Below are positions 1 to 64,000 of a stretch of 64,000 nucleotides of DNA, one piece after another. A program made the position numbers and the translations under genes. Within the stretch, counting starts at the first letter, position 1. Each line of letters opens with the position of its first letter. The stretch spans positions 62,001-126,000 of the forward strand of contig NZ_JACHGO010000002.1 in NCBI RefSeq assembly GCF_014202345.1, in the 5' to 3' direction. The stretch comes from Desulfovibrio intestinalis (lineage in GTDB: Bacteria > Desulfobacterota > Desulfovibrionia > Desulfovibrionales > Desulfovibrionaceae). The notes beneath the pieces were generated by a model that saw nothing but the letters and a program-made list of their open reading frames with translations, had not been told where the DNA came from and made no database searches.

Positions 1-36
1 GAAATGTAATACATTTCAAGGGTAATCTGCTCTAGA
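1..36 (+). repeat. 3' end of a MITE-like 150-bp element (cut by window edge)
   Basis: The palindrome GAAATGTAATACATTTC followed by a run ending in ATCTGCTCTA matches the right end of the 150-bp dispersed element seen complete at 5997, 17692, 27625 and 52910. The left part lies outside the window. Confidence 0.6.
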
Positions 37-131
37 TACACAGATAAATAACACGCCTGCTTCATGACGCTGGGCGTTCGCTCGCGCAGCCGCCAGAGCA
101 GTTCAAGCTTACAGAGCTTCAAAGGCAAATA

Positions 132-167
132 GAAAAGCCGCAACGGAATTTCCGTTGCGGCTTTTGT
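132..167 (-). terminator. Rho-independent terminator of the SRP RNA gene
   Basis: A near-perfect inverted repeat (AAAAGCCGCAACGGA / TCCGTTGCGGCTTTT) lies directly after the 3' end of the minus-strand SRP RNA. On the minus strand the stem ends in TTTT. Confidence 0.75.
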
Positions 168-249
168 GGGCCGGACACCCGGCAACGTCTGTTGCCGCTG
201 CTTCCTTTCGGACCTGACGGAGTTGGCAGTGTTACCGCCGCCCGGCTTG
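168..249 (-). ncRNA. ffs: Signal recognition particle RNA (4.5S, small bacterial type)
   Basis: Read on the minus strand the sequence contains GTCAGGTCCGAAAGGAAGCA, the conserved apical domain of SRP RNA that binds Ffh: the GGAA tetraloop region and asymmetric loop. The flanks pair as expected for the long hairpin: GCCGG at the 5' end with CCGGC at the 3' end, and CGGTAAC with GTTGCCG. The RNA with Ffh directs signal-peptide-bearing proteins to the membrane. A TTGACA-N17-TAAAGC promoter lies upstream and a terminator directly downstream, so this is a monocistronic gene. The 5' end is placed by spacing from the -10 box and could be off by a few bases. Identification of the core is firm. Confidence 0.9.
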
Positions 250-255
250 GCAAAT

Positions 256-284
256 GCTTTACCTGCAAAGAAGTGGGCTGTCAA
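256..284 (-). promoter_or_regulatory. Sigma70-type promoter of ffs
   Basis: On the minus strand a perfect TTGACA -35 box is followed by a 17-nt spacer and TAAAGC. The predicted start falls about seven bases on, at the base of the SRP hairpin. Confidence 0.7.
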
Positions 285-507
285 TGCCCAGGCAGTAACA
301 GGCGGGCTGTCACAGGTCATTGTTGCTGCAAATTGCCTGCACTTTCGGCCGTGAGCTACTTCTTTTTGTCCAAAAATTTCTATCAGCGCCTAAGGCGCTC
401 ATTTGCTGCTTGCCACCCGTGATAGCGTCTGCCGGGGGTATACCTCGTAAGTTTGGTTGGCAGCTGTGCCAGCCAAGGTCTTGCGAGCCTCACAAGCGCA
501 AGTTGCT

Positions 508-1344
508 TTAGCTGGCTGCCATTGCAGGTATTTTATCCCGATGCAGCAAACCGGGCATGGCTGAAGCATTGCTCATGATTTTATCCATCATGCTGTCGCT
601 CAGCTCTCCCATTTCCTGAATCCGCTGCATTTCTTCCTGAGGATCGTAAAGAGGCCAGTCTGTTCCAAAGAGCAGCCTTTCCGGCGGGCAGGCTTTCAGC
701 AAGGTTTTAACGAGCTGGGGCGTGGAAAAGGGCGTGGTGCTGGAAGTATCGAACCAGAGATTGGGGCGTTCCTTGACCATGAGGGTCTTGAGGGCGTGCG
801 CCCACATGCGGTAGCCGCCAAAGTGCGCTGCAATAACTTCAAGCTGCGGAAAAGCATCAAGAATTGCCGCCAGTTTGTAGGGGCAGGAAGGGTTTTTCTC
901 CGGCGATATTCTGTCGCCAATATGCACTTCAAAAACAAAACGGCCCTGCGCCGCTTCAAATATGGGCAAGAGGCGCTCGTCACTGAGCCAGAATCCCTGA
1001 AAGTCGGGGTGCAGTTTTATACCGCGTATGCCAGCTGCTTCTATCCGGTCCAGTTCCGCTTCCCACTGTTCATAGCCGGGGTGTACGGTGCCAAAGGCAA
1101 TGATCTGGCCGGGGTGGGCCTTTTGCAGGCTGATGGCATAGTTGTTCGCTGGAATGACCTGTGCGGGCGCTGTGGCTGCACACAGCACCACGCACATGTC
1201 GATTCCGGCCCTGCGCTCGCTTTCCAGCAGGTTGTCAATGGTACCGCTGCCTGCGCAGACTACGTCATAATGCTCATTAAGATGTTCCACGGCCTTGTGC
1301 GCAATCTTTGGGTGAAAGGCGTGGGTGTGGATATCAATATACAT
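508..1344 (-). CDS. Amidohydrolase family metal-dependent hydrolase
   Basis: A 278-residue protein of the amidohydrolase-2 (PF04909) type, a TIM-barrel family of metal-dependent hydrolases and decarboxylases. The N-terminal metal-binding HxH is visible in DIHTHAFHP. A mid-protein segment KLHPDFQGF, EVHIGD, IAAHFGG and the late LLFGTDWP (metal-ligand Asp) follow in the family order. The start sits two bases after the stop of the upstream 2-hydroxyacid dehydrogenase, with no obvious ribosome binding site, so translation is probably coupled. The substrate cannot be deduced. Pairing with a reductase suggests catabolism of a small carboxylic acid, which is inference only. Confidence 0.85.
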   Translation of the reverse strand: MYIDIHTHAFHPKIAHKAVEHLNEHYDVVCAGSGTIDNLLESERRAGIDMCVVLCAATAPAQVIPANNYAISLQKAHPGQIIAFGTVHPGYEQWEAELDRIEAAGIRGIKLHPDFQGFWLSDERLLPIFEAAQGRFVFEVHIGDRISPEKNPSCPYKLAAILDAFPQLEVIAAHFGGYRMWAHALKTLMVKERPNLWFDTSSTTPFSTPQLVKTLLKACPPERLLFGTDWPLYDPQEEMQRIQEMGELSDSMMDKIMSNASAMPGLLHRDKIPAMAAS

Positions 1345-1346
1345 GA

Positions 1347-2318
1347 TTAGGCGTTGCTTACCCCGTTAACCACATTGACAGGCGTTCCAGACTGCCAGCG
1401 GCGAATGTTTTCCGCAGTAAGGTCAATGATGTTCTGCCGTGCCCTGGTAGTGGCCCAGGCAATATGCGGCGTGATAAGGGTATTGGGCGCAGAGAGCAGG
1501 GGATTGTCGGCAGTGGGCGGTTCTTCGGAAAGAACGTCCGTGCCGAGGCCGCTCAACTGCCCGCTTTTAAGGGCAGCGGCAGCGGCTGCTTCATCCACAA
1601 GCGGCCCGCGCGACGTGTTGAGCAGTATGGCGCCCTTGCGCATGTTGGACAAAGCCTTGGCATTGATAATGTGCTTCGTTTCCTTGGTCAGGGGGCAGTG
1701 CAGAGAAATAACGTCTGATGAGCAGATGATGTGCTCAAGAGTGGCAAAGGCGAAAGGACTGTAGGTGGGCGGATCTTTGGGCACCCGGCAGTTGGCCAGT
1801 ACGCTCATGCCAAAGGCGTGAGCCAGTTCGCCCATGCGGCGCCCAATGGAGCCAAAGCCAATAAGTCCCATAGTCAGGCCTTCAAGGCAGACCGGAGGCA
1901 GCTTCCAGTAGCACCATTGTTTGGATTTCAGCCAGTCGCCGTTTTTTACGCTTTCAGTATGCAGGCTGGTGTGGCGGCACAGTTCCAGCAGCATGGCCAT
2001 AGCATGCTGGGCCACGTCGCTCACACCGTAAGCCACAACATTGCATACGGGAATGCCGCGCTGCGCCAGCGCTTCGGTATCAATGATATTGTAGCCTGTG
2101 GCCAGTATGCCCACCATGCGTACGCCTTCAATGGCAGGCAGGTCTTCTTTGCGAAGTGGGGTTTTGTTGGTCAGCAGTACGTCCGCCCCCTTGGAGCGCT
2201 CTGCCAGCTGATCGCTGTTGGTCGATTCATATATGGTCACATCGCCCAAGGCCTTGATGGGGGCCCAATCCACGTCGCCGGGGTTAAGTACCCCGCCGTC
2301 CAGAATGACAATTTTCAT
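1347..2318 (-). CDS. D-2-hydroxyacid dehydrogenase (glycerate/hydroxypyruvate type)
   Basis: A 323-residue NAD(P)-dependent dehydrogenase that interconverts 2-oxo acids and D-2-hydroxy acids in the cytoplasm. The Rossmann motif GLIGFGSIGRRMG lies near residue 150. The catalytic trio is recognisable: Arg in NTSRGPLVDE, Glu in SEEPP, His in PHIAWAT. The ATG at MKIVILDGG is chosen over an ATG 17 codons upstream because AGGA lies at proper distance and family members begin with this beta strand. It forms a two-gene unit with the downstream amidohydrolase. Closest by look to hydroxypyruvate/glycerate dehydrogenases (HprA-like), but the substrate is not proven. Confidence 0.88.
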   Translation of the reverse strand: MKIVILDGGVLNPGDVDWAPIKALGDVTIYESTNSDQLAERSKGADVLLTNKTPLRKEDLPAIEGVRMVGILATGYNIIDTEALAQRGIPVCNVVAYGVSDVAQHAMAMLLELCRHTSLHTESVKNGDWLKSKQWCYWKLPPVCLEGLTMGLIGFGSIGRRMGELAHAFGMSVLANCRVPKDPPTYSPFAFATLEHIICSSDVISLHCPLTKETKHIINAKALSNMRKGAILLNTSRGPLVDEAAAAAALKSGQLSGLGTDVLSEEPPTADNPLLSAPNTLITPHIAWATTRARQNIIDLTAENIRRWQSGTPVNVVNGVSNA

Positions 2319-2489
2319 TGGAATATCCTCGCTTGAGGGCAGTGTAGCCTGTGCCAGAAGCCTCTGCAAGACCTTCGCTCAATTGGCAATTGGGCTGTAA
2401 CTCACTTTTAAGATTGAATATAGGTAAAATGTTCCTGTTAAGTTTTGTTTAAAATACCTTATGCCGATAGTCAGAAACAAGATACGAAG

Positions 2490-2513
2490 AAGGCCACCCT
2501 TACGGGTGGCCTT
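2490..2513 (-). terminator. Hairpin terminator after pal
   Basis: A perfect 10-bp stem, AAGGCCACCC / GGGTGGCCTT, lies 25 bases beyond the pal stop. The following T-tract is weak (CTTCGTATCTTG). Confidence 0.55.
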
Positions 2514-2538
2514 CAAGTTCGTCACACAGACCAGAGGT

Positions 2539-3006
2539 CTAGTGGGCGATCACGCGGAAGTCGTCGCGGCGGTTCTTGGCCCAAGCGGCTTCGTTGTTGC
2601 CCTGCACGGCAGGATTTTCCTTGCCGTAGCTGATCATTTCAAGCTGGTTGGGGTTCACGCCCATCATAACCAGGTACTCATACGCAGCGCGGGCGCGGCG
2701 TTCGCCAAGGGCGAGGTTGTATTCCTGGGTGCCACGATCGTCGCAGTTGCCTTCGATGCGAACGCGGATGCTGGGGTACTGCTTCATCAGATCAGACTTC
2801 TGCTTCAGCATGTCTTTGTACTGGTTTTCAACATTGAACTTGTTGAAAGCGAAGTACACGCGGCCATCAGTGATCTGCTGAACGGCAGCGCGCATTTCAG
2901 GGGTCATGCCATCGTCATAGCCGGGCTCGCCAGTGGTCTTTTTTGCACAACCAAAACCAGCGGCCAGAGCCATAACCAGAGCGAGAATAAGAGCGTAGCG
3001 TTTCAT
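2539..3006 (-). CDS. pal: Peptidoglycan-associated lipoprotein Pal
   Basis: A 155-residue outer-membrane lipoprotein. The signal sequence ends in a lipobox AGFGC with acylated Cys20. Residues from about 50 onward form an OmpA-C peptidoglycan-binding domain: YFAFNKFNV, RIEGNCDDRGTQEYNLALG and GERRARAAYEYL. The usual EGHTD is EGNCD here, but the following Asp-Arg core is intact. Pal anchors the outer membrane to peptidoglycan and binds TolB. It is the last gene of the Tol cluster, following tolB on the same strand after about 230 bases. A GGAGGACAC ribosome binding site precedes the ATG. Confidence 0.95.
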   Translation of the reverse strand: MKRYALILALVMALAAGFGCAKKTTGEPGYDDGMTPEMRAAVQQITDGRVYFAFNKFNVENQYKDMLKQKSDLMKQYPSIRVRIEGNCDDRGTQEYNLALGERRARAAYEYLVMMGVNPNQLEMISYGKENPAVQGNNEAAWAKNRRDDFRVIAH

Positions 3007-3234
3007 TGTGTCCTCCTGAACAGCTCATTCTCCAAAAAATTAATACCTTTCCTTTCTGCACACATAAGGGCGCATTGCCCTTGCATAACAGATGGTATCT
3101 TCACCGTAATTTTTGTCAAGAAGTGTATGGGGTATTAGGCCCACTTTCGTAAAATATTTTTTACCCGGCTTTGCCTGAAATCGTTGAAAACCGGGTAAAA
3201 ATATCTCTTATCCAGCCACAATTGGCTGTAATAA

Positions 3235-4551
3235 TTATTTTTGCTGCCCGGGCATGCCCCAGCGAGGAAATGACGAGTCTCCACCGCCCGTAGGTACACG
3301 TTTGGCATCGCCGCCATGCCGTGTGGTCAGGTAGATGCCACGGCCGCCCCCACGCGAGGACGCAAAGGCGATAAAATAGCTGTCGGCGCAGAAAGAAGGC
3401 TGCTCATCGCTGCCGGGTCCAAAGGTCACCTGGCGTTCCATACCCGTAAGCATGTCCTGCACAAAGATGCGATGGCCGTATTCCGTCATGCGGCTGTAGA
3501 CCACAAGAGTTCCGTCGGGCGAAAGGTTCGCCTCGGAATTGTATGTGCCGTTCTTGCTCACCCGGGTGACAGAGCCGCTGCTCAGGTCTTTGAGGAAGAT
3601 CTGCGGGCCGCCCAGGCGTGAAGATGTAAAGGCCATCTTGGTGCCTGTGCTGTCAAAGGTAGGCGAAACGTTGATGGAATCGCCCTGTTCCAGCACCTTT
3701 TCTTTCTGGAAAACGTGGTTGAGCTGGAAGATAACAGGGTATTTGCCGTTGGAAAGAGCCACGGCCACCTTGTTGTCAGGCATGAAGGAAGGTCCGATAA
3801 CCACGTTGCCGGGGAAGCGGATACGCTGCACCTTGCCGGTGGAGCGGTCCCAAACGCCCAGACCATGCGACTTGGGGTCAATCTGGGTGAACACCACGAA
3901 GCGTCCGTCAGGCGACCACGACGGGGACATAGCTTCGCCCGGCATATTGGTGATCTGACGCAGATCGCGGCCCGTAGGCTTGACCAGCCACACGTTGGAA
4001 TCCATCTTGCCGTTCTTTTTAATGAAGGCCAGGGTCGAGCGGAAGAAGGAACCGTTGCCGGTCAGGGCTTCCAGAAGGTCGGCGCAGAAGCGGTCTGCCA
4101 CTTCAGGCAGGTCGCGGGCGCTGACCTTTGGGTATTCCTTGCCAAAAAGGCGTCCGCCAGAGTTGGTTTCAAAGGCGCGGATTTGCACAGGGCGGGTGCC
4201 GCTGTCGCCTTCCGGCCAGAACGTAGTCACAACAATGTCTGACCCGGCAAGCTGAAAGCGTTTAAAATCCAGTGCGGGCGGCTCATAACCGGCAAGCACC
4301 ACACCGCCCAGCACGGCCTTGGGGTCTGTCAGGCGCATGAACGGAAGAAAGCTCAGGTTTTCCTGAACAATCTTCTGCAGATCCGTGCCCATGCCCGTGG
4401 CCTGTACCTGCGGGCCCTTGAGGGGAGCGGCCAGTGCCAGATTGACGATGTTCTGGCCCGGACCGTAAATGTCCACGCGCATGGCGGCCTGTGCTCCGCT
4501 TCCCAGAGCCAGCCATAGCCCCAGAGCGAGGAGAAGAAGCAGTTTTTTCAT
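3235..4551 (-). CDS. tolB: Tol-Pal system periplasmic beta-propeller protein TolB
   Basis: 438 residues with a cleavable signal peptide (MKKLLLLLALGLWLALGSG, cleavage after AQA). An N-terminal TolB domain is followed by five to six WD40-like PD40 repeats, visible as recurring blocks such as MSPSWSPDGRFVVFT, VSPTFDSTGTKMAFTS, NLSPDGTLVVYSR and QPSFCADSYFIAFASS. TolB lies in the periplasm and links Pal to TolA/TolQR during outer-membrane constriction. It starts 31 bases after the stop of the TonB-C-type gene, consistent with one transcript. Length is normal for the family. Confidence 0.95.
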   Translation of the reverse strand: MKKLLLLLALGLWLALGSGAQAAMRVDIYGPGQNIVNLALAAPLKGPQVQATGMGTDLQKIVQENLSFLPFMRLTDPKAVLGGVVLAGYEPPALDFKRFQLAGSDIVVTTFWPEGDSGTRPVQIRAFETNSGGRLFGKEYPKVSARDLPEVADRFCADLLEALTGNGSFFRSTLAFIKKNGKMDSNVWLVKPTGRDLRQITNMPGEAMSPSWSPDGRFVVFTQIDPKSHGLGVWDRSTGKVQRIRFPGNVVIGPSFMPDNKVAVALSNGKYPVIFQLNHVFQKEKVLEQGDSINVSPTFDSTGTKMAFTSSRLGGPQIFLKDLSSGSVTRVSKNGTYNSEANLSPDGTLVVYSRMTEYGHRIFVQDMLTGMERQVTFGPGSDEQPSFCADSYFIAFASSRGGGRGIYLTTRHGGDAKRVPTGGGDSSFPRWGMPGQQK

Positions 4552-4581
4552 GGCGTCAGCAGTCCTTGTAGGATCGGCGCG

Positions 4582-5823
4582 CTACCGGCGCACCAGGGTA
4601 AGAGTTATATCCAGTGTGGTGTCAAGACCTTCAGGAGGCAGTGGTATGCTGCCAACCTTACGAATGCCTTTACGCACGAAGGCATCAAGCATTTTGTCGC
4701 CGCTTTTTTGAACAAAGGCAACATCATCAATGACCCCGGTTTTGGGGTTCACCTGCAACCTCACCGTAGGATAATAGGTACCGGGCGGGGTTTCAACTGG
4801 AATGATGATAGATTCGGTAAGCTGGCGGACCACACCGGAAAAATACTTGCTGTATTTTTTTCCATAACGGTACTGGGCCTTGGTTTCAGAGCCAAAGACC
4901 GTATCCGTCTTGTCAGGCCGCGCCGCTTGCTTTGCCACAGGCACAGGCGTGCTGCTTCCTGTCGCAACGGCAGGCCCGTTGCCCACAGGTGTTTTTTGTT
5001 CAACACCTGCAACAACTGGCAGAGGTGAAGGCGCAATGGTCAGGGGCGGCGCTTTTACTTCAGCAGCGCCCTTTTTTGCCTCTTCATCTGCATTCTTGCC
5101 CTGTTTTTTTTCAGTTTTTGAGCCGCCCAGGCTCACCTTTGCCGGAGAGCTGTCCTGTCCACGGCCAACAGCCTGCGGTATTTTTTCAGGCTTTTTTTTG
5201 CCATTGCTGGTTGCTTGCTCTTGGCCGGGGTGGGCAGGAGCCACAACCGTGGGCTTGATGCCGGGCATTTCCTTACCAGTGGCCTTGGCAGTTTCTTCGG
5301 CCCGTTGGCGTGCCCGTTCTTCAGCGCCGGCAGCAAGGTTGTCGCTCATGGCAGCTTCGGCTTTGATGCGCGCACGCTCTTCAAGGCGCAGAGACTCCAC
5401 ATCGTCGGGAATCTGATTGCGGGCTTTGCCCCTGGGGGTTCCTGTCCAGAAGGACAGATGAACTTCCAGCGGTTTTTCGTGAGGCGTTTTGCCAAAATTG
5501 TCTATCTGGCGCACTGCGCCACAGGCAGAACTGTCCAAAGCTTCCATGCCGGACGGATGCACCGGAGTACAGCTCTGCACCTTGCCCTTGCCGTCAACGC
5601 CAACCTTGAGCTGCACCTGAAAGTCACCTTTCAGGGCAGGGGGCGGAGCCCATATGTCCACAACTTTATCAAGCATTTTGCCTGCGTATCCCCCGGCAGC
5701 ATCTGCCGTGGCCATAGCGGCAGCCCTGGCCCCTGTTGCCGTGAAGCACAGAGTCACTGCTGCCAGAAAAAGGAATACACTGCGGAACGTGGAAAAAAGC
5801 GACGTGCGCTGCGGGGATGGCAT
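4582..5823 (-). CDS. Periplasmic protein with TonB/TolA C-terminal-type domains, inserted between tolA and tolB
   Basis: A 413-residue protein with an N-terminal signal or anchor segment (FRSVFLFLAAVTLCFTATGA, cleavage near ARA). A first TonB-C-like block follows at about residues 45-120 (FQVQLKVGVDGKGKVQSC, then a paired-residue Leu-Asp-Ser-Ser-Ala helix). A long Ala/Glu/Lys- and Pro-rich linker comes next. A second TonB-C-like block lies at the C-terminus (YPTVRLQVNPKTGVIDDVAF, MLDAFVRKGI, LDITLTLVRR). The ATG is chosen for the AGGAGG seven bases upstream; an earlier in-frame ATG lacks one. Unlike the real TolA upstream, the N-terminus resembles a signal peptide. Its position in the Tol cluster suggests a TolA-like spacer or partner. 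Function is inferred. Confidence 0.75.
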   Translation of the reverse strand: MPSPQRTSLFSTFRSVFLFLAAVTLCFTATGARAAAMATADAAGGYAGKMLDKVVDIWAPPPALKGDFQVQLKVGVDGKGKVQSCTPVHPSGMEALDSSACGAVRQIDNFGKTPHEKPLEVHLSFWTGTPRGKARNQIPDDVESLRLEERARIKAEAAMSDNLAAGAEERARQRAEETAKATGKEMPGIKPTVVAPAHPGQEQATSNGKKKPEKIPQAVGRGQDSSPAKVSLGGSKTEKKQGKNADEEAKKGAAEVKAPPLTIAPSPLPVVAGVEQKTPVGNGPAVATGSSTPVPVAKQAARPDKTDTVFGSETKAQYRYGKKYSKYFSGVVRQLTESIIIPVETPPGTYYPTVRLQVNPKTGVIDDVAFVQKSGDKMLDAFVRKGIRKVGSIPLPPEGLDTTLDITLTLVRR

Positions 5824-5996
5824 AAGAACCTCCTGTAGGCACATGATAGCCTGTATGTTAACGCAGGAATCTTCTGTCTCGGTTAGAGCTGAAAAGGTCA
5901 GCCCACAAGCGCCCTGAAGGAGAGCAAGTTCTCTCCTTATAATAGTGCGCGGAATCAAGTGACACGCTCAGGCCGTACGATGCACAGCCAGGGCAA

Positions 5997-6146
5997 TAGA
6001 GCCTTTTACCCTTGAAACGGTTTAAATGCACTAACGCTGTGCACGGGCGCAGCGCGCCACCACACGACGTCGTGGATTCTGGTGGAAACTGCACCGTTCA
6101 CAGGGTGACGCCTTTGAAAGGTCAAACATTTCAAAGTTAACCTGCG
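5997..6146 (+). repeat. MITE-like 150-bp dispersed element
   Basis: Left end TAGAGCCTTTTACCCTTGAAA and right end CATTTCAAAGTTAACCTGC form inverted termini. The internal GCTGTGCACGGGCGCAGCGCG and GTCGTGGATTCTG match copies at 17692, 27625 and, reversed, 52910. The element abuts a tonB/tolA-like coding remnant. Confidence 0.7.
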
Positions 6147-6408
6147 CCGGAAGCACTGATTGCTGTATGTTGCCTTGTATGTCCAGCGTTACGTGAGTGC
6201 GTAGTGGACCTGCTTTTGGGGGAGGGGCAAGGCCCCGGTTGGTATGCGCCTTTGGCGGCGTTGGCCCTCTGGCGGTTTTTCTGTTGAACTGCAATGACAT
6301 CCCCGGGGGCTTTTCGGCATCCGGGTGCAGCGGTGAGAATAATGCCATGCCAGCTTTCACTGGCATGGCTTGAGATATCAACGTGCATAGCAGAGAGAGG
6401 AAAAGCAA
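6147..6408 (-). pseudogene. Possible remnant of a TonB/TolA-domain protein truncated by the repeat
   Basis: An open frame begins MLFLSLLCTLISQAMPVKAG, which looks like a signal peptide. It passes through a Pro-rich stretch and reaches RTHVTLDIQGNIQQSVLP, which resembles the first strand of a TonB-C domain (compare VRVRVDMQGKVQQAVIS in the adjacent tolA). The frame then runs straight into the right terminus of the 150-bp element (AACTTTGAAATG), and no domain remainder is found on the far side. The reading is that a third TonB-C-type gene in the Tol cluster lost its 3' part at the element. The similarity is short, so this could also be chance. Confidence 0.35.
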
Positions 6409-6471
6409 TCAGGCCGCTTATGGAACAGCAGCGCGCTCCCTCTTGTCCCATGCGTGAATGCTGCTTCTGGT

Positions 6472-7431
6472 TTATCTGCCCATCAGTTCGTCAAAGGTGA
6501 AAACAAGGTCCAGATCGCCGTATTCCGCTGAGGGCGGGGGCGGGAAGTCTCCACTCTGGCTTGTACGAATGATGGCGTTTACCGCTGAAGCGTCGTACTG
6601 AGAGTTGCCAGAACTATGCGAGATAACAGCCTGTTGTACCTTACCCTGCATGTCCACGCGCACGCGCACAATGCAGCTCAGGTTTCGGCGGCTCGCCGAG
6701 GCAAAACCCCAGTTGGGCCGCACTGCCAGCATGACCTGACCCATGTACACATCGCCAAGTCCGCCGCCGCCGGGGCCGTCACCTTCGCCGCCGCCACCGC
6801 CACGGTTGCCGCCAGCGCGCTTCTGGGCCTGGGCAAGGGCCTGCTCAACGGCATTGCCCCTGTCGCCCGAATCCGCGCGTGAAGTGGCATTGCGTTTGGC
6901 CTGTTGCAGGGCCGCAGCCACCGGGTCAACCGCAGGCTTTTGCGGGCCTTTTTTGTCGTCTTTTTTCGCAGGCTCCGGTTTTTTCTGTTCCTTGGACTTG
7001 TCAGGTTCCTTGGGTTTTTCCGGTTCCTTCGGCTTGTTCTCTTTTTTGGCGGCCACGGGCGTCGCTTCCGGCTTTGGCTCGGGCTTGGGTTCCGGTTTGG
7101 GTTCCGGCTTGGGCTCGGGCTTTTTGATGGGAGCTACGTCCGGCTTGGGCGGCGGCGTCACGGGGGAAGGCTCTTTGACCTCAACCCGTTCCGGCGCGGC
7201 CACTTCGGCCTTGGGAGCTGGCGGCGTGGGCGCAAGGGGGCCATCGCCGGGCGCGCCCATATGCCCAAGAATGGGCGAGGGCGTACGGTTGCCGCCGGGT
7301 GCGCCTTCCACCAGACTGATCATTACTGGAGGTGCGTCAAGCCGAATGGGAGGCGGGCTGGGCCAGAACCATATGAGCAGAAAAGCCGCCAGGTGCAGGC
7401 ACAGAGAGAGGACATAGGAGGCCAGACGCAT
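6472..7431 (-). CDS. tolA: TolA / TonB-family energy-transducing protein
   Basis: A 319-residue inner-membrane protein. Residues 4-24 form a single hydrophobic anchor (SYVLSLCLHLAAFLLIWFW). A Pro/Lys/Glu-rich periplasm-spanning region includes four KPEP-type repeats, followed by a Gly-rich hinge. The C-terminal TonB-C/TolA domain is recognisable in NLSCIVRVRVDMQGKVQQAV, SQYDASAVNAII and DLVFTFDELMGR. TolA couples the TolQR proton motor to TolB-Pal. It starts eight bases after tolR stops, so it is co-transcribed with tolQR. The C-terminal domain is closer to the TonB-C fold than to enterobacterial TolA domain III. Confidence 0.9.
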   Translation of the reverse strand: MRLASYVLSLCLHLAAFLLIWFWPSPPPIRLDAPPVMISLVEGAPGGNRTPSPILGHMGAPGDGPLAPTPPAPKAEVAAPERVEVKEPSPVTPPPKPDVAPIKKPEPKPEPKPEPKPEPKPEATPVAAKKENKPKEPEKPKEPDKSKEQKKPEPAKKDDKKGPQKPAVDPVAAALQQAKRNATSRADSGDRGNAVEQALAQAQKRAGGNRGGGGGEGDGPGGGGLGDVYMGQVMLAVRPNWGFASASRRNLSCIVRVRVDMQGKVQQAVISHSSGNSQYDASAVNAIIRTSQSGDFPPPPSAEYGDLDLVFTFDELMGR

Positions 7432-7439
7432 AAAAGAAC

Positions 7440-7898
7440 CTACTTCGGGGCACGGGCAGGGGTGGTTTTGCCACCCTTGGCCGGGGCTTGATCGGGCTGT
7501 TCAGCGATTACGCCGAGCTTTTCAATGCCGACGGCCTTGATGTGCCCCATAACTTCCACCACAGTGCCGTAGGGTACGGCCTTATCTGCCTGGAGGAACA
7601 GAGTTTTATTTTTTTCTTTGACAAGGCGCTGCAGGTAGCCTTCAAGGTCTTCCATGCTGTCCACGCCATATTCGTCAAGATAGATTTTGCCGTCACTGCG
7701 CACGGTGAGCACCATATGCTCGGCTTCCGTAGGCAGAACTTCAACCTGCTGGGTTTGCGGCAAATCAACTTCAAGCCCCTGGCTCATCATGGGCGTTGCC
7801 ACCATAAAGATGATGAGCAACACCAGCATGACGTCCACGAAGGGCGTAACGTTGATTTCCGAAACGAATTTACTGCCGTTTCCGACATTGGCGCCCAT
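7440..7898 (-). CDS. tolR: Biopolymer transport protein TolR (ExbD family)
   Basis: 152 residues: a short cytoplasmic N-terminus, the signature EINVTPFVDVMLVLLIIFMV with the conserved transmembrane Asp that takes part in proton flow, and a periplasmic ExbD/TolR domain. The ATG is placed at MGANVG because GGAG of the overlapping tolQ end (CGGAGATGTAGC) lies just upstream. A start 15 codons earlier would overlap tolQ deeply. The C-terminus carries a short Lys/Pro-rich tail. Together with TolQ it forms the proton-driven stator complex. Confidence 0.95.
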   Translation of the reverse strand: MGANVGNGSKFVSEINVTPFVDVMLVLLIIFMVATPMMSQGLEVDLPQTQQVEVLPTEAEHMVLTVRSDGKIYLDEYGVDSMEDLEGYLQRLVKEKNKTLFLQADKAVPYGTVVEVMGHIKAVGIEKLGVIAEQPDQAPAKGGKTTPARAPK

Positions 7899-7899
7899 G

Positions 7900-8595
7900 C
7901 TACATCTCCGTTGCGCCCGTACGCTGCACGGGGCGATGGGCATTGATTTCGCGCTGAACGCGGTTCAGGAAAACGCCTGCAAAGTTCACCAGCAGGGTGT
8001 CTACCTGAGAAAGCTTGCCCATAAAGATGTTGAAGCCAATGGTGGCAGGCACGGCCACGGCCAGACCGATGGCGGTAGCAACCAGAGCTTCGGAAATACC
8101 CGGGGCCACGGTGGCCAGCGAAGCGGATTTGAGCATGCCAATGGAGTGGAACGAGCTCATGATACCCCACACCGTGCCGAACAGACCGATAAAGGGCGCT
8201 GTATTGGCGGTTGTGGCCAGCAGAGAAAGCGAGCGCTGCAGGCGCGACAATTCGCTGCCCACGCCCTGGCGCAGTGCACGGCGAACGTTGTCCACCACCA
8301 CTTCGCTGCTGTTGCCCAACTCTTTTGAGCGGTTGAATTCCAGCACGCCCTGATGAGCAATATAGTAGAGGGGAGATGCGGGATCGGCGCCGAGGGATTG
8401 TACGGCTTCACGCAGGTTGGGGGCTTTTTCAAAGCCTTCCGTACCGTTAAGAGCCTTGTTGTTGGCGGCGCTGAGCGCAAAAAACTTCTGGATCATCAGG
8501 CCCCAGCTGATAATGGACATAACGACCAGAAGAGCCAGCACCGCCTTGGCCACCAGGCTTGCCTGGGCAATCATTGAAAAGAAACTGAATTCCAT
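7900..8595 (-). CDS. tolQ: Tol-Pal system protein TolQ (MotA/TolQ/ExbB proton channel family)
   Basis: A 231-residue inner-membrane protein with three hydrophobic segments: residues about 13-33 (AQASLVAKAVLALLVVMSII), about 130-150 (LLATTANTAPFIGLFGTVWG) and about 160-185 (ISEALVATAIGLAVAVPATI). The family signature APFIGLFGTVWGIM is present. The ATG at MEFSFFS is preferred over one four codons upstream because GGAG lies six bases before it. The stop is one base before the tolR start. It is the first gene of the Tol cluster. Confidence 0.95.
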   Translation of the reverse strand: MEFSFFSMIAQASLVAKAVLALLVVMSIISWGLMIQKFFALSAANNKALNGTEGFEKAPNLREAVQSLGADPASPLYYIAHQGVLEFNRSKELGNSSEVVVDNVRRALRQGVGSELSRLQRSLSLLATTANTAPFIGLFGTVWGIMSSFHSIGMLKSASLATVAPGISEALVATAIGLAVAVPATIGFNIFMGKLSQVDTLLVNFAGVFLNRVQREINAHRPVQRTGATEM

Positions 8596-8720
8596 GAAAT
8601 TCTCCATAAGTGCGCAGCAGCCGTGTTTTCACAAATCGCCGCAAGTAGTGCCGGAACGCAGGACGCAAAAAAGCGCCGGTCATGACGGCAGCGCCGCCAC
8701 AGCCGCTAAGGCTCTGGCGG

Positions 8721-8749
8721 AGAATGCAACGAGTGGGGCAAAGTTTCAA
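8721..8749 (-). promoter_or_regulatory. Candidate promoter of the tol cluster
   Basis: On the minus strand TTGAAA, a 17-nt spacer and CATTCT lie about 130 bases upstream of tolQ. The -35 region overlaps an inverted repeat (GGGGCAAA / TTTTGCCCC) that could be an operator. Confidence 0.4.
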
Positions 8750-9301
8750 GATTTTTTTTAGACCTTTTGCCCCTGGCCCGCGATGGGTGGGGATTTGAAA
8801 CCTGCACGCCGAAACGGAATGCACCTGTACGGGCGGTTCGTCAAGTCCGGCGCGCGCCATTTTTCGGGCTGAGGCTGTAATGTGCGCTTTCTGGACCGTT
8901 GTTATGAACCCTTGAAGGGGCTTCAGGTTCGTCAAAACGCATTACATTGCCGTATGTTATTGTTTTCAACAGGCTGAGAGGGCCACGGCAATGCCGGGTT
9001 GCGGATGCTCCGCTTTGTGATCGCGAATTGCAGGGGCGTGCTCATGCGCAGTTACCCTTACTTTATATAAAGACGCCATTTTGGCAAGCCGGGTGGAATA
9101 ACAGGCTGTTTTATGGCTTGTGCCGGGCACTGCGGCGCGCGAAGGCGAAATATTTTATATTTATTTTTTCGCTTCCGTCCTATATGGTCTGCGTTATAAC
9201 TAGAGCGCCAGACAGGGCATGCCCGGACGGTCCAAATGCTTTGCGGCAAAGCTGCGCCGGACTGTATTGCCAATGATGTCTTGCGCGTTGTATGTAAGGC
9301 C
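8750..9301. other. Divergent intergenic region between tolQ and the tolC-like gene
   Basis: No supportable gene is seen. The middle is GC-rich. The 100 bases before the tolC-like gene become AT-rich (AAATATTTTATATTTATTTT, then GCGTTATAACTAG), which is where its promoter is expected. No convincing -35 box was found. Confidence 0.5.
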
Positions 9302-10792
9302 ATGCAAGGCCTGCCATTCTCATACGTCGCTTTCAAGGCGCATGCCACCTCCTCAATTACGGCGGTTTCTGTGATTCGCTCTTCTGTTCTCTCCCTTGTG
9401 CTCATGTGTGCCATTTTCTGTTCTCCTTCCGCAGCGGCAACGCGCGGCGCGGGGCCTGGAGCTGCCATGCCCGTTTTTCAGGGGCAGCGCAGTTTGGGAT
9501 CTCAAGGCGGGGCAGGGGCCACAGGCGCGGGAAAACACGGCGAAACGTGGAATATCAATATACACGACGCTGTGAACCGCGCGTTGGAGTTTAACCCCAG
9601 CCTTGGTTCACAGGAGTCGCAGGGCCGTTCTTCGGAAGAAAGCCGCAAGTCTGCGCGTGGCGCGTTTGGCCCCAAATTGGGCATGAGCTATTCAACGGCC
9701 AAGCAGGAAAGAAAAAGTACTGCCAACACCGTGGCGCCGCCCAATATGGGAACGTACAGTTGGGGCGTTGAAGTTTCGCAGCCCGTGTTTCAGGGCTTCA
9801 AGCTGCTGGCTAACTACCAGCAGGCCGCTTTGCAGGCTGACAGCGACAAGGCCGCCTTGCGCAATGCCGAACTGTCTATGACGGAGCAGGTGCAGACGCA
9901 GTTTCTGAATTTTTTGCGCTATGAAGAAAGCGTGCGCAGCGAGCGTGATGCTCTGGCACGTTTGCGCGATCAGTTGCGCATCACCACAGCGTTTTTTGAT
10001 GTTGGCCTGCGGCCCCGCCTGGACGTACTGCAGGCTGAAGTGGATGTGTATCAGGCGGAAAATTCGGTTATCAAGGCTGAAAACAGCCGCGATACCAGCC
10101 AGGCTCAGTTGAACACCCTGCTGGGATTTTCAGTGACGACCCCGGTAAAATACACGGGCCAGCTGGCCCATGTGCCTTTTACAAAGTCGCTGGAGCAGTG
10201 CCTTGAAGCTGCCTACCGCCAGCGGCCAGATGTTTACATGGCTGCCAAATCCGTAGAAATCGCCGGTAAAAATCAGCAGGCGGTGCAGAGCGATTATTAT
10301 CCGCAGGTGGAAGCCTATTACAACATAACTCAGAGCGGCAACACGCCTGACCTGCAAAAGGACGGGAGTAACGGCTCCCGCACCCAAACGTGGGAAGTGG
10401 GCGCGCGCGCCACCTGGAATGTTTTTCAGTGGGGCACCACCTACTATGCGGACAAGGAAGCCGGATGGCTTGTAACAAAAATGCGCTATGAGGTCGAAAA
10501 CCTGAAACTCAGCGTGGGCTATGATGTCAAGTCCAAACTCTTGGCCGTGCATGAGGCAGAAAAGCGCATTAACGTAGCGGAGAAAACCGTGGAACAGGCC
10601 ACAGAGGCCTACCATGTGGCATTGGCCCGCTACCAGGAACAGGTGGGCACCAACTTTGACGTACTGGACGCTTCGTCCAAGCTCACCACGGCGCAGGCAT
10701 CCCTGACCGGGGCCAAGGCCGACTATCTTACTGCCCTGTCACAATTGTATGTGGCTATGGGCGAATTTCAACCTGATCTGATGCGGCGCTGA
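9302..10792 (+). CDS. TolC-family outer-membrane efflux channel protein
   Basis: About 496 residues. An N-terminal hydrophobic stretch VIRSSVLSLVLMCAIFCSPS ends in SAAA and acts as signal peptide. Two tandem OEP (outer membrane efflux protein) repeats follow, with the helical hairpin patterns of TolC: AVNRALEFNPSLGSQESQ, NTLLGF near the end of repeat one, LEQCLEAAYRQRPDVYMAAK, and EQATEAYHVALARYQEQVG ahead of the final helix. Members trimerise to form the outer-membrane duct of efflux or type I secretion systems. The start is uncertain, since a GTG closer to the signal peptide is possible. No pump or adaptor gene is adjacent; RNase J follows 40 bases on. Confidence 0.88.
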   Translation: MQGLPFSYVAFKAHATSSITAVSVIRSSVLSLVLMCAIFCSPSAAATRGAGPGAAMPVFQGQRSLGSQGGAGATGAGKHGETWNINIHDAVNRALEFNPSLGSQESQGRSSEESRKSARGAFGPKLGMSYSTAKQERKSTANTVAPPNMGTYSWGVEVSQPVFQGFKLLANYQQAALQADSDKAALRNAELSMTEQVQTQFLNFLRYEESVRSERDALARLRDQLRITTAFFDVGLRPRLDVLQAEVDVYQAENSVIKAENSRDTSQAQLNTLLGFSVTTPVKYTGQLAHVPFTKSLEQCLEAAYRQRPDVYMAAKSVEIAGKNQQAVQSDYYPQVEAYYNITQSGNTPDLQKDGSNGSRTQTWEVGARATWNVFQWGTTYYADKEAGWLVTKMRYEVENLKLSVGYDVKSKLLAVHEAEKRINVAEKTVEQATEAYHVALARYQEQVGTNFDVLDASSKLTTAQASLTGAKADYLTALSQLYVAMGEFQPDLMRR

Positions 10793-10832
10793 TTTTGAGC
10801 ACCTGTAGCGCCCAAGCACAAGCGAAAGAGGA

Positions 10833-12491
10833 ATGAAAGAACCCTACCTTACCATTACGCCCCTGGGGGGCCTCGGAGAAATCGGACTCAACTGTCAGCT
10901 ATGGGAAACCGCAGGCGGCGTAGTCATGGTGGACTGTGGCCTTATGTTTCCTGATGATGCCCATTTGGGCGTTGACGTGGTTATTCCGCATTTTGGCGCA
11001 GTCAGCGCCGTTAAAGACAAACTGCTCGGCATCGTGCTCACGCACGGGCATGAAGACCACATTGGGGCGTTGCCCTGGCTTCTGCCTGAACTCAAGGGAA
11101 CGCGCATTTACGGTTCGCGCTTTACCCTTGCCCTGGTGGAACACAAGTTGCGCGAACGCGAAATTCTTGACTGGGTCGAACTGTGCCCCGTAGACGCGCA
11201 AACGGTTTTGCCCCTGGGCGACCTGACGTTTCGGTTTTTTCCGGTCTGTCATTCCATTCCCGAAGGCTTTGGCCTGGGGGTAGACACGCCTATCGGGCGC
11301 GTGGTGCACAGTGGCGACTTCAAGATTGATCCGCATCCTCTTGATGGCACAGGCACGGACCTTGAGGTTTTTCGTGATTTCGCCGGGCCGCAAGGCGCAC
11401 GTCTTCTGCTTTCCGACTCCACCAACGTCATGCGTGAAGGGCGGTCTCTTACAGAAAGAGAAGTGAAAGATTCGCTGGAAAAGATTTTCGCCAGAGCTGA
11501 AGGGCGCATTGTCATTACGCTTTTTTCAAGCCATATCCAGCGGATACAGGAAGTATTCGACCTTGCGCGCGAATTTGGGCGCACTGTTGTCATCAGCGGA
11601 AAATCTTTGGCTAACAATATAGAGATGGCCCGAGACCTTGGTATCGCAAAACTGCCGCCGTCTTTCTTCAACGCCCATAACGGTGTGCCCGACCTGCCCG
11701 ACAACGAGCTGGTTCTCGTGGTTACAGGCGCGCAGGGCGAGCCCATGTCGGCCTTGTCGCGTATGGTGCTTGGCGGCCACAGGCAGCTTGAAATCCGCAA
11801 GGGCGACACCGTGGTTATGAGCTCGCGCATGATTCCCGGCAACGCCAAGGCAGTGTCCAAGCTTATTAACGAAATGTACCGCATGGGTGCGGAAGTATTG
11901 TACGAAAGCGTGCATGCCATCCACGCTTCGGGCCATGCCCAGCGGGAAGAACTGCGTGAGATGTTTGAAGCTGTGAGGCCGGAAATTTTCGTGCCTGTGC
12001 ATGGCGAATATCAGCATCTGGTCAAGCATGGCCGACTGGCCATCGAGTGTGGCGTCAAGGAAGAGAATGTCATCCTGCTTGAGGATGGACAGCCTTTGAC
12101 GCTTCAGGACGACTCCTTCAGGCTGGAGCAGCGAGTGCCGGTTGAGTGTACTCTTGTGGACGGCAAGGGGGTTGGCGACGTGGGCTACGCCGTGCTGCGC
12201 GAGCGCCGTATTCTTGGCGACGAGGGCATGGTTATAGTGGTGCTGGTTGTGGATTCGGAAACTGGCAGTGTGCTTCACGGGCCAGAGATGATTTCCAAGG
12301 GCTTTGTGTTCGAACAGCACTACAGCCACCTTCTTGAAGACGCCAAATGCCTTGTTTTGGACGAAATTGAAGCGGCCCGCCCCGGGCAGTTGAATCGCAT
12401 GCAGGAGGGCATACGCTCGTCCTTGCGGCGGTTCTTCCGCCGTGTGCTGGAGCGTGATCCAGTGGTGGTCGCCATTATCAGCGAGGTTTAA
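10833..12491 (+). CDS. rnj: Ribonuclease J
   Basis: A 552-residue metallo-beta-lactamase/beta-CASP nuclease that processes and degrades RNA from 5' ends and internally. The catalytic HxHxDH is at residues 71-76 (THGHEDHIGALP). Later metal ligands are visible in FFPVCHSIPEGFG and VVHSGDFKID, and beta-CASP motifs in LLLSDSTNV, VVTGAQGEPMSAL, HASGHAQREEL and FVPVHGEYQHL. The C-terminal helical domain is present and length is normal. AGAGGA precedes the ATG. It sits close after the TolC-family gene, possibly co-transcribed. RNase J replaces RNase E-type decay in many Desulfobacterota. Confidence 0.96.
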   Translation: MKEPYLTITPLGGLGEIGLNCQLWETAGGVVMVDCGLMFPDDAHLGVDVVIPHFGAVSAVKDKLLGIVLTHGHEDHIGALPWLLPELKGTRIYGSRFTLALVEHKLREREILDWVELCPVDAQTVLPLGDLTFRFFPVCHSIPEGFGLGVDTPIGRVVHSGDFKIDPHPLDGTGTDLEVFRDFAGPQGARLLLSDSTNVMREGRSLTEREVKDSLEKIFARAEGRIVITLFSSHIQRIQEVFDLAREFGRTVVISGKSLANNIEMARDLGIAKLPPSFFNAHNGVPDLPDNELVLVVTGAQGEPMSALSRMVLGGHRQLEIRKGDTVVMSSRMIPGNAKAVSKLINEMYRMGAEVLYESVHAIHASGHAQREELREMFEAVRPEIFVPVHGEYQHLVKHGRLAIECGVKEENVILLEDGQPLTLQDDSFRLEQRVPVECTLVDGKGVGDVGYAVLRERRILGDEGMVIVVLVVDSETGSVLHGPEMISKGFVFEQHYSHLLEDAKCLVLDEIEAARPGQLNRMQEGIRSSLRRFFRRVLERDPVVVAIISEV

Positions 12492-12876
12492 GCTGGCGCG
12501 AGCCTCGCTCCTGCCGGATCACCATTGGCATATCCCGCACGGGGGCTGCACAGGGTCCGTTGACGGAGCGAGGCTGCGTTTTGATGCTGTTTGCTCTTTG
12601 CGCACGGGCGCACGCCGATCGCGGCGGCATTATTACTGGCAATTCTGCGGATTTTGTTTGCGCCGCGCTGCGCTTCGTGCAGCGTTAGCGCACATAAGCT
12701 TCTTTAGGGTTAGATGCTCTGGGCCAGACACGATGCGGGGCTTGCTGGTTGCCTTTCAGCCCCGTCTGTACGGGCAAGCTATACACGGCTCGTTCTGGAT
12801 AGGCTTTGACGGCATAGAATTTGCTTTATTCATGACAAAAATCTGGCGGCGGCAAAAGCTGCCGCAAGGAGCGGTC
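12492..12876. other. Gap after rnj with a partial repeat and a possible promoter
   Basis: No gene is seen. An inverted repeat formed by GCGAGCCTCGCTC and GGAGCGAGGCTGC just after the rnj stop may act as a terminator. The middle holds part of the 150-bp element. TTGACG at about 12808, upstream of the small membrane protein, could be a -35 box, but its -10 is poor. Confidence 0.4.
12661..12720 (-). repeat. Partial copy of the 150-bp element
   Basis: Read on the minus strand this gives AGAGCATCTAACCCTAAAGA, then GCGCTAACGCTGCACG and GCGCAGCGCGGCG. These match the left 60-70 bases of the complete copies; the right half with the TTTGAAATG palindrome is absent. Confidence 0.5.
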
Positions 12877-13137
12877 ATGAGTAAGGCAAGTAGGGCTACC
12901 AGGGTTCCTTACGTCGTGCTGAGTACAGCGCTTGTTGGTTGCGGGCTTTTTTTCGGCGTGTTACTTTGGCAAGAAGATCAGGGACAGAAATCTCGAGATG
13001 GCTTGCTTTATGCCCCAGGCTTTGCGGTCAAGGCTGAAGTAGTTGACGTTATGCGAGTTGTGCCTCTGGCCGGAGCCAGGCTGCGCAGCCCCAGCGTCAA
13101 CACCAATACGGAGTATGTGGTGCAGCTGGCCTATTAA
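12877..13137 (+). CDS. Small single-span membrane protein of unknown function
   Basis: An 86-residue protein not recognised from any family. Residues about 10-28 are hydrophobic (VPYVVLSTALVGCGLFFGVLLW) and preceded by Lys/Arg, so it should insert once with the C-terminus outside, or be an uncleaved signal anchor. The soluble part has a Val/Ala/Arg-rich segment (FAVKAEVVDVMRVVPLAGAR). AAGGAG six bases before the ATG strongly supports translation. It stands alone between rnj and the hflK promoter region. Confidence 0.6.
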   Translation: MSKASRATRVPYVVLSTALVGCGLFFGVLLWQEDQGQKSRDGLLYAPGFAVKAEVVDVMRVVPLAGARLRSPSVNTNTEYVVQLAY

Positions 13138-13286
13138 AGCAGCCGTAATTGAGTGCTTGCCCCTGCGGGCAGAACGCGTAGCGCACGTGGCGGTTTTTCC
13201 GCGCGTGTCCGCTGGCGATTCTGGCCGCATTTTTTTGCGGCGAAATTCTGCCTTGTCTGGGCTTTAGCTACCCGAAATGATCGACA

Positions 13287-13315
13287 TTTGCATATTTTTG
13301 CGGAAAATATGCAAA
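13287..13315. promoter_or_regulatory. Perfect 12-bp inverted repeat, candidate operator or hairpin
   Basis: TTTGCATATTTT, a TGCGG loop and AAAATATGCAAA form a perfect palindrome in an AT-rich stretch. No T-run follows, so a protein-binding site or RNA hairpin is as likely as a terminator. Confidence 0.45.
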
Positions 13316-13540
13316 AAGTTTTAAAAATGTTGCAAATGCAACGTCAAAAATAACTGACTTCGTATACTTTGCAGATAACACGATGTCTGTTTTCCGATTT
13401 CACAGCGTGAGTTTCACGATATGAGTGGAAGGGATGACAATGGGGCACAGGATTGTCTAGCGAATTGCTAGGTAGTCTTGACGAGGGGTGCACTATACCT
13501 TATCCAGTATGCACTTGCTTACCATGGAGGCACGGCGTTC

Positions 13541-13569
13541 TTGACCACGCTGCATTCATGCCCTATTTT
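13541..13569 (+). promoter_or_regulatory. Candidate promoter of hflKC
   Basis: TTGACC, 17 bases and TATTTT lie about 90 bases upstream of hflK. A second pair (TTGACG-N17-TATCCA) lies 63 bases further up. Confidence 0.45.
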
Positions 13570-13659
13570 TACCTCTTCACACCATACTAAAACGTGGGTG
13601 TTTCCGGCACTCTGAAAAGTTGGAACCGCGCTGCGATTAAAAAAGGGTAAAACTCCGTC

Positions 13660-14820
13660 ATGAATTGGGACTGGGATAAACTACAGGAAAAGAGGCAGAG
13701 ACAGCAGGGCGGGAATCCCCCCCCCAAGCAGCAACACGAAACTGAACCAGAAGATGAAGGGCAGGACCGTCAGCCCCCCCGCGCAAAGCGTAGTACCTTC
13801 AATGGTCGTGGGGGAGGGAATGAAAATCCCCTAAAAAAACTTTCGCAATTGCGCTTTCCCAACGGAAAGGGATTTTTGTTTGTGGGTCTTGGGGTAGTGG
13901 CGCTTTGGCTTTTATCCGGCATCTACATTGTCAACCCCGACGAAGAGGGGGTTGTGCTGCGTTTCGGCAAGTATGACCGCACTGAAGGCCCTGGTCCGCA
14001 TTATGCGTGGCCCGCACCTATTGAAAGCGTATACAAGCCACAGGTCACCCAGGTGCTGCGCAGTGAAGTGGGCTTTCGCTCGGTGGGGCAAAGCGCCACG
14101 TTCCAGCAGGGACAGGTGCGCACTGTTTCGGAAGAAGCGTCAATGCTCACCGGTGACGAAAATATCGTCAATGTGCAGTTCAGCGTTCAGTATAAAATTG
14201 GCGACCCGGTACAGTACCTCTTTAATGTGAGCGCGCCCACGGCCCTGGTGCGCAATGCCGCTGAGGCGGCCATGCGCGAGGTTATCGGCAACAGTCAGAT
14301 TGACTCTGCCATTACCGACGGCAAGCTTAAGATCCAGAGCGAGGCTACCCAGCTTCTGCAGACAATTCTTGACCGCTATGGAGCGGGCATACAGGTGCTG
14401 GCCGTCCAGTTGCAGGACGTGCACCCACCGCAGGAAGTTATTGACGCATTTAAAGATGTGGCCAGTGCCAGAGAAGACAAGAGCCGCATTATAAATGAAG
14501 CAGAAGCCTACCGTAACGAGCTCTTGCCCAAGGCAAGAGGCCAGTCGGCGGCCATGCTCAACGAGGCAGAATCCTATCAGGCTTTGCGTGTGCGTAATGC
14601 CGAGGGTGAAACTGCCCGCTTCGATGCCTTGAGCGCCGAGCACAGCAAGGCTCCCAAGGTCACGGAACAGCGCCTTTACTACGAAGCAATGGAAGATATT
14701 CTTGCCGGCGCGGAAGAAAAGGTGCTTATGGACGGCCCTGCGGCATCGCGGGCATTGCCCTACCTGACCTTGCCAGGACTGAGCGCTCCGGCTGCTCCCA
14801 AGGCTTTGGAGAAGAAATAA
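13660..14820 (+). CDS. hflK: HflK, membrane SPFH protein of the FtsH modulator complex
   Basis: 386 residues: a Gln/Pro-rich hydrophilic N-terminus, one transmembrane segment at about 66-84 (GFLFVGLGVVALWLLSGIYIV), then an SPFH/band-7 domain opening NPDEEGVVLRFGKYDRTEGPG. A coiled, Ala/Glu-rich stretch (IINEAEAYRNELLPKARG) and a Pro/Ala-rich tail follow. HflK and HflC form a large membrane cage around the FtsH protease and restrain its access to membrane substrates. The stop overlaps the hflC start as TAATG, so the two are translationally coupled. Confidence 0.95.
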   Translation: MNWDWDKLQEKRQRQQGGNPPPKQQHETEPEDEGQDRQPPRAKRSTFNGRGGGNENPLKKLSQLRFPNGKGFLFVGLGVVALWLLSGIYIVNPDEEGVVLRFGKYDRTEGPGPHYAWPAPIESVYKPQVTQVLRSEVGFRSVGQSATFQQGQVRTVSEEASMLTGDENIVNVQFSVQYKIGDPVQYLFNVSAPTALVRNAAEAAMREVIGNSQIDSAITDGKLKIQSEATQLLQTILDRYGAGIQVLAVQLQDVHPPQEVIDAFKDVASAREDKSRIINEAEAYRNELLPKARGQSAAMLNEAESYQALRVRNAEGETARFDALSAEHSKAPKVTEQRLYYEAMEDILAGAEEKVLMDGPAASRALPYLTLPGLSAPAAPKALEKK

Positions 14821-15668
14821 TGCGTAATAATCCTTTGTTGATCGTTATAATTTTATTGGTAGTTGTTGTTGCTGGCAGTCAATGTTTTTTCACAGTGCAT
14901 CAAACACAGACAGCCTTGGTTCTGCAGCTGGGTGAACCTCTGGACAAGGTCTATGGCCCCGGTTTGCACTTTAAAATGCCTTTTATCCAAAATGTGGTGT
15001 ATTTCGATTCGCGGGTGCTGGATTACGAAGCCCGCTCCCGCGAGGCCTTTACTGTAGATAAAAAGGCCATTGTGCTTGATAACTACGCCCGTTGGAAGAT
15101 TATTAATCCTTTGCAGTTTTACCGCACAATGCGCACCATTCCGGGCGCGCAGGCGCGACTTGACGACGTTGTCTACTCCCAATTGCGGGCCCTGGTGGGG
15201 GCTTACACACTTACAGAAGTTGTATCATCCCACCGTGCAGCCATCATGAAGGAAGTGACGAACAAGGTTTCGGCCTTGATGCACAGCTATGGTGTTGAAG
15301 TGTTGGACGTGCGGATCAAACGTACGGACCTGCCGCCGGAAAACCAGCGCGCCATCTTTGGGCGCATGCGGGCCGAACGTGAACGTCAGGCCAAGCAATA
15401 CCGCTCTGAAGGCGAAGAAGAGTCCACACGCATCCGTTCAGACGCTGACCGCCAGCGCGCTGTCATTCTGGCAGAAGCTGCCCGTGAGGCGCAGATAACT
15501 CGAGGCACAGGCGATGCCAAAGCCGCCTCGATTTACGCTCAATCCTATAACAAGGCTCCCCAGTTTTATGCATACCAACGCTGGCTGGAAGCTATGAGAA
15601 AATCTCTCAAGGAGAACAGCAAGATGGTGCTGGCCAACGAAGCGCCTCTTCTTAATCCTCAACATTGA
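14820..15668 (+). CDS. hflC: HflC, partner SPFH protein of HflK
   Basis: 282 residues with an N-terminal transmembrane segment (LLIVIILLVVVVAGSQCFFTV) and an SPFH domain (HQTQTALVLQLGEPLDKVYGPGLH as its opening, read in two parts). The characteristic VEVLDVRIKRTDLP and the Glu/Arg-rich coiled region (FGRMRAERERQAKQYRSEGE) are present. Length and order match the family. It follows hflK with a one-base overlap, and a CI-like regulator gene begins 35 bases after its stop. Confidence 0.95.
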   Translation: MRNNPLLIVIILLVVVVAGSQCFFTVHQTQTALVLQLGEPLDKVYGPGLHFKMPFIQNVVYFDSRVLDYEARSREAFTVDKKAIVLDNYARWKIINPLQFYRTMRTIPGAQARLDDVVYSQLRALVGAYTLTEVVSSHRAAIMKEVTNKVSALMHSYGVEVLDVRIKRTDLPPENQRAIFGRMRAERERQAKQYRSEGEEESTRIRSDADRQRAVILAEAAREAQITRGTGDAKAASIYAQSYNKAPQFYAYQRWLEAMRKSLKENSKMVLANEAPLLNPQH

Positions 15669-15703
15669 TGACGCGACCTGGTCGCGTTACGGAGTCCAAG
15701 ACC

Positions 15704-16396
15704 ATGCCTGCCTTTGCAGAAATATACGAACGTATCAAGCTGGCGACAAACAGCCGCACTCAGGTGGAATTAGCCGAAGTGCTGGATATCCGTCAGTCGA
15801 GCATCTCCGATGCGAAGCGCCGCAATTCCGTGCCAGGCGACTGGTTTATGAAACTGTTTGAAAAGTTCGGCCTTAACCCCGACTGGCTCAAACAGGGCAT
15901 AGGCCCTATGTACCTGCGCACCGAACAAGGCTATACGCCGCAGGATGCTCCCGCATCTCTGGCCGAAAATGCCGCCCACTACGGCGACACGCTGGCTAGG
16001 GGAGTTGTGGCTTCCGTCTACCACATGCGCTGTGATTACTGTGATGAACAGCCAAGACCATCCCTGGAACTGGCGGGAAAAATATCCTTGCCGCACTCGT
16101 TTATGAAGGATGGGCTTTCCGTGATGCGCATGCGTGGAACCAACATGATCCCCACGGTCATGTCTGATGCCCACCTTGGTGTAGACACTATGGATAGAGA
16201 CGTTATTTCGGGGCGTGTATACGCACTTTTTGCACCCAACGAAGGTGTGATTTTGCGTCGCATTTTTCTGAATAGCTCTCAAGACGGCTACGTGCTGCGT
16301 TCTGATTCGGCTGATTTTCCTGAAACCACTCTCGCGCCCGATTTGCTGAACAAGCGTCTGGTGGGCCGGGTGGTATGGATATTTCAGGAACTTTAG
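15704..16396 (+). CDS. CI-repressor-type transcriptional regulator with degenerate S24 domain
   Basis: 230 residues. The N-terminal 65 residues resemble the phage CI repressor DNA-binding domain (TQVELAEVLDIRQSSISDAK as helix-turn-helix, then VPGDWFMKLFEKFGLNPDWL). The C-terminal half is a LexA/S24 fold (SLPHSFMKDGLSVMRMRG, then VYALFAPNEGVILRRIF). The usual G-D-S-M-x-P nucleophile motif reads G-T-N-M-I-P, so Asn147 replaces the catalytic Ser, and Arg-Arg stands where the general-base Lys is expected. Self-cleavage is therefore unlikely. CGGAG nine bases before ATG fixes the start. Its place between hflC and the MltB-like gene suggests an envelope-linked role, by context only. Confidence 0.8.
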   Translation: MPAFAEIYERIKLATNSRTQVELAEVLDIRQSSISDAKRRNSVPGDWFMKLFEKFGLNPDWLKQGIGPMYLRTEQGYTPQDAPASLAENAAHYGDTLARGVVASVYHMRCDYCDEQPRPSLELAGKISLPHSFMKDGLSVMRMRGTNMIPTVMSDAHLGVDTMDRDVISGRVYALFAPNEGVILRRIFLNSSQDGYVLRSDSADFPETTLAPDLLNKRLVGRVVWIFQEL

Positions 16397-16398
16397 GA

Positions 16399-17694
16399 AT
16401 GATAAAAAGCCCGACTGGCAAAATATGTCTGACCTTGTTCAGAACGGCCTGCCTGGTCTGTTGTCTGACGTGCTCTATGCTCATGATCGCCTGCGGCGGT
16501 GCGTATACTGAGCCCGTATCCCCCCCAGAACAGACCGGGCTGGCGCCCGTTGGCCTTGATTCTATGGCAGGTGCCAAGGCAGATACCAGGGCTGGCGTCG
16601 ACCTGCCCCCACCGGCTGCCGGCGTGAAACCTGATTCGCGCGTGGCGGCAGACAAGCCTCTTGATCCCGGTTATCAACCTGCGCCTGCGGCGCAAGGTCA
16701 GGCTGATGCGGCAAGGCCTTCAGTGGCTCCCGTGTGGCAGCCGCTGGCCCAAAGGCTCACCGCCGACGGGCTTTCAGGCCCCAGAGTGGATGCTTTGCTG
16801 TCTACTCTTGCGCCTACGCCCAGCCAGTCGCCAATGGGGCGTAAGATGCTTGAGCTCTACAAGAGCCGCTTCATGCCCCGTCCGCCTTCTACTACGCCTC
16901 CCACTGAAAAATACTACAAAGGGGTAGTGACTGAGCAAAACGCCCGTCTGTGCCGCGATTTTATTGCAAATCACAAGCTGGCCTTCAGTCAGGCTCAGGC
17001 CCGCTTTGGAGTACCATCTTCCATTGCTGCTGCCCTGCTGTTTGTAGAAACGCGGCTGGGCAAGGTTCTTGCCGATGTTCCGGAAAACGCGCTGTTCACT
17101 CTTGCCAGTATGGCGGTGAGCCGCCAGCCTGACGACATCAGCCAGTGGCTGCCGCGTATGCCAGGTTATGAAGAACATATGCCCTGGTTCGATGAAACCA
17201 TGCCCAAGCGTGCCGATTGGGCCTATAAAGAAGTGCGTGCCCTTGTAACCCACATCTTGCAGGACGATCTTGATCCCAGGTATTTGCCAAGCTCCATCTA
17301 TGGAGCTGTGGGGCTGTGCCAGTTCATGCCTTCCAATATCGCGGCGTATGGCGCTGACGGCGATGGGGATGGCAAGGTGGATCTGTTTCATGTGCCTGAC
17401 GCTGTGGCAAGCCTGTCCAACTATCTGGCACGGCACGGCTGGAAGCCGGGCATAAACCGCGCACAGCAACATAAAGTACTCATGGCCTATAACAAGTCGG
17501 TTATCTACGCCAACACGATTTTGGCGTTGGCTGACCTTGTGTCCAAACCTGCCGCTCCTGCCAAAGCTGTTGAACCCGTAAAGTCTGGAAAAACAGGCCA
17601 GAAGGGTAAAGTGTCAGGCGGCAAGGCTGGTCAGGGCGGAAAAAATGCTCCAAAGGACAAGGCTTCATCAAGCGGTTCACAGCCGCAGAGTTAG
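16399..17694 (+). CDS. MltB-like lytic murein transglycosylase (lipoprotein)
   Basis: 431 residues. A signal peptide ends in a lipobox LMIAC (Cys32). A 100-residue Pro/Ala-rich spacer leads to an SLT-2 domain. The catalytic Glu lies in AALLFVETRLGK, and MltB hallmarks follow: LPSSIYGAVGLCQFMPSNIA, a Ca-binding-like DGDGDGKVDLF and LSNYLARHGWKPG. It cleaves peptidoglycan glycans to 1,6-anhydro ends. The C-terminus is Lys/Gly-rich (KTGQKGKVSGGKAGQGGK), perhaps wall- or DNA-binding. The start just after the regulator stop has AGGA upstream. Its TAG stop is the first three bases of the 150-bp element, so the native C-terminus may have been altered by the element. Confidence 0.88.
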   Translation: MIKSPTGKICLTLFRTACLVCCLTCSMLMIACGGAYTEPVSPPEQTGLAPVGLDSMAGAKADTRAGVDLPPPAAGVKPDSRVAADKPLDPGYQPAPAAQGQADAARPSVAPVWQPLAQRLTADGLSGPRVDALLSTLAPTPSQSPMGRKMLELYKSRFMPRPPSTTPPTEKYYKGVVTEQNARLCRDFIANHKLAFSQAQARFGVPSSIAAALLFVETRLGKVLADVPENALFTLASMAVSRQPDDISQWLPRMPGYEEHMPWFDETMPKRADWAYKEVRALVTHILQDDLDPRYLPSSIYGAVGLCQFMPSNIAAYGADGDGDGKVDLFHVPDAVASLSNYLARHGWKPGINRAQQHKVLMAYNKSVIYANTILALADLVSKPAAPAKAVEPVKSGKTGQKGKVSGGKAGQGGKNAPKDKASSSGSQPQS

Positions 17695-17843
17695 AGCATT
17701 TTACTTTTGAAAAAAGTTTAAATGTTCTGAAGATGCGAGAAAGTGCAGTGCACCGTAACACTCCGTAGATTTTGCCGAAGAATGCATTTTTCGGTAGCAT
17801 GACAGCTTTGAAATGTAAAACTTTTCAAAGTAAATCTTCTTCA
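17692..17843 (+). repeat. MITE-like 150-bp dispersed element
   Basis: Begins TAGAGCATTTTACTTTTGAAA and ends CTTTTCAAAGTAAATCTTCT, an inverted terminal pair. Its interior (GAAGAATGCATTTTTCGG, then the TTTGAAATG palindrome) aligns along its length with the reverse complement of the copy at 52910. Confidence 0.8.
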
Positions 17844-17981
17844 GATTTTTCATTCCGCACACCAGTGAACGTCTTCTGACCACCGGTGAGCGCAGGTCAA
17901 TTGAAGCACTGTTCCGATCAGGCTGAAGGAACGGACTTTTCCGGCTCTCAAGTTATTCTCTTACCTGTCGATGAATAAAAT

Positions 17982-18213
17982 ATGGGGCTTGCCCCATACG
18001 TGGCCTCCTGTCCCGTCAACAGGAGCAATTCTGAAATGGCTTTTGCGTGTTTCAGAATCTTGTAAGGCCACGTTGCCGGGCCGTGCCCGGCGCTGGCTCA
18101 TCTTTGCCCCCTGTTTGAGGGTGTATGCCCCAGCAGATGGCAGAAGTGAGTATTTGCGGTAGTGTGCCCGCAGATCGCCCGGCGTTCTAACGAGCGCCGG
18201 GCGCACGTTTTTT
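17982..18213 (+). ncRNA. Candidate novel structured RNA with terminator
   Basis: About 230 bases of nearly continuous local structure. A hairpin ATGGGGC/GCCCCAT at 17982-17997 comes first. A three-way junction at 17998-18073 is closed by ACGTGGCC/GGCCACGT and holds two arms, TCCTG/CAGGA and ATTCTGAAA/TTTCAGAAT. Further stems are GCCGGG/CCCGGC at 18075-18091, GCTGG/CCAGC at 18092-18135 (with inner CCCT/AGGG) and TGCGG/CCGCA at 18154-18172. A terminator ends the region. A weak promoter (TTATTC-N17-TAAAAT) lies at 17953-17981. It does not match tRNA, tmRNA, RNase P, SRP, 6S or common riboswitch cores. It could be a free small RNA or a leader of the HD-domain gene. Confidence 0.5.
18176..18213 (+). 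terminator. Rho-independent terminator of the structured region
   Basis: A perfect 9-bp GC stem (CGCCCGGCG / CGCCGGGCG) with a 10-base loop is followed by CAC G and six T. Confidence 0.8.
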
Positions 18214-18283
18214 GCGCCTGCAGCAGTGCATGCTCGTGGCGGCCTTTCTTGCCATCCCGTCCGTCGGGTGGCATACTTTCCCA

Positions 18284-18940
18284 ATGAAATGTTCATCGCA
18301 GCCTGATACCTCTACAGCAAAGGCCGCCCGCCCTCTGGCCGATCTTCCAAGATTGCCCGGTTTGCGTCGGTCTGGGAGCCTTGTGCCCACAGACACGGCC
18401 TGTTTTGCCCTGTGGGACAAGTACGACATGCTGCCCAATATTCGCCGTCACTCCACGCTTGTGGCCCATATTGCCACGTCTCTGGCTGCAAGGGCTGCGG
18501 AATTGGGGTTTGACGTCAATGTGGGGGAGGTGCGCGCCGGCGGATTGCTGCACGACATCGCCAAAACCTACTGTGTCCGTCACGGCGGCAGTCATGCTCA
18601 GGTGGGCGCAGCCTGGACCGTGGCGGAAACGGGCAACTACTCCATTGCCCAGGGCGTTATGTTGCACGTCTGGTGGCCGTGGCCGCTGCCCGAGGGAAGC
18701 GGGATATGCGCTCTGCCTTTTTTCGTGATGTACGCTGACAAAAGGGTCCGGCACGATTCCTGCGTCAGCCTTGAAGAGCGGTACGACGACCTGCTTGGCC
18801 GCTACGGCCACAGTGAGGCTGCCCGTGAAGGCATTTATGCCGCTTTTAACCAGGGAAAAAATATTGAAAGCGCCCTTACGGCGCAACTGGGGTGGACTCT
18901 GAATGAAGATTCTTTTGATTGCGGGCGGCTGGTCCCCTGA
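18284..18940 (+). CDS. HD-domain phosphohydrolase-like protein
   Basis: 218 residues. The HD superfamily metal-binding pattern is visible: His in NIRRHSTLVAHIATSLA, the His-Asp pair in GGLLHDIAKTYCV, then HAQVGAAW and a late Asp in MYADKRVRHD. Such proteins hydrolyse phosphate esters of nucleotides or related compounds; the substrate is not evident. The ATG at MKCSSQP is chosen because the preceding residues are low-complexity and the terminator lies just upstream, but no strong ribosome binding site is seen and an ATG at 18212 remains possible. Its 3' end overlaps ddl by 38 bases, implying coupling. Confidence 0.75.
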   Translation: MKCSSQPDTSTAKAARPLADLPRLPGLRRSGSLVPTDTACFALWDKYDMLPNIRRHSTLVAHIATSLAARAAELGFDVNVGEVRAGGLLHDIAKTYCVRHGGSHAQVGAAWTVAETGNYSIAQGVMLHVWWPWPLPEGSGICALPFFVMYADKRVRHDSCVSLEERYDDLLGRYGHSEAAREGIYAAFNQGKNIESALTAQLGWTLNEDSFDCGRLVP

Positions 18941-19817
18941 GCGACAGGTATCACTGAATGGCGCGCGTGCTATGGTTCCTGCTCTGGAAGCACGCGGTCA
19001 TCAGGTTACGTTCTTTGATCTTCTTGCCGACTTCAACCGTTTGCTGGATGAAGCCCGCAAGCACGATTTTGCCCTCATCAACCTGCACGGAGCCCCCGGC
19101 GAAGACGGCCTTGTGCAGGCCATGCTTGATCGCGTGGGCTGTCCGTATCAGGGGTCTGGCCCGGCGGGTTCTTTTTTGGCGCTCAATAAATGTGCAGCCA
19201 AGCAGTTGTTCCGTCTGGCCGGGCTACCCACCGCCGACTGGGACTTTGTGCCAGTGCCGCCCGAAAAGGACTGGCAGCCGCGTTTGCCGTTTCCTCTTTT
19301 TGTCAAAAGCAATACAGGCGGCTCATCCTTGCTGCTTGGCCGCGCCACCAATCGCGCCGAACTTGACGACATCATGGGCCAGATATTCGCTGCCGGTGAA
19401 GAAGTTATTATGGAGCCTGTTCTGCAAGGCCGGGAAGTTACTTGCGGCATCCTGGGCGAGGAGCCGCTGCCGCCCATTCTTATCGAGCCTGTGGCTGGCG
19501 ATTTTTTTGATTATGAAAGCAAATACGCCCAAGACGGCGCCCGTGAAATATGCCCTGCGCCCATAGGCGATGCTCTTACGGCCCGCGTGCAGGAACTGAC
19601 GCTGGCGGCGCACAGGGCGCTTGGTCTCAGGGGCTACAGCCGGGCAGATTTCATCCTTGGGGCAGACAACAGCCTTACGCTTCTGGAAGTAAATACCTTA
19701 CCGGGCATGACGGCCACCAGCCTTGTGCCGCGTGAAGCCAGAACCATTGGTCTGGATTTCGGCCAGTTGCTTGAACGCCTTGTGGAATTGGGCATGGCAG
19801 ACAGCGCAGGCAAATAA
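18903..19817 (+). CDS. ddl: D-alanine--D-alanine ligase
   Basis: 304 residues of the ATP-grasp ligase family, joining two D-Ala for peptidoglycan precursors in the cytoplasm. Landmarks in order: GGWSPERQVSLNGA (N-terminal motif), LHGAPGEDGLVQAMLD, PYQGSGPAGSFLALNK, FPLFVKSNTGGSS (ATP-grasp lysine), and the Mg-binding end YSRADFILGAD / LLEVNTLPGMTATSLVP. Length is typical. The start lies inside the HD-domain gene (TGAATGAAG), suggesting translational coupling. Confidence 0.94.
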   Translation: MKILLIAGGWSPERQVSLNGARAMVPALEARGHQVTFFDLLADFNRLLDEARKHDFALINLHGAPGEDGLVQAMLDRVGCPYQGSGPAGSFLALNKCAAKQLFRLAGLPTADWDFVPVPPEKDWQPRLPFPLFVKSNTGGSSLLLGRATNRAELDDIMGQIFAAGEEVIMEPVLQGREVTCGILGEEPLPPILIEPVAGDFFDYESKYAQDGAREICPAPIGDALTARVQELTLAAHRALGLRGYSRADFILGADNSLTLLEVNTLPGMTATSLVPREARTIGLDFGQLLERLVELGMADSAGK

Positions 19818-19834
19818 TTTTTTTGGCGGCGCAC

Positions 19835-19961
19835 GATCCGGTTGCTGGTAGTGTAAAATCTACCAACCCGGATCAGGCTGACCGCCCAAGACGTTGATAT
19901 TGCCCACCATGACGTAACGTTGTGGTGGGCTGCAGTTTCAGCGTTTTTTAAGGAAACGCTG
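19835..19961. repeat. Cluster of three hairpins after ddl
   Basis: GATCCGG...CTACCAACCCGGATC (19835-19874), GCCCACCA/TGGTGGGC (19902-19930) and CAGCGTTT/AAACGCTG (19939-19961). The last holds a T-run and may terminate ddl transcription. It overlaps the next hairpin element. Confidence 0.5.
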
Positions 19962-20076
19962 ATTTATTCCGTTTGGCGGCGTTGCTTCACTTTTTTTGAA
20001 GCAGTCGGGGACGGAAGAGTCCACTCCTGCTTCAAAAAAGATCGCGCCTTGCCAAACGAAATAACTGTGCGTTTCC
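19952..20076. repeat. Long hairpin element, copy A
   Basis: Outer arms GGAAACGCTGATTTATTCCG and CGAAATAACTGTGCGTTTCC are complementary. Inner arms TTTTTTTGAAG/CTTCAAAAAAG enclose the core AGTCGGGGACGGAAGAGTCC. The inner stem GGAC/GTCC replaces GTAC/GTAC of the other copies, a compensatory change. Confidence 0.7.
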
Positions 20077-20094
20077 AGGAGGCTCTTTAATCAG

Positions 20095-20237
20095 CGTCTT
20101 TAAGCTTTGAAAAGTTTACAGCCTGGTGCAACACGCGAGTGCGCTGCGTCGTAATTCAGCGTGGATTCAGCTGAAAGTTGTATTTTTCGGCAAACAACTA
20201 CGTTGAAATTGAAGCATTTCAGCGTTGATCTGCTCCT
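20095..20237 (+). repeat. MITE-like 150-bp element, diverged copy
   Basis: Shares TTTGAAAAGTTTACA at the left, GGCGTGGATTCAG-like core (GCGTGGATTCAGC) and GTTGAAATTGAAGCATTTCA to GTTGATCTGCTC at the right. It is more diverged than other copies and lies 18 bases after hairpin element A. Confidence 0.6.
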
Positions 20238-20312
20238 GATGGCATAGGGTTTCATTCACGCCGACGATGGCCGTTTGTTTGCGCTATTTTACCCCCAACC
20301 CCCCACGGTCCC

Positions 20313-21248
20313 ATGTCTGATAAAAAAGTTCTGGCTGGTCATCTGGCGGCCCTGTTCTGCATTCTTGTATGGGGCACTACCTTTATCTCAACCAAGGTGC
20401 TGCTGCGCGATTTCAACCCCATTGAAATTCTTTTTTTCCGCTTTATTCTTGGCTTTGCTGCCTTGTGGCTGGCTTGCCCAAAAATGTTGCGGCTCACGGA
20501 AAAAAAGCAGGAATGGCTGTTTGCCGGGGCCGGGCTTGCCGGAGTAACGCTTTATTTTTTACTGGAAAATATCGCCCTCACGCAAACATTTGCATCCAAT
20601 GTGGGAGTTATTGTGGCAGTATCACCGTTTTTTACGGCCTTGCTGTCACTCTGGCTGTTGAAAGCCGAAAAGCCGGGACTCAATTTCTTTTTGGGCTTTG
20701 CAGCAGCCATTCTAGGCATAGGGCTTATAAGCTTTAGCGGCAGCACCGAGTTGCACCTTAACCCTGTGGGCGATCTGCTGGCAGTGCTGGCCGGGCTTGC
20801 CTGGTCGTTCTACTCCATATTTACCAGAAAAATATTGGCCTTCGGCTATAACAGCCTTCAGGTAACGCGCCGTTGCTTTTTCTATGGCCTGCTATTCATG
20901 TTGCCCTGCCTGCCGCTTATGGATTTTCATTGGGGCTTGAGCCGTTTTGGGGCTTTTGTGAACTGGAGCAATATTCTTTTTCTGGGGCTTGGCGCATCGG
21001 CCATGTGTTTTGTGGCCTGGACATTCGCCATCAGGCGCCTGGGGGCTGTGCAAAGCAGCGTGTATATTTACCTCGTGCCCGTTGTGACTGTTATTACTGC
21101 CGCCCTTATACTTCGTGAAAAGATCACCTGGATGGCAGGACTGGGCACCGCTTTGACTCTGGCTGGCTTGGTCTTGTCTGAAATGCGGCAGTTCAGAGTC
21201 AGAAGAAAGGCGGAAAATTTGTGCCTGCAAAGCAGAAATAAAACCTGA
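20313..21248 (+). CDS. EamA/DMT-superfamily transporter
   Basis: A 311-residue inner-membrane protein with about ten hydrophobic helices arranged as two EamA repeats. Repeat one opens LAGHLAALFCILVWGTTFIS; repeat two opens NPVGDLLAVLAGLAWSFYSI. The conserved Trp-Gly-Thr and Pro-Phe (VAVSPFFTALLS) positions are present, and the second repeat ends LIPVV-like (YLVPVVTVITAALIL). These carriers export or exchange small metabolites such as amino acids; the substrate is unknown. It stands alone on the plus strand, facing the convergent AEC transporter. Confidence 0.88.
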   Translation: MSDKKVLAGHLAALFCILVWGTTFISTKVLLRDFNPIEILFFRFILGFAALWLACPKMLRLTEKKQEWLFAGAGLAGVTLYFLLENIALTQTFASNVGVIVAVSPFFTALLSLWLLKAEKPGLNFFLGFAAAILGIGLISFSGSTELHLNPVGDLLAVLAGLAWSFYSIFTRKILAFGYNSLQVTRRCFFYGLLFMLPCLPLMDFHWGLSRFGAFVNWSNILFLGLGASAMCFVAWTFAIRRLGAVQSSVYIYLVPVVTVITAALILREKITWMAGLGTALTLAGLVLSEMRQFRVRRKAENLCLQSRNKT

Positions 21249-21353
21249 AGCAACGGATAAAAAAATGCGTGGCACAAATGGAAAGCGCCAGTGCCATGGC
21301 AGTAGTTGCACATAAATTGGGGGAGCACTGCCACACGAATAGTTATGTAAAAA

Positions 21354-22265
21354 TTAAAAACAGGTTGAATCAATAACCCAATAAAGTACGGGCAACGATA
21401 AGAAAGAAAGCAACATGCCCAGGCTGACGGTTGCCGCCGCCAGTTCGGGAGCCAACCCCGCTGCCATTGCAAGGGCCCCTGCGGTAACCATTGGGGGCAT
21501 ACCAGCCTCAAAAATGGCAACATTTGCAGTCAGGTCGTGTAAGCCAAGCAGGCGGCAACCCAGTAATGCAATCAGGGGGGCTGCCGCAAGTTTGACTGTC
21601 AGGCCGTACAGCAGCGGGTGTAGTATCTGGGGGCTGAGTCGAACTTTGAGTTGAAAGCCTATTGCTGTCATTACAAGTGGAATCAGCATTTCCGACAAAG
21701 CTTCAAGACTATTCATTACAAAATTCGGATATGGCGTAGTGCGAAAAGCCAGCCCTGCAATCAGAGCGAGGGTCGGTGGAAACAGCACCGCGCGTTCTAC
21801 AATTTTTATTATTTTAATTTTTGCGCCACTGCTATACAGGGCAAGAACCGCAGAACCATAAATTGCAAATATGGGCATGGTTCCCAACTGGTCATAGATG
21901 ATCAGCGGAGGAATGCCCTGGTCGCCAAAAAAGGTTTTTATCATGGGAACTCCCATAAAAGCGGTATTCCCGATGGGGACAACAAGCAACAGCACTCCCG
22001 TTACAGGCCTTTCCCAGTTAAACAGCCTGCTGCCGCACCAAACCATTGCGACCGAGAGCAAAAGCATTGCCCAGGGCAGAGTCGCAGGCAATATCATATC
22101 GGGTGTAAAGCTGATCTGCGGAACTTTTAATAAAATTACAGCTGGCAGCGCGACATAAAGCGCGAACATATTGAGCGCCTGGGCCGTTTCTTTGGGAAAT
22201 GCAGGCAAGCGCCTGAAAAGAACACCTATTCCGACAAAAAAACTGATCAGCAAAAATTTTTCCAC
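21354..22265 (-). CDS. AEC-family (auxin efflux carrier-like) transporter
   Basis: A 303-residue membrane protein with ten predicted helices. The family N-terminus FLLISFFVGIGVLFRRLPAF and the repeat-two segment around MLIPLVMTAIGFQLK are characteristic, and EAGMPPMVTAGALAMAAGL near the C-terminus matches the conserved AEC proline crossover. Bacterial members move carboxylates such as malate or malonate. It diverges from a LysR regulator 183 bases away, the usual sign that the regulator controls it. Confidence 0.88.
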   Translation of the reverse strand: MEKFLLISFFVGIGVLFRRLPAFPKETAQALNMFALYVALPAVILLKVPQISFTPDMILPATLPWAMLLLSVAMVWCGSRLFNWERPVTGVLLLVVPIGNTAFMGVPMIKTFFGDQGIPPLIIYDQLGTMPIFAIYGSAVLALYSSGAKIKIIKIVERAVLFPPTLALIAGLAFRTTPYPNFVMNSLEALSEMLIPLVMTAIGFQLKVRLSPQILHPLLYGLTVKLAAAPLIALLGCRLLGLHDLTANVAIFEAGMPPMVTAGALAMAAGLAPELAAATVSLGMLLSFLSLPVLYWVIDSTCF

Positions 22266-22448
22266 GTGACTACCCGGCGTTATGAATTGGAATTTTTTAC
22301 CTGTAGCTTATCAAAAATTATCAGTCTACGCGAAATAATTAAAATTTGATGTTCATAAATTATCAGCTGTCCGGTGTTTTCAGGGGCTCCCCAACGGACC
22401 TCTGGGGAATGTGCAGTATTACAAAGTAAACCTGCTATAGGGGAAAAG

Positions 22449-23348
22449 ATGAATCCAAATTGGGACGATATCAGGTTTTTTCTTTCTGTAAGCCGGACAA
22501 GCTCGTTTGTTGCAGCCGCACAGCAGCTTCATGTCACCCATTGCACTGTCTCCAGGCGCATATCCGCACTGGAAGCTGCACTGGGCGCAGAGCTGTTTAT
22601 CAGAACAGAAAGAGGGTGCCTGGTTACCCACGCCGGTGAAAAATTACGCCCCATTGCTGAAGAATTGGAGCGGGCCGCGCTGAAGTTTCAGGATTACGCT
22701 TCTCACGCCGAAGGTCAGGTTTCAGGTAAAATACGTATCGGGTGCCCCGACGGGTTGGGAAATTGTTTTCTTGCCCAGAAATTGAAGCTTTTACAAACGC
22801 AAAATCCACTGCTTGAGGTTGAACTTGTTTCAGTGCCTTTTTATTACAGTTTATCAAAGCGCGAAGTTGATATTCTCATAACAGTCAAAAAACCAGGTGC
22901 AAAAAAAATTGTTAGTGAAAATATAACAGACTACAAATTGGGATTATTTGCGAGCGCGCATTACATAAATACATCATACGCCATTAAAGAACTTTCAGAC
23001 CTGAAACAGCATAAACTGATTGGGTACATTGACGATCTGCTCTATGATCAGGAGTTGAGATTCATTGAAGAAATTTATCCTTCAGCGCAAACAGGCTTCA
23101 GAAGTTCAACTGTGCTTGGCCAGATGAGCGCCATAAAAGCAGGAATAGGCATAGGTGTGCTGCCGTTTTTTATGGCGCGTGAGGATGCTGAACTTGTTCC
23201 TGTGCTACCTGAGCGGTGGATAGAAAGAAAGTTCTGGATACAGGCCGACGCGGAATCAAAAAAAATCTCACGAGTAAAAAAAACTATGGATTTCATTGTT
23301 TCTGCCATCAGATCAAATAAATCCATTTTTACGTCACCAATATGCTGA
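22449..23348 (+). CDS. LysR-family transcriptional regulator
   Basis: 299 residues. The N-terminal winged helix-turn-helix is clear (DIRFFLSVSRTSSFVAAAQQ, HVTHCTVSRRISALEAALGA, ELFIRTERG). An effector-binding periplasmic-protein-like domain follows (SGKIRIGCPDGLGNCFLAQK). The ATG is chosen because GGGGAAAAG precedes it. Codon use becomes AT-rich in the second half (ITVKKPGAKKIVSENITDYK), unlike neighbouring genes, which may reflect transfer. It is divergent from the AEC transporter and probably regulates it. Confidence 0.9.
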   Translation: MNPNWDDIRFFLSVSRTSSFVAAAQQLHVTHCTVSRRISALEAALGAELFIRTERGCLVTHAGEKLRPIAEELERAALKFQDYASHAEGQVSGKIRIGCPDGLGNCFLAQKLKLLQTQNPLLEVELVSVPFYYSLSKREVDILITVKKPGAKKIVSENITDYKLGLFASAHYINTSYAIKELSDLKQHKLIGYIDDLLYDQELRFIEEIYPSAQTGFRSSTVLGQMSAIKAGIGIGVLPFFMAREDAELVPVLPERWIERKFWIQADAESKKISRVKKTMDFIVSAIRSNKSIFTSPIC

Positions 23349-23800
23349 GTGCATTGTGGCGTGAGTATTCATGTGCGTCGTGGGTGAAAAACAGGGGGCA
23401 GCCAGTGTGAGGGAGAACGGTATTCTCCTTGATGCAGGTATGCTTTCCGGTAGCGGGGCAAACCCCGCTCGTGCTTTTGGTTGATGGCAAAGTTTTTGTG
23501 CATGCACACTGCGCAGTTCTGTGCGTCCACCACGCACATCTGCTTGCGTTGGGCGTCCTCATACACCCAGAGGTTGCCTCCACCATCAGTGAGGGATGTT
23601 GTGCGTCTGTCGGGAGAAATTCCCTGCCGTAATTGCACTTTTCACACGCAGGAGCTTCTGTTGCCGAAGCTCCAGTGTTATTGGCCCGAGAGCAGCATTA
23701 CGTCATGGCGCGTGACCTTGTTTGAAGATCAAGAGTATTTTCAGCAGCCCAACAGATGCCAAACCTGGAACTGTTGCAAGTCCTTTCCTGACTGTAACGC
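23349..23800. other. Gap after the LysR gene with a doubtful short frame and a hairpin
   Basis: Convergent region without a firm gene. It holds a minus-strand open frame (23369-23638) and a perfect 8-bp inverted repeat GGAGCTTC/GAAGCTCC near 23651. Confidence 0.4.
23369..23638 (-). CDS. Doubtful 89-residue protein of unknown function
   Basis: An open frame from a GTG start with acceptable codon use and a non-random middle (LTDGGGNLWVYEDAQRKQMC, then DAQNCAVCMHKNFAINQ). Four cysteines occur, including CAVC. There is no ribosome binding site, no family recognised, and no partner gene. It may be a decayed fragment rather than a gene. Confidence 0.22.
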   Translation of the reverse strand: MQLRQGISPDRRTTSLTDGGGNLWVYEDAQRKQMCVVDAQNCAVCMHKNFAINQKHERGLPRYRKAYLHQGEYRSPSHWLPPVFHPRRT

Positions 23801-23863
23801 AAAGCGGCCCTTTTCTTCCGGTCAGGTACCTGGGTACACTTCCGTCATGAAAAGGGCCGCTTT
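23801..23863. repeat. Hairpin element, copy D, likely also the terminator of the CDP-sugar operon
   Basis: Perfect 15-bp arms AAAGCGGCCCTTTTC / GAAAAGGGCCGCTTT enclose CCGGTCAGGTACCTGGGTAC and ACTTCC, the same core as elements B and C. T-runs on both sides make it a plausible bidirectional terminator. Confidence 0.75.
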
Positions 23864-23953
23864 TTCTGTTTTTATAAAAATGTCAGCTGGAAGCAGCGCA
23901 GAGAAAAAACATACTGTTGTTCCGGCGCGATGCTATGGGCTGCCCGTCCGGCG

Positions 23954-24451
23954 CTATGCCGCACCCAAATCCCATGTATAGGGGACGGTGGGATCATTCT
24001 CGGACAGGCGCTGCCCTTCTGTCGGGTCGTGGGGAATATCCGCACAGTTGCAGATGAGGGCAGGCGTGCCGCCCATTGCCGCAAATCCGTACCATACGCC
24101 TGTGGGAATGCGCAGCAGTGCGTAGTTGTCCGGTCTGCCAAGGGCCAGTTCACACAAGACTCCCCGTGTAGGGGAATTCTCGCGGTCGTCATAGAGCACG
24201 ATGCGCAGCAGACCAGAGGGAACGGCAAAATGCTGCACCTGACGGCAGTGGCGCTTCCACGCTTTGACGTGGCCGGGCAGAACTTCGGAGAAATATATTT
24301 CGCCGAAGCACTGGTGAAAGTCAGGCAACAGGGCGGAATCGGGACGCAGCATGTGCATCACCGGACCTCCGGGTGTGGGAATGACAGCCAGAGGTTGCAT
24401 CAATGCGCCTTCAATGCCCACGTCTTGCGCAACAGTTTCCGTGACGGCCAT
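23954..24451 (-). CDS. RmlC-like cupin, putative nucleotide-sugar 3,5-epimerase
   Basis: A 165-residue protein resembling the dTDP-4-dehydrorhamnose 3,5-epimerase family: FGEIYFSEVLPGHVKAWKRH with the conserved Lys-x-Trp-x-x-His, HFAVPSGLLRIVLYDDR, then IPTGVWYGFAAMGG and DPTEGQRLSENDPTVPYTW at the C-terminus. The ATG overlaps the rfbG stop as TAATG, so the two are translationally coupled. In this operon it should act on a CDP-4-keto-6-deoxy-hexose rather than a dTDP sugar. That assignment comes from context. Confidence 0.8.
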   Translation of the reverse strand: MAVTETVAQDVGIEGALMQPLAVIPTPGGPVMHMLRPDSALLPDFHQCFGEIYFSEVLPGHVKAWKRHCRQVQHFAVPSGLLRIVLYDDRENSPTRGVLCELALGRPDNYALLRIPTGVWYGFAAMGGTPALICNCADIPHDPTEGQRLSENDPTVPYTWDLGAA

Positions 24452-25566
24452 TACTTTACCCACACCTGCCCGCGCTGCTCGGCGGCGTTAACGTATGCCG
24501 CAATCTGACCCAGCGTGAAGTCCAGCATGTTCTGCGGTTTTTTGCCGCCTTCACCCTGATAGAAGCAATGGTACCATTCCGCAGTGTAGCGGATGGTTTC
24601 TTCAAAGTTGAGGGTCGCCTTCCAGCCAAGATGGGCCAAAGCCTTGTCGCAGCAAAGCTTGAGCAGTGTGCATTCTTTCATGCCAGCCTGCCCGGCCTTG
24701 TCCATTTCGCTGTTGAATCCGGGCCAGTGCACGGCCAGGGCTTCCACCACTTCGGCCACGGTGTTGTTCACATCCGCTGCGGGGCCAAAGTTATATGCCT
24801 GCCCGCGCAGGTCAAAGGGGCTGTTCTGGCCCAGCAGAAGGCGCGCGCCCAGCCACAGGTAGCCCGAAAGGGGTTCCAGCACCAGCTGCCAGGGGCGGGT
24901 GGCCCAGGGGCTGCGAATCTGCACAGGCTGGCCTGCTGCCCAGGCACGGGCGCAGTCTGGCACAATACGGTCAAGCGCCCAGTCGCCCCCGCCGATGACG
25001 TTGCCTGCGCGTACGGTGGCGCAGGCCGGGCCGTCCTTGAAGAAACTTTCAAAGTAGGAGTGCGCGATGATTTCTGCGCAGCTTTTGGAAGCGGAGTAGG
25101 GGTCGTGCCCGCCAAGATGGTCGGTTTCGCGGTAGCCCCACACCCATTCGTCATTGCGATAGCACTTGTCTGAAGTAATCATGACCACTGCGCCCACGTC
25201 TGGGCAGACGCGCACGGCCTCCAGCATGTTGAGCGTGCCCATCATGTTGGCTTCAAACGTGAGAGCCGGATCGTCATAAGATTTGCGCACCAGAGCCTGG
25301 GCGGCAAGGTGAAAGACCGCATCCGGGCGGAACTGGCGCACGGCTCGCACAAGGGCGTCGCGGTCGCGAATGTCGCCACGCAGGTCGGCCTCAAGGTGTG
25401 CACCCAGATTCATTGCGCCGTAGTGTGAAGGTTCTGTGGGCACATCGTCGGAAAAACCGCCCACGACAGCGCCCATCTGGCTCAGCCATGCTGCCAGCCA
25501 GGAGCCTTTAAAGCCCGTGTGCCCGGTCACGAAGACCCGGCGCCCTTTATATGCGTTGGCAAACAT
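24451..25566 (-). CDS. rfbG: CDP-glucose 4,6-dehydratase
   Basis: A 371-residue extended short-chain dehydrogenase. It converts CDP-D-glucose to CDP-4-keto-6-deoxy-glucose for surface polysaccharide sugars. The NAD-binding TGHTGFKGSWLAAWL is at residues 14-28; AAQALVRKSYDDP, VMITSDKCYRN and the catalytic Tyr-x-x-x-Lys in DPYSASKSCAE follow; GGGDWALDRIVPDCARAW is typical of this subfamily. It lies downstream of rfbF in a three-gene operon and overlaps the RmlC-like gene. Confidence 0.93.
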   Translation of the reverse strand: MFANAYKGRRVFVTGHTGFKGSWLAAWLSQMGAVVGGFSDDVPTEPSHYGAMNLGAHLEADLRGDIRDRDALVRAVRQFRPDAVFHLAAQALVRKSYDDPALTFEANMMGTLNMLEAVRVCPDVGAVVMITSDKCYRNDEWVWGYRETDHLGGHDPYSASKSCAEIIAHSYFESFFKDGPACATVRAGNVIGGGDWALDRIVPDCARAWAAGQPVQIRSPWATRPWQLVLEPLSGYLWLGARLLLGQNSPFDLRGQAYNFGPAADVNNTVAEVVEALAVHWPGFNSEMDKAGQAGMKECTLLKLCCDKALAHLGWKATLNFEETIRYTAEWYHCFYQGEGGKKPQNMLDFTLGQIAAYVNAAEQRGQVWVK

Positions 25567-25664
25567 GAATTTGCTCCTTCAGAAAAGGTTGCAGCGCGGC
25601 AAGGCGGCTGTTGGCGCGATAACGCACCGTTCCGCCTTGCCGCGCGTGACATCAAAGTGCGGGT

Positions 25665-26429
25665 TTACACCCAGAATGCGCGTCCGGAATCCCAAAGTTC
25701 ATTGAGTTTTATGGAGTCGCGCAATGTGTCCATGCACTGCCACTGGCCGGGGTGCGGATACATTGAAAGCTGTCCTTCCGCCGCAAGCCGTTGCAGGGGT
25801 TCTTTTTCCAGATCGCAGCTTTCGTCTTCAGTAAGATAGTCGAGGAACTCACGTTTAAAGACAAAGAAGCCGCAGTTGATGTATTCGTCCAGCACAGGCT
25901 TTTCTTCCCATGAGAGAATCTTGCCCTGATCGTCGGTACGCACAGTGCCGAAGCGTGAGGGCATGCGCACTCCCGTAAAGGTGCCGATGGTGCCGGACTG
26001 CTTGTGGAATTCGATCAGCTTGTTCAGATCAATATCAGCCACGCCGTCACCATAAGTGACCATGAAACTGTCGGTGTCAATATACTTGGCCACGCGTTTG
26101 AGGCGGCCCCCCTTGAGGGTGTCTTCGCCAGTGTCGCACAGCGTAACGCGCCAATCTTCGATATGACTGGGATAGGTGGTGATGGCCCCGCTTTTCAGGT
26201 CCACAGTAAAATCCGTGTTACGGATGTTGTAGTCATGAAAATACTGCTTTATGACCTGGCCTTTGTAGCCCAGGGGCAGCACAAAGTCCTTGAAGCCGAA
26301 GCGGGCATAAATGGACATGATGTGCCACAGCACGGGCCGTCCACCGATCTCGACCATAGGCTTGGGTTTGACCGAGGTTTCCTCGCGCAAGCGCGTACCC
26401 TTGCCGCCACACATAATAATGACTTTCAT
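25665..26429 (-). CDS. rfbF: Glucose-1-phosphate cytidylyltransferase
   Basis: 254 residues that make CDP-glucose from CTP and glucose-1-phosphate. The nucleotidyltransferase signature MCGGKGTRLREETSVKPKPM is at the N-terminus, with VEIGGRPVLWHIM, the Asp of TYGDGVADID and GFFVFKREFLDYL further on. AGGAGGC lies before the ATG. It is the first gene of the operon, 98 bases upstream of rfbG. Confidence 0.94.
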   Translation of the reverse strand: MKVIIMCGGKGTRLREETSVKPKPMVEIGGRPVLWHIMSIYARFGFKDFVLPLGYKGQVIKQYFHDYNIRNTDFTVDLKSGAITTYPSHIEDWRVTLCDTGEDTLKGGRLKRVAKYIDTDSFMVTYGDGVADIDLNKLIEFHKQSGTIGTFTGVRMPSRFGTVRTDDQGKILSWEEKPVLDEYINCGFFVFKREFLDYLTEDESCDLEKEPLQRLAAEGQLSMYPHPGQWQCMDTLRDSIKLNELWDSGRAFWV

Positions 26430-26785
26430 GTAAATGCCTCCTGACGCTGCGCCTCAGGCCCAATGCCGTGCACAGCGCGTGGCAAATGTGTAGCAGAAGG
26501 CCGTGAGGAAAAAAAGCCCTGTAGCTGCCAAGTGCCCCCTTTGCATTAACGAACGTGAAGGGCTATAAGAAGGTTGCGTCGTTCCAGAACCACTACTGGC
26601 GCAGTCTGGCGCGCATCCGGAGCAATTTTATTTTAAAATTGTGCAGAGAACAGTGTAGCAGACGTTCGCCATAGAGGCGTAACCGACAGTTATTCATGGT
26701 TTTACTCACCGGAACTGGCGTGTTGAAAACGTTGCGAATGTAAATTCTCAAGGTTGAAATATTATAGATTTGCCAAGAGGTATGT
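26430..26785. other. Divergent intergenic region of rfbF and a lipoprotein gene
   Basis: No gene is seen. A palindrome AATTTTATTTTAAAATT lies near 26624. The last 80 bases are AT-rich (GAAATATTATAGATTTG) and should hold the lipoprotein gene's promoter. Confidence 0.4.
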
Positions 26786-27475
26786 ATGAAATTGTCCAGT
26801 CGTCCTTCTCGTTATTTTTCAGTGCTGCTGATACTGGCGGCCCTGGTGGCAGCCTGCGTATCTTCCGGGCCGCAAAAAGCGCTCAATGGCATGGCCGAGG
26901 CTTTGAAAAAGAATGACAGCGCAGCGTTTCTGGCAGGCATGGATCTTAAAAGCTTTGCCAACAACGACATAAAAAATATGACCAAGGAAGAAGCGCCTCT
27001 GGGCCTTCTGGACAGCCTGGGCCGTTCACTGGGCATTGGTGGCGTAGACGAACTGCTGGGCAGCATTGTGGATATGGAAGCACGCCTGCACAGCCACTTC
27101 AACCGTGGCGTCAGCACAGGCGAACTTATGGCCCAATGCCGTCAGGCTGAAACTCCCAATTGCCCCTGGGTGCCGGAAAGCCTGAACAACGCCAATGTTA
27201 CGGAAATCGGCTCTGACGCTGCCGTGGCCCAGATAACCACCCCGGCCCGCATGACAAGCTGGCTTGCCCTGCGCAAGATTGACGGCAAGTGGCTGGTGGT
27301 GGGACAGGCTGTTATGGAAAGCACGGCCCGCCAGTATGCTACCGAAAAAAGCGCTCCCGCTGCACCCGCTGCACCCGCTGTACCCAGCGAACCCAAGCCG
27401 CAACCCGCGCCGGAAAAGCCCGCTCCAGACCAGGATACTATGGCTGGAGATAATCAGAGCGTGACCAAAATCTAG
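26786..27475 (+). CDS. Lipoprotein of unknown function
   Basis: 229 residues. A signal peptide with lipobox LVAAC gives acylated Cys24. The mature part begins with a helical segment (ALNGMAEALKKNDSAAFLAG), carries two cysteines (MAQCRQAETPNCPW) and a beta-rich end (WLALRKIDGKWLVVGQAVM) that recalls small DUF-type domains of the DUF2939 kind. It then runs into a Pro/Ala-rich tail (AAPAAPAVPSEPKPQPAPEK). I do not recognise the family. The gene is monocistronic. The G of its TAG stop is the first base of hairpin element B. Confidence 0.8.
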   Translation: MKLSSRPSRYFSVLLILAALVAACVSSGPQKALNGMAEALKKNDSAAFLAGMDLKSFANNDIKNMTKEEAPLGLLDSLGRSLGIGGVDELLGSIVDMEARLHSHFNRGVSTGELMAQCRQAETPNCPWVPESLNNANVTEIGSDAAVAQITTPARMTSWLALRKIDGKWLVVGQAVMESTARQYATEKSAPAAPAAPAVPSEPKPQPAPEKPAPDQDTMAGDNQSVTKI

Positions 27476-27622
27476 GGGCTGTCTCTAAATAATTCTTTTG
27501 TCCAACTGGCTGCGTCAAAAAGCCTTTTTTACTCCAGTCGTGTACCGTGAAAGTACACTTCTTCCGTAAAAAAGGCTTTTTCCTTGCCCTTGGCGCAAAA
27601 TCATTAATTTAGAAACAGCCCC
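27475..27622. repeat. Long hairpin element, copy B
   Basis: Terminal inverted repeat GGGGCTGTCTCTAAAT / ATTTAGAAACAGCCCC. Nested arms AGCCTTTTTTAC / GTAAAAAAGGCT enclose AGTCGTGTACCGTGAAAGTA and CACTTC; the inner stem is GTGTAC/GTACAC. Confidence 0.75.
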
Positions 27623-27624
27623 TT

Positions 27625-27780
27625 TAGAGCATGTAAAAACTGAAAAATTTGAAAGTATTCAAGCAGTATAAACAGCACACAGTAGCGCGCCACAGCACCG
27701 GACAACCGGACGTGGATTCTGCCGAAAACGGTAGAATGACAACTTTGAAATGTAATGCATTTCAAAGTTGATCTGCTTTA
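27625..27780 (+). repeat. MITE-like 150-bp dispersed element
   Basis: Begins TAGAGCATGTAAAAACTG and ends with the perfect palindrome ACTTTGAAATGTAATGCATT...TCAAAGTTGATCTGC. The interior GGACGTGGATTCTGCCGAAA matches other copies. It lies two bases after hairpin element B. Confidence 0.8.
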
Positions 27781-27796
27781 ATGCATAAAATGCAGA

Positions 27797-27826
27797 GAGG
27801 AGCCTCTTTTGTAAAAGAGGCTCCTC
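27797..27826 (-). terminator. Perfect 14-bp inverted repeat after hflX
   Basis: GAGGAGCCTCTTTT / AAAAGAGGCTCCTC with almost no loop, 56 bases beyond the hflX stop. No long T-tract follows, so termination strength is uncertain. Confidence 0.55.
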
Positions 27827-27881
27827 CCGCACAAGGAATGTAAAGTGAAAATGCTTTAGCCCGCTGCGAGGCAAGCGTTGC

Positions 27882-29549
27882 TCAGTTGAGGCAGTAGGGA
27901 ATTTCTTCCACAATATTGGTGGCCTCGTGCAACAGACGCATTTCAAGCTCTTCCAGCAGTGCCTTGCAGCCGTCGCCCGTTTTGGCGGCAATGGGCAGGG
28001 CATGAGGAAAGGCGTCTGCGAGTTCCGCACGGGCGGGCGCTTCCAGCTGATCCCACTTGTTGAGAATGAGCAGGCGCGGCACCCGGTCAAGCTCCATCTC
28101 GGCCAAGATGGTTTCAACAGCGCTGATCTGCTGCAAAAGGTCGGGGTGCGATGCGTCAGCCACATGCAGAAGCAGCTGGGCTGCTTCCAGTTCCTCAAGC
28201 GTGGCGCGAAAAGCGTCCATGAGCTCCTTGGGCAGATTGCGGATAAACCCGACAGTGTCAGCCAGAATAAGCTCTTTTTCGGCAGGAAAACGCAGCCGCC
28301 GCGTGGTGGGATCAAGTGTGGCAAAAAGCTTGTTTTCCGCCAGTACTTCAGAGCGGGTGAGCGTGTTGAGCAGTGTTGACTTGCCCGCGTTGGTATAGCC
28401 CACAAGCGCCGCCAAAGGGATGCCCTGGCGTGAACGGCGCGCTCTGGTGAAAGAACGCTGCCTGCGTAACTGGTCGAGTTCTTTGCGGATGCGGGCCATT
28501 CTGTCGCGTATTTTGCGGCGGTCGGTCTCAAGCTTGGTTTCACCGGGGCCGCGTCCGCCAATGCCGCCCATAAGGCGGTCCATAGCGCGGTTTTTGCCCA
28601 CAAGGCGCGGTTGGGTGTAGCGCAACTGGGCCAGCTCCACCTGCAATTTGCCTGCGCGGCTTACGGCGTGCTGGGCAAAAATATCAAGAATGAGCTGGGT
28701 GCGGTCTACAACCTTGCGTTCGGTGATGTCTGCCAGATTATGCAGTTGCGAAGGCGAAAGCTCGCCGTCAAAAATCAGCATGCCCGCACGGCCTTGCAGG
28801 GCCAGCACTTCAAGTTCCGCAACTTTGCCGCGGCCCATGATAAGACGCGGGTTCACCTGGGTTACGCGCTGCACCATCCGCCCGGCCACGGTCAGGCCAG
28901 CGGTGCGGGCCAGTTCTCCCAGTTCATCCAGATTGCGTTCCTGAATGATGCGGGGCAGGGCAGCTACGGAAACCAGCAGGGCACGCGGGGTGCCGTCAGC
29001 TTCCCTAGCGTCTTCAGCCCGGCGCGACAATTCTTCCTCCAGAGCTTCAGCCGTGTCTACCATTTGGGCCGTTGTGCGGTCCCATGGACGGGGTTGATCG
29101 AGCTGATAGGCCTGGCCGTTGACGCTTGAGGGCAAAAGATGCGCCGCCTGCCACTGCACAGGATCGCCCACGGGGTTGACCGTAAGGGCGACAACGGCGT
29201 CCAGCCGCAGGAAGAGCATATCCATAAGGTCTTCCTGACTGATGCCGCCGGGTGTCAGATGCGTGTGCAAAAGACGCAGACCGCGCAGGCGTTCATTGCC
29301 GCTGCGGCCTCTGGGCAGTTCAGGAATCATGATGCTGCCAGCCTCGCCCACAATGACCATTTGCACACGGCCCTTGCGGTCGATGAGCAGGCCTACCTGC
29401 CGTCCTATGGCGCGTGAAAGCAGCGCCAGTTCGCGCGCCTGCTCAACCGTATAAACGTCTTCCGCAGGAAACCGGCGGTTGAACAAACGGTTGAGGGCGG
29501 CAAGCTGGCTCGGTTTCAGCCCTTGTACGTTGCCTTCTGGTTTTGGAAT
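27882..29549 (-). CDS. hflX: Ribosome-associated GTPase HflX, apparently starting at ATT
   Basis: About 555 residues. The HflX N-terminal domain (HTHLTPGGISQEDLMDM, LIMGRGKVAELE) is followed by the GTPase domain: Walker A ALVGYTNAGKST, FATLDPTTR, switch DTVGFIRNLP and NKWD. Reading upstream of the first TTG, the frame continues IPKPEGNVQGLKPSQLAALN, a typical HflX N-terminus. No ATG, GTG or TTG occurs there, but AGGAG stands seven bases before an ATT at 29547-29549. HflX splits stalled ribosomes under stress. If ATT is not used, the protein starts 21 residues later at TTG without a Shine-Dalgarno. Confidence 0.9.
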   Translation of the reverse strand: MPKPEGNVQGLKPSQLAALNRLFNRRFPAEDVYTVEQARELALLSRAIGRQVGLLIDRKGRVQMVIVGEAGSIMIPELPRGRSGNERLRGLRLLHTHLTPGGISQEDLMDMLFLRLDAVVALTVNPVGDPVQWQAAHLLPSSVNGQAYQLDQPRPWDRTTAQMVDTAEALEEELSRRAEDAREADGTPRALLVSVAALPRIIQERNLDELGELARTAGLTVAGRMVQRVTQVNPRLIMGRGKVAELEVLALQGRAGMLIFDGELSPSQLHNLADITERKVVDRTQLILDIFAQHAVSRAGKLQVELAQLRYTQPRLVGKNRAMDRLMGGIGGRGPGETKLETDRRKIRDRMARIRKELDQLRRQRSFTRARRSRQGIPLAALVGYTNAGKSTLLNTLTRSEVLAENKLFATLDPTTRRLRFPAEKELILADTVGFIRNLPKELMDAFRATLEELEAAQLLLHVADASHPDLLQQISAVETILAEMELDRVPRLLILNKWDQLEAPARAELADAFPHALPIAAKTGDGCKALLEELEMRLLHEATNIVEEIPYCLN

Positions 29550-29624
29550 GGTCGTCTCCTGACGGACGTATGTCTTTGGATATCCGGCGGGCCGGACCAG
29601 TTGATGCTGGCGGTTATAAAGCAG

Positions 29625-29651
29625 AAAAAACGGGGCGGCCAGGCCGCCCCG
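29625..29651 (-). terminator. Rho-independent terminator of the IMP cyclohydrolase gene
   Basis: CGGGGCGGCC / GGCCGCCCCG with a one-base centre; on the minus strand it is followed by TTTTTT, 12 bases after the stop codon. Confidence 0.8.
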
Positions 29652-29662
29652 AAGAATGCCGG

Positions 29663-30253
29663 TTACGGACGAAGGTAGGACGTGATGAGCGCGTCGTAAC
29701 GTGAAGTGGCCTCAAAGGCCCGTGACGCCATGATCTGGCGAAATTCCAGGCTCACGCCGTTTTCATGCGTACGCATTTCGTCCATCGCGGTGGGGTACCA
29801 CTGGGGCGAAGGCAGCACAAGAACACTGTGGAAGTTCTTGGCAGCCGCCCGCAGCATACATGGCCCGCCGATGTCAATTTCCTCCACGGCTTCTTCAAGC
29901 GAGAGCTGACGCTCCACAGCGCCTGCAAAGTCGTAAAGGTTGACGCAAACCAGATCAAAGGGGCGAATGCCCTTTTCGGTCAGGGTCTGCATGTGGGATT
30001 CTTCGTCTTTGTTGGCCAAAATGCCTGCGTGAATCTTGGGGTGCAGGGTTTTTACCCGGCCACCGAGAACTTCGGGAAAGCCGGTTACCGTACTTACCGC
30101 GGTGACGGGCAAGCCCGCCGCCTCCAGCACTTTCTGGGTACCGCCGGTGGAAATAAGCTCCACACCACGGGTGGTCAGAAAGGTGGCAAATTCCACAAGG
30201 CCGCTTTTGTCCGTAACGCTCAATATGGCGCGGCGGATGGGCAAAATTTCCAT
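29663..30253 (-). CDS. Stand-alone IMP cyclohydrolase (PurH N-terminal domain only)
   Basis: 196 residues equal to the MGS-like IMP cyclohydrolase domain of PurH: RRAILSVTDKSGLVEFATFL, ELISTGGTQKVLEAAGLPV, VTGFPEVLGGRVKTLHPKIH, DLVCVNLYDF and EEIDIGGPCMLRAAAKN. It closes formyl-AICAR to IMP in the last step of purine synthesis. The AICAR formyltransferase half (about 320 residues) is absent and a terminator follows, so the protein is complete as a single-domain enzyme; the transformylase must be encoded elsewhere. AGGAG precedes ATG. Confidence 0.9.
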   Translation of the reverse strand: MEILPIRRAILSVTDKSGLVEFATFLTTRGVELISTGGTQKVLEAAGLPVTAVSTVTGFPEVLGGRVKTLHPKIHAGILANKDEESHMQTLTEKGIRPFDLVCVNLYDFAGAVERQLSLEEAVEEIDIGGPCMLRAAAKNFHSVLVLPSPQWYPTAMDEMRTHENGVSLEFRQIMASRAFEATSRYDALITSYLRP

Positions 30254-30425
30254 GAAGCGACTCCTAAATTTCGATGGGTATATGCGCCGGAAAGCCCGGC
30301 GCTGCGTGATGCAACCCACCTTCATTACTACAGCAAAGCTTCTGTTTAGGCAATCAGCAACGCGCTCGACAGTTGTGGGCCTTGCAGGCAAAGGCCCGCG
30401 AGGCTATGCTGCAAGAGGAGGTTTT

Positions 30426-31232
30426 ATGCTGCTCAAACTCGTATCTTGGAATGTTAACGGTTTGCGGGCTGTGTCCGCCAAGGCGGAATGGGACTGGTTC
30501 ACGCAGACTGATGCGGATGTGGTTGCCCTGCAAGAGACCAAGGCGCACCCGGAGCAGCTGGACGAGACTGTGCGCGAGCCCGCCGGCTGGGAGTCATGCT
30601 GGTCGTCCAGTGTTGTAAAAAAAGGGTACTCCGGCGTGGCCGTGTACAGCCGCACGCCCTTTTTAAACAGCAGCGCAGAATTGCCGCAGCCTGAATTTCA
30701 GGGCGAAGGCCGCCTGCTGCATCTGGAATACCCGGCGTTTCATTTTTTCAATGGCTACTTTCCCAACGGCGGGGCCGAAGAGCTGGATGAAAACGGTAAA
30801 CCCACGGGGGCATTCAAACGCGTGCCCTATAAGATGGGATACTTCGAAGCTTTTCTGGCTTATGCTGAAGAATGCCGCAAGACAAAACCCATTGTGGTTT
30901 GCGGCGACTTCAATATAGCGCATCGACCCATAGATTTGGCCCGGCCCAAGCCCAACGAAAAAAATACGGGTTTTCTGCCTGAAGAACGCGCCTTTCTGGA
31001 CCGCTTTACAGCTATGGGCTATGTGGACACCTTTCGTCATGTACACGGCGACGCGCCTGAAAAATATTCGTGGTGGTCGTATAAGAGCCGCGCGCGTGAA
31101 AAGAATATTGGTTGGCGCATTGACTACTTTTTTGTCTCGCAGGAACTTGTGCCCGCCATTCGCGATGCCTGGATTGAAAACGACGTCTACGGCTCGGACC
31201 ACTGCCCTGTTGGCCTGAGTCTGGAGGTATAG
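30426..31232 (+). CDS. xth: Exodeoxyribonuclease III / AP endonuclease
   Basis: 268 residues of the endonuclease/exonuclease/phosphatase fold. The Mg-binding Asn is in LVSWNVNGLRA, Glu in ALQETKAHPEQL, Asp-x-Asn in VVCGDFNIAHRPIDL, and the terminal catalytic Asp-His in YGSDHCPVGLSLEV. It cuts DNA at abasic sites and removes 3' blocks in base-excision repair. AGGAGG seven bases before ATG fixes the start. It is divergent from the IMP cyclohydrolase gene and ends before a strong terminator. Confidence 0.94.
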   Translation: MLLKLVSWNVNGLRAVSAKAEWDWFTQTDADVVALQETKAHPEQLDETVREPAGWESCWSSSVVKKGYSGVAVYSRTPFLNSSAELPQPEFQGEGRLLHLEYPAFHFFNGYFPNGGAEELDENGKPTGAFKRVPYKMGYFEAFLAYAEECRKTKPIVVCGDFNIAHRPIDLARPKPNEKNTGFLPEERAFLDRFTAMGYVDTFRHVHGDAPEKYSWWSYKSRAREKNIGWRIDYFFVSQELVPAIRDAWIENDVYGSDHCPVGLSLEV

Positions 31233-31706
31233 GCTTCGGCGAAGACGCCGCCCTGTGCGCCGCGCAGATTAGTGTTGGCGCACAACGGCATTTTCGGGAT
31301 TGCCTGGCAGCCAGATATGCATCCCGCCCGCATGCCGTGTGCTTGTAGAGGCGGGTTGCTACAGACGGTGGGCCTGCGGCACGATGCGCTCTGCCCATCT
31401 GGATTCACTGCATACTTGTAATGAAAAACCGCCTTTGTCCTCTGCGTTGGAGCAGGGCCAAAGGCGGTTTTTGCATTTTATAAAAACAGAACAGGCCGTC
31501 AAAAAATGGACGGTTGCAATAATGCCAGATTGGAAAAACCGTGCGGCGAAAACTCACAAGGGATCTGCAATCCGTGTGGGCTCTGCCAGTGGGTTCAGCC
31601 GGGCATATCCGCCAATCAAAGCAGTCTTGGGGCAGATGAGCATTGAGAATATCCATCCTCAAAGCATGAAGCACGCCCATAGCGGCGTTTAACTGCGCAA
31701 ATAATT
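31233..31706. other. Gap between xth and a convergent hypothetical gene
   Basis: Apart from the terminator at 31424-31472, nothing recognisable; no ribosome-binding-site-led open frame on either strand. Confidence 0.5.
31424..31472 (+). terminator. Rho-independent terminator, probably of xth
   Basis: 14-bp arms AAAAACCGCCTTTG / CAAAGGCGGTTTTT with a 21-base loop, ending in five T. It is symmetric, so it may act in both directions. It lies 190 bases after the xth stop. Confidence 0.65.
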
Positions 31707-32003
31707 CTAGTCGAGCAGGCCCAAGAGGCGCGCCACACGCTGCTCATTCAGGCCAGAGTGCGCCTGCATCATTTCCTGGCTGTGCTGGGCGGCTTCGTCT
31801 TCCACCTGAGCAAGCGCCTGGGTCATTTCTTCATTATTGAGCATATGCGGTGTTTCTGTAACTGGGGGCTCCAGTTCATGCGCGGCGGATGTGCTAGCCG
31901 CAGCTTCCGCTTTTTGCGCGGGCAGCATAGCGTTCACCCTTTCCTGAAATGTTGGAAACAGCGGCCCCATATCATTATTACGAAAACGGAATTCCAGTTC
32001 CAC
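31707..32003 (-). CDS. Small hypothetical protein, GTG start
   Basis: 98 residues from a GTG placed seven bases after AAGGAG. No family is recognised. The first 25 residues (ELEFRFRNNDMGPLFPTFQE) are ordered-looking. The middle is Ala/Ser/Thr-rich and the end is helical and acidic (MTQALAQVEDEAAQHSQEMM). No signal peptide or membrane segment, so it is a cytoplasmic protein. Monocistronic. Confidence 0.6.
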   Translation of the reverse strand: MELEFRFRNNDMGPLFPTFQERVNAMLPAQKAEAAASTSAAHELEPPVTETPHMLNNEEMTQALAQVEDEAAQHSQEMMQAHSGLNEQRVARLLGLLD

Positions 32004-32379
32004 TGGCTTTCTCCTTATGCTTGGCGCTTCCAGTGCTGCTTTGGCAGTAAGGAAGGCAGTAGGCGGCAAAATTGACCATATAAGGTCTTGCGCTATTGAT
32101 AAGCAAAAAACATGCCTTGCGGCTGACGCGGAACTGCCGGTATCGGAGGCTCGTGGGCTTGCGTTTGTCTGTGAGAAGATGAATGGACAGCGTTATGGGG
32201 CAGTAGCATTGCATTGCTGCACGCTGGTCTGCCCATGGGGGCGGTTTTGCCTGTAAACAGGGAGCTGGTGCATAGCTGGCAGGGAAATGCGTATGCACGC
32301 CAGACGTTCAGCAAAAGGGGGGCGAGGGTGAAGTAGTCCCTTACAGGGTGAATAAAGTATTGCTGGCAAGCAGTCATAA
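32004..32379. other. Upstream region of the small hypothetical gene
   Basis: No gene is seen. A minus-strand promoter is expected here, but no convincing box pair was found. Confidence 0.4.
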
Positions 32380-32410
32380 AAAAGCCCGAAGGCATTGCCT
32401 TCGGGCTTTT
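32380..32410 (-). terminator. Terminator of the TPR operon
   Basis: AAAAGCCCGAAGGC / GCCTTCGGGCTTTT with a three-base loop, 20 bases beyond the TPR gene stop; on the minus strand it ends in TTTTTT. Confidence 0.8.
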
Positions 32411-32430
32411 GTGATCTGATTGTGAGGAAA

Positions 32431-33054
32431 TCAGCAGTTGGCCTTGAGCTCTTCCAGAAAGCCCTCAGGCACGTCAAAACCCAGTTTTTGGGCTGTTTCC
32501 GCCGCTTCCTTGGCCTTGGCGTGTTCGCCCTGGTCAAAGTAGGCCAGCGCCAGATTGTTCCAGGCAGGAGCAAAGGCGGGTTCTTTTTTAATGATGGCCA
32601 GGCACTGTTCTTCACAGGCCTTGAAGTTGCCCTTCATGAAGTAGGCCGTGGCCAGCGCGTTTTGCGCCTGCACAAAGTTGGGGTCCCACTTGAGTGCCTT
32701 GTTCAGGGCTGTAATGGCCTTGTCGGGCTCGCCGCGCTGCAAATGCACAAAGGCAATGTTGCTCCAGGGCACAGGGAACTTCGCGCGGCAGTTGGCGGCT
32801 TCTTCGTTATAGCGCAGGCAGCCTTCAAGGTCGCCGCGCTCAAGGCAGATGCCCCCAAGCTGCACATAGGCTTCCGCCAGGTGCGGAGAATTACGCACGG
32901 CATTCAGAAAAGCCTCTTCAGCGGCAACAAAATCGCGTTTGGTCAGAAGGGCCAGGCCCAGGTTGTAATAATGGTTGGCGCACTGCTCATTCTCGGCAAT
33001 TTCGGCCTTGAGGTCCGCAATGTATTCGTCCAGGTCGTTGTAGCGAGCTTTCAT
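32431..33054 (-). CDS. Tetratricopeptide-repeat protein
   Basis: 207 residues made of about five TPR units: ANHYYNLGLALLTKRDFVAA, AEAYVQLGGICLERGDLEG, PVPWSNIAFVHLQRGEPDKA, VQAQNALATAYFMKGNFKAC and FAPAWNNLALAYFDQGEHAK. There is no signal peptide, so it is a cytoplasmic scaffold. Eight or so cysteines and a C-terminal Asn-Cys are present. The ATG overlaps the stop of the preceding gene (ATGA), so it is coupled to it. The partner protein is unknown; the two upstream operon genes are the best candidates. Confidence 0.85.
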   Translation of the reverse strand: MKARYNDLDEYIADLKAEIAENEQCANHYYNLGLALLTKRDFVAAEEAFLNAVRNSPHLAEAYVQLGGICLERGDLEGCLRYNEEAANCRAKFPVPWSNIAFVHLQRGEPDKAITALNKALKWDPNFVQAQNALATAYFMKGNFKACEEQCLAIIKKEPAFAPAWNNLALAYFDQGEHAKAKEAAETAQKLGFDVPEGFLEELKANC

Positions 33055-33443
33055 TGGATATGCCCCTCTTTTTTCAAAAGATCATAGTACCAGCGGCAAA
33101 AGTCGAAAATGCCCATGTATTTTTCGTCTTTATTGATGACGCCCAGAGCGCATTCCATAGCGCCCTTGCTGTAAGCCTTGCCGTATGGGCCTTTTTTGGC
33201 CGCATCGTGCAAAAATTCGTTAATAAGCTGCTGTGTTGTGCGTTTGGAGATGTCCGTGCGCAGGTCAAGAGGGTCGTTGGGCTTCTGGAAAGGGTCCCAG
33301 TTATCGTAGCCCAGACGGTCCACAAATTTCCGGCGGCGCGGATTCATGCGGTCATAAATCTCGCGTTTGAGCTTTTCCTGCTCATCGTTGAGTTCTTGCG
33401 GCGTGCCGTCCCGAAAGACGGTGGCTGGTATGCTGCCGTACAT
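33051..33443 (-). CDS. Hypothetical protein in the YkgJ-TPR operon
   Basis: 130 residues, family not recognised. It is highly charged and tyrosine-rich, without signal or membrane segments (EEL-type helix NDEQEKLKREIYDRMNPRRR, then KGPYGKAYSKGAMECALGVI and FDFCRWYYDLLKKEG). AAGGAG six bases before ATG gives the start, and the stop overlaps the TPR gene by four bases. The tight operon implies that it functions with the TPR and Cys-cluster proteins. Confidence 0.8.
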   Translation of the reverse strand: MYGSIPATVFRDGTPQELNDEQEKLKREIYDRMNPRRRKFVDRLGYDNWDPFQKPNDPLDLRTDISKRTTQQLINEFLHDAAKKGPYGKAYSKGAMECALGVINKDEKYMGIFDFCRWYYDLLKKEGHIQ

Positions 33444-33561
33444 GCCGTGCTCCTTGCTGTGCGAAAAAACGTCTATGGCGCGAATTTTGGCGTCAATCGC
33501 CGCGCGCGGCAACCGCGTTCGCTCGCACGGGCGATTGCGGCTGTGACTGCCTGTGGCTGCT

Positions 33562-34233
33562 CTAGGCTTTTTCCTTCTTGGCGGGGCCAATGCCCAGATA
33601 CGCCTCATCGTAGCGGGTCAGCAGAGCCATGGACAGAGGCACATAAACCTCGTGCAGTTCCTTGAAGCGCGAATTCACGGCTGTGGCGATTTCTTTGCTC
33701 AGATCTTCAAGTTTGATCTGCATTTTGTCCATATGCACAGTGGGGTAGGGCTTGCCTTTTTCAAAAGCAGAAAATCCGCAGACGTGACCCTGGCCGCCGA
33801 TAGCGGTGGGGACGCCATAAAGCCTGCATGTAATGGGGCGGGCTTCGTACAAAAGGCATTTGTCATCATCGCCAAGCAAAGGGCAGCGCATTTTGACCTT
33901 GGCGGCGACAGCCATGATTTCTCCGGGGTTTTCGCCGTCTTTTTCCGCCCGGTAAAGTTCGCGCTTGAGGCGGGTGGTGTGGCGGTCCAGTTCCGAGGCG
34001 CGTTCCAGAATGGCCGAGCGTTCAGGCCCGTAGCCAAAGCGGTCTTCAAAGGCCTTGTGGATATACATGGCCTCGATCAGGGAAAGATCGAACATGGCGT
34101 GACAACAGTCGCTACAGCCTTCCTTGCAGGTCACGCACTGAGGACAGGCTTCCCGAACCCGGTCAAACAGGGTATCGGCCTCGGCCCGCAGATTTTCATA
34201 GCGGGCAAAAATGGCGGTCAGATCAGGGATCAT
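33562..34233 (-). CDS. YkgJ-family cysteine-cluster protein
   Basis: 223 residues with the CxxCxxCC-type metal-binding pattern of the YkgJ family (PF03692): CPQCVTCKEGCSDCCHAMFD near residue 40, then CPLLGDDDKCLLYEARPITC with Cys spacing and the Arg-Pro-x-x-Cys-Arg signature. It probably binds an Fe-S cluster or zinc. The ATG at MIPDL is used because AGGA lies at good distance. It is the first gene of a three-gene unit; the TAG stop is part of the sequence TAGAGCA also seen at element termini. Confidence 0.82.
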   Translation of the reverse strand: MIPDLTAIFARYENLRAEADTLFDRVREACPQCVTCKEGCSDCCHAMFDLSLIEAMYIHKAFEDRFGYGPERSAILERASELDRHTTRLKRELYRAEKDGENPGEIMAVAAKVKMRCPLLGDDDKCLLYEARPITCRLYGVPTAIGGQGHVCGFSAFEKGKPYPTVHMDKMQIKLEDLSKEIATAVNSRFKELHEVYVPLSMALLTRYDEAYLGIGPAKKEKA

Positions 34234-34500
34234 GGTCATCCTGTGGCTGTGCGGAAGGCGTGTACGGGCCGTCCGGCAGGTGTGCGGCGGGGCGAAGACA
34301 AGGGTTCGCCATGTGTTTGCGGGTGTTCCGGTATTGCCTAAATCAGGCTCTCAGGGCCTGTGTGGCCGTATGAGGTCTTTTTCAAGGGGGATCAGGCAGG
34401 CATATGCCACGCCGGATGTTTTCCGCATTCCGCTTGGTATGTAAGTGCCGCCTGGCGCGCGTGCGTCGGGCGGCACAACACTCAGTCTGTGAGTGAGCCA

Positions 34501-34524
34501 GTGGAAAGCCTTTCGGCTTTCCAC
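34501..34524 (-). terminator. Hairpin after the ferredoxin gene
   Basis: Perfect 10-bp stem GTGGAAAGCC / GGCTTTCCAC with a TTTC loop, seven bases beyond the stop; no T-tract. Confidence 0.5.
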
Positions 34525-34530
34525 CATTGC

Positions 34531-34719
34531 CTAGTTTTCTTCAATGGCAATGGCGCTGACTTCACAGACTTCGACACAGGATTCACAGCCGAGGCATTCT
34601 TCGGGGCTCACGGCTTCGGACTTGCCGTCTTTGATTTCGTAAACTTCAACGGGGCAAACGTCTACACATTCGCCACAGCCGATGCACTTGTCCACGTCAA
34701 CATTCACATTGTAACCCAT
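34531..34719 (-). CDS. 2[4Fe-4S] ferredoxin
   Basis: 62 residues with two complete cluster motifs: CIGCGECVDVCP (residues 12-23) and CLGCESCVEVCE (residues 43-54). The second lacks the usual Pro after the last Cys. It is very acidic, as expected for a soluble low-potential electron carrier serving pyruvate oxidoreductase, hydrogenases and the like. GGAGG lies before ATG. Monocistronic, with its own promoter and a hairpin in the leader. Confidence 0.95.
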   Translation of the reverse strand: MGYNVNVDVDKCIGCGECVDVCPVEVYEIKDGKSEAVSPEECLGCESCVEVCEVSAIAIEEN

Positions 34720-34749
34720 GATGTCCTCCCAATAGGTTGTCTTGCTTGA

Positions 34750-34780
34750 TTGTACAAGCGGGTAAAAATAGCTTGTGCAA
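34750..34780 (-). promoter_or_regulatory. Inverted repeat in the ferredoxin leader
   Basis: TTGTACAAGC and GCTTGTGCAA (nine of ten complementary) separated by 11 bases, between the promoter and the start codon. It could be an operator or an mRNA stem-loop. Confidence 0.4.
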
Positions 34781-34781
34781 T

Positions 34782-34810
34782 TGGATAGCTTTAGCCTATC
34801 CCCCTGTCAA
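34782..34810 (-). promoter_or_regulatory. Promoter of the ferredoxin gene
   Basis: Perfect TTGACA, 17-base spacer, TATCCA on the minus strand, about 65 bases upstream of the start codon. Confidence 0.55.
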
Positions 34811-34899
34811 GTGTCCTTTGAGCTATACCTGAAAAGCCGCGTCGTGGGCTGATTTACGGGTATATTACTTGTGATGGACGCAAAGACAGGCATTATAGG

Positions 34900-34930
34900 C
34901 CCCCTTGTGGAAACATGCCACAAAAGGGGG
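34900..34930 (-). terminator. Hairpin after htrA
   Basis: CCCCCTTGTGG / CCACAAAAGGGGG around AAACATG, 12 bases beyond the stop; no T-run follows on the minus strand. Confidence 0.5.
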
Positions 34931-34942
34931 TAATTTAGTCCG

Positions 34943-36388
34943 TCAGGGAATGAGACGCGCGTAATAGGCCTTGCCATTACGCGTTACTTGTAAAAGAACC
35001 TGCCCTGCCATGCGCTCTCGCCTGAACGCTTGCAGAAGGTCTTCCACTTTGTTTACGGGATTTGCGCCTACAGCGGTGATAAGATCTCCCTTGCGCAGAA
35101 AAGGCGAAGGCCCTTGCGCGTTGACGCTGCTGATTACTATTCCACGGCCTGTTTGCGCAGCGCTGAATCCCCACCGTTTTTCCATAAGTGCCCGCGCGTT
35201 TTCATCTGTAAAAAGCGCCGGAGCCAGGTCCACTGTGACAGGCGCGCCATCCCTGCGCAGACTCAGGCGAAGCTTCGCGTCCGGGGTCTGGTTACGCAGA
35301 ATGTCGAGGTAATCACGCCTGTCACGCACGGGCGTTGTGTTGATGCTGTCCAGAATGTCACCGGGGCGTATGTTGGCCTTGTCAGCCGGGGTGCCGGGAA
35401 AAATCGTATTCACCAGCACACCGCGGGCGTCTTTAAGGCCCAGGGCCATAGCGGTCTGCACGTCTACATCCTGCACGTCCAGACCAAGCCATAGCGGAGC
35501 GACCTTGCCGCTGTCCATAAGGTCTGCCATGACGCGTCTGGCCTTGTTGGCGGGTATGGCAAAGCCAATGCCTTCGGCGCGGGCATCCACCGCAGTGTTG
35601 ATTCCTATAAGAGCGCCTTCAAGATTCAGCAAGGGGCCGCCGCTGTTGCCAGGGTTAATGGCCGCGTCAGTCTGAATGAGGTCGGTAAACGCGTTGTTAC
35701 GGTTGCGTATGGTCCGGCCCAGAGCCGAAACCACGCCCGTGGTCACTGTATGGCTGAAGCCAAAGGGGTTGCCGATAGCAATGACCGTTTCGGCAGGAAG
35801 CACATCGTCTGAATCACCAAGGCGTACCGAGGGCAAATCCTGCGCTCCCTTGATCTCCAGCACCGCTATGTCAAAATCGGGGTCGGCTCCGCGCACGGAG
35901 GCTGAAAATTCGCGGCCATCCAAAAGGCGTACCGTAACTTCCTCGCCGCCCGCTATAACATGGGCGTTGGTGAGCACAAGACCTTTTTTGCCGTCAACAA
36001 TAACTCCGGTCCCGAGGCTTTCTCGTTTCTGGGTGCGCGGTGAAGCGCCGCCAAAACCCGGCCCCATGCCGAAACCCGGCCCGAAAAACTGCTCAAGGGG
36101 TGAAAGATACTGCCCCTGTATTATGTGTGTGCTGGTGATATTGACCACCGCCGGGGCCACCGTTTGAACTGCGCGAACCACCGGGGTTATTCGCGGGCTG
36201 CCTTCTTGCGGGGCCGCGCCTGCGGACGGCGGGGCAAGAGCTATCAGGCCGCTGGAAAGAAATGTCAGCAGCGTCCAGTAAAGAGCCCACGCGACTGTGC
36301 GATTGATACCGCAAAAATGCCGCTGGCCGCACATTGTGCGGACCCTGTGGGGGACTTGAGCGTATATGGTTGCGAGTGTTTGCGTCAT
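34943..36388 (-). CDS. HtrA/DegP-type periplasmic serine protease
   Basis: 481 residues. An N-terminal hydrophobic segment (about 33-53) acts as signal or anchor. The trypsin-like domain has the full triad: His143 (LTNAHVIAGG), Asp173 (DFDIAVLEIKG) and Ser249 (NPGNSGGPLL). Two PDZ domains follow (starting near WLGLDVQDVDVQTAMALG, and near GIVISSVNAQGPSPFLRKG). A Gly/Pro-rich LA loop (FFGPGFGMGPGFGG) precedes the protease domain. It degrades or refolds damaged envelope proteins. GAGGAAA upstream of ATG. Monocistronic, divergent from cobT. Confidence 0.93.
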   Translation of the reverse strand: MTQTLATIYAQVPHRVRTMCGQRHFCGINRTVAWALYWTLLTFLSSGLIALAPPSAGAAPQEGSPRITPVVRAVQTVAPAVVNITSTHIIQGQYLSPLEQFFGPGFGMGPGFGGASPRTQKRESLGTGVIVDGKKGLVLTNAHVIAGGEEVTVRLLDGREFSASVRGADPDFDIAVLEIKGAQDLPSVRLGDSDDVLPAETVIAIGNPFGFSHTVTTGVVSALGRTIRNRNNAFTDLIQTDAAINPGNSGGPLLNLEGALIGINTAVDARAEGIGFAIPANKARRVMADLMDSGKVAPLWLGLDVQDVDVQTAMALGLKDARGVLVNTIFPGTPADKANIRPGDILDSINTTPVRDRRDYLDILRNQTPDAKLRLSLRRDGAPVTVDLAPALFTDENARALMEKRWGFSAAQTGRGIVISSVNAQGPSPFLRKGDLITAVGANPVNKVEDLLQAFRRERMAGQVLLQVTRNGKAYYARLIP

Positions 36389-36524
36389 TGGCGAATTTCC
36401 TCGGTCTTCCTCTGCCCGTCATAATAAGCACCCTCGGGCAATCGTAAAGGGCTGGCCGACATATTCCCTGTTGCTGGCAACGCGCGCCCTTGCGCACAGC
36501 GGGGGGAAAGGCTAGAAAAAAATC

Positions 36525-37649
36525 ATGAACGACAACACTTCACAACTCCATTCGGCAGCATCGTCACTTGAGCGTATTTTTCCTGATCTGAGCATAGAGC
36601 CTTTGCGTCAGCAGGATATGGACACGGCCCAGGTTCACTTGGACAACCTCACCAAACCCAAGGGCAGCCTGGGCAGACTTGAAGATCTGGCCCGCAGGCT
36701 TTACGCCATGCGTGAAGGGCAGTTGCCCCTGCGGGTAAGCCCGGCGCTCATGCTGACCGTTGCGGGCGATCACGGCGTGGCGGCTCAGGGTGTTTCTCCC
36801 TTTCCGCAAGCTGTAACGCGCCAGATGGTACAGAATTTTTTTGAAGGCGGCGCGGCCATCAACGTGTTGTGCCGCAGTACGGGCATGGATTTGCGCGTGG
36901 TGGACGCCGGGTGTGCTGGCGGCCCCTTTGAAGCGCATCCCATTTTGCTGGAATGCCGCCTTGGCGACGGCACGGCAGACATGACCTTTGGCCCGGCCAT
37001 GAGTGTGGAAACCTGCCTTAAAGGCTTGCGAGCCGGAGTCAAGCTGGCGCACGACGCTGCAGATAAAGGTTATCAATGTCTTGGCGTGGGAGAAATGGGC
37101 ATTGCCAACTCCACAGCGGGCACGGCCCTTTACTGCGCGTTGCTGGATCTTGACCCGGATGTGATGGCCGGGCCGGGTGCTGGTTCTGATCAGGCTATGG
37201 TGCGGCATAAGGCCCAGATTGTGCGGCGTGCTCTGGCAGCCAATGAGGGCGCTGTACGCAGCGGCGATGCCGTGGAAATTCTGGCGGCTCTTGGCGGCCA
37301 TGAAATCGCGGTCATGAGCGGCATTATGCTGGGCGCGGCCTCGCGGCGTTTGCCTGTGCTGGTGGACGGCTTTATTTGCAGCGCGGCCTATGTGGCGGCT
37401 TTGCGCATATGCCCCGTGTTGGCTGATTATGCTGTTTTGTCTCACGCTTCTGCAGAGCTGGGGCACGGCCGTGCCCTTGCCCGTTTGCAACAGGCGACCC
37501 CCGAGCAGCGGCCCCTGCTGCATCTGGACATGCGGCTGGGCGAAGGCACAGGCGGGGCTGTAGCCTATGGCCTGTTGCGCTGCGCCGCCGACATTTATAA
37601 TGACATGGCTACCTTTGGTGCTGCCGGGGTAGCGGAACAGACATGCTGA
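36525..37649 (+). CDS. cobT: Nicotinate-nucleotide--dimethylbenzimidazole phosphoribosyltransferase
   Basis: 374 residues. It activates the lower-ligand base of cobalamin to alpha-ribazole phosphate. Landmarks: LTKPKGSLGRLEDLARRL, VAGDHGVAAQGVSPFPQAVT, NFFEGGAAINVLCR, the segment LGVGEMGIANSTAGTAL, LAALGGHEIAVMSGIMLGAA, and the catalytic-Glu region LDMRLGEGTGGAVAYGLL. Length is normal. The stop lies inside the next gene's start (ATGCTGA), so the ABC ATPase is translated from the same message. Confidence 0.95.
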   Translation: MNDNTSQLHSAASSLERIFPDLSIEPLRQQDMDTAQVHLDNLTKPKGSLGRLEDLARRLYAMREGQLPLRVSPALMLTVAGDHGVAAQGVSPFPQAVTRQMVQNFFEGGAAINVLCRSTGMDLRVVDAGCAGGPFEAHPILLECRLGDGTADMTFGPAMSVETCLKGLRAGVKLAHDAADKGYQCLGVGEMGIANSTAGTALYCALLDLDPDVMAGPGAGSDQAMVRHKAQIVRRALAANEGAVRSGDAVEILAALGGHEIAVMSGIMLGAASRRLPVLVDGFICSAAYVAALRICPVLADYAVLSHASAELGHGRALARLQQATPEQRPLLHLDMRLGEGTGGAVAYGLLRCAADIYNDMATFGAAGVAEQTC

Positions 37650-38656
37650 CCGTGTCCGACAGCGTTAACGCGCCTGAGCGTCCTGCAAGTGAAAGAGCAG
37701 AGGGCCGCCATGCGGCCCCTTTGCTCGAACTGCGGGATGTGTCGCGGCGGTTTGCTGTCAAACGCGGGCTTTTTTCAGAGCAGCGCTCCCTCACAGCTGT
37801 AGACGCCGTAAGCCTTCGCCTTTTTTCTGGTGAAAGCCTTGGCCTTGTTGGTGAATCGGGCTGCGGCAAGTCAACCTTGGGGCGCTTGGCCTGCGGTCTG
37901 CTTGCTCCGTCTGAAGGGCAGGTGCTGCTTGATGGCAAAAGCCTGCCCCCTGCCGGGGCAAACAGCTGGGCCGCCGGGCAGATTCAGATGGTTTTTCAGG
38001 ACCCTTTTTCTTCTCTCAACCCGCGCCTTTCTGTGCGGGCCTCCATTGCCGAACCCTTGGCCGCCCGCAACCTGCCGCGCTCTGAACGGCACAAATTGGC
38101 CGAAGAAATGCTTGCCACTGTTGGGCTTGAAGGTATGGGAGGGCGGTATCCCCACGAATTTTCCGGCGGCCAGCGTCAGCGTATTGCCGTGGCCCGCGCC
38201 CTTATTACCCGGCCAAAGGTTGTTGTTTGCGACGAACCCGTATCCGCGTTGGACGCTTCGGTTCAAGCGCAGATTCTCAATCTTCTGCGGGACGTGCAGG
38301 AGCATTTTGGCCCGGCCTATCTCTTCATTTCGCACGATCTTGCGGTGGTGGGTTTTTTGTGTAGACACATTGTGGTTATGTACCTTGGACAGGTGGTGGA
38401 GGAGGCTCCTTCAGAACAGCTTTTCGCCGGGGCTGCCCATCCCTATACGCAGGCGCTTATGGCTGCCATGCCCTCGGGCGAGGGGGGCGGGCATCTTGCT
38501 GCGCCGCTGGAAGGCGAATTGCCAAGCCCTCTGGACCCGCCGCACGGCTGCCGCTTCCATCCCCGGTGCCCCAAGGCTCAGGATGTCTGCCGCCGCGAGG
38601 CTCCGGCATGGAAAGAGCTTGCCCCGAACTGGCGTGTTCGCTGCTGGATGGCCTGA
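37643..38656 (+). CDS. Oligopeptide/nickel-type ABC transporter ATP-binding protein
   Basis: 337 residues of the Dpp/OppF subfamily. Walker A GLVGESGCGKST, Q-loop MVFQDPFSSLNPRLSV, signature EFSGGQRQRIAVARAL, Walker B KVVVCDEPVSALD and the H-loop ISHDLAVVGFL are intact. The C-terminal oligopeptide-type extension with CRFHPRCPKAQDVC is present. It energises uptake of peptides or metal chelates. No permease or binding-protein gene is nearby downstream; it overlaps cobT by seven bases, so partners may be encoded upstream of cobT elsewhere or at a distance. Confidence 0.9.
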   Translation: MLTVSDSVNAPERPASERAEGRHAAPLLELRDVSRRFAVKRGLFSEQRSLTAVDAVSLRLFSGESLGLVGESGCGKSTLGRLACGLLAPSEGQVLLDGKSLPPAGANSWAAGQIQMVFQDPFSSLNPRLSVRASIAEPLAARNLPRSERHKLAEEMLATVGLEGMGGRYPHEFSGGQRQRIAVARALITRPKVVVCDEPVSALDASVQAQILNLLRDVQEHFGPAYLFISHDLAVVGFLCRHIVVMYLGQVVEEAPSEQLFAGAAHPYTQALMAAMPSGEGGGHLAAPLEGELPSPLDPPHGCRFHPRCPKAQDVCRREAPAWKELAPNWRVRCWMA

Positions 38657-38739
38657 TAACCACCCGGCAGCACAAGATTAAATGCGCGCATATATTATGA
38701 TTTGCCAATAGATTCAGCGGATTGACTGGATTTTACAAG

Positions 38740-38769
38740 CAGGCTGCCTGAAACGCGGCCTGTTTTTTT
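38740..38769 (+). terminator. Rho-independent terminator after the ABC ATPase gene
   Basis: CAGGC / GCCTG stem with a 13-base loop and seven T, 84 bases beyond the stop. Confidence 0.6.
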
Positions 38770-39191
38770 ATGTGCGTCGCCGGGTGGGGAGGCTTTTCAT
38801 CGGGCTTGAGATTTTATCCTGTGCCAGGAGATTACAGTTTGTGCATAGGGTAATCCGTTGCCGAGAGAACCTAACCTGATATGAGGATAGATTGCCTTTG
38901 CGAATAGAGAACCGCAACGTTTACGACGCGCTCGTTACGGCGTTTGATCGCGTAAATAAATAGCCGTAAGTCTTCATCCGTAGCTTCGCGGCAACCGTTG
39001 CCACAAGGGCTTACGGATGGCGACAGCGATTGCATGGAAAAAACAGGGTTGTTACACATGCTGTCTTTAGGCGCAGTTTCCTTCGTCACAACGCGTAAAG
39101 CCTGCATCGCAACGGTTAAAGCTGCGCTTACGCCTCCACGGCGGCCGTTTGCCCACGCCGTGGGCAAAGTATTTTTCAATGCAAAGTTGCT
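38770..39191. other. Gap with a 40-bp sequence shared with 60649-60688
   Basis: No gene is supported. Positions 38988-39027 match 60649-60688 at 34 of 40 bases, same strand. The end adjoining the FrnE-like gene reads, on the minus strand, TAGAGCAACTTTGCATTGAA, like a terminus of the 150-bp element. A GCCCACGCCGTGGGC palindrome lies near 39150. Confidence 0.4.
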
Positions 39192-39932
39192 CTAGTTGCC
39201 AGGCAAAGCGCAACCATCAGGCCCGCAAAGAGTCGCAGCATCCTTTTGTTGCTCACAATCGGTGCTGGCAGTGTTGCTGTTCCAGGCCTTGTTCAGAGCG
39301 CTGAGAAAAATATCCGTTGAAAGCGCGCCAGAGTAATTGAGGCAGCCATTCAGCACAAAGAAGGGAATGCCGCGCCCGCCGTGTTCTCGCATGACTTCTT
39401 CATCCGCCAGAACGGCGTCGCGGTACTGATCTCCATTGAGAACATCGTCAACGCTTGCAGGGTCGAGTCCAACTTCTCGCGCCAGCACGCGCAGAACGTC
39501 GGGGTCGTGAATAGCTTGTTCTTCGCACATGGCCGCGCGAAACAGCCTGCGAAAAAGCGTTGTGTCCTGCTGTGTTTTTTGCGCCAGTTTGACCAGCCGA
39601 TGCCCGTCCATTGTGTCGCACGACCACGAACCCGCCAGCCGATATGACAGACCCGCTTCAGTTCCCAGTTTTTCCAGCCTGTCGATAGCTGCTGCAATTT
39701 CGTCCGGCAGCAGGGCGCGTTTTTCGCGCAGAACCTCCGGGACAAGGGCGGGAACAGAATCAGGCCGCAACCTGAAAGAGCGGATTGCAACATCTACTTC
39801 TTTGCTGTGCGGGAAGGCCTGTAGCGCATCCAGAAATTTTCGCTCACCAATGCCGCACCAGGGGCAGATGAAGTCTGTCCAAAGCTCCACATGAATCTTG
39901 CCCGGTTTGTTCAGAGTTGTGTCGGTTGTCAT
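39192..39932 (-). CDS. FrnE-like DsbA-family thiol oxidoreductase
   Basis: 246 residues. A thioredoxin-fold DsbA/2-hydroxychromene isomerase-like protein with the active site CPWC at residues 23-26 (LWTDFICPWCGIGERKFLD). Later family features are DGHRLVKLAQ, LFRAAMCEEQAIHD and GIPFFVLNGCLNYSGALSTD. There is no signal peptide, so it works in the cytoplasm as a disulfide oxidoreductase or isomerase. An unusual C-terminal tail has further cysteines (DCEQQKDAATLCGPDGCALP). The stop TAG is the first part of TAGAGCA, as at element ends. Confidence 0.88.
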   Translation of the reverse strand: MTTDTTLNKPGKIHVELWTDFICPWCGIGERKFLDALQAFPHSKEVDVAIRSFRLRPDSVPALVPEVLREKRALLPDEIAAAIDRLEKLGTEAGLSYRLAGSWSCDTMDGHRLVKLAQKTQQDTTLFRRLFRAAMCEEQAIHDPDVLRVLAREVGLDPASVDDVLNGDQYRDAVLADEEVMREHGGRGIPFFVLNGCLNYSGALSTDIFLSALNKAWNSNTASTDCEQQKDAATLCGPDGCALPGN

Positions 39933-40449
39933 AAAAAATCCCTTTTGATGCTGTAGTTACTGGATTGCTCAGTGCAAACCAGCCGAGCGAATATACGTGA
40001 TGTTGTGACAGATAAAACTCTTGCAGGAAATGTTATCTGTTTATTGTAAAATTATTTTTTGCAGAAGTATTTATGTACGCGCATGGTTGTGTGTCTGTTT
40101 TTATTTTATGTCAAGACTATGCTGACGTACACATGGTGTGAAGTATTTCTCATGATTGCGATGATACATGATTTATAAATTGATATTGATGAAATACATG
40201 GTTCACACATGGCGCAAATATGGTGTTCAGTAACAGAACATGCGTTCTGCTACGTCGCTGTACTGCCAACAGGAAATTATTGTTTTTGCTACGCTCGGCA
40301 GAAGGGCGACCATCTGAAAAAACGACAACCCGTTGGTACATAAAAGCAAAATGCAAGTCAGCAATTTTATCCAAGATGGAGAGCAGCCAATTATGTACTG
40401 ATACACAAAGGCAGCAAGCCTGAAATATAGATTTGAGACGGGAGGGGCA
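39933..40449. other. AT-rich divergent intergenic region
   Basis: No gene is supported. It is strongly AT-rich from about 40020 to 40240, with scattered TATTT/ATAAAT tracts fit for promoters of both flanking genes. Confidence 0.45.
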
Positions 40450-41322
40450 ATGCCACGCAATCTTTTTATGAGCCAGATATATGCATTCTTGACAGTACTT
40501 CTTTGGTCGTCAGCTTATGTTTTTACAAAAATTGCGCTGGGGAGCTTTTCCTTTGCTTCTTTGGCCTTGCTGCGTTGCGGGGTAGCTTCGCTGTGCCTTG
40601 GCGCCGTTCTTGCGGTCAGAAGAAAGCCTTTTCCCGGTCTGACATCCTTGCCCTGGTTTGCTGTGTCCGGGGCTACAGGTTTTGCCTTGTACATACTTGT
40701 TTTCAATATGGGGTCTGCCTCGCTGAATCCCACAACAAGCTGCGTAATCATTTCAACATCGCCCATTATCACGGCGCTGTTGGCGCAGCTTTTTTTCAAG
40801 GAAAGTCTTGGGCCACTGCGGTGGGTTGCGTTGGCTTTGGCGTTTTGCGGAATTCTTGTCATGTCCCTCTGGGACGGAAGCTTTTCCGTATCTGAAGGGA
40901 CAGTCTGGATGCTGGCAGCCGCGTTTTGCATAAGCGCCTACAATATCATGCAGCGTTTGCTCGCCAAGCGTTTTGAACCATTGACCATTACTGCCTACAG
41001 TTTTTTTGCAGGAACTCTGCTTCTTGCCCCTTTTACGCCCGGGGCGGTTGAACAGCTTGGCGCCGCGTCAGCGTCGCATCTATGGCTGGTAATTTTTCTC
41101 GGGGCGTGCCCGAGCGCCCTTGCCTATGTGTTGTGGGCAAAAGCTCTTTCCCTCGCGCCAACTACGGGCAATGTGTCCAATTATATGTTTATGACGCCAT
41201 TTCTGGCTCTTTTGCTGGAATATGGCGTCACAAACAGCCTGCCTGGATTCGCGACCTTTGCGGGAGGAGGTATTATTATGGCAAGCTTGGGTGTTTTTAT
41301 ATGGGCAAGCCGGAGGACGTAA
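40450..41322 (+). CDS. EamA/DMT-superfamily transporter
   Basis: A 290-residue membrane protein with ten helices in two EamA repeats (SQIYAFLTVLLWSSAYVFTK opens the first; EGTVWMLAAAFCISAYNIMQ the second). It ends in a typical last helix pair (PGFATFAGGGIIMASLGVFI). GGGAGGGG precedes the first ATG. It is a different subfamily from the transporter at 20.3 kb. The convergent AraC-type gene directly downstream would normally be its regulator, but that gene is frameshifted. Confidence 0.88.
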   Translation: MPRNLFMSQIYAFLTVLLWSSAYVFTKIALGSFSFASLALLRCGVASLCLGAVLAVRRKPFPGLTSLPWFAVSGATGFALYILVFNMGSASLNPTTSCVIISTSPIITALLAQLFFKESLGPLRWVALALAFCGILVMSLWDGSFSVSEGTVWMLAAAFCISAYNIMQRLLAKRFEPLTITAYSFFAGTLLLAPFTPGAVEQLGAASASHLWLVIFLGACPSALAYVLWAKALSLAPTTGNVSNYMFMTPFLALLLEYGVTNSLPGFATFAGGGIIMASLGVFIWASRRT

Positions 41323-41348
41323 GTTTTGTGGGCGAAGGCTGCGCGGCG

Positions 41349-42090
41349 TCAGCTGTCCAGCATGAAGCAGGATTGCCTGTAGGCGTGCGGGGTGACGCCA
41401 ATGCTGCGGTTGAACCATCTGGTGAGATGGCTTTGATCGCAAAAACCTGCTGCAACGGCGGCATCGGCAATGGAACTGCCGGAAGTAAGAAGTTTTTTTG
41501 CCTTTCGTATGCGGCTTTGAGCAATGTACTGGTGGGGCGTCAGGCCAGTTTCCTTTTTGAATTTGTGGATGAAGTGAAATCGGCTTAAAGGCAGATCCAT
41601 TTCTGCTGGTATATGCCCGGCGCTCCAGCGGTCCCACTCTTGCAGAATCTTCGGTGGCGCGATGTCCGGATTGCCCATTGCTGCGGTGGTTTCATAAATA
41701 GTATCAATGGCTGCAAGCATCTCCGGCACATCCTGGGCGTGCAGCAACTGCCGCTCCATAAGCAGGCGGGCATGTTTCAGACAACTGGAGGCAAGGCATG
41801 ATCGGCGCATTTCGCTAAAGTGGTTTTTGTTAATGCAAAGGGAAACGATGTCGAACCTGTCGGTGTACTGTGGGCTATGAGCTTCATGCGGGGCGACAAT
41901 GTAGACGCTGCCTGCGGGATAGATATTTGTGGAATCGCGCCGGATGAGCCGCACAATGCCGCTGCGGACAACTAATTGTATAGACTGAAACATGAGTGTG
42001 CATCGGGTAGCACAGTGCATTGCCAGACGTGAAGACGAATTCAAGGCCCTCCTGCCGGGCGATATGAAAGAGAAGTTCAGCCCTGTTCAT
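41349..42090 (-). pseudogene. AraC-family regulator with a frameshift
   Basis: Two frames together make one AraC protein. The upstream frame encodes MNRAELLFHIARQEGLEFVF then SGNALCYPMHTHVSVYTI, the start of an AraC ligand-binding cupin with its His-x-His. The second frame continues VVRSGIVRLIRR then YPAGSVYIVAPHEAHSPQY, and ends in a double helix-turn-helix (TPHQYIAQSRIRKAKKLL, IADAAVAAGFCDQSHLTRWF). They join near 41978-41990 by a one- or two-base shift. The apparent ATG at 42044 in the second frame merely reads the cupin region out of frame. Either a recent pseudogene or a sequencing error; the long intact second frame favours recency. Confidence 0.7.
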
Positions 42091-42156
42091 TATGGAAGTA
42101 TGTAGGATGGGGCAAGGCATGTAAAGGATGGCGGGCAGGGGAGTCAGGACATTATG

Positions 42157-42193
42157 AAAAATCGGTTCTCAGGCACGCCTGAAAACCGATTTT
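42157..42193 (-). terminator. Rho-independent terminator of proC
   Basis: AAAATCGGTT...TCAGGC / GCCTGA...AACCGATTTT, a long stem with one internal mismatch; on the minus strand it ends in five T, 30 bases beyond the proC stop. Confidence 0.75.
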
Positions 42194-42223
42194 ATCTCTT
42201 ATTATAGCAAATTGACGAAATTT

Positions 42224-43054
42224 TTATCCGCCTTTGCGCTCCATTTCTGCCCCGCGCGCGTCAGCGGCCAACACTGCGTCAACCAGAAGGCCAGTGAGCC
42301 CGGCACGGTCCAGCACATTGACTCCGGCGATGGTCAACCCGCCGGGGGAGCACACGTTGTCACGCAACTGCCCGAGGGGCGAGGCGTCTTCTTGCGCCAT
42401 ACGCGCCGATCCGGCAAACAGGGCCGTGACCATCTGCCTTGACTGGGCATGGGTGAAACCCAGGGTCACTCCAGACTGCACAAGGCCCTGCATCATTGCA
42501 AAAACATAGGCCGGGCCCGCGCCTATAAGGGCGGAAAAGGCCGTGAACTTCTCTTCAGGAAGCTCAACGCATTGCCCAAGCTTGCCAAACATCTGTAAAA
42601 GACTCTGCTTGCAGTCGTGGGACAGCTTCGGATCTTCAAGGCAGAGGGCGAAAACTCCCATGCCTACCAGAGCCGGAGTGTTGGGCATGCAGCGTACAAC
42701 CGGGCAAATTGCATCAGCCCATTGGGCAAGGTTGTGAAGGCTTATGCCTGCAGCTACGGACACAAGCACCTTGTCTTTATTGAGGGCAGGGCGCAGCTCC
42801 TTCACCACCTCTTGCATCTGGTACGGCTTGACGGCAAGTACAATGATGTCTGCATTTTCAGCAACAGCAAGGGGGCTTGGCATAACCTGCACCCCTGCTT
42901 CTTCAAGGGGACGCATGCGCGAGGCTGTGCGGTTGTAGCCGCACAGCGCGTAAGCGTCGGCCTGATCTCTGTTCTGTTCTGCATTGCGGGCCAGCCCAGC
43001 CAGAATGGCTCCGCCCATATTGCCACAGCCCACACAGCCTATGCGCATTGTCAT
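42224..43054 (-). CDS. proC: Pyrroline-5-carboxylate reductase
   Basis: 276 residues that perform the last step of proline synthesis with NAD(P)H. The Rossmann start is RIGCVGCGNMGGAILAGL; ADIIVLAVKPYQMQEV, VVRCMPNTPALVGMG and the C-terminal GAGPAYVFAMMQGLVQSGV and CSPGGLTIAGV match the family. GGAG lies six bases before the ATG, inside the ndk stop region, so it is translated with ndk. Last gene of the ctpA-yibQ-ndk-proC array. Confidence 0.94.
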   Translation of the reverse strand: MTMRIGCVGCGNMGGAILAGLARNAEQNRDQADAYALCGYNRTASRMRPLEEAGVQVMPSPLAVAENADIIVLAVKPYQMQEVVKELRPALNKDKVLVSVAAGISLHNLAQWADAICPVVRCMPNTPALVGMGVFALCLEDPKLSHDCKQSLLQMFGKLGQCVELPEEKFTAFSALIGAGPAYVFAMMQGLVQSGVTLGFTHAQSRQMVTALFAGSARMAQEDASPLGQLRDNVCSPGGLTIAGVNVLDRAGLTGLLVDAVLAADARGAEMERKGG

Positions 43055-43057
43055 AGC

Positions 43058-43477
43058 TTACTCCGAAATTTCCAGGCCACTGAAGAAGTAGCCAATTTCA
43101 AAGGCAGCGGTTTCCTGAGCGTCAGAACCGTGTACGGCGTTGGCTTCAAGGCTTTGGCCGTATTTGGCGCGCAGGGTGCCGGGTTCGGCCTGAGCGGGGT
43201 TGGTGGCGCCCATGAGGGCACGCCAGCGGGGTACGGCGTCTTCACCGCGCAAAACCACGCAGACCACAGGGCCCGAGGACATGTAATCCGTCAGGCTGTC
43301 GAAGAAAGGGCGGTCGCGATGAACGGCGTAAAAGCCCGCGGCCTGATCCTTGGACAGATGCAACCTTTTTAGGGCCACAATCTTGAGCCCGGCCGCTTCC
43401 ATAGCCGCCAGTATTTCACCGGTAAACAGGCTTGAAACGGCATCGGGTTTGATAATGGCAAAGGTGGATTGCATCAT
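43058..43477 (-). CDS. ndk: Nucleoside diphosphate kinase
   Basis: 139 residues that balance NTP pools through a phospho-His intermediate: the catalytic His is in ANAVHGSDAQETA. The N-terminus MMQSTFAIIKPDAV and RPFFDSLTDYMSSGPVV are diagnostic. The first of two adjacent ATGs is six bases from AGGAG. Four bases separate it from proC. Confidence 0.96.
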   Translation of the reverse strand: MMQSTFAIIKPDAVSSLFTGEILAAMEAAGLKIVALKRLHLSKDQAAGFYAVHRDRPFFDSLTDYMSSGPVVCVVLRGEDAVPRWRALMGATNPAQAEPGTLRAKYGQSLEANAVHGSDAQETAAFEIGYFFSGLEISE

Positions 43478-43775
43478 GACACTCTCCTTAATCTGTATAT
43501 GACAAAGGCGGGGCGCCGCATACGCCCCGACGCGCCCCTTGCGGCGCGCTGCCCGTCCGGTGCGGCTCCCCATCGGAGCCAGCGGCGGGCAAATCTGCAC
43601 AACAACTGCACGGGCAATTGCTGTGTGAAACTGGTCTGAAAATTCTGCCGCGCGCTCGTGAGTTTTCCGTATGTTCTCGCGTGCTCGCGTATGCTCGGTA
43701 TTCTCTGGCATTCTCTGATATTCTCAGGTATGTCCAGTCCGGCGGCGGCGAATATGCCTCGCCTGTTGGGCAACC
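43478..43775. other. Gap upstream of ndk with degenerate 10-bp tandem repeats
   Basis: No gene is seen. At about 43666-43735 a run of units resembling GTATTCTCTG recurs five or six times (TATGTTCTCGC, GTATGCTCG, GTATTCTCTG, GCATTCTCTG, ATATTCTCAG). Confidence 0.45.
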
Positions 43776-45401
43776 TTACTGCGTTGCAGTTTTCAACGCT
43801 GCGGCAGTTCTTTCCTGCGCGTCTTTCTGCGCAAGGTGCCAGACAAGCCGACGCAGGGGCACCAGGGCAACCTGTGCCTTGTCCTGCCATGTGCGCAGTG
43901 CGTGCAGCGTTTCATCATACGGATGGCCTATGGCAACGGCGTAACCCTTGGTGCGGGCCTTTGCCGCCGCATGGTCCAGAGCTTCCAGAATCGCGAGGGT
44001 CTGCCTGCGCGTATCAAGAAAAACGTCGCGTGTGGCGCTCACCATACCCAGACTATGGGCCTGCTGGCCCAGGTGCGAGTCTGGCGTGGTGAGGCTGTCC
44101 AGCACAAAAAAGCCCATACCTTCAAGCCATGCGCACAAAAGGCGGCAGGAATCCGCATTGCTTGTAAAGGCCGAACCCATATGGTTGTTCAGGCCAATGG
44201 CCGATGGCAGTACCGAAAGATTGTCTTTCAGGGCGGCCCGAAGCTGGCCGGGCTGCATGCCTGTCCACAAGGCCCCTTGTCCCGGCTGCGGGCGTTTGCC
44301 GTCTGCCCGGGGCAGCGGTTCCATTGGCACATGGGCCATGACGTCGAGCCGCCGTTGCGCCGCCAGATCAGCCGTGGCCTGCGCGTGCGGCGCATGCGGC
44401 CATATGGCCAGAGTAACCGGATAAGGCAGCGCCGCCAAGGATTCAGCCGCGTTCAGGCTTTGCCCCATATCATCAATAACCAGCACAAGGGCCGGGTTGG
44501 GCAAAGGCCTTGCCAGGTCTGCCAGCTGGGCCTCGCGCCCGGGAAAAATAAACCGGTGCGTCAGGTGGCCATTGTCAAAAATATCCAGATGGCCCGCGTC
44601 TGTCCATGCAAGCCGGATTTTTCCGTCGGTCAGATCTGCCAGTTTCATTAGGTTTGGCAGGCCCGCCCGGCCCGCCAGTTCCGTTGAGCGAAGCGCCGTG
44701 TCGGTCAGGGGAAAACGTGTGCCGTGTTCAAATCCAGCGCCTTGCCCACGCCGAGCGGCTTCGGCAAGCGCTTCTGTTGCCGGGAGATTTTCGCTCGCGA
44801 TCTTCTTTCTTTCCGCCAGAACCGCGGCGCTTGGCGGAACAAGCTTGTCCAGCAGCCCCAGACCAAGGCGCAAGGGCGCGCAGGGACCAGTGACGGTGTA
44901 GACGCGCACCATCGGAGTTTCTTGCGCACCGTCATTGGCAGCCGGAGCGGGGTGGCCGATCACCCCTTGCGCAGCTCCAGCAGGCTGCGCCTGTTCTGTC
45001 CTGCCGCCCAAAGCCCCCGCATCGCCGGGAGCTTCTGTAAAAACTGAAGAAGTCAGTTCACGCTGCCAGCGGGCCGTGGGCAGGGTTTGCGGTAAAACCG
45101 CTTCAACAAGGCGGTCCAGAGCTTCCAGCCGGGCCTGCGCGGCGGCTTCGTTTTCTGCCGCTGTTGCCCGATTTGCCGGATTTGCCAGGCCATCAGGCCG
45201 CGCTTGCGCGGACTCGCCAGCCTTGGCACGGTGCGGGGCGGAAAAGGGCAGTGGCTCATTGCGGCCAACCCACAGGGCTAAAATCAAACTGGCCACCAGC
45301 CAGAGCCCCCCGCCCAGGGCCATGCATACAGACGCGGAAAGCCTCCCGCCCGGCCGCGATGGACCAGTCTGGAGGCTTTCCTTATGTTTATTATGGTGCA
45401 T
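43776..45401 (-). CDS. Divergent polysaccharide deacetylase family protein (YibQ-like)
   Basis: 541 residues. A transmembrane anchor at about 28-48 (ALGGGLWLVASLILALWVG) is followed by a 150-residue Ala/Glu-rich linker, a middle region, and a C-terminal divergent deacetylase domain: PALVLVIDDMGQSLNAAES, PYPVTLAIWPHAP, DVMAHVPMEPLP, IGLNNHMGSAFTSN and KGYAVAIGHPYDETLHAL. The canonical metal triad is only partly recognisable. It lies directly after the C-terminal processing protease gene, the neighbour it has in many Gram-negatives, so an envelope or peptidoglycan role is likely. The linker is longer than usual. Confidence 0.85.
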   Translation of the reverse strand: MHHNKHKESLQTGPSRPGGRLSASVCMALGGGLWLVASLILALWVGRNEPLPFSAPHRAKAGESAQARPDGLANPANRATAAENEAAAQARLEALDRLVEAVLPQTLPTARWQRELTSSVFTEAPGDAGALGGRTEQAQPAGAAQGVIGHPAPAANDGAQETPMVRVYTVTGPCAPLRLGLGLLDKLVPPSAAVLAERKKIASENLPATEALAEAARRGQGAGFEHGTRFPLTDTALRSTELAGRAGLPNLMKLADLTDGKIRLAWTDAGHLDIFDNGHLTHRFIFPGREAQLADLARPLPNPALVLVIDDMGQSLNAAESLAALPYPVTLAIWPHAPHAQATADLAAQRRLDVMAHVPMEPLPRADGKRPQPGQGALWTGMQPGQLRAALKDNLSVLPSAIGLNNHMGSAFTSNADSCRLLCAWLEGMGFFVLDSLTTPDSHLGQQAHSLGMVSATRDVFLDTRRQTLAILEALDHAAAKARTKGYAVAIGHPYDETLHALRTWQDKAQVALVPLRRLVWHLAQKDAQERTAAALKTATQ

Positions 45402-45427
45402 GTGCTGCTGTGTGATGCTTCAGGGCC

Positions 45428-46759
45428 TCAGTCTGCCTTGATTTCACGCATCTTGGGAAGATTCTTCACCATCTGCAGACCCATACGCAACTGGTTGTCG
45501 CGTGCAAGCTGTTCCTGCGCGTCGTTGGCTGCGTTCTTGCCCTTGGCCGCTTTCTTGTCCTGCTTGGTTTCAAGATGGCGGTTCAGGTCCTGTTCACGCA
45601 GCATCATGCGCGGATTATCCTTGTCATCGGTACGGGGAGCCTCAAAGGGTATTTCAAGGTCAGGCACAATACCCTCGGCTTGAATGGAACTGCCGTTGGG
45701 CGTGTAGTAGAGGGCCACCGTAAGCTTGAGGCCGGAGCCGTCAGCCAGGGGAATGATATTCTGTACTGAGCCCTTGCCGAAGGAGCGCTCGCCCACGATA
45801 AGGGCGCGCTTCTGGTCGCGCAGGGCGCCAGCCACAATTTCGGAGGCCGAGGCCGAGCCAGCGTTGATGAGCACAACCATAGGAACTCGCACATCATCGC
45901 CCTGCTTTTTGGCAGAGTACACACGCTCGGTATTTTCGCGGCGGCCCTTGATGGAAACGATGGTTCCCTTGTCAAGAAAGGCGTCAGACACGCTGACAGC
46001 CTGATCCAGCAGCCCGCCGGGGTTGTTGCGCAGGTCAAGCACAATGCCCTTGATGCCGCCATTGGCCTTGCTTTCTTTTTCCGCAGCCTTGAGGGCTTCT
46101 TTCAGCTCATCGGTGGTACGTTCGGAAAAGCGTGTGAGCCGTATCCAGTAGTACCCGTCTTCAAGTTTTTTTGACTTGACGCTGATAAGGGGAATGGCAT
46201 CACGCGTGATGTGCACGGTTTGCGGATTTTTGGAATCGTGGTGCAGGATGACGAGTTCAACTTCCGATCCCTTGGGGCCGCGAATGCGTGAAACCACTTC
46301 CTGAAGCGAAAGCTCCTGGGCTGGCTGGCCGTTGATGGACAGGATAATGTCGCCAGGTTGCAGGCCTGCACGGAAGGCAGGGGTGTCTTCAATGGGCGTT
46401 ACCACGGTAATCTGGCCGTTTTCCTGCGAAATCTCTATGCCAACACCAAAGAATTCGCCGGAGGTTGTCTCCTGCATTTCTTTGTATTCATCGGTGTTCA
46501 TGAAGGTAGAGTGCGGGTCAAGCCCTTGAAGCATGCCCTTGACAGCGCCATTGATAAGATCGCCCTGGGACACATCGCGAACATAGTAACGCTCCACCAG
46601 ATCAAGAACCTGGCTGAAGCGCTTGAGGGCGTCGAATTTACTGGTAGCTTCTTTGGGTTGTTCCTTGGCATCGGCGCTGTGCGCAACGCCGGGGCAAATC
46701 AGGGCGGCACCGAAAAGCAGCGTGAATCCTAATACATATGAACGAAAAAGAAGACGCAT
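45428..46759 (-). CDS. ctpA: C-terminal processing peptidase (S41 family)
   Basis: 443 residues. Signal peptide (LLFRSYVLGFTLLFGAALIC), an N-terminal cap, a PDZ domain (GEFFGVGIEISQENGQI to PGDIILSINGQPA) and the S41 protease core. The catalytic Ser lies in INAGSASASEIVAGAL and the Lys in GERSFGKGSVQ. The tail is Lys/Gln-rich. It processes or degrades periplasmic proteins by their C-termini. GGAG nine bases before ATG sets the start. First gene of the ctpA-yibQ-ndk-proC series. Confidence 0.93.
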   Translation of the reverse strand: MRLLFRSYVLGFTLLFGAALICPGVAHSADAKEQPKEATSKFDALKRFSQVLDLVERYYVRDVSQGDLINGAVKGMLQGLDPHSTFMNTDEYKEMQETTSGEFFGVGIEISQENGQITVVTPIEDTPAFRAGLQPGDIILSINGQPAQELSLQEVVSRIRGPKGSEVELVILHHDSKNPQTVHITRDAIPLISVKSKKLEDGYYWIRLTRFSERTTDELKEALKAAEKESKANGGIKGIVLDLRNNPGGLLDQAVSVSDAFLDKGTIVSIKGRRENTERVYSAKKQGDDVRVPMVVLINAGSASASEIVAGALRDQKRALIVGERSFGKGSVQNIIPLADGSGLKLTVALYYTPNGSSIQAEGIVPDLEIPFEAPRTDDKDNPRMMLREQDLNRHLETKQDKKAAKGKNAANDAQEQLARDNQLRMGLQMVKNLPKMREIKAD

Positions 46760-47060
46760 ATTGACGTTCTCCACATAGACTGTATGGACGGAAGGGGCAC
46801 CGCAACATGGCGGCCCACGGCGCATAAAAAATAGGGGCGCGCCCCCGTAACACTGAACCGGGGCAGAGAGCCCAAGCCTGTGTACATCAGTCCATATTGA
46901 ACTTTTTTAAGGGAAAAGGCAAACCAAAAGGCGTGCATTGCTACATGCCAGATCCACCATTCATCAATGAATAAATACTAATGAATCAGGTAGGATAGGG
47001 TCTGCAGCCTTGGGGCGGCGTGGGGCTGTAACGCCGCGCGAGAATAACTCGTCTGGTTTG
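46760..47060. other. Upstream region of ctpA
   Basis: No gene is seen. It is moderately GC-rich near ctpA and AT-rich around 46890-46990, where the ctpA promoter is expected. Confidence 0.4.
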
Positions 47061-47094
47061 AAAAAGGGTTGCTGACCCAAAAAGTCAGCAACCC
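47061..47094 (-). terminator. Terminator of the rubrerythrin gene
   Basis: Perfect 11-bp stem GGGTTGCTGAC / GTCAGCAACCC with loop CCAAAAA, followed by TTTTT on the minus strand. It is 166 bases after the stop; another stem (GGCGGC/GCCGCC) lies between. Confidence 0.65.
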
Positions 47095-47259
47095 CCGCCC
47101 CTTGAGGCTCCTCAAACCATCGTGATTTCATCGTTGGCGGCCTATGGGCGTCAGCCCAAAAGCCGCCATAAAAACGGAGTGTGCAACTCTTGCGCAATGA
47201 ACTGCAGAGAATATTACTCTGTCCGCGTCAAGTACGCTCCAGGCCAACGGGGCAGCTGT

Positions 47260-47763
47260 TTAGCTGCAGCATTCGCTGGAATTGAAAAAAGCAGCTGTGC
47301 CAGCGCCGCACACGGGGCAGGTGTCACAGGGGCCTTCGTGCGTGTAGCCGCAGACCTTACAGATGTAGTAGTCGGTCTGGGGCAGGCCGGCGGGATTTTC
47401 CAGAGCCTTTTTGTACAGGTTGGCATGCACTTCTTCCACCGAGTTCACGAAGTCGAAATACTTGGCGATGGCGGTCTTGCCTTCGTCCTGCGCTTCCTTG
47501 ATCATTTCGGGATACATCTTGGTGAATTCGTAGGTTTCACCTTCAATGGCCGACTTGAGGTTGGCGGCGGTATCACCGATTTTGCCGGCATTGCGCAGAT
47601 GGGCGTGTGCGTGGATGGTTTCGGCAGCGGCAGCGGCACGGAACAGCTTGGCAACCTGGGTCATGCCTTCCTTGTCGGCGACCTGGGCAAAGGCAAGATA
47701 TTTGCGGTTAGCCTGGGATTCGCCAGCAAAGGCCGTCATAAGATTTTCCTGAGTTTTGCTCAT
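47260..47763 (-). CDS. rbr: Rubrerythrin
   Basis: 167 residues. A ferritin-like four-helix diiron domain (GESQANRKYLAFAQVADKEG, AAAETIHAHAHLRNAG, SAIEGETYEFTKMYPEM, FVNSVEEVHANLYKKAL) is joined to a C-terminal rubredoxin-like Fe(Cys)4 domain (YICKVCGYTHEG, TCPVCGA). It reduces hydrogen peroxide in anaerobes. It is slightly shorter than the classical 191-residue form and has an unusual Cys-Cys-Ser end. AAGGAG precedes ATG. Monocistronic with a strong promoter. Confidence 0.95.
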   Translation of the reverse strand: MSKTQENLMTAFAGESQANRKYLAFAQVADKEGMTQVAKLFRAAAAAETIHAHAHLRNAGKIGDTAANLKSAIEGETYEFTKMYPEMIKEAQDEGKTAIAKYFDFVNSVEEVHANLYKKALENPAGLPQTDYYICKVCGYTHEGPCDTCPVCGAGTAAFFNSSECCS

Positions 47764-47819
47764 GGTATTCTCCTTTCTATGTATATTTTTTGTTGCTTCT
47801 TTTTATCAAGAACGATTCC

Positions 47820-47848
47820 TATTTAATCAATCCCTCAGTTATTGTAAA
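47820..47848 (-). promoter_or_regulatory. Promoter of the rubrerythrin gene
   Basis: TTTACA, 17-base spacer, TAAATA on the minus strand, about 57 bases upstream of the start codon in an AT-rich region. Confidence 0.6.
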
Positions 47849-47855
47849 GCTTTTT

Positions 47856-47872
47856 TGTCAATTATTTTGACA
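47856..47872. promoter_or_regulatory. Candidate operator upstream of the rubrerythrin promoter
   Basis: Perfect palindrome TGTCAA-TTATT-TTGACA just upstream of the -35 box. A peroxide- or redox-responsive regulator (PerR, Rex or CRP/FNR type) is plausible, but the site does not match a consensus exactly. Confidence 0.5.
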
Positions 47873-48072
47873 GTTATTTCTTGAGTAAGCAAGTTTAAAG
47901 CTTATATCTGTCTGAATATACATATTTTTGCACCATCTTTTCTTACACGAAGCAGGCTCTCGGTTTTAGTTTTTTACGGGCTTGGCGTGCGCCCACGGTC
48001 TTCACTGCGTGTGGGCAGGCATGGGCACGCGCCGCCGTTGCCTAAGCCTTCGCCTGCGGTTACACTATCCGC

Positions 48073-48678
48073 ATGGACGTACAGCACATTATTGACAATC
48101 TCGGTCTCGCCCCGCACCCGGAGGGCGGCTATTATCGCCGAACCTACCAGTGCGAGCGGATGCTGACGCCACGAGATATGCCCTGCGGTTTTGACCAGCC
48201 CCGCCCCGTATCCACGGCCATTCTTTTTCTTTTGCGGGCAGGCCAGTACTCGCGCCTGCACCGTATTCGCCAGGATGAGCTTTGGCATTTTCATCTGGGC
48301 GGTCCGCTGCGGCTGGTATGGATAGACCGGGGAGGCCGCGCCCGCGAAACCCTCATGGGGCCGGATATTCTTAATGGGCATGTGCTGCAATGCGCCGTGC
48401 CTGGGGGCTACTGGTTTGGGGCTACGCCAGCGCCCGGTTCAGATTTTTCGCTGGTGGGCTGCACCGTGGCCCCCGGCTTTGATTTCAGCGATCTGCATCT
48501 TGCACGGCGTCGCGAACTGGAAAAACGCTTTCCGCTGGCGCTTGACTGTATTCGCGAATTTTGCCCGCCCGATACGCCTGTGGACTCGCTGGCCTCGGAT
48601 ATGTGCGGGTGTTCGCAGGACGGCGGCAATAACCACGCTCAGGGGTTGGCTCCATCCCGTAAGGACGGGCTGGCATGA
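48073..48678 (+). CDS. Cupin-5 (DUF985) family protein
   Basis: 201 residues. The family pattern is clear: IIDNLGLAPHPEGGYYRRTY, STAILFLLRAGQYSRLHRIR with DELWHFHLGGPLRLVWI, and VPGGYWFGA followed by SLVGCTVAPGFDFSDLHLA. It is a small beta-barrel sugar-isomerase-like fold of unknown reaction, found widely in bacteria and fungi. The C-terminus extends by about 35 residues with a Cys-Gly-Cys. Its stop overlaps the next start (ATGA), so it is coupled to the YigZ-like gene. Confidence 0.88.
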   Translation: MDVQHIIDNLGLAPHPEGGYYRRTYQCERMLTPRDMPCGFDQPRPVSTAILFLLRAGQYSRLHRIRQDELWHFHLGGPLRLVWIDRGGRARETLMGPDILNGHVLQCAVPGGYWFGATPAPGSDFSLVGCTVAPGFDFSDLHLARRRELEKRFPLALDCIREFCPPDTPVDSLASDMCGCSQDGGNNHAQGLAPSRKDGLA

Positions 48679-49310
48679 GCCGTTACGCTGTACCTGCCGC
48701 CAGTACCGGGCAGCCGCACTGCACGGAAATCATCATCCGGCGCAGCCGGTTTCTTACACTGTGCGCCCACACGCCGGGCCCGGCAGCGGCCCGCGCGTTT
48801 GTAGAAGAAATTCGCAGGCGTCACGCGGACGCCACCCACAACTGCTGGGCCTATGCAGCGGGAGCGCCAGGGCATACCGCCCAGATCGGTTCTTCTGACG
48901 ACGGCGAACCCCACGGAACCGCCGGGCGGCCCATGCTGCAAGTGGTGCTGCACAGCAATGTGGGTGAGCTGTGCGTTGTGGTAAGCCGCTGGTTTGGCGG
49001 CGTCAAACTTGGCACTGGCGGCCTTGTGCGCGCTTATCAGGACAGCGTGCGCGAAAATCTGGCTTCTCTTTCTCTGGTGGAGCGCGTGCCGCAGATCCGG
49101 CTGGCGCTTACGGTGGAATACGCCCATGTGGACGCCCTGCGCCGTCTTTTGCCTACCTTTGAAGCGCGGCCTGCGGGCGAAGAGTACGCGGCGCAGGCCC
49201 ACCTTACGCTCCTGCTGCCAGAAGAGCATTTGTCACAGTTTGAGCTTGCTTTGGCTGGCTTGAGCAACGGTTCGGCCCTTTGCCGCCAGATTGAGGACGA
49301 AGAGGCCTGA
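48675..49310 (+). CDS. YigZ/IMPACT-family protein (UPF0029)
   Basis: 211 residues. The IMPACT N-terminal domain signatures are present: RSRFLTLCAHTPGPAAARAF, ATHNCWAYAAG, SSDDGEPHGTAGRPMLQVV and VVVSRWFGGVKLGTGGLVRAY. A C-terminal DUF1949-type domain follows. Function is thought to involve translation or nucleotide binding; not established. It overlaps the cupin gene by four bases and converges with the efflux adaptor gene. Confidence 0.92.
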   Translation: MSRYAVPAASTGQPHCTEIIIRRSRFLTLCAHTPGPAAARAFVEEIRRRHADATHNCWAYAAGAPGHTAQIGSSDDGEPHGTAGRPMLQVVLHSNVGELCVVVSRWFGGVKLGTGGLVRAYQDSVRENLASLSLVERVPQIRLALTVEYAHVDALRRLLPTFEARPAGEEYAAQAHLTLLLPEEHLSQFELALAGLSNGSALCRQIEDEEA

Positions 49311-49366
49311 TTTACCATAAAAGTAGCTTCAGGCTTATGTTTGCGCAAGCCTGTTGCGGCGGCCGT

Positions 49367-50533
49367 TTACTCCACCACCTTCACGGGCAGACCGGGCGCA
49401 AGGCGTACCTGTCCTTCAATGACCACCTGTTCGCCTTCTGCCAATGATCCCTCTACAACGCTGACTCCCTTGTGCTCAAACAGGGGCTTTACCGCGCGGT
49501 ACGCAGCGTGATTGTCCTTGTCCACCACATATACATAGGATTCGTCGCGGCCAGACTGCACCGCGCGCGAGGGCACGGTAAGCACCTGTTCGCCCATACC
49601 CAGCGGCAATTCCACCTGCACAAACTGGCCGGGCCACAGGTGGCGGTCGGCATTCTCAAAGGTGGCCCGAAGGCGGATGGTGCCCGTGCGCGTATCTACC
49701 GTATTGTCCACCAGGGTCAGAACCCCCTGTTCTGGCTGCGCGCCTGTGGGCGTGGCGGTAACGGTAACGCTTTCAACGGCCATGCGGTCCAGTATGATGG
49801 GCAGGTGGGCTTCTGGCACAGAAAAGCCCACATAAATGGGCGAAAGAGTGTCGATGGTTACAATGGGCGTGGCGTCGGAAGATTTGACCATATTGCCCTT
49901 GTCTACGCTAAGCGCGCCCACGCGCCCGCTGATGGGGGCCACCACCGTACAGTAGGCAAGGTCAAGGGCCGCGCTTTCCTCGGCGGCTTTGTCTGACTGC
50001 ACTGTCGCCCGAAGTGCGGCGGCCTGGGTGGCGGTTTGCTCGTAGGCTTCACGGCTCACATAGCCGTCGCCCACCAGTTTGCCGTAGCGGGCCATGTCGT
50101 CCAGAGCCTTGTTGAGCTGGGCCTGAGATTTGGCCAGCATGCCGCGCTTTTCACGCAATATGGCTGCAAAGGGGCGGGGGTCGATGGTAATAAGCGGCTG
50201 GCCTTCCTGCACGTCCTGCCCTTCAGTAAAATGGACCTGCTGTATTTCACCCGCCACGCGAGGCCTGACGCCCACAGAAGCCGAAGCCCGCACGTTGCCC
50301 ACCACATGCAGCAGGCGCGGCACGTCGGCACGGTCAACTGTGGCCGTACGCACGGGGGCCGGGGGCGGGCCAGAGGCTTTTTGGTCGTTGCCTAAGCAGC
50401 CGTTGAGGGCTGGAAGCAGCGCGAGGGTCAGAGCCAGCAGCACAAGGCGCTTGGAAGCGATGCCCCGGAAAAGGAGCGCAAAGGCGGTACCTGAAAAAAA
50501 TGGCATCCGCAGGCGGTTGTCAAAGGGCGTCAT
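49367..50533 (-). CDS. RND-type efflux periplasmic adaptor (membrane fusion lipoprotein)
   Basis: 388 residues. A lipobox LNGC gives acylated Cys46 after an unusually long N-region; a start closer to the signal core is possible. The HlyD/AcrA architecture is clear: lipoyl-like EIQQVHFTEGQDVQEGQPLI, helical hairpin (LAKSQAQLNKALDDMARYGK), VVAPISGRVGALSVDKGNMV, and a beta-barrel end (GQFVQVELPLG, VPSRAVQSGRDESYVYVVD). Adaptors bridge an inner-membrane pump and TolC. No RND pump lies downstream, since the next gene is convergent, so it must pair with a pump or with the TolC-like protein at 9.3 kb encoded elsewhere. Confidence 0.9.
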   Translation of the reverse strand: MTPFDNRLRMPFFSGTAFALLFRGIASKRLVLLALTLALLPALNGCLGNDQKASGPPPAPVRTATVDRADVPRLLHVVGNVRASASVGVRPRVAGEIQQVHFTEGQDVQEGQPLITIDPRPFAAILREKRGMLAKSQAQLNKALDDMARYGKLVGDGYVSREAYEQTATQAAALRATVQSDKAAEESAALDLAYCTVVAPISGRVGALSVDKGNMVKSSDATPIVTIDTLSPIYVGFSVPEAHLPIILDRMAVESVTVTATPTGAQPEQGVLTLVDNTVDTRTGTIRLRATFENADRHLWPGQFVQVELPLGMGEQVLTVPSRAVQSGRDESYVYVVDKDNHAAYRAVKPLFEHKGVSVVEGSLAEGEQVVIEGQVRLAPGLPVKVVE

Positions 50534-50789
50534 GGATATATCCTTAAAGAATGCGTGAGCAGCGTAACGCAGGCCGCCACAGGTGCGTTCTGAACTGAAA
50601 GCTGAGGTAAACCGTTAAGCTAGGTTGAAGCAAGGACAGCGCGGCGTCAAGAGGATACCACCTTCAAACGGCAGTCTATTTGGGCATGCTTGCCAAGATT
50701 GACTTTCACCCCCTTCCCGGCATAATTACGCCTCTTTTTTGACGGCAGGATTTTAACCTTCGTCCTTTGGGCGATATAAGGAGTGCGAG

Positions 50790-52706
50790 TTGGCAAAAAA
50801 CCGCGCATTGCAGCAGTGGCGGGTGGAGGATTCCATCGAACTGTACGGCATCCGTAATTGGGGTGCCGGATATTTTGACGTTTCCGATGCGGGCGAAGTT
50901 GTTATTTGCCCGCAGGGCCCCAAGGGGCCGCAGGTTTCCATACCGGAAGTTATTTCTGGCCTGCGGGACCGGGGACACGACATGCCCGTGCTTTTGCGCG
51001 TGGAAAATATTTTGGACTCGCGCATCGCGAATATTCACGAAAGTTTTCGCAAGGCCATCAAAAATCTCGGCTATGCCGGGGCTTACCGCGGTGTTTTTCC
51101 CGTCAAGGTGAACCAGCAGCAGCAGGTGGTGGAAAAGATAGCCCAGTTTGGGGCGCAGTTTCATCACGGGCTTGAGGTCGGCTCCAAGGCTGAACTTGTG
51201 GCTGCAGTCTCTCTTATGCAAGACCGCGAAGCCTGCATTATCTGCAATGGTTATAAAGACGAAGAGTTTATGGACCTGGGCCTTCAGGCCCTGCGTTTAG
51301 GTTTCAACGTTTTCTTCGTGCTTGAAATGCCCAGCGAACTCGGCGTGCTGCTTGAACGCAGTAAGGCTCTTGGCGTGCGCCCCAGCATCGGCGTGCGCGC
51401 CAAGCTGGCAGTAAAGGCTAGCGGCCACTGGACGGATTCCGGCGGCGAGCGGTCAACCTTCGGGCTTTCGCCCGCCCAGATTGTGGACGTGGTGGATACC
51501 CTCAAGGCCCACGACATGCTGGATTGCTTCAAGCTGCTGCACTATCACCTGGGATCTCAGGTTTCCAATATCCGCGATATCCGTACTGGCGTTATGGAAG
51601 GCGCGCGTCTTTACGCGGGGCTTATCGAAGAAGGCGCGCCAATGGGTTATCTGGACCTTGGCGGCGGTCTGGCCGTGGATTACGACGGCTCGCATACCAA
51701 CTATATTTCGTCGCGCAACTACAGCCTGGACGAATATTGCACAGACGTTGTTGAAGCCATCATGAGCACTCTGGATGAGGCAAGCGTGCCCCATCCGCAC
51801 ATTATCACCGAATCGGGCCGCGCTACGGTGGCTTACTATTCGGTGCTGTTGTTCAACGTGCTGGACGTGAGCGTCGTAGAAGAAGTGCAGTTGCCTGAAA
51901 GCTTGCCCGAAGGCACGCCCGAACCTGTGATAAACCTGCGCGAAACATTGGCCAACATCAGCCTGCGTAACTTGCAGGAATGTTATAACGACGCCATTTA
52001 TTACCGCGACGAAATGCGGCAGCTTTTCTCGATGGGCCGCGTGAATCTGCGGCAGCGCACCTTGGCCGAACGGTTTTTCTGGGCCATCATCATGCGTATT
52101 GCCCAGGAGAAAACCCGTCTCAAGAACGTGCCGCGCGACCTGGCTGATATTGATGTGAGCCTGGCCGACATCTATTACGGCAACTTCAGCGTGTTTCAGT
52201 CCTTGCCTGACACCTGGGCCATTGACCAGCTTTTCCCGGTCATGCCCATCCACAGGCTCAAGGAATTTCCCTCACGGCACGGCATTATCTCTGATATTAC
52301 CTGCGATTCGGATGGCCGCATCGACCAGTTTATTGACCCGCAGGGCATGAAGCCCACGCTGGAGCTGCATCCCCTGCGTGACGGCGAGGAATACTATCTC
52401 GGCGTGTTCCTCGTGGGCGCGTATCAGGAAACCCTCGGCGACCTGCATAACCTCATGGGTGACACCAATGTGGTGTCCATCCGTGTGGCCGATGACGGAA
52501 GTTACGAGTATGTGCGCGAAATTCGCGGCGACTCAGTGGCGGATATTCTGAGCTATGTGGAATACGACCCCCGCCGTATTCTTGAGGACTTGCGCGACAC
52601 TGCCGAACAGGCTGTGCGTCAGGGCCGCATTACGCCCAGCGAGAGGTTTTCCATTATGCAGGCTTTTGAAGATGGCTTGCGCGGGTATACCTATTTTGAA
52701 AGATAA
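50790..52706 (+). CDS. speA: Biosynthetic arginine decarboxylase, TTG start
   Basis: 638 residues from a TTG eight bases after AAGGAG; no ATG fits. A fold-III PLP enzyme that turns arginine into agmatine for polyamine synthesis. The PLP Lys106 is in GVFPVKVNQQQQVVEKI, the glycine-rich phosphate site in YLDLGGGLAVDYDGSHTN, and SGRATVAYYSVLLFNVL with the C-terminal catalytic region ITCDSDGRIDQFI and FLVGAYQETLGDLHNL. Length is typical of SpeA. Monocistronic, with a hairpin terminator. Confidence 0.95.
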   Translation: MAKNRALQQWRVEDSIELYGIRNWGAGYFDVSDAGEVVICPQGPKGPQVSIPEVISGLRDRGHDMPVLLRVENILDSRIANIHESFRKAIKNLGYAGAYRGVFPVKVNQQQQVVEKIAQFGAQFHHGLEVGSKAELVAAVSLMQDREACIICNGYKDEEFMDLGLQALRLGFNVFFVLEMPSELGVLLERSKALGVRPSIGVRAKLAVKASGHWTDSGGERSTFGLSPAQIVDVVDTLKAHDMLDCFKLLHYHLGSQVSNIRDIRTGVMEGARLYAGLIEEGAPMGYLDLGGGLAVDYDGSHTNYISSRNYSLDEYCTDVVEAIMSTLDEASVPHPHIITESGRATVAYYSVLLFNVLDVSVVEEVQLPESLPEGTPEPVINLRETLANISLRNLQECYNDAIYYRDEMRQLFSMGRVNLRQRTLAERFFWAIIMRIAQEKTRLKNVPRDLADIDVSLADIYYGNFSVFQSLPDTWAIDQLFPVMPIHRLKEFPSRHGIISDITCDSDGRIDQFIDPQGMKPTLELHPLRDGEEYYLGVFLVGAYQETLGDLHNLMGDTNVVSIRVADDGSYEYVREIRGDSVADILSYVEYDPRRILEDLRDTAEQAVRQGRITPSERFSIMQAFEDGLRGYTYFER

Positions 52707-52747
52707 GCTTGCGGCGTAAAAACACGCTGTGTTGCAGTAACCAGGAG

Positions 52748-52776
52748 CAGGCGGCGGGCATTTGGCCCACCGCCTG
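52748..52776 (+). terminator. Terminator of speA
   Basis: CAGGCGG-c-GGGC / GCCC-a-CCGCCTG stem 40 bases after the stop, followed by TTCTTGTCTG. Confidence 0.55.
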
Positions 52777-52909
52777 TTCTTGTCTGATTTTTGGCCCTGT
52801 TTACTACAAAATCGGGCACCGCTTGGCGGCACGTTTCTTTGCACGCCCACCGTGGAAAACGGCGGCAAAGCTGCTTGCCTGTTGAGCAAACATGATAAAT
52901 GAAAACTTC

Positions 52910-53060
52910 TAGAGCAGATTAACTTTGAAATGCATTACATTTCAAAGTTGTCATTCTGCCAGAAAATGCGATTTTCTGCTGAATCCACGCCGCATTGCGG
53001 CGCGCTGCACGCTTGTGCAGCGTTAGAGCATTTAAACTTTTTCAAAGTTAAAATGCTCTA
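52910..53060 (-). repeat. MITE-like 150-bp dispersed element (best-preserved copy)
   Basis: Both ends read TAGAGCA inward: TAGAGCAGATTAACTTTGAA at one end and, on the other strand, TAGAGCATTTTAACTTTGAA. Between them are the ACTTTGAAATG...CATTTCAAAGT palindrome, AGAAAATGCGATTTTCT and GCGCTGCACGCTTGTGCAGC stems. It lies reversed relative to the other full copies. Confidence 0.85.
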
Positions 53061-54422
53061 ATCAGTACGCGGCGTATTACGAACGCTTCCGTGCGACTGT
53101 TTGTCCCTGTACATGGCCTGGTCCGCCCGTGCGAACAGGGCGTCCAGATCTGAACCGTCGTCGGGGTAGACAGCTATGCCAACACTGAAGGTAATGGTCA
53201 CGGGAATTCCTTCGTGGGGCAAGCCTTCCGCCAGTTTACGGCGGGCGTTTTCCAAAGCTTCCAGCGTTTGGGCCGCATCATTCTCTTCGGGCAGTATGAG
53301 AATGAATTCGTCGCCGCCTATGCGGGCAAGAATGTGCGGGCGGGGGGCGAATTTGCCCATCGTGGCCGCAAAGTGCTGTAATACCCGGTCTCCGGCCTTG
53401 TGCCCGTAGGTGTCATTGATAGGTTTGAATTTGTTCAGATCCAGATAGTACAGACTGAATTTTTTTTCTGGATTATTTTCGATGCGTTGGCCGAGATCGT
53501 TGAACAGGCCGCGTCTGTTGAAAATTCCTGTCAGGGCATCAAGATACACTATTTCTTCCAGCCGACGGTGCGCCACCATGATGTCGTAGCTGCGCTGCAC
53601 CAGCATGGCAAACAGCAGGCTGAACAGTACGCTGCACCCCACATAAAACCATGTTTCAGTGAGCTGGTACCATGCGTGCTTGGCCGAAAGTTTGAAGAAC
53701 CATTGGGCGTTAAGTATCTGCATGGGCATTTCCAGATAGGGTGCGCCTTTTGATTCCGGGCTGTTTCCCTCGGCAATTACCTGACGTTCGCCGTTATCCG
53801 GGTTGGTACGCCAAATTTCATAGGGCAGCTCCAGATCGTCAAGCAGCCCCAGTTCCGCGTCTTTAAGCACTTCGGGAAAATTGAGCGCAATGGAAACGAG
53901 CCCCCAGAACTGTCGGGATCCCTTCTTGTCCTTGGTATAAACTGAAAGTCTGCCCACCAGACCCATGCCGCCTGTAATGAGCGGCACGGGGCCAGCCATA
54001 ACTATGCGGCTACTGTGTCTGGCTTTTATCGCTTCTTCACAGCCGAAGGAATACGACAACAAGTCTTTGCCCATCACAGCCTCGTTGCCCTGCAACGGGT
54101 ACACATGGCTTACCACGCCTTTGGGCGCCATAACGATGGCCTGGATGGAAGAATCGTCAATAAGCGCGGCAGCTACCGGATCAAAAGCTTCAATTTTTCC
54201 GTTGTTTGCAATAACAAGCGTGGCAAGAGTCTGTGTTTTATAGAAAAATTTTGTCAGAACGCTGGTCAGTTTTTCTCTTTGCAGGGTAAAAACACTTTTA
54301 AGTTCTGCCGTGCGAATTTGAGAGTTGCGCTGGACAAGAAACCATGTTCCCAGAAAGGCCAGCAACAATGATACGGCAAACGCTGCATAGAAATATCGGC
54401 GATCTTTCAATTGTTTTCCCAT
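53058..54422 (-). CDS. Membrane diguanylate cyclase (GGDEF)
   Basis: 454 residues. Transmembrane segments at about 10-30 (FYAAFAVSLLLAFLGTWFLV) and 260-280 (FYVGCSVLFSLLFAMLVQ) flank a 225-residue periplasmic sensor domain. The cytoplasmic GGDEF domain (DALTGIFNRRGLFNDLGQRI, YYLDLNKFKPINDTYGHKAG, ARIGGDEFILILPEE, SVGIAVYPDDG) is catalytically intact and makes cyclic di-GMP. No RxxD inhibitory site precedes the GGDEF motif. The ATG at MGKQLK is favoured by GGAG. The TAG stop belongs to the left terminus of the neighbouring 150-bp element. Confidence 0.92.
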   Translation of the reverse strand: MGKQLKDRRYFYAAFAVSLLLAFLGTWFLVQRNSQIRTAELKSVFTLQREKLTSVLTKFFYKTQTLATLVIANNGKIEAFDPVAAALIDDSSIQAIVMAPKGVVSHVYPLQGNEAVMGKDLLSYSFGCEEAIKARHSSRIVMAGPVPLITGGMGLVGRLSVYTKDKKGSRQFWGLVSIALNFPEVLKDAELGLLDDLELPYEIWRTNPDNGERQVIAEGNSPESKGAPYLEMPMQILNAQWFFKLSAKHAWYQLTETWFYVGCSVLFSLLFAMLVQRSYDIMVAHRRLEEIVYLDALTGIFNRRGLFNDLGQRIENNPEKKFSLYYLDLNKFKPINDTYGHKAGDRVLQHFAATMGKFAPRPHILARIGGDEFILILPEENDAAQTLEALENARRKLAEGLPHEGIPVTITFSVGIAVYPDDGSDLDALFARADQAMYRDKQSHGSVRNTPRTD

Positions 54423-55466
54423 GCATGGCTCCATAGTTACTGCGGATTACTTTTGCCACTCACGCACTGTCTGCTGCTGGCGGACCTTCTTTGCTGGGGC
54501 TGCCACAGACGTTTCAACAAATATCGCATTTAACGCTGTCAGTGTTCATAGCGCTGCTTTTGTTTTGGTATTGCTCTGCCGCCCGCCGGAGTTCCTTAAA
54601 TTCCAAGGGCGGGCAGGTTGGCTAATATTGTTTGTTGTTGCTGCGAATCGTTGAGCATAGTCACGCAACTGCCATGTGAGAAAGAGCTGTCTGTTTTAAG
54701 GTGTAACAACGCATTTAAATGCTGGTCAGGTCGATTGCCTTACTCACTACCGTATAAATTGTAATGTTATTTTGTATTACTATATCTAGGTCATATGTTA
54801 AATTATATATGTTTATATGTGGATACAAAGGCGCAATGGCTGTATGATAAAAATGAATATAGCTGCATGAAGTATCGCATTTTTATGAAAATACAATACA
54901 ACATCACCCACAGATTAATGTTTATAAAACTATATGCCTATATTTTAGACATTCTTATGGATAACGCACAATAATAGGTAACATAGAAAAATGCTAGTAC
55001 TTATAGGCAACAGTGTGTGCTCTATAATATGCTAGAATGCAATGATTTATTACTTTTGCTAGTATTTTTAGCGGCATAAAACGATTTGGCTTGGCAATAT
55101 TTACCAGCGGGCTACAACACTTGGAGTAGCCTAACCTTGAAATTTTCTAGCGGCGGCGTGATCAGACGCAGCCTCTAGGTTCGCGTTTCAAGTTACGATA
55201 GGTTTGGTAATACGCTTGAATAACATGAATATTTTGAAGGGAAGGCGTGTCGGCGGAGATTTTTGTGTAAAAAGCTCCCTCATCCACAAAGCTGTTCAAA
55301 GCAAAAATGTTTTAAAACATGCAGACGGTTTTTGATGGAGCCGTGCGAAGCCGGACTGGGAGGCGCGGGACAGGCGCTTCAAGTATATGGCTTGCACCAC
55401 ACAGATTTTTCAGGATGTTCCTGACGCGCACAAGGGTGGGCATGGGGGGAAGGAGGCAGCGCTGCA
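54423..55466. other. One-kilobase gene desert with an AT-rich core
   Basis: No supportable gene on either strand. From about 54660 to 55320 the sequence is strongly AT-rich and full of short frames, unlike the surrounding GC-rich DNA. It holds GCATTTAAATGC (54710), ATGTTTTAAAACAT (near 55308) and a GGCTAC/GTAGCC stem near 55110. It could be a regulatory island, decayed foreign DNA or an uncharacterised RNA locus. Confidence 0.6.
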
Positions 55467-56354
55467 TTAATCAGCCTTCAAAACATCTTCTGCATGACGG
55501 TGTAAAACCTGAGGCAATTGTTCCAGCAGTTGCGCTACCTGCGTGCCGGGGTCAGGCGCACAGTGCCGCGCCAACAGCCGGGCAAGGCGTGCGGCGGCGA
55601 GGCTGGCTTTGCACAGCGGCACCTTGCCCGCCAGCAGGGCCGTGACGAGACCTGTCACCAGATCACCCGTACCGCCGATGCATTCCATCGCTGGTTCCGA
55701 AGGTTCCTCAACCGTTGCGGTAAGCTGTCCGTCACAGACAATATGGTCGGCGCGGCCCTTGATGATGAGGTTGGCAGGGCAGTTGCCGTGCGCTTGGGCT
55801 CGGGCCAGCAATGCAGGAATGTCTTCTTCCTCTGCCAGCAAAAATCCTCTGGTATAGAAAGGATGCGGGGCTTTTTCGTCAGCCAGAAATGCCATCTCGC
55901 CCAGGTCGGGCGTGAAGAGGTCATAAGCGTCGGCATAACCGCTCATCTTGGCCACATACATGAACCCCGCGTCCGCGACCAGCAAAGGGGCTGATTGCAT
56001 CGCCTGTATGGCCATGAGCACACGGTTGTGCCAGTCAACATCCGGGAAAAGATAGTGAAAGGTCAGCCCTTCGGGGGCCAGGCTTTCGACATGTTCTGTG
56101 AGCCACGCGTAAAGGGCGCGGCTGCCAGCGCCGGAACCGATGTCTCCTGCCAGCAAAAGGCGTGGAGGCTCATAGCCCAGAGCTTCGCAGGCCAGCAGTG
56201 CAGTGGCGGCCAGCGCCGCAGTGCCGCGCTGCACAGGGATGGATTTTTCGTCGGCCAGATGCAGCATGCCCCCGCGCACATGCGCCGGAGCCTGGGCCGC
56301 CGCTTCGCAAAGGCCCATATCCTTATTCGGCAGTGTTCCCGCTATGTACCACAC
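55467..56354 (-). CDS. YjeF-C/carbohydrate-kinase-like protein in the selenium operon
   Basis: 295 residues from a GTG eight bases after GGAGG. It resembles the ribokinase-like fold of ADP/ATP-dependent NAD(P)H-hydrate dehydratases: PRLLLAGDIGSGAGSRALYA, LVADAGFMYVAKMSG, FTPDLGEMAFLADEKAPHPF, NLIIKGRADHIVCDG and the anion-hole/catalytic ECIGGTGDLVTGLVTALLAG. Sequence is diverged from the typical enzyme and the epimerase half is absent. The start overlaps the DUF3343 gene by 13 bases, so it is translated with it. Function within selenium metabolism is unknown. Confidence 0.75.
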   Translation of the reverse strand: MWYIAGTLPNKDMGLCEAAAQAPAHVRGGMLHLADEKSIPVQRGTAALAATALLACEALGYEPPRLLLAGDIGSGAGSRALYAWLTEHVESLAPEGLTFHYLFPDVDWHNRVLMAIQAMQSAPLLVADAGFMYVAKMSGYADAYDLFTPDLGEMAFLADEKAPHPFYTRGFLLAEEEDIPALLARAQAHGNCPANLIIKGRADHIVCDGQLTATVEEPSEPAMECIGGTGDLVTGLVTALLAGKVPLCKASLAAARLARLLARHCAPDPGTQVAQLLEQLPQVLHRHAEDVLKAD

Positions 56355-57046
56355 GGATATTGCCTCCGCAGTTCTTCGTAGGCCTTTTGCAGGCTGTAGC
56401 AGCACAGCGTCTGCCCCAGACTTCGCGGTTCCGGGGCTTCGTCCAGCCGCAGGCCGCACAGGCAGTGCGCAAGCCAGGGAACGTCCGGGCAGCCGCCGCC
56501 GGATATATTCACAATGCGGCCATCGCGTTTGTCGAGGGTAATCTTCATATTGGCGGCGCGCACCATGATCCAGTGCTCCAGGTGTTTGACCTGATAAAGA
56601 GACACAGGCTCAAGCAGCACATCGTGGGCAGTGACGACCTGTTCTGGCCGAAGACCGCCTTTGTTCAGTGTTTCCAGCACCAGCGTCTGACTGACCAGCT
56701 CAAAAACCACCACCATATCGCAGCCTGTGCGTAATTGCGGCGGCGGGCCTTTGACTTCAACGGCCAGTCCGGCCTTGCGCAGCAGACTTTCGGCCTTGAT
56801 GACTTCACCCGTGTGAGAAAACACCAGCAGCCCACGGTCACTGAGCGCTTTGGCTGCGCCCTGGTCTGAGGAAACTTCGTTTGAAGCGGGCCGGCCATTC
56901 GCCGGAACAGGCCCACGAGCCGTCCCACGGGCTGGTCCACGGCTAATCCCTCGGGCAGCCCCGTTGCCAAGCCCGTTCAGGGCCTGACGAAGCCTGCTCA
57001 ATAATCCGCCGGATTTCTTGCTGATGTCAGTGGGTTTACTGGTCAT
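56342..57046 (-). CDS. DUF3343-type putative selenium/sulfur carrier protein with extended ends
   Basis: 234 residues. The central part (about 75-140) resembles DUF3343: GLLVFSHTGEVIKAESLLRK, LAVEVKGPPPQLRTGCDMVV. Normal DUF3343 proteins are about 80 residues; this one has a basic, Gly/Arg/Pro-rich N-terminus (ARGISRGPARGTARGPVPAN) and a C-terminal domain with a Cys-rich patch (ISGGGCPDVPWLAHCLCG, TLCCYSLQKAYEEL). AGGG lies before ATG. It follows yedE-yedF after a 215-base gap holding hairpin element C, and overlaps the kinase-like gene. Confidence 0.72.
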   Translation of the reverse strand: MTSKPTDISKKSGGLLSRLRQALNGLGNGAARGISRGPARGTARGPVPANGRPASNEVSSDQGAAKALSDRGLLVFSHTGEVIKAESLLRKAGLAVEVKGPPPQLRTGCDMVVVFELVSQTLVLETLNKGGLRPEQVVTAHDVLLEPVSLYQVKHLEHWIMVRAANMKITLDKRDGRIVNISGGGCPDVPWLAHCLCGLRLDEAPEPRSLGQTLCCYSLQKAYEELRRQYPCGT

Positions 57047-57091
57047 TGTGGCCCTTTGCCGGGCGGGCAAGCCCGCCCGGATGGTTCTGGA

Positions 57092-57234
57092 CAGTGCCGT
57101 CACGAGCGCCTTTCTTGGTATTTTTACGTCGAACTTTGCCTTTTATTCCGGTCGAGTACCATAAGAGTACACTCCCTGCATAAAAGGCTTGCTCTTCTTG
57201 ATATACCAAGGAAATCCATTTCGTGACGGCACTG
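57092..57234. repeat. Long hairpin element, copy C, inside the selenium operon
   Basis: Terminal inverted repeat CAGTGCCGTCACGA / TCGTGACGGCACTG. Nested arms CTTGGTAT/ATACCAAG and GCCTTTTAT/ATAAAAGGC enclose CCGGTCGAGTACCATAAGAG and TACACTCC. It lies between the TusA-type gene and the DUF3343 gene and could attenuate transcription. Confidence 0.8.
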
Positions 57235-57261
57235 CCCAGTGCAAATGGCTGGAGCAGGGCG

Positions 57262-57480
57262 TCAGGACTTGTGGATTTCCAGCCGGGTTATGCCCTGGCC
57301 TTCATCGGCGGTCTCCACGCTGTAGCCCCGGTTGCGTGCGGCGCGGCTGACGTTTTCAAGGCTGGCGTCATTGTCCACCAGCACGCTGAAAGCATTGGAA
57401 GCATCAGCTTTGGCGGCGTTGAGAAAGAGCAGCACAGGCTGCGGGCAGGAAAGGCCGCGGGTATCAATAAGTTCAGACAT
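57262..57480 (-). CDS. TusA-family protein (short YedF-like)
   Basis: 72 residues with the TusA/SirA signature LIDTRGLSCPQPVLLFLNAA; the active Cys-Pro is at residues 11-12. A beta strand end (YSVETADEGQGITRLEIHK) completes the fold. YedF proteins tied to selenium usually carry an extra DsrE domain, which is lacking. The ATG overlaps the yedE stop (TAATG). It is the likely carrier of persulfide or selenide delivered by the YedE transporter. Confidence 0.85.
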   Translation of the reverse strand: MSELIDTRGLSCPQPVLLFLNAAKADASNAFSVLVDNDASLENVSRAARNRGYSVETADEGQGITRLEIHKS

Positions 57481-58574
57481 TACGCGCCTCTCTTGCAATT
57501 AAAGAATCCTATGAACAGGCAAATGCCAAGTCCTGCCAGTGTGGCGGCCATGCCGTGGGGGCCGATGCCAGCCGTGCTGGAGGCCATGCCGAAGTTGTGG
57601 GCCATAGCCGTGCCCACGATGAGGCCGACAGCAAAAACGGCGGCGTCGTTGTCGCCTTCGCCAGCCATGAAAAGCTGACGGCCAGGGCAGCCTCCGGCCA
57701 GGGCAAAGGCAAGACCAGCTGTAACCATACCCATAAAGTTCCAGAGGTTGTTGGGCTGTGCCACAGGCTGGTTTTCAAAGCCCCAGTGAAAGGAGCCAAA
57801 GCTGAGGTTCATGACCAGAGCTGCTGCAAACATCGCAATGAAGCCGAGGGCCAGATACCACTGGTTGAAAAGAATGACGTCGCGCAGCGCGCCCATTGTG
57901 CAAAAGCGGCTGCGCTGGGCCAGAAAGCCCACGGCAAGGCCTGCGCACAAAGAGAAGATAAAGGGCGCGTGCTGTGAGCCGGGACCCTTTATGGAATAAA
58001 AGAGCACGCCGCTCTTGAGTTCGCCGATTATCTGCGGATCAGCAAGATACAGGGCCACAAGACCAAGCATCATCGCGGGCAGCAGCAGGCCCGAGATCTT
58101 GCCCTGATTCTGGCTGCGGCCAAGCGAAAATCCCATGCGGAAAAATACGGTGCCAATGCCTACACCAACAATAAGGCCAGCAAGTCCAAAAAGAGCGTGG
58201 GCGTCACCGCCTGCCAGACGCAGAATGACGCGCCAGGGGCAACCCAGAAAAACCAGTGCGCCTATGCCGGCGATGGCTCCAAGGAAAAAGCGGGTAATGG
58301 GGGCAGAACCGCCGCGTGGCTTGTACTCGCCAAAAAGCATGGCTGCCGCAAAGGCTCCAAGCACCATGCCCAGAATTTCAGGGCGCAGGTACTGCACAAG
58401 TTCAGCTCTGTGCAGGCCGACCGCCCCGGCGATGTCGCGGTTGAAGCAGACTACGCAAATGCCCATATTGCCGGGATTGCCAGCCTGTTGCAGCAATACT
58501 GCCACAACGCCAAAAATGAGGCCCACTACAACTATGCCTGTTGTGGTGGAAAGGACGTTGAAATACTGTTTCAT
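57480..58574 (-). CDS. yedE: YedE-family putative selenium (thiosulfate-type) transporter
   Basis: A 364-residue membrane protein of the YeeE/YedE family with about nine helices. The conserved cysteines and glycine motifs that line the conduction path are present: NPGNMGICVVCFNRDIAGA, VFLGCPWRVILRLAGGDA, LAQRSRFCTMGALRDVILF and FALAGGCPGRQLFMAGEGD. The long form with CPWR and GEGD is the subtype associated with selenium utilisation. AGGAGG lies before ATG. It heads a four-gene operon (yedE, tusA/yedF, DUF3343, kinase-like). Confidence 0.9.
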   Translation of the reverse strand: MKQYFNVLSTTTGIVVVGLIFGVVAVLLQQAGNPGNMGICVVCFNRDIAGAVGLHRAELVQYLRPEILGMVLGAFAAAMLFGEYKPRGGSAPITRFFLGAIAGIGALVFLGCPWRVILRLAGGDAHALFGLAGLIVGVGIGTVFFRMGFSLGRSQNQGKISGLLLPAMMLGLVALYLADPQIIGELKSGVLFYSIKGPGSQHAPFIFSLCAGLAVGFLAQRSRFCTMGALRDVILFNQWYLALGFIAMFAAALVMNLSFGSFHWGFENQPVAQPNNLWNFMGMVTAGLAFALAGGCPGRQLFMAGEGDNDAAVFAVGLIVGTAMAHNFGMASSTAGIGPHGMAATLAGLGICLFIGFFNCKRGA

Positions 58575-58874
58575 GGGTATCCTCCTGCTCCTGCTTGTGG
58601 GCGTGCGCCCGTTGCCTGTACGGCCATCGGGGCCGACAGAAAGCGGACGGAGGATTACCTCGTGCTCAGTTTTGCCACGTCATGCTCCTATACCACAAAA
58701 CGCGCCGCCGCCCGCATACACTCCACACCGTGAAGTTGCCGGGATTGCGTCAGGTTTTGCGCTTGGGCATGCTCGATCCTTGTTTGGCCGCACAGATGCT
58801 GTCTGTGCGGGTTGACGGCTGAAAGAGCCGCCGGATCATTTGGGTATGCGGACGAGGCCGTGCCTCGCCATGTG
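58575..58874. other. Gap between yedE and pyrR
   Basis: No gene is seen. A perfect 9-bp hairpin CCGCACAGA/TCTGTGCGG at 58788-58810 lies 65 bases beyond the pyrR stop and may be its terminator, without a T-tract. The yedE promoter should be near 58600-58700. Confidence 0.45.
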
Positions 58875-59414
58875 CTATGTGGAGCTTGTCGTCAAATGAA
58901 CGGCGTCTTCACCGTCTCTTTCAGCCAGCAGCACGTCCACGCGCTCCTGGCGGCTTGTATTGACAGATCGGCCCACATAGTCCGCATGTATAGGCAGTTC
59001 ACGATGTCCACGGTCAATCAGGGTAAGCAGTTCCACAGCCTTGGGGCGGCCATAGTCCAGCAGGGCTTCCAGGGCGGAGCGTATGGTGCGGCCTGTGTAA
59101 AGAACGTCATCAACCAGAATAATGACGCGCCCGTCAACGCTGGCAGGTATGCGCGACTGCCCGATGTGTGGCTTGCCTTCAAGGCTGGTCCAGTCGTCAC
59201 GGTAGAGGTTTATGTCCAGTGTGCCCAGCAGCACAGGGTGCCCAAGGCGCTCTTCAAGCCGGGCAGAGAGGCGGTGCGCAAGGTCTGCGCCACGCCGTTC
59301 TATACCGACCAGCATGACATGGTCGCAGCGGTCGTGACGCTCCAGAATCTGGGACGCCAGACGCTCCAACATTCGCGCCATTTCGTGTTGCTCAAGCAGC
59401 AGGGTAGTGCTCAT
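58875..59414 (-). CDS. pyrR: PyrR, pyrimidine operon regulator / uracil phosphoribosyltransferase
   Basis: 179 residues of the type I phosphoribosyltransferase fold. The PRPP-binding loop VIILVDDVLYTGRTIRSALE lies mid-protein, with VGIERRGADLAHRLS and INLYRDDWTS ahead, and ELLTLIDRGHRELPIHADYV after. All are PyrR features. In Firmicutes it binds pyr mRNA; in this lineage the regulatory target is not known. Monocistronic, divergent from the selenoprotein gene. Confidence 0.92.
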   Translation of the reverse strand: MSTTLLLEQHEMARMLERLASQILERHDRCDHVMLVGIERRGADLAHRLSARLEERLGHPVLLGTLDINLYRDDWTSLEGKPHIGQSRIPASVDGRVIILVDDVLYTGRTIRSALEALLDYGRPKAVELLTLIDRGHRELPIHADYVGRSVNTSRQERVDVLLAERDGEDAVHLTTSST

Positions 59415-59484
59415 GTATCCTCCCGTAACGTCTACCTGCCCAAAGCCTAACGCTTTTTGTGGTTGAAGAAAAGTCCCCCACCAA

Positions 59485-59513
59485 TTGACAAGGTAGAAGC
59501 ATGGCCTTAGTTA
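59485..59513 (+). promoter_or_regulatory. Promoter of the HesB-like selenoprotein gene
   Basis: Perfect TTGACA, 17-base spacer, TAGTTA, about 30 bases upstream of the start codon. The downstream paralog has its own perfect TATAAT at 59921-59926. Confidence 0.5.
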
Positions 59514-59541
59514 CTATGGCACCAGAAATATGGAGGACATC

Positions 59542-59856
59542 ATGATTCAGTTGACCGACAACGCCCGCAAGGAACTTGATACCTTCTTTGCGGACAAGAA
59601 AAAGGATCCGATTCGGATTTACCTCTCGGCTGGTTGAGGCGGCCCGCGCCTCGCTCTGGCTCTGGATGAGCCGAATGACCAGGATACAACCGAGGAACAG
59701 GCTGGGTATACCTTCTGCATGAGCAAAGCCTTGCTGAATGAAGTGAAGGGAATTACTGTTGATTTAACGTATATGGGCTTTACGATCACCCCAGACGTGC
59801 CCCTTGCTTCAGAAGGCGATGGTTGCAGCAGCTGCTCAAGCTGCGGAAGCCACTAA
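59542..59856 (+). CDS. HesB/IscA-like selenoprotein (in-frame TGA read as selenocysteine)
   Basis: 104 residues if TGA at codon 32 is read through. Upstream: MIQLTDNARKELDTFF and IRIYLSAG; then Sec; then GGPRLALALDEPND, TFCMSKALLNEVKG, VDLTYMGFTITPDVPLA and a tail GCSSCSSCGSH. The paralog 98 bases downstream aligns throughout, with Cys33 in PGGCSGPRLALALD opposite the TGA (one-residue gap beside it). Identity, codon use and the C-terminal Cys cluster continue unbroken after TGA, so it is not a decayed gene. GGAGGACATC precedes ATG. HesB-like selenoproteins are a known family in Desulfobacterota/Geobacter. A hairpin begins within the TGA. Role: probably Fe-S or selenium/redox handling; not established. 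Confidence 0.9.
59635..59652 (+). promoter_or_regulatory. UGA codon and candidate SECIS hairpin
   Basis: TGA at 59635-59637 starts the stem GAGGCG/CGCCTC (six pairs, five-base loop GCCCG) at 59636-59652. A wider fold with the following GCTCTGG repeats is possible. Bacterial SECIS elements lie directly downstream of UGA within the coding frame, as here, but the SelB-binding loop is not confirmed. Confidence 0.55.
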
Positions 59857-59953
59857 CCAAACGGGCCTGGTTCCCCGTTGGCCACTGAAGCATACAGCCT
59901 GTTTTTCGGAATATAAATCATATAATATGCCCGAAAAAAATCATGGAGGAACC

Positions 59954-60274
59954 ATGCTCGAACTTACCGAAAGCGCCCAGAAAGAACTGGCAGCCTACTT
60001 TGAAGGCAAGGAAAAAAGCGACATCCGCGTCTATCTTGCCCCCGGTGGCTGCAGCGGTCCCCGTCTTGCGTTGGCTCTTGACGCCGCCACTGATGAGGAC
60101 CAGAGCGAAGAGCAGGGTGGCTTCACCTTCTGCATCAACAAAGATCTGCTGACTCAGATTGAAGGCGTGAAAATCGACCTCACCTATATGGGCTTTATGG
60201 TGGAACCCACCATTCCCCTGCCCCAGAGCGAGGGCGGCTGCTCCGGCTGCTCCGGCGGCTGCGGCACCAATTAG
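59954..60274 (+). CDS. HesB/IscA-like protein, cysteine-containing paralog
   Basis: 106 residues closely matching the selenoprotein before it: LELTESAQKELAAYFEGK, IRVYLAPGGCSGPRLALALD, FCINKDLLTQIEGVKIDLTY, MGFMVEPTIPLP and a Cys-rich end GCSGCSGGCGTN. The conserved CSG-type cysteine pattern of A-type Fe-S carriers is altered: one core Cys and a C-terminal cluster of three remain. GGAGGAACC lies before ATG and TATAAT at 59921 gives it a promoter of its own. A strong terminator follows. Confidence 0.9.
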   Translation: MLELTESAQKELAAYFEGKEKSDIRVYLAPGGCSGPRLALALDAATDEDQSEEQGGFTFCINKDLLTQIEGVKIDLTYMGFMVEPTIPLPQSEGGCSGCSGGCGTN

Positions 60275-60297
60275 CAAGCAGACAGGTACATTTGACC

Positions 60298-60321
60298 GGG
60301 GGCGGCTTTAGAGCCGCCCCC
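60298..60321 (+). terminator. Rho-independent terminator of the HesB-like pair
   Basis: GGGGGCGGCT / AGCCGCCCCC with a TTAG loop, followed by GCGTCTGTTTT, 23 bases after the stop. Confidence 0.8.
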
Positions 60322-60821
60322 GCGTCTGTTTTAAGCATACGGTTGCAGCGGTTATGCACGCTCAAAGCGCCAAACACGCACCTTGGCTGTTGGTTGCGCA
60401 AGTATTTGATACGGCAGACTTTTTCTCTGTTATAGGGTGTGGTCAAAAGCTTGCCTGAGTTGTTAGCAAGTGTCTTGCGGGTCAAGTCTGCGAAACTGCC
60501 TATGGCGCAAATCGCTGCGTCGGGCAGCAGGGCCGGTACAAGCACGGCCTGAGCGGCAACTGTTGGCAAATTCGCAGGCCTTATGAATGGTGCAGCAATT
60601 GCGAAGAACAGACCGCGTTGTTTGCGTACTGTATTTATCTGGTGGTTTGCGGCAGCCGTTGCCCGAAGGGCGTTCGGCTGGCGACAGCACTCTGGCAACA
60701 TTGTCATAGGGTAAAGCAGCCTTTTCAGATTTCGTAATTTTCAGCAAAAGCTTTGCGGGATTCGCCCGCGTGCACAGCATGGCCGGGCAGGAACATCGGT
60801 CAGCCATATGGAAACAGGTTA
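60322..60821. other. Upstream region of mfd
   Basis: No gene is supported. It carries a 40-bp sequence (60649-60688) shared with 38988-39027 and a GTTGTTAGCAAG-rich stretch. No clear promoter was identified. Confidence 0.4.
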
Positions 60822-63800
60822 ATGGACAGTTTTACCACAGTACTGGCAAGTCAGGAAAATCAGATTTACATTGAGCGCAGTGGCATGGCCACGCGTTGTC
60901 GTCTTGCCGTCGAAGCTATGGCTCAGGGGCGCACTGTTGTTCTGGTTGCGCGCGAGCGCGAAGAATACAATCTTGCCCGTGCGTTACTGACGCTCTTTAC
61001 CCCCGAGCTTTCGTTTGGCGATAAATCGCTGTCCGAGCCCTTGTGGCGCAGCCCCTGTCTGGCGCTGCCCGCCTTGAGCCAGCGGCAGGACAGGGCCTCA
61101 TGGGCGTCACGCCTGGCTGCCCTTTACGGGCTTGGTCTGGGCCAGCCGCGCTGCCTGGTTTGCAGTGTAGAAAGTCTTTTGTTGCGCCATGTGCCCCTGA
61201 ATTTTTTCTCTTCACGCAACCTTGATCTGCGCAAGGGCAGCGATTACGCGCCTGAACTGTTGCTGGATCAGGCAGTTGAGTGGGGGTACGAGCGCGTGGC
61301 AATGGTCACGCGGCCAGGAGAAATGGCCCGCCGGGGCGATATTCTCGACATTTTTCCTGCGGGATACGCCAAACCTGTGCGTCTGGAATTTTTTGGCGAT
61401 ACTCTTGATGAAATGCGGGTTTTTGATGCTGAAAGCCAGCGCTCCTTGCAGGGTTGCGACGAACTGACGCTTCTGCCTGCCAGCCCGTTGTCTCTGGACA
61501 CCAAGGCTCTGGCTGCGGCACGGGAACGTTGCGACCGCATGTTCGCTGAAGGCCGCATTGGCGAAAACGAATGCTATTCCTTCAAAAAATCACTGGACAG
61601 CGGCGGCCTTGGCCTTTTGCCCGGCAGCGTGCTTGAAACGACCAGTTTTATTGAAGACTGGCTGCCCAAAAACAGCCTGTGGCTTCTGCCCGGCGAGGCC
61701 GACAGCGCCGATGCTTTGCGCAATAGCCGCCTGAGCCTCAAGGAAAGGCTGGAAGCTCCCGATTCACCCCTGCCGCAGCCAGCGGCCCTTGCCCTGCGCA
61801 AAAGTTCGCAGCCCGCGCCCTGGAACAGTTTTCAGCGCGTGTACGCAGAACCTCTGGTCATGGGCGTGGAAGAAAGGGGCCTTGATCTTGCTGAACGCCC
61901 CCTGCATTCCTTTACCGAGCTTTTTCCGGTGCCGGGCGCGCAGGATCGCCCCTGGCAACATCTTGCCGCTGCCCTCAAGGAGTGGCGGGGCAGCCGCCGT
62001 CAGGTGGTGCTCAGTTTTTCATCGGGCAGAAGCCGCGCCAGATTTTTGAAGCTGGCCGAACAGGACGGCATCGCACCCGCCATGCGCTATGCGCCGGAGC
62101 AGCGGGGGATTTTCGCCCTCGTTTCGCAGTTCAGATCCGGTGCGGATCTGGTATGGGACGACGCTCTGGTTCTTGGCGAAGACATCCTTTATCCCAAGGC
62201 TGAAAAAACGCCGCGCGTGTCGTCCCGCGTCTTCAAGGGCCTGGACTCCTTTGACGATCTCAAGCCCGGCGACCTTCTTGTGCACCGCGACTACGGCATC
62301 GGACGTTTCGCTGGTCTGCACCATATGGACATCAATGCTGCGGCCAACGATTTTCTGCTGGTGGAGTATTCCGGCAAGGACAAGCTCTATGTGCCAGCCG
62401 ACCGCCTGGGCCTCATCCAGCGTTTCAAGGGCACAGAAGGTGTAGAGCCTGCTCTTGACCGTCTGGGCGGCGCAGCCTGGATTTCTGGCAAGGAAAAAGC
62501 CCGCAAGGCCATTGAAAAAATCGCCGCAGATCTTGTGGAAATGTACGCCTACCGCAAGGTAACCAAGGGCTTTCGCTACGATCCGCCTGGCGAACTGTAT
62601 CACGAATTTGAAGCCACCTTTGGCTTTGAGGAAACCCCCGATCAGGCCAAGGCCATTCAGGACGTGCTGGACGATATGGATAAAACCAGCCCGATGGACC
62701 GCCTTGTTTGCGGCGACGTGGGCTTCGGTAAAACTGAGGTGGCGTTGCGCGCTGCCTTCCGCGCTGCTTCCGAGGGGCGGCAGGTGGCCATGTTGTGTCC
62801 CACGACGGTGTTGGCCGAACAGCACTATCAGACGTTCAGGGCGCGTCTGGCGGGCTTTCCCGTCAACGTGGGCCTGCTCAGCCGTTTTGTGTCGCGTCCA
62901 AAGCAGAAGGATGTGCTCAAGGCTGCCGCCGCAGGGCAGATAGACATACTCATAGGCACCCACCGTCTTTTGTCCACAGACGTGAAGCTGCCCAACCTGA
63001 CCCTGCTTATCCTTGATGAAGAACAGCGCTTTGGTGTGCGTCACAAGGAAAAACTCAAGGCCCTCAAGAAAAATGTGGACGTGCTGACGCTTACGGCCAC
63101 ACCCATTCCGCGTACCTTGCAGCTTTCAATGTCCGGCATACGCGAGCTTTCCATTATTGAAACCGCGCCGCAGGACCGCAAGCCCGTGGCCAGCGCCGTG
63201 CTGCGCAGGGATGATAACGTGCTGCGCAAGGTGATGGAGCGCGAGATGGAGCGCGAGGGCCAGATATTCTGGGTATACAACCGGGTGCAGGGGCTTGAGC
63301 GCGTGGCTGAATATGTGCGCGGGCTTGTTCCTGCCGCGCGGGTGGGTATGGCCCACGGCCAGATGTCTGAAACCGAGCTGGAAGATACCATGCACAAATT
63401 CTGGCATGGTGAACTGGATGTGCTGGTCTGCACTTCCATTGTGGAATCCGGTCTGGACTTCCCCCGTGCCAATACTCTGGTGGTGGATCAGGCCCAGATG
63501 TTCGGGCTTGGGCAATTGTACCAGTTGCGCGGCCGAGTTGGCCGCAGCGACAGGCAGGCCTATGCCTTTTTTGTTGTGCCCGATGCCGAGCGCCTGACTG
63601 CCATAGCCGAAGAACGCCTGCGCATTATTATGGATATGGACTACTTGGGCGCGGGATTTCAGGTGGCGATGGAAGATTTGCGTCTGCGCGGGGCTGGCAA
63701 TATACTGGGCGAAGTGCAGTCGGGCCACATGTGCCGTGTGGGTCTGGATCTGTATCTAGAAATGCTTGAAGAAGCCGTGGGCCGCCTCAAGGGCATGCCC

Positions 63801-64000
63801 GAAAGTCTGGTGAGCGAAACGGAACTGACGTTGGGCCTGCCAGCGCATATTCCTGCTTCGTACATTGACGACGGGCGCGAACGTCTGCGCTGCTACAAGG
63901 CGCTGACCTCGGCCTCGGGCGGAGCTGCGCGGGAAGAAACGGCCCTGTCCATCCGCGACCGCTTCGGGCCTTTCCCCGAAGAGCTGGCGAACTTTCTGGC
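60822..64000 (+). CDS. mfd: Transcription-repair coupling factor Mfd (3' end outside the window)
   Basis: About 1059 codons are present and the frame is open at the window edge. Order: UvrB-like N-terminal module (EMARRGDILDIFPAGYAKPV), RNA-polymerase-interacting CarD-like domain near residue 480 (DDLKPGDLLVHRDYGIGRFA), then the RecG-like translocase with Walker A GDVGFGKTEVALR at about 631, DEEQRFGVRHKEKLK, TATPIPRTLQLSMSGIR, and QLYQLRGRVGRSDRQAYAFF. The C-terminal TRCF domain begins before the end. Mfd removes stalled RNA polymerase from DNA lesions and recruits UvrA. The ATG follows GGAAACAGG. Confidence 0.96.
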   Translation, partial: MDSFTTVLASQENQIYIERSGMATRCRLAVEAMAQGRTVVLVAREREEYNLARALLTLFTPELSFGDKSLSEPLWRSPCLALPALSQRQDRASWASRLAALYGLGLGQPRCLVCSVESLLLRHVPLNFFSSRNLDLRKGSDYAPELLLDQAVEWGYERVAMVTRPGEMARRGDILDIFPAGYAKPVRLEFFGDTLDEMRVFDAESQRSLQGCDELTLLPASPLSLDTKALAAARERCDRMFAEGRIGENECYSFKKSLDSGGLGLLPGSVLETTSFIEDWLPKNSLWLLPGEADSADALRNSRLSLKERLEAPDSPLPQPAALALRKSSQPAPWNSFQRVYAEPLVMGVEERGLDLAERPLHSFTELFPVPGAQDRPWQHLAAALKEWRGSRRQVVLSFSSGRSRARFLKLAEQDGIAPAMRYAPEQRGIFALVSQFRSGADLVWDDALVLGEDILYPKAEKTPRVSSRVFKGLDSFDDLKPGDLLVHRDYGIGRFAGLHHMDINAAANDFLLVEYSGKDKLYVPADRLGLIQRFKGTEGVEPALDRLGGAAWISGKEKARKAIEKIAADLVEMYAYRKVTKGFRYDPPGELYHEFEATFGFEETPDQAKAIQDVLDDMDKTSPMDRLVCGDVGFGKTEVALRAAFRAASEGRQVAMLCPTTVLAEQHYQTFRARLAGFPVNVGLLSRFVSRPKQKDVLKAAAAGQIDILIGTHRLLSTDVKLPNLTLLILDEEQRFGVRHKEKLKALKKNVDVLTLTATPIPRTLQLSMSGIRELSIIETAPQDRKPVASAVLRRDDNVLRKVMEREMEREGQIFWVYNRVQGLERVAEYVRGLVPAARVGMAHGQMSETELEDTMHKFWHGELDVLVCTSIVESGLDFPRANTLVVDQAQMFGLGQLYQLRGRVGRSDRQAYAFFVVPDAERLTAIAEERLRIIMDMDYLGAGFQVAMEDLRLRGAGNILGEVQSGHMCRVGLDLYLEMLEEAVGRLKGMPESLVSETELTLGLPAHIPASYIDDGRERLRCYKALTSASGGAAREETALSIRDRFGPFPEELANFL

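Follow-up and report, generated by a model that had tools for sequence, protein, structure and literature searches.

A candidate selenocysteine-containing IscA/HesB-family protein and its tandem cysteine paralog in Desulfovibrio intestinalis

HesB-like proteins are listed among the selenoproteins of Desulfovibrio vulgaris and D. desulfuricans (PMC1794560), and DVU_1382 of D. vulgaris is a HesB-like selenoprotein (PMC1914089). In Methanococcus maripaludis, mutagenesis and 75Se labelling identified a HesB-like selenoprotein (PMC11097638), and a Sec-to-Cys event together with a SECIS remnant was reported earlier for the HesB-like family (PMC1794560). In our literature search, no paper was found that joins HesB, selenocysteine, iron-sulfur cluster and carrier.

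We analysed a 64,000-nucleotide stretch of the D. intestinalis contig NZ_JACHGO010000002.1 (hereafter the window), from a genome of 3.44 Mb that is 99.97% complete. Judged by sequence, one of its genes is a further member of the selenoprotein family already described in related sulfate reducers. Two points go beyond what is known: the recurrent Sec-to-Cys exchange or duplication deduced from homologs, some Cys copies still bearing SECIS remnants, and the absence of a canonical A-type carrier above cut-off in 21 genomes.

The gene, its paralog and their family

The features first needed here are the following.

59542 to 59856, plus strand: IscA/HesB family selenoprotein gene, from its NF038090 score and translation; 104 aa, then a TAA stop
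59635 to 59637, plus strand: in-frame TGA, assigned as Sec32, on the GGCSG cysteine position of IscA-type proteins
59822 to 59849 (approximate limits), plus strand: Cys-rich tail CSSCSSCG, likely to supply the remaining metal or chalcogen ligands
59954 to 60274, plus strand: Cys-containing tandem paralog of the same family, 106 aa; NF038090 105.3 bits (cut-off 85)
56342 to 58574, minus strand: selenium-metabolism-like genes (YedE putative selenium transporter, TusA/YedF-like, DUF3343 Se/S-carrier-like)
164 to 249, minus strand: bacterial small SRP RNA

With TGA translated as Sec, the readthrough product is MIQLTDNARKELDTFFADKKKDPIRIYLSAGUGGPRLALALDEPNDQD...CSSCSSCGSH, with a single U at position 32. 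In the alignment IYLS-AGUGGPRLALALD stands against VYLAPGGCSGPRLALALD, so U32 pairs with Cys33 of the paralog. Translation across a TGA at codon 32 and its position opposite the paralog cysteine had both been proposed in an earlier note on this DNA, and both are borne out. The same note expected a standard gene caller to split or miss the gene, and a plain table-11 reading does end at the TGA; a selenoprotein gene truncated in this way can drop out of annotation.

The Sec protein scores 96.4 bits against NF038090 (IscA_HesB_Se, NCBIfam; curated cut-off 85). The match is full-length with Sec or Cys at the same place, and no feature distinguishes the window gene from this family. This agrees with the HesB/IscA-like assignment made earlier, and with the accompanying statement that HesB-like proteins are recognised prokaryotic selenoproteins, which were already in Desulfovibrio lists of 2006 and 2007. 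The resemblance to the HesB-like selenoproteins of D. vulgaris (DVU_1382) and D. desulfuricans is one of description: the same family name, related bacteria and an in-frame TGA. TIGR01911 (HesB_rel_seleno, HesB-like) shares the fold and the motif UxGP, but was rejected as the family of the window gene since the Sec protein reaches 30.9 bits, far under the cut-off of 66.35; for this reason we regard TIGR01911 as a sister family.

The protein also falls short of the IscA model (19.8 bits, cut-off 150.6) and of TIGR00049 (30.7 bits, cut-off 58.8), and its tail is of the CxxC type whereas that of IscA is CGC. It shares its predicted fold with IscA, SufA and ErpA, and has Sec at the position of the ligand cysteine. 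An AlphaFold model (pLDDT 86.5, with a disordered tail under 50) matched IscA and SufA in Foldseek at E-values of 1e-6 to 1e-5 (1x0g, 1r94, 2d2a). The match to 1x0g, IscA with [2Fe-2S], had an E-value of 1.1e-6, and the predicted structure is thus of the A-type carrier fold. A sequence profile likewise matched A-type carriers and aligned U32 with their GGCSG cysteine, in support of the earlier proposal that Sec replaces the carrier cysteine. Among 41 Sec proteins, C101 of the tail is invariant and C95 nearly so; C59 is neither.

Decoding of the UGA

The earlier note had named selA, selB, selC and selD as genes to look for, and had taken a lack of selC or selB as evidence against its reading. 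All four are in the host genome, which has a tRNA-Sec (79.5 bits, cut-off 47) and encodes SelA, SelB and SelD. It had also suggested aligning homologs for exchange between Sec and Cys. In the first 130 homologs, from the neighbourhoods of relatives, the same column holds TGA in 69 and a Cys codon in 57. An enlarged set with named genome contigs, in which some genomes are counted in both sources, gives 129 TGA and 120 Cys copies at one column, and each of the 129 has exactly one TGA within the scanned first 60 residues, at the Cys column. Across 80 genomes tested, tRNA-Sec was found in 50/50 with a TGA copy and in 8/30 of those without one, which have only Cys copies or none (Fisher p 2e-13, in a test that ignores shared ancestry).

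Two nearby hairpins were considered as the SECIS element.

59658 to 59672, plus strand: SECIS hairpin GGCUC-UGGAU-GAGCC, five pairs with a UGGAU loop
59636 to 59652, plus strand: hairpin starting in the TGA, pointed out in the earlier note; rejected as the SECIS

According to a 2026 review, bacterial SECIS elements have a stem of 4-16 bp, a loop of 3-9 nt that carries a G in its first or second position and lies 16-37 nt from the UGA, and a folding energy no higher than -7.5 kcal/mol (PMC13188914). The hairpin at 59658-59672 conforms to these rules, with a 5-nt loop, 5-6 bp, G in second place, a UGA-to-loop distance of 25 nt and -9.5 kcal/mol; an additional U-G pair (59657/59673) is present in this genome. 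Its five pairs and UGGA loop are intact in 68/69 Sec genes. When Sec genes were recoded synonymously, with codons sampled from the remainder of the same genes, the five pairs were kept in 2% on average and at most 10%. Covariation was seen in three pairs, in which both sides have changed, and in Cys paralogs 48% of cells at this position are paired. By these sequence comparisons, the putative SECIS hairpin is conserved far beyond protein-coding need.

The stem-loop starting in the TGA, to which the earlier note had drawn attention, does exist and is stable (-10.1 kcal/mol), but the conserved, covarying SECIS is the next hairpin. The former was rejected as the SECIS because its conservation is low (72% of cells paired in 60 distinct Sec genes) and its apical loop lies too near the UGA, 4 nt past it.

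That the table-11 reading ends at the TGA is what would be expected if the codon were a genuine stop or a frame-preserving error, leaving a pseudogene or two separate ORFs. Over the 153 nt 3' of the TGA, there are no stops in the read frame and four in each other frame. In 15 pooled Sec genes of the genus, the per-site ratio of nonsynonymous to synonymous differences is 0.264 before the TGA and 0.211 beyond it. This comparison of coding sequences indicates purifying selection downstream of the TGA; the earlier note had regarded homologs without conservation past the stop as evidence against its reading, and the homologs are not of that kind. Since this selection acts downstream and only the read frame is open there, a pseudogene or true stop is excluded, and with 129 copies sharing the TGA at one column and the SECIS conserved, we regard this explanation as extremely improbable. 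Readthrough by reassignment or leaky termination has nothing in its favour except the open frame, and is just as hard to credit in a genome with tRNA-Sec, SelA, SelB and SelD: tRNA-Sec was found in all tested genomes that have a TGA copy, and the TGA swaps with Cys codons, as Sec would. Decoding of UGA 59635-59637 as Sec is strongly supported by the combination of Sec machinery, U/C exchange, downstream selection, a SECIS hairpin and co-occurrence with tRNA-Sec.

The host SelD gene (L018, G000:C1:86698-87645) itself has one in-frame TGA and probably encodes a selenoprotein as well.

Exchange of Sec and Cys among homologs

In a tree of 123 copies, parsimony needs 22 changes between Sec and Cys, an approximate count given the few columns (105), and at least eight are forced by well-supported branches. 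In several lineages, the Sec and Cys copies within a genome are sisters; L094, L106, L113 and L128 are examples. From this tree, Sec-to-Cys exchange or duplication appears to have happened many times.

The full SECIS hairpin is retained in the Cys copies L051, L072 and L094; tRNA-Sec was not detected in genomes G001 and G047, the source of L051 and L072. A Sec copy (L149, TGA) and a Cys copy (L150, TGC) have 86% DNA identity over 264 bases, and the hairpin is intact in both. The retained hairpins and the L149/L150 pair point to change in the direction from Sec to Cys.

Other paralogs were also observed. In the D. piger group (L053, L074, L078, L086), Sec and Cys copies are nearly identical N-terminally (SENARKELEAYFADKERQ), suggesting that gene conversion has taken place between them. 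Nitratidesulfovibrio and genomes like it have an extra paralog that carries Ser in the Sec/Cys column and no longer has the Cys-rich tail. A diverged paralog with neither Sec nor Cys at the column and a GGxCGGxC-type tail adjoins the Sec/Cys pair in Solidesulfovibrio and comparable genomes.

L117:4055, L158:4588, L161:4459, L162:4467, L165:4462 and L171:4272: Ser-column paralog
L108:2862, L193:5891, L196:5898, L202:5865 and L205:6017: paralog with the GGxCGGxC-type tail

Possible carrier role and organisation of the locus

A TIGR00049 search of 21 genomes, including the host, found no A-type carrier above cut-off, and among 14 control genomes eight passed. In the host genome the only two matches, both below cut-off, are the window Sec and Cys genes. 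The six-frame search may overlook weak matches (none was obtained for G085, which has a Sec copy), although a canonical carrier is expected to score well. PF01521 proved too insensitive for genome searches, missing even both window copies, and TIGR00049 was used instead. A NifU/IscU-type scaffold is present in the host. These sequence searches suggest that the window family fills the place of the A-type carrier.

We therefore consider that the Sec-decoded IscA/HesB-fold protein and its Cys paralog probably serve as A-type carriers, as no canonical one was found in the genome or its relatives, and put the probability of this reading at about 0.55. SelB and tRNA-Sec would decode the UGA with the aid of the SECIS hairpin, placing Sec where E. 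coli IscA has its ligand Cys35. By homology, Sec together with C95, C98 and C101 of the tail would most likely hold iron, an Fe-S cluster or some other soft ligand, and both proteins would probably act as the A-type carrier between the NifU-type scaffold and client proteins. Tighter or redox-tuned binding may be what favours the Sec form; the Cys paralog may serve as a backup that needs no selenium.

Several findings count against the carrier reading. The tail pattern is unlike the CGC of IscA, its disorder in the model leaves any ligand geometry hypothetical, and the neighbours are PyrR and genus-only selenium genes, not isc/suf. In addition, an M. maripaludis mutant in a HesB-like selenoprotein had normal nitrogen fixation (PMC11097638), so that a vital role in cluster delivery is not general. 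A selenoprotein engaged in redox or selenium chemistry, such as the handling of selenide or of a soft metal or metalloid, and not in Fe-S delivery, is a credible though less probable explanation; the earlier note had suggested that the protein may do redox or selenium chemistry in preference to simple cluster delivery. Sec with a CxxC tail looks like a thiol/selenol site, the review cited above anticipates that most such proteins have redox functions (PMC13188914), and YedE, TusA/YedF-like and DUF3343 genes lie close by in this genus. Among the loci examined, however, these genes are nearby only in Desulfovibrio, whereas PyrR is the divergent neighbour at 101/161 loci across the family, and we rejected the selenium linkage as a general functional clue because it is confined to the genus. 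The protein retains the IscA fold and ligand position, and Cys paralogs are kept in genomes where no tRNA-Sec was detected, so selenium is not indispensable. Given that the 21 genomes yielded no canonical A-type carrier above cut-off, a carrier role is at least as likely as redox or selenium chemistry.

An extension of the carrier reading, that all A-type Fe-S carrier function in Desulfovibrionales resides in the window family, is selenium-dependent in Sec-only lineages and has been repeatedly replaced by Cys copies, strikes us as unlikely. If it were true, Fe-S delivery would proceed via a Sec ligand and the Cys copies would be recurrent selenium-independent replacements. Tandem Sec/Cys pairs, exchange among close Desulfovibrio and the lack of canonical carriers make this a clean system for the contribution of selenium to an iron-sulfur carrier.

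Three further elements lie around and between the two genes.

59484 to 59513, plus strand: promoter-like element ATTGACAAG-N12-CCTTAGTTA, upstream of the Sec gene
59902 to 59938, plus strand: inverted repeat TTTTTCGG...CCGAAAAA, directly upstream of the Cys paralog
60297 to 60322, plus strand: terminator-like hairpin, 3' of the Cys paralog

The Sec and Cys genes may be co-transcribed, since a terminator-like hairpin lies after the Cys gene and none was found between the genes on the plus strand. The promoter-like element did not pass a generic sigma-70 scan, and is recognisable in 17/17 aligned sequences of the genus, the window included. The inverted repeat is present in several near relatives, with a spacer of varying length.
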